A stretch of 6,058 nucleotides of DNA, taken from assembly GCA_020425835.1 (NCBI GenBank), contig JAGQRC010000252.1:1-6058 (forward strand), given 5' to 3'. The notes below the pieces were generated by a model. It was not told the origin of the DNA. It saw only the letters and a program-made list of their open reading frames with translations, and made no database searches. This DNA is from Planctomycetota bacterium (lineage in GTDB: Bacteria > Planctomycetota > UBA8108 > UBA1146 > JAJFFE01). Both the position numbers and the translations under genes were made by a program. Of the stretch, positions 1 to 6,058 are shown in pieces. Numbering within the stretch: the stretch's first letter is position 1; every line of letters begins with the position of its first letter.

Positions 1-201
1 CTTCGGGCAGTGATCGGCTCGCGCACATGGATTGGGTTCCGCTGTCCGTGTCCGGGAACCGGCCAGCTGCAGGGACAGTCGAAGAGGACCGGGCGCGCGC
101 ACCGCGATTCGCGCGAGACGCGGGCTGGCGACCCGATCTGGCCCCCGCTACTCTGCTCGCTTCCCTGGACCCCGAACCCCCTCGGACCCCCGGCGCTCCA
201 C

Positions 202-1548
202 TTGGCCAAAGACTCGTTCGATCTTCGGTTTCGCCCTCAACCCGCAGAGCTCGCGGAGCGCCCCCCTCGCGCCATCCTCCTGAAGGCGCTGCAACCGGAC
301 GATCCCTCGCTCCTCTACCCCGAGATCGGTCCGTTCGACGAGATCGAGTCCTTGGCCAGGACCGCGGGGCTCGAAGTGGTCGGACGGGTGTCGCAGAAGC
401 GGCCGAAGCCCCATCCCGGAACGTACGTCGGCAAGGGAAAGGTGGAGGAAGCGGGCGAACTCGCAGACCGATTGGACGCCGCGGTGATCGTCGTCGACGA
501 TCCGATCAGTCCATCACAGGGCAAGAACCTCGAGGATCGAACCGAGCGACGCGTCATCGACCGCGCCGAATTGATCATGGACATCTTCGCCACCCGGGCC
601 CGCACGCATCAGGCGAAGCTCCAGGTCGAACTCGCCCAGCTCCGTTACTCGCAGTCGCGCCTGACTCGCATGTGGACCCACCTGTCCCGGTTCGAGGGGG
701 GCATCGGGATGCGCGGCCCGGGGGAAACGCAGCTCGAGACCGACCGCAGGATCATTCGACGGAAGATCGGGCTGCTCAAGGAGAGGCTCGCGGAGATCGA
801 GCGTCAGCACTCGACGCAGAACAAGGCGCGGGAGCTCGCCTACAAGGTCGCCCTCGTCGGCTACACGAACGCCGGGAAGTCGACGCTGATGCGAAGGCTG
901 ACCCAGACGGACGTGCTCGTCGAGAACCGGCTGTTCTCGACGCTCGACACCAGCACACGCCGCTGGGACCTCGCAACGACGCGCGACGTGATCCTGTCCG
1001 ACACCGTCGGCTTCATTCGGAAGCTCCCGCACGCCCTGGTCGCCTCGTTCCACGCCACATTGGCCGAGGCGCGCGAGGCCGACCTGCTGCTCCACGTGGT
1101 CGACGCCAGCTCACCGCGCGCGGAGTCGGACATCGAGATCGTCGAGGAGACGCTCGAGTCGGTCGGATGCGGGGACAACCACCGGATCTTCATCTTCAAC
1201 AAGGTCGACCGAGTCGGTGACGAACGGCGCATCGACGTGCAGCATCTGCTCGCTCGACACGACGAGAGCATCGCCGTCAGCGCGATCGAAGGGCATGGGG
1301 TCGACCGACTCCGGAGCTTCGTCATCGCCGAAGTCGAGGCGACCGAGGCGCGGTGCGAGTTCTCGCTCCCGACGAACCGAGGAGACCTCGCCCATCAGAT
1401 CCGTCTCCTCGGGAAGATCGAAGAAGAGCGGTTCGAGACGGACCGCATCCTCCTGCGAGTTCGGTTGACCCCGGAGGCGAGGGACCGCTGCCAACAACTG
1501 CTCGCTCGCGCCGGCCTGAGCAGCTCGATGGACGGAACCGGCTGCTAA
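202..1548 (+). CDS. hflX: GTPase HflX (ribosome-splitting / ribosome-rescue GTPase)
   Basis: HflX is a cytoplasmic translation-factor-like GTPase that binds 50S/70S ribosomes and, in studied bacteria, splits stalled ribosomes under stress. Numbering from the TTG at 202 (448 aa; E. coli HflX is about 426), the N-terminal HflX domain begins near residue 24 (RAILLKAL) and contains the glycine-rich signature GGIGMRGPGETQLE at 166-179. The GTPase domain follows: G1 GYTNAGKST (220-228), G3 DTVGF (267-271), G4 NKVD (333-336) and G5-like SAIEG (360-364). All nucleotide-binding motifs are intact. A short C-terminal domain ends at TAA 1546-1548. The start is uncertain. TTG 202 is the only ATG/GTG/TTG codon in frame between GTG 10 and the conserved domain, but it has no clear Shine-Dalgarno, and the frame stays open to the window edge. 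Residues from GTG 10 (64 extra, rich in Trp, Cys, Pro, Arg) match nothing I know in HflX. The family call is very secure; the 5' end is not. Confidence 0.95.
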   Translation: MAKDSFDLRFRPQPAELAERPPRAILLKALQPDDPSLLYPEIGPFDEIESLARTAGLEVVGRVSQKRPKPHPGTYVGKGKVEEAGELADRLDAAVIVVDDPISPSQGKNLEDRTERRVIDRAELIMDIFATRARTHQAKLQVELAQLRYSQSRLTRMWTHLSRFEGGIGMRGPGETQLETDRRIIRRKIGLLKERLAEIERQHSTQNKARELAYKVALVGYTNAGKSTLMRRLTQTDVLVENRLFSTLDTSTRRWDLATTRDVILSDTVGFIRKLPHALVASFHATLAEAREADLLLHVVDASSPRAESDIEIVEETLESVGCGDNHRIFIFNKVDRVGDERRIDVQHLLARHDESIAVSAIEGHGVDRLRSFVIAEVEATEARCEFSLPTNRGDLAHQIRLLGKIEEERFETDRILLRVRLTPEARDRCQQLLARAGLSSSMDGTGC

Positions 1549-1623
1549 CAGTCCGTTGAAAAACTCATTCCGGCCGAGAGCCCGAGCTTCCTGCGCCCAG
1601 CACACCCGTCGAAACTCGAAGTA
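1549..1623 (+). repeat. Left arm of inverted repeat
   Basis: This 75-nt arm begins directly after the hflX TAA. Its reverse complement recurs at 1791-1865 with 8 differences. The central part (about 1566-1594) is identical between arms, which suggests either recent insertion or selection to keep the arms paired. Confidence 0.85.
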
Positions 1624-1790
1624 TGAGCCAGAGGCGGTCGAGCCGAGACCCGGGGACCGAACCGGGCCGACACCCATTGCCGCGCGCCGAGCAGCCAGGG
1701 CGCAGACCTCCGGTCCCGGCGACTCTCGGGTTCTTGTCGCAACGCGCCACATGTGACATAGATGGCCCCCGAGTCCGATCGGGTGGTGGA

Positions 1791-1865
1791 TACGTCGAGT
1801 TTCGCCAGGTGTGCTGGGTGCAGGAAGCTCGGGCTCTCGGCCGGAATGCGTTTTTGAACGGGCAG
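1791..1865 (-). repeat. Right arm of inverted repeat
   Basis: This is the partner of the arm at 1549-1623, in opposite orientation and 167 nt away. Both arms can be read as open frames giving similar peptides (VCWVQEARALGRN-like on +, VCWAQEARALGRN-like on -). That is a by-product of the palindrome and is not evidence of a protein. Confidence 0.85.
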
Positions 1866-1965
1866 CCGACGATCGGCGGGTCGCTCTGGCTGGCCCAACG
1901 GTTGCGCACGGCCGAACGGCGCACACGGGCAATCGACCACTCGGGGAGAACGGACGACGACACCG
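1866..1965 (+). other. Leader between the repeat element and the lplT-aas fusion gene
   Basis: This 100-nt non-coding stretch must hold whatever promoter and ribosome binding site the fusion gene has, unless it is read through from hflX. The only Shine-Dalgarno-like run is GGGGAGA at 1943-1949, 16 nt before the ATG, which is farther than usual. A TTGCGC at about 1903 could be a weak -35, but no good -10 follows it. I see no convincing promoter or operator. Confidence 0.35.
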
Positions 1966-4900
1966 ATGGGGCATCCGCTCAAGAACCGCTCATTCCTGGC
2001 GCTCACCATCACGCAATGCCTGGGTGCGTTCAACGACAACGTCTATCGACAGTTCATCCTGCTGCTCGCCGTCGGCATCGAGATTCCGTGGCTCGCCGGT
2101 CTGGACCCTCAATCCCTCGCGCTGGCCTGTTTCGCGGCGCCCTTCGTGATCTTCGCCCTGTTGGCCGGCTCGCTCGCCGACCGTTACTCGAAGCGCACGA
2201 TCATCGTCGCGATGAAGGTCTTCGAGATCGTCGCCATGTCCTTGGCCATGCTCGCGTTCGCCCTCCATCCGTGGATCGGCGGTGAGACAGGTTTCAACGC
2301 GGCGGTGATCGCCTCGCTGGCGGTGCTGTTCATCATGGGGACCCAGAGCGCGCTCTTCGGACCGTCGAAGTACGGTGCGATCCCGGAGATCGTCGAAGAG
2401 TCCCAGATGACCCGAGCCAATGGCATCATCAGCATGACCACGAACATGGGTATCGTGTTCGGCGCGGTGGTGGCCGGCGGCCTGACCGAGTTCCTGCGCG
2501 AGCACCACCTCCCGCACTACGTCTCCGGCTACTTCCTGATCGGCATCGCGGTCCTCGGTTGGATCGCGTCGTTGTTCATCCGCAAGCTCCCCCCGGCCGA
2601 CCCGCAGTGCCCGCTGAGGACGAACCTGCTGACCGTACCGGGGCACGCCGTCCAGGAGGCGAAGTTCATCGCCCGGGACCGAGACCTTCTCGCGGTGATC
2701 CTCGCGGAGGGCTGGTTCTTCCTGGTGAGCTCGGTCGCGCTCGCCGTGTTCAACACCTACGGCCAATCGGTGCTCGGGTACGGGGATCGAGCCGGTTCGG
2801 CGCTGATCGCGTGGACCGGGATCGGCATCGGCGTCGGCAGTCTCCTCGCGACCTGGCTCTCTCGCGGACGGCTCGAGCTCGGTCTCGTCGTGTGGGGGGC
2901 GATCGGGATGTCCGCGAGCTTCCTCGCACTGTTCTGGATCGAGGATCGCACCGCGGCCAAGATCGCGACGTTCATCGCCGGGGGCTTCGGCGGGTTGTAC
3001 ATCGTTCCGGTGACGACCTTCCTCCAAGAACGACCCGAGGCCAACGAGAAGGGTCGGGTCCTCGGTGCCGCGGAGCTGAGCACGTTCTCGTTCATCTTCC
3101 TCGCGGCCGGAGTGTTCGCGGGGCTCGACATCCTGACCAAGCAGTTGTCCGGGCCGCTCGGGGTCGAGGCGCCCCGCCTCCTCGCGATCGGGCTCGCACT
3201 GCTGATGGCCGGTGGGGTCATGGCGTTGGCGCTGTTCGCGCCCATCTTCCTCCAACGCGCGATCCTCGCGGCGATCGGGACGTTCGCCTATCGGATCCGC
3301 GTGCACGGGGAGGAGAACCTCCCACTGCGAGGCGGAGCGCTCCTCGTTCCGAACCACATCTCCTACGTCGACCCCTTCTTCGTCGCGTACGGCAGCCCCC
3401 GGGTTCCGCGGTTCATCATGCACCGCTGGTTCCTGAACGTCCCGTTCGTCGGGTGGTTCACGCGACGGGTCAACGTCATCCCGATCTCCGCCGAGGATGG
3501 ACCGCGCGCGTTGGTCCGCGCCCTCGATCTCGCGGCCGAACACGCGCGCGAAGGTCATCTCGTCGCGATCTTCCCGGAGGGATCCATCACGCGGACCGGG
3601 AACCTCCTCCCGTTCTCGAAGGGCCTCGAGAAGATCGCGCGCAAGGCACAGGTTCCCATCGTGCCGGTCTACCTCGATCGCGTCTGGGGAAGCCTGTTCA
3701 GCTTCCATCGCGGTCGCTTCTTCTGGAAGAAGCCGAGCGGCGTCCCTTATCAGGCTTCGGTCAACTACGGAGCTCCACTCCCGCCCGACACTCCGGTCGA
3801 AGTGGTCCGACAGAAGATCCAGGAGCTCAGCGCGGATGCACTCGACCGACGAAAAGGATTCGGAGAGACCCTCGCCACCCGGTTCCTCCGACACGCCCGC
3901 CGCCATCCCCGGCGGTTCTGCATGGTCGACACCTCGAAGACCGAGCTGTCGTACCGCCGGACGTTGATCTCGGTGCTCGCTCTCCGATCCATCTTGAAGG
4001 ACCGGCTACGGGACCAAGACCGCGTCGGCGTGTTGCTCCCCAACGGCAACGGCGGCGCACTGGTCAACATCGCGCTCGCGGTGCTGGGAAAGACATCCGT
4101 CAACCTCAACTACACGGCGGGCGAGGACTCCTATCGGTCGGCGATCGACCAGTGCGAGCTGAGGACCATCATCACCTCGCCGCGTTTCCTCGAGAAGCTC
4201 GGCATGGATCCAGATCCGCGCCATCTCCACGTCGAGGATCTCCTGCAGGAGGTCACGACCGGAGTGAAGATCCGCGCGACGTTGCTGGCGCTCCTCCCCG
4301 GGTTCCTGCTCCAGCGACTCCCGGACGTTCCGCGGGATCCGGACCAGGACGCGACGATCATCTTCTCGAGCGGATCGACGGGGATGCCGAAAGGGGTACG
4401 CCTCACCCATCACAACATCCTGTCGAACGTGCGCAGTCTCGAGCAGGTCTTCGATCCGATCCCCAGCGACCGAATCGTCGCCGTTCTCCCGTTCTTCCAC
4501 TCGTTCGGCTACACCGCCACCGTATGGCTGCCCTTCGTGACCGGATTCGGGGCGATCTACCACTTCAGCCCGATGGACGCGAAGAAGATCGCGGAGCTGA
4601 CGCGGGTCTACCGCGGAACGATCCTGATCTCGACGCCGACCTTCTATCAGAGCTACCTGCGTCGGTTCGAGCCGGAGGACATCGCCACCGTTCGGCTCTC
4701 CGTCTCCGGAGCGGAGCAACTCAAGAGCTCTCTGCTCGAGCAGTGGCAGGACAAGTTCCACCAGCCGATCTTCCAGGGCTACGGTTGCACGGAGCTGTCC
4801 CCGGGCGTGTCGCTCAATCTGCCCGACGTCGAGCACGGTGACGTCCGGCACATCGCCCACAAGCCCGGCACGATCGGGCATCCGATTCCCGGCGTCGCGG

Positions 4901-5460
4901 TCAAGGTGGTGGACGCCGAGTCGTTCGAGGACCTCTCCGTCGGCGAGGAGGGGATGCTGCTGGTGCGCGGCCCGAACGTCATGGCCGGCTACCTCGGACA
5001 ACCGGAGAAGACGGCCGAGGTGAAACGGGACGGTTGGTACGTGACGGGTGACGTCGCGAAGCTCGACCGCGATGGATTCGTCACGATCACGGGTCGACTC
5101 TCCCGGTTCTCCAAGATCGGGGGCGAGATGGTGCCGCACCTCCGCGTCGAAGAGATGATCCAGCGGGTCATCGATGAACGACAAGCGTGCAGCATCGAGG
5201 CCCGCGAAGCGGGCGAGTGTGCCGAGGTCGCGGTGACGTCGGTGCCGGACACCGACAAGGGGGAGCGACTCGTCGTCCTCGTGAGTCGGGTCACCGTTCC
5301 GACCGACGAGATCATCGAGGCGCTGCGCGACAGCGGGCTGCCGAAGCTCTGGATCCCGCGGGCCGACTCGTTCCTCGAGGTCGAGAGCCTTCCGAAGCTC
5401 GGCAGTGGCAAGCTCGACCTGAAAGCCATCGGCGAGCTGGCCACGCAGCGCATCGCATGA
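1966..5460 (+). CDS. Trifunctional LplT-Aas fusion: lysophospholipid transporter / 2-acyl-GPE acyltransferase / acyl-ACP synthetase
   Basis: This 1164-aa inner-membrane protein fuses what E. coli encodes as adjacent lplT (397 aa) and aas (719 aa). Residues about 1-428 are an MFS transporter with about 12 hydrophobic segments, the FNDN motif (22-25) and MFS motif A GSLADRYSKR (68-77); LplT flips lyso-PE inward. Residues about 433-630 are a PlsC/LPLAT domain with the catalytic HX4D motif (H464, D469 in NHISYVD) and FPEGS (536-540), which transfers acyl groups to the lysolipid. Residues about 640-1164 are an ANL adenylating domain: P-loop SSGSTGMPKG (801-810), YGCTE (939-943), TGD (1027-1029), R1044, Aas-like KIGGEMV (1050-1056) and C-terminal lysine K1149 in LGSGKLD. 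It activates fatty acid, in Aas as acyl-AMP then acyl-ACP. All catalytic residues I can check are present. ATG 1966 is the only suitable start; its Shine-Dalgarno is weak and distant. Fused homologues of similar length are known, so the fusion itself is not new. Substrate specificity (PE versus another lipid) is inferred. Confidence 0.93.
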   Translation: MGHPLKNRSFLALTITQCLGAFNDNVYRQFILLLAVGIEIPWLAGLDPQSLALACFAAPFVIFALLAGSLADRYSKRTIIVAMKVFEIVAMSLAMLAFALHPWIGGETGFNAAVIASLAVLFIMGTQSALFGPSKYGAIPEIVEESQMTRANGIISMTTNMGIVFGAVVAGGLTEFLREHHLPHYVSGYFLIGIAVLGWIASLFIRKLPPADPQCPLRTNLLTVPGHAVQEAKFIARDRDLLAVILAEGWFFLVSSVALAVFNTYGQSVLGYGDRAGSALIAWTGIGIGVGSLLATWLSRGRLELGLVVWGAIGMSASFLALFWIEDRTAAKIATFIAGGFGGLYIVPVTTFLQERPEANEKGRVLGAAELSTFSFIFLAAGVFAGLDILTKQLSGPLGVEAPRLLAIGLALLMAGGVMALALFAPIFLQRAILAAIGTFAYRIRVHGEENLPLRGGALLVPNHISYVDPFFVAYGSPRVPRFIMHRWFLNVPFVGWFTRRVNVIPISAEDGPRALVRALDLAAEHAREGHLVAIFPEGSITRTGNLLPFSKGLEKIARKAQVPIVPVYLDRVWGSLFSFHRGRFFWKKPSGVPYQASVNYGAPLPPDTPVEVVRQKIQELSADALDRRKGFGETLATRFLRHARRHPRRFCMVDTSKTELSYRRTLISVLALRSILKDRLRDQDRVGVLLPNGNGGALVNIALAVLGKTSVNLNYTAGEDSYRSAIDQCELRTIITSPRFLEKLGMDPDPRHLHVEDLLQEVTTGVKIRATLLALLPGFLLQRLPDVPRDPDQDATIIFSSGSTGMPKGVRLTHHNILSNVRSLEQVFDPIPSDRIVAVLPFFHSFGYTATVWLPFVTGFGAIYHFSPMDAKKIAELTRVYRGTILISTPTFYQSYLRRFEPEDIATVRLSVSGAEQLKSSLLEQWQDKFHQPIFQGYGCTELSPGVSLNLPDVEHGDVRHIAHKPGTIGHPIPGVAVKVVDAESFEDLSVGEEGMLLVRGPNVMAGYLGQPEKTAEVKRDGWYVTGDVAKLDRDGFVTITGRLSRFSKIGGEMVPHLRVEEMIQRVIDERQACSIEAREAGECAEVAVTSVPDTDKGERLVVLVSRVTVPTDEIIEALRDSGLPKLWIPRADSFLEVESLPKLGSGKLDLKAIGELATQRIA

Positions 5461-5470
5461 TCTCGACGGC

Positions 5471-5500
5471 TTGCTTTCGGGGAGGGCTCCGCCTTATATA
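5471..5500 (+). promoter_or_regulatory. Candidate sigma70-type promoter for the BMC gene
   Basis: TTGCTT (5471-5476) and TATATA (5495-5500) are separated by 18 nt, or by 17 nt if the -10 is read as TTATAT at 5494. The -35 matches the consensus at only three of six positions and the -10 at four of six. The patch is notable mainly because it is AT-rich in an otherwise very GC-rich window and sits between two genes. If real, transcription would start near 5507 and the BMC gene would be expressed separately from lplT-aas. Confidence 0.35.
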
Positions 5501-5558
5501 CGTCGCGAACATCCGCCCCGTGTCGTCGGGGTGATCCCTGGGTTCCCTCTCGCGGCTT

Positions 5559-5562
5559 GGAG
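5559..5562 (+). promoter_or_regulatory. Ribosome binding site that decides the BMC start
   Basis: GGAG lies 7 nt before GTG 5570, an ideal spacing. The product then begins MYRRALGIIET, aligned with the N-terminus of canonical BMC-H proteins. This argues against the longer in-frame starts at GTG 5531 and TTG 5471. Confidence 0.75.
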
Positions 5563-5569
5563 CTCCCCC

Positions 5570-6040
5570 GTGTACCGACGCGCGCTCGGAATCATCGAAA
5601 CCGTGGGGCTCGTCGGTTCGGTGGAAGCGGCGGACGCCATGACCAAGTGTGCGGACGTCGAGCTGGTCGGCCGGGAGGAGATCGGCGGCGGACTGTTCGC
5701 GGTCGCGATACGGGGCGACGTCGGTTCCGTGCGCGCGGCGCTCGAGTCGGGAAGCCTGCACGCGAAGGCGGTGGGAGAGCTGCACGGGGTTCTCCTCATT
5801 CCGCGCCCCTCGGATGACCTCGACACGATCCTCACCGGCTTCTCGGGCTCCCCTCCGGAACCCGACCTCCCCCGCATCTCGGACCTTCCCTCGCTCAATG
5901 TCCATCAGCTGCGATCGCTGGCGCGTCGACTCCCGCACTTCCCGCTCAAGGGGCGCGAGATCTCCATGGCGCACCGTGAGGAGCTGCTGGACCGCTTGAA
6001 GGAAGCTCTGGAAGCGGAGGATGCCCCGAACGGCTCCTGA
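5570..6040 (+). CDS. BMC-H shell protein with C-terminal Rho_N/SAP-like extension
   Basis: The protein has 156 aa from GTG 5570. Residues about 5-88 are a single BMC domain (PF00936), the hexameric tile of bacterial microcompartment shells: ALGIIETVGLVGSVEAADAM, then VELVGREEIGGGLFAVAIRGDVG, ending IPRPSDD. It aligns with PduA without gaps, so PduA numbering applies. The edge residues K26 and R79 that knit hexamers together are kept, while N29 is Asp here. In the pore loop, K37 is Glu and S40 is Gly (EIGGG), giving a more acidic rim. Canonical BMC-H proteins end near residue 90-100. This one continues with a Pro-rich linker (about 92-103) and a helical module at about 105-147 (LNVHQLRSLARRL, a KGREIS turn, then AHREELLDRLKEAL) that resembles Rho_N/SAP helix-extended-helix domains, usually nucleic-acid- or protein-binding. 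The domain match for the tail is by eye and less certain than BMC. No encapsulated enzyme or other shell gene lies in view, so the compartment's pathway cannot be assigned. It follows lplT-aas by 109 nt on the same strand. Confidence 0.93.
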   Translation: MYRRALGIIETVGLVGSVEAADAMTKCADVELVGREEIGGGLFAVAIRGDVGSVRAALESGSLHAKAVGELHGVLLIPRPSDDLDTILTGFSGSPPEPDLPRISDLPSLNVHQLRSLARRLPHFPLKGREISMAHREELLDRLKEALEAEDAPNGS

Positions 6041-6055
6041 CATAATCGGGAGCCG
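6031..6055 (+). terminator. Possible stem-loop over the BMC stop codon
   Basis: CGGCTCC (6031-6037) pairs perfectly with GGAGCCG (6049-6055), leaving an 11-nt loop that includes the TGA. It could be the start of a transcription terminator, but the window ends 3 nt later, so a T-tract cannot be seen. Alternatively, GGGAG at 6048-6052 could be the ribosome binding site of a following gene. Confidence 0.3.
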
Positions 6056-6058
6056 AGG

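What the first reader, a model, noticed from the sequence alone, without database searches (positions are those of the whole stretch)
5570..6040. BMC-H shell protein fused to a Rho_N/SAP-like domain
Seen: a full BMC domain (residues about 5-88) is followed by a Pro-rich linker and a helix-turn-helix-sized module (about 105-147), LNVHQLRSLARRL...KGREIS...AHREELLDRLKEAL. Known: Rho_N (PF07498) and SAP (PF02037) modules bind nucleic acids or act as protein adaptors, and standard BMC-H proteins lack them. Inference: each hexamer would display six such tails on one face. They could tether the shell to DNA/RNA, recruit cargo, or cap or link facets. If tails face inward, this could be a cargo-recruiting or nucleic-acid-binding compartment. 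This is the strongest candidate in the window for an under-described system.
Basis: partly seen in the sequence, partly recalled or inferred. Interest (0 to 1): 0.72.

Follow-up and report, generated by a model that had tools for sequence, protein, structure and literature searches.

The report
Organelle shell protein with Rho-like tail
This gene makes a tile of a bacterial protein organelle that carries a small extra domain shaped like the nucleic-acid-associated Rho_N/SAP domains; relatives keep that tail even in genomes where the corner pieces of the organelle shell are not found, which hints at a second job outside the organelle.

The parts
5557..5562 (+). Shine-Dalgarno-like TTGGAG, 7 bases before the GTG start
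   Evidence: read directly in the sequence
5570..6040 (+). tailed BMC-H gene, 156 aa, GTG start
   Evidence: translation; the start agrees with the start of most homologues in alignment A1
5582..5809 (+). BMC (PF00936) domain, residues 5-80, with the tiling residues K26 and R79 present
   Evidence: Pfam E 3.6e-23; residues; their role from the start of the abstract of PMC4139245 (search listing)
5810..5875 (+). Pro-rich linker, residues 81-102
   Evidence: lowest confidence between the two domains, block means 80 and 63; in relatives a linker of 15 to 342 residues
5876..6022 (+). Rho_N/SAP-like tail domain, residues about 103-151; helices 103-108, 111-120, 129-133, 136-151; invariant R115, R119, G128, R129, always-basic R136
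   Evidence: AlphaFold2 models; structure matches; conservation
1966..5460 (+). upstream neighbour on the same strand: MFS + acyltransferase + AMP-binding fusion, 1164 aa (context only)
   Evidence: Pfam
10..1548 (+). hflX-like GTPase frame (context only; true start not determined)
   Evidence: Pfam GTP-bdg_N, GTP-bdg_M, MMR_HSR1

Best explanation
The protein is a BMC-H subunit of a FRAG-like microcompartment whose C-terminal Rho_N/SAP-like domain hangs on the outer, cytosolic face of the hexamer (up to six per hexamer) and binds nucleic acid through a set of conserved arginines, tethering hexamers to nucleoid DNA or RNA. Shown: BMC domain, tail fold (by prediction), conservation, co-occurrence with pentamer genes in a sample of one phylum, and retention of the tailed protein in genomes where no pentamer gene is found, under purifying selection in the pairs tested. 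Inferred: outward display (from known BMC-H geometry), nucleic-acid binding, and a second role that does not need a closed shell. Not shown: that the window's own host has a shell at all.
Confidence: 0.45

Rival explanations
1. Outward protein adaptor: the tail docks a cytosolic protein partner (a positioning or scaffolding factor) rather than nucleic acid, in the way McdB couples carboxysomes to McdA.
For: Helix-extended-loop-helix domains of the LEM type bind proteins (recalled). A short helical-looking motif, [ST]TIxRL+xEAL or a close variant, is found in 33 of 93 tailed proteins, including shell-less ones, and would suit protein docking. Non-basic positions such as V15, L18, A22, G32 and I35 are as conserved as the arginines. 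McdA/McdB from the starts of abstracts.
Against: No obvious partner gene accompanies the tail: the neighbours in the best sampled order are housekeeping genes, and the window's neighbours differ. The conserved charged residues are mostly basic.
Confidence: 0.27
2. Autogenous regulator: unassembled tailed hexamers bind DNA or RNA of the scattered shell genes and set shell stoichiometry.
For: Shell genes lie at four separate places in G125, so coordination in trans would be useful; Rho_N-like fold.
Against: It does not explain retention where the other shell genes are not found; no target motif was sought.
Confidence: 0.12
3. Luminal cargo recruiter: tails face inward and hold enzymes.
For: A disordered linker plus a small helical element resembles encapsulation-peptide logic (start of the abstract of PMC12339742, search listing).
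Against: Terminal extensions lie on the concave, outer side; the tail is retained where no pentamer is found; no non-BMC protein with the tail was found (whose searches only saw proteins of similar length).
Confidence: 0.1
4. Relic: in shell-less genomes the gene is simply decaying and tells nothing about function.
For: BMC domains there have diverged, and BMC-domain dN/dS for G237/G299 is higher than in most shell-bearing pairs computed.
Against: dN stays far below dS in BMC domain and tail, tails score as well as elsewhere (52.2 to 69.7 against 26.1 to 73.5 bits), frames are open and gene order is kept.
Confidence: 0.06

Closest known systems
EutK (BMC-H with C-terminal helix-turn-helix, PF16365)
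   Same: A BMC-H domain followed by a small C-terminal domain resembling nucleic-acid-binding domains; a 2018 review says no role has been identified for it (PMC5821096, passage).
   Different: Different C-terminal domain: the EutK model (NF012010) matches only residues 4-109 at 63.1 bits against a cut-off of 218. EutK belongs to the eut operon; these genes sit among housekeeping genes. PMC12058022 (passages) reports EutK as a monomer.
FRAG-type microcompartments (PMC8217296)
   Same: In the relatives: shell genes scattered over the genome, a pentamer triplet; FRAG is reported from Ignavibacteriae and Planctomycetes, function unknown.
   Different: Section 8 and the passages that I read mention neither a C-terminal tail on the hexamer protein nor hexamer genes kept without pentamers; the supplements were not available.
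Rho_N domain (PF07498) of transcription termination factor Rho
   Different: 8% sequence identity in that match; here C-terminal on a shell tile; no other Rho domain was matched.
[quoted passage not shown]
   Same: Long extension after the BMC domain (PMC12058022, passages).
   Different: PduK ends in a Cys-rich probable Fe-S motif; the window's tail has no cysteine.

Membership tests
BMC-H shell protein (PF00936) | one BMC domain over the Pfam cut-off | tested here: met
   81.7 bits against 24.5
BMC-H shell protein (PF00936) | hexagonal tiling residues K26 and R79 (PduA numbering) | tested here: met
   both present in the window at the same numbers; role from the start of the abstract of PMC4139245
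BMC-H shell protein (PF00936) | assembly into hexamers | not testable with these tools
   only a monomer was modelled
Rho_N (PF07498) | profile score over the curated cut-off | tested here: inconclusive
   window tail has no Rho_N row; L165 tail passes, 25.1 against 24.9 bits; 24 of 76 tails listed at E up to 10
Rho_N (PF07498) | helix-extended-loop-helix fold of the Rho N-terminus | tested here: met
Rho_N / SAP | nucleic-acid binding | not testable with these tools
   only indirect: conserved basic residues and net charge
SAP (PF02037) | profile score over the curated cut-off | tested here: not met
   window tail 12.0 bits against 23.9; best seen in a relative 19.0 (L164)
EutK | NCBIfam equivalog NF012010 over its cut-off, including the C-terminal domain | tested here: not met
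   63.1 bits against 218, residues 4-109 only
FRAG microcompartment | pentamer triplet in the genome | not testable with these tools
   no genome is held for the window; in relatives 39 of 49 pentamer-bearing genomes have exactly three matches
FRAG microcompartment | shell genes at several genomic places, away from enzymes | tested here: inconclusive
   met in relatives, four places in G125; the window shows only one shell gene next to non-BMC genes

The most novel reading that the evidence does not exclude
Tailed BMC-H proteins are bifunctional, a shell tile plus a multivalent nucleic-acid binder, and in several lineages the protein has left the organelle altogether: it lost tiling residue R79 and its pentamer partners but survives, often with its plain BMC-H twin, as a stand-alone nucleic-acid-binding complex encoded between ruvX and ybbR.
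Probability: 0.35. Interest if true: 0.82.

Novelty: new variant of a known kind. Interest (0 to 1): 0.6.

Why it matters
FRAG microcompartments have no known function (PMC8217296), and in a 247-genome sample of one phylum this tail goes with the pentamer gene almost one for one. If the tail binds nucleic acid, it would link a metabolic organelle physically to the nucleoid or to RNA, a role suggested for EutK by its fold but not identified as of a 2018 review (PMC5821096). The shell-less genomes make a question directly testable: what does a shell protein do when there is no shell?

Tried and rejected
Tail shared with cargo enzymes: tail-only searches returned 1 and 13 proteins, all with a BMC domain; they only see proteins of similar length, so long enzymes are not excluded. 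One apparent fusion to another protein (G357) is a frame interrupted by unread bases and was not counted as one (Pfam found nothing in it). PDB sequence search with the tail profile gave only chance-level hits. The IMG/VR scan found no relative. Tail in other BMC genomes: 45 genomes behind the other loci (45 of 79 such loci were given; by record title mostly Lachnospiraceae and other Clostridia) gave one hit, a 15-position match at E 0.004 in a frame with a stop, taken as chance. Hits in G129 and G244 (E 0.004 and 0.005) were dropped as weak before the count of 51; with them the tally is 53 of 247. A regulator motif upstream of the shell genes was not sought.

Likewise one search had counted G279 among the shell-bearing and saw fewer genomes. 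Searches fetched further loci and scored every tailed ORF with one profile; the report uses those numbers.

Limits: completeness and names of G genomes are not given. In one search, tails of G270, G063, G277, G360 and G366 were set aside because their frame is cut at the end of the fetched stretch. G133, G285, G360 and G361 have a pentamer match, but one only, and many BMC domains; I put them in a class of their own. G363 also has normal BMC-H pieces on another contig. The tree is one FastTree run on 42 genomes with several weakly supported inner nodes; the shell-less genomes fall in four separate places on it, but independent losses were not formally tested. Fisher tests ignore relatedness. 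dN/dS figures are pairwise Nei-Gojobori counts, saturated at dS for some pairs. Two of 76 tails were skipped by the pattern used for net charge.

Full report
What is there. The window holds an hflX-like frame, a 1164-residue MFS/acyltransferase/AMP-ligase fusion and, 109 bases after its stop codon, the gene in question at 5570-6040. It encodes 156 residues: a BMC domain (residues 5-80, 81.7 bits), a Pro-rich linker and a C-terminal module. The GTG start agrees with most homologues.

The tail is a real, conserved domain. Of 45 proteins found by protein search, the window's own among them, 27 carry the tail. Of the 18 without it, 15 (P0032-P0046) are 93 to 106 residues long, one (P0030) is a tandem BMC protein and two (P0028, P0031) sit on contigs of about 0.6 kb. 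Four of the 27 are named as from Planctomycetota or Planctomycetes by a source (P0005, P0006, P0012, P0020). The Melioribacteraceae locus L001 has the same tail after a longer linker. In an alignment of 76 tails, V, R, R, G and R (A3 positions 15, 19, 23, 32, 33; window residues V111, R115, R119, G128, R129) never vary and position 40 (R136) is always R or K. In the first 93 tail ORFs scored, a BMC domain was detected in the same frame in 90; the other three are two tails at contig ends (G063, G277) and G209, whose BMC domain is hardly recognisable.

Which side. [quoted passage not shown] So the tails should be displayed to the cytosol. This is inferred from other BMC-H proteins; no hexamer was modelled.

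Which organelle. In 247 genomes of the phylum of G001 (the genome of L001), the tail occurs in 51 (53 with two weak hits dropped), pentamer genes in 49, both in 48, only one of them in 4, neither in 195. 39 of the 49 have exactly three pentamer matches. In G125, where all the matches lie on one contig of 3.74 Mb, the BMC-H pair, the pentamer pair, the third pentamer and the BMC-T gene are at four separate places. That is what the catalogue paper calls FRAG: shell genes at up to six places, a pentamer triplet, no known function, present in Ignavibacteriae and Planctomycetes (PMC8217296, section 8 read; the passages name no such tail; one search showed 12 of 15 places). The tailed gene is usually the second of a BMC-H pair. 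In the Melioribacteraceae-type genomes the usual order is spoT, ruvX, bmcH, tailed bmcH, ybbR, tmk, S41 protease. A control of 45 other BMC-bearing genomes gave no credible tail. The window's own genome is not held, so its membership in this type is unproven.

The unexpected part. In the order of G149, 164 genomes, the tail is in 137 and pentamers in 132: 117 both, 20 tail only, 15 pentamer only, 12 neither. So the link is looser here in both directions. I then scored the tailed ORF of 163 genomes (order, family and phylum samples together) with one profile built from the homologues. Among 135 uncut ORFs from pentamer-bearing genomes, 132 score 72.1 bits or more for the BMC domain; the other three hold only part of the domain in frame (G357, G381, G418). 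Among 20 uncut ORFs from pentamer-less genomes (19 from the order plus G209), 16 score 70.8 or less or not at all; G264 (81.0), G279 (86.9), G417 (101.3) and G377 (101.8) are in the normal range, and the last three look like normal genes in incomplete assemblies. Tail scores do not fall: 52.2 to 69.7 bits, median 60.25, against 26.1 to 73.5, median 60.0. G237, where the tailed gene lies on a contig of 3.57 Mb in a genome given as 3.6 Mb, has no pentamer match and only the diverged BMC-H pair. Four further genomes (G133, G285, G360, G361) have a diverged pair too, plus eight to ten BMC matches in all and a single pentamer match.

Residue R79, which with K26 governs PduA tiling (start of the abstract of PMC4139245), is R in 101 of 135 tailed proteins of pentamer-bearing genomes (Q in 21) and in 130 of 130 plain partners; in pentamer-less genomes it is R in 2 of 20 (G377, G417) and 4 of 12 (G279, G377, G394, G417). 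K26 goes from 132 of 132 readable and 130 of 130 to 14 of 20 and 8 of 12. In the 8 shell-less genomes whose neighbourhood I read, ruvX precedes and ybbR follows the gene, in G262 with extra DNA between.

Pairwise counts over ten pairs show purifying selection: for shell-less G237/G299, dN 0.136 and dS 1.12 in the BMC domain, 0.089 and 0.74 in the tail, 0.38 and 2.0 in the linker. The shell-bearing pair G265/G284 is tighter, 0.020/1.2 and 0.024/0.92. In G133/G285 the BMC domain (0.039/1.2) is more conserved than the tail (0.098/0.53). On a FastTree of neighbouring genes from 42 genomes the shell-less ones fall in four separate places, with several weakly supported inner nodes. In the family sample, 6 of 16 pentamer-less genomes have lost the tail and all BMC matches too.

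How it most likely works. The tail is a small domain of a nucleic-acid-associated fold, on a flexible linker, six per hexamer if homo-hexameric, on the cytosolic face, with three invariant arginines and one always-basic position. The simplest reading is avid, low-specificity binding to DNA or RNA, giving the organelle a nucleoid or RNA tether and giving the free hexamer a role of its own. Binding is inference. The main rival is docking of a protein partner.

What is known. Searches combining microcompartment terms with Rho_N, SAP, LEM, Ignavibacteria, nucleoid and DNA-binding terms listed no paper that I could recognise as describing such a tail (listings only, 15 to 20 papers shown of each). 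EutK is the precedent for a BMC-H with a C-terminal domain resembling nucleic-acid-binding domains, and its role is stated as not identified (PMC5821096, passage; PMC12058022, passages). So the architecture is a new variant of a known kind. The retention outside the shell is the part that would surprise a specialist.

Noticed in passing
L232:7387-10591, L237:7050-9917: The pentamer pair sits between a sigma-70-type factor and a metalloenzyme-superfamily gene that looks like a phosphopentomutase (that name from reading the sequence, not from a call), near what read as rpoA/rpsD-type genes: a possible hint of nucleoside-sugar metabolism for the FRAG compartment.
   Followed up: partly
L233:4033-8731: The third pentamer gene lies a few genes from a class II aldolase (PF00596), a family also used in other microcompartment types.
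   Followed up: partly
L234:8058-11169, L083: The BMC-T gene is next to an RnfC/PduS-like flavoprotein, in L234 together with a SpoIIE-type phosphatase.
   Followed up: no
linkers of 33 of 93 tailed proteins, e.g. in L138, L127, L116: A short helical-looking motif, [ST]TIxRL+xEAL or a close variant, lies in the long linker, also in shell-less genomes.
   Followed up: partly
window 1966-5460: One 1164-residue frame joins an MFS transporter, an acyltransferase and an AMP-ligase, like a fused LplT-Aas phospholipid repair system (comparison recalled; domains).
   Followed up: no
P0024-P0027, P0029: A second group of tailed BMC-H proteins with a different N-terminus and a Gly/Pro/Glu-rich linker; their organisms are not told.
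   Followed up: no
L136 (G209): A tailed protein with almost no recognisable BMC domain (11.9 bits against 24.5), still beside ybbR, in a genome with no PF00936 or PF03319 match.
   Followed up: partly
genomes G250, G291, G293, G297 and 11 others of the order of G149: 15 of 132 pentamer-bearing genomes have no tail match; whether these are gaps or other microcompartment types was not looked into.
   Followed up: no
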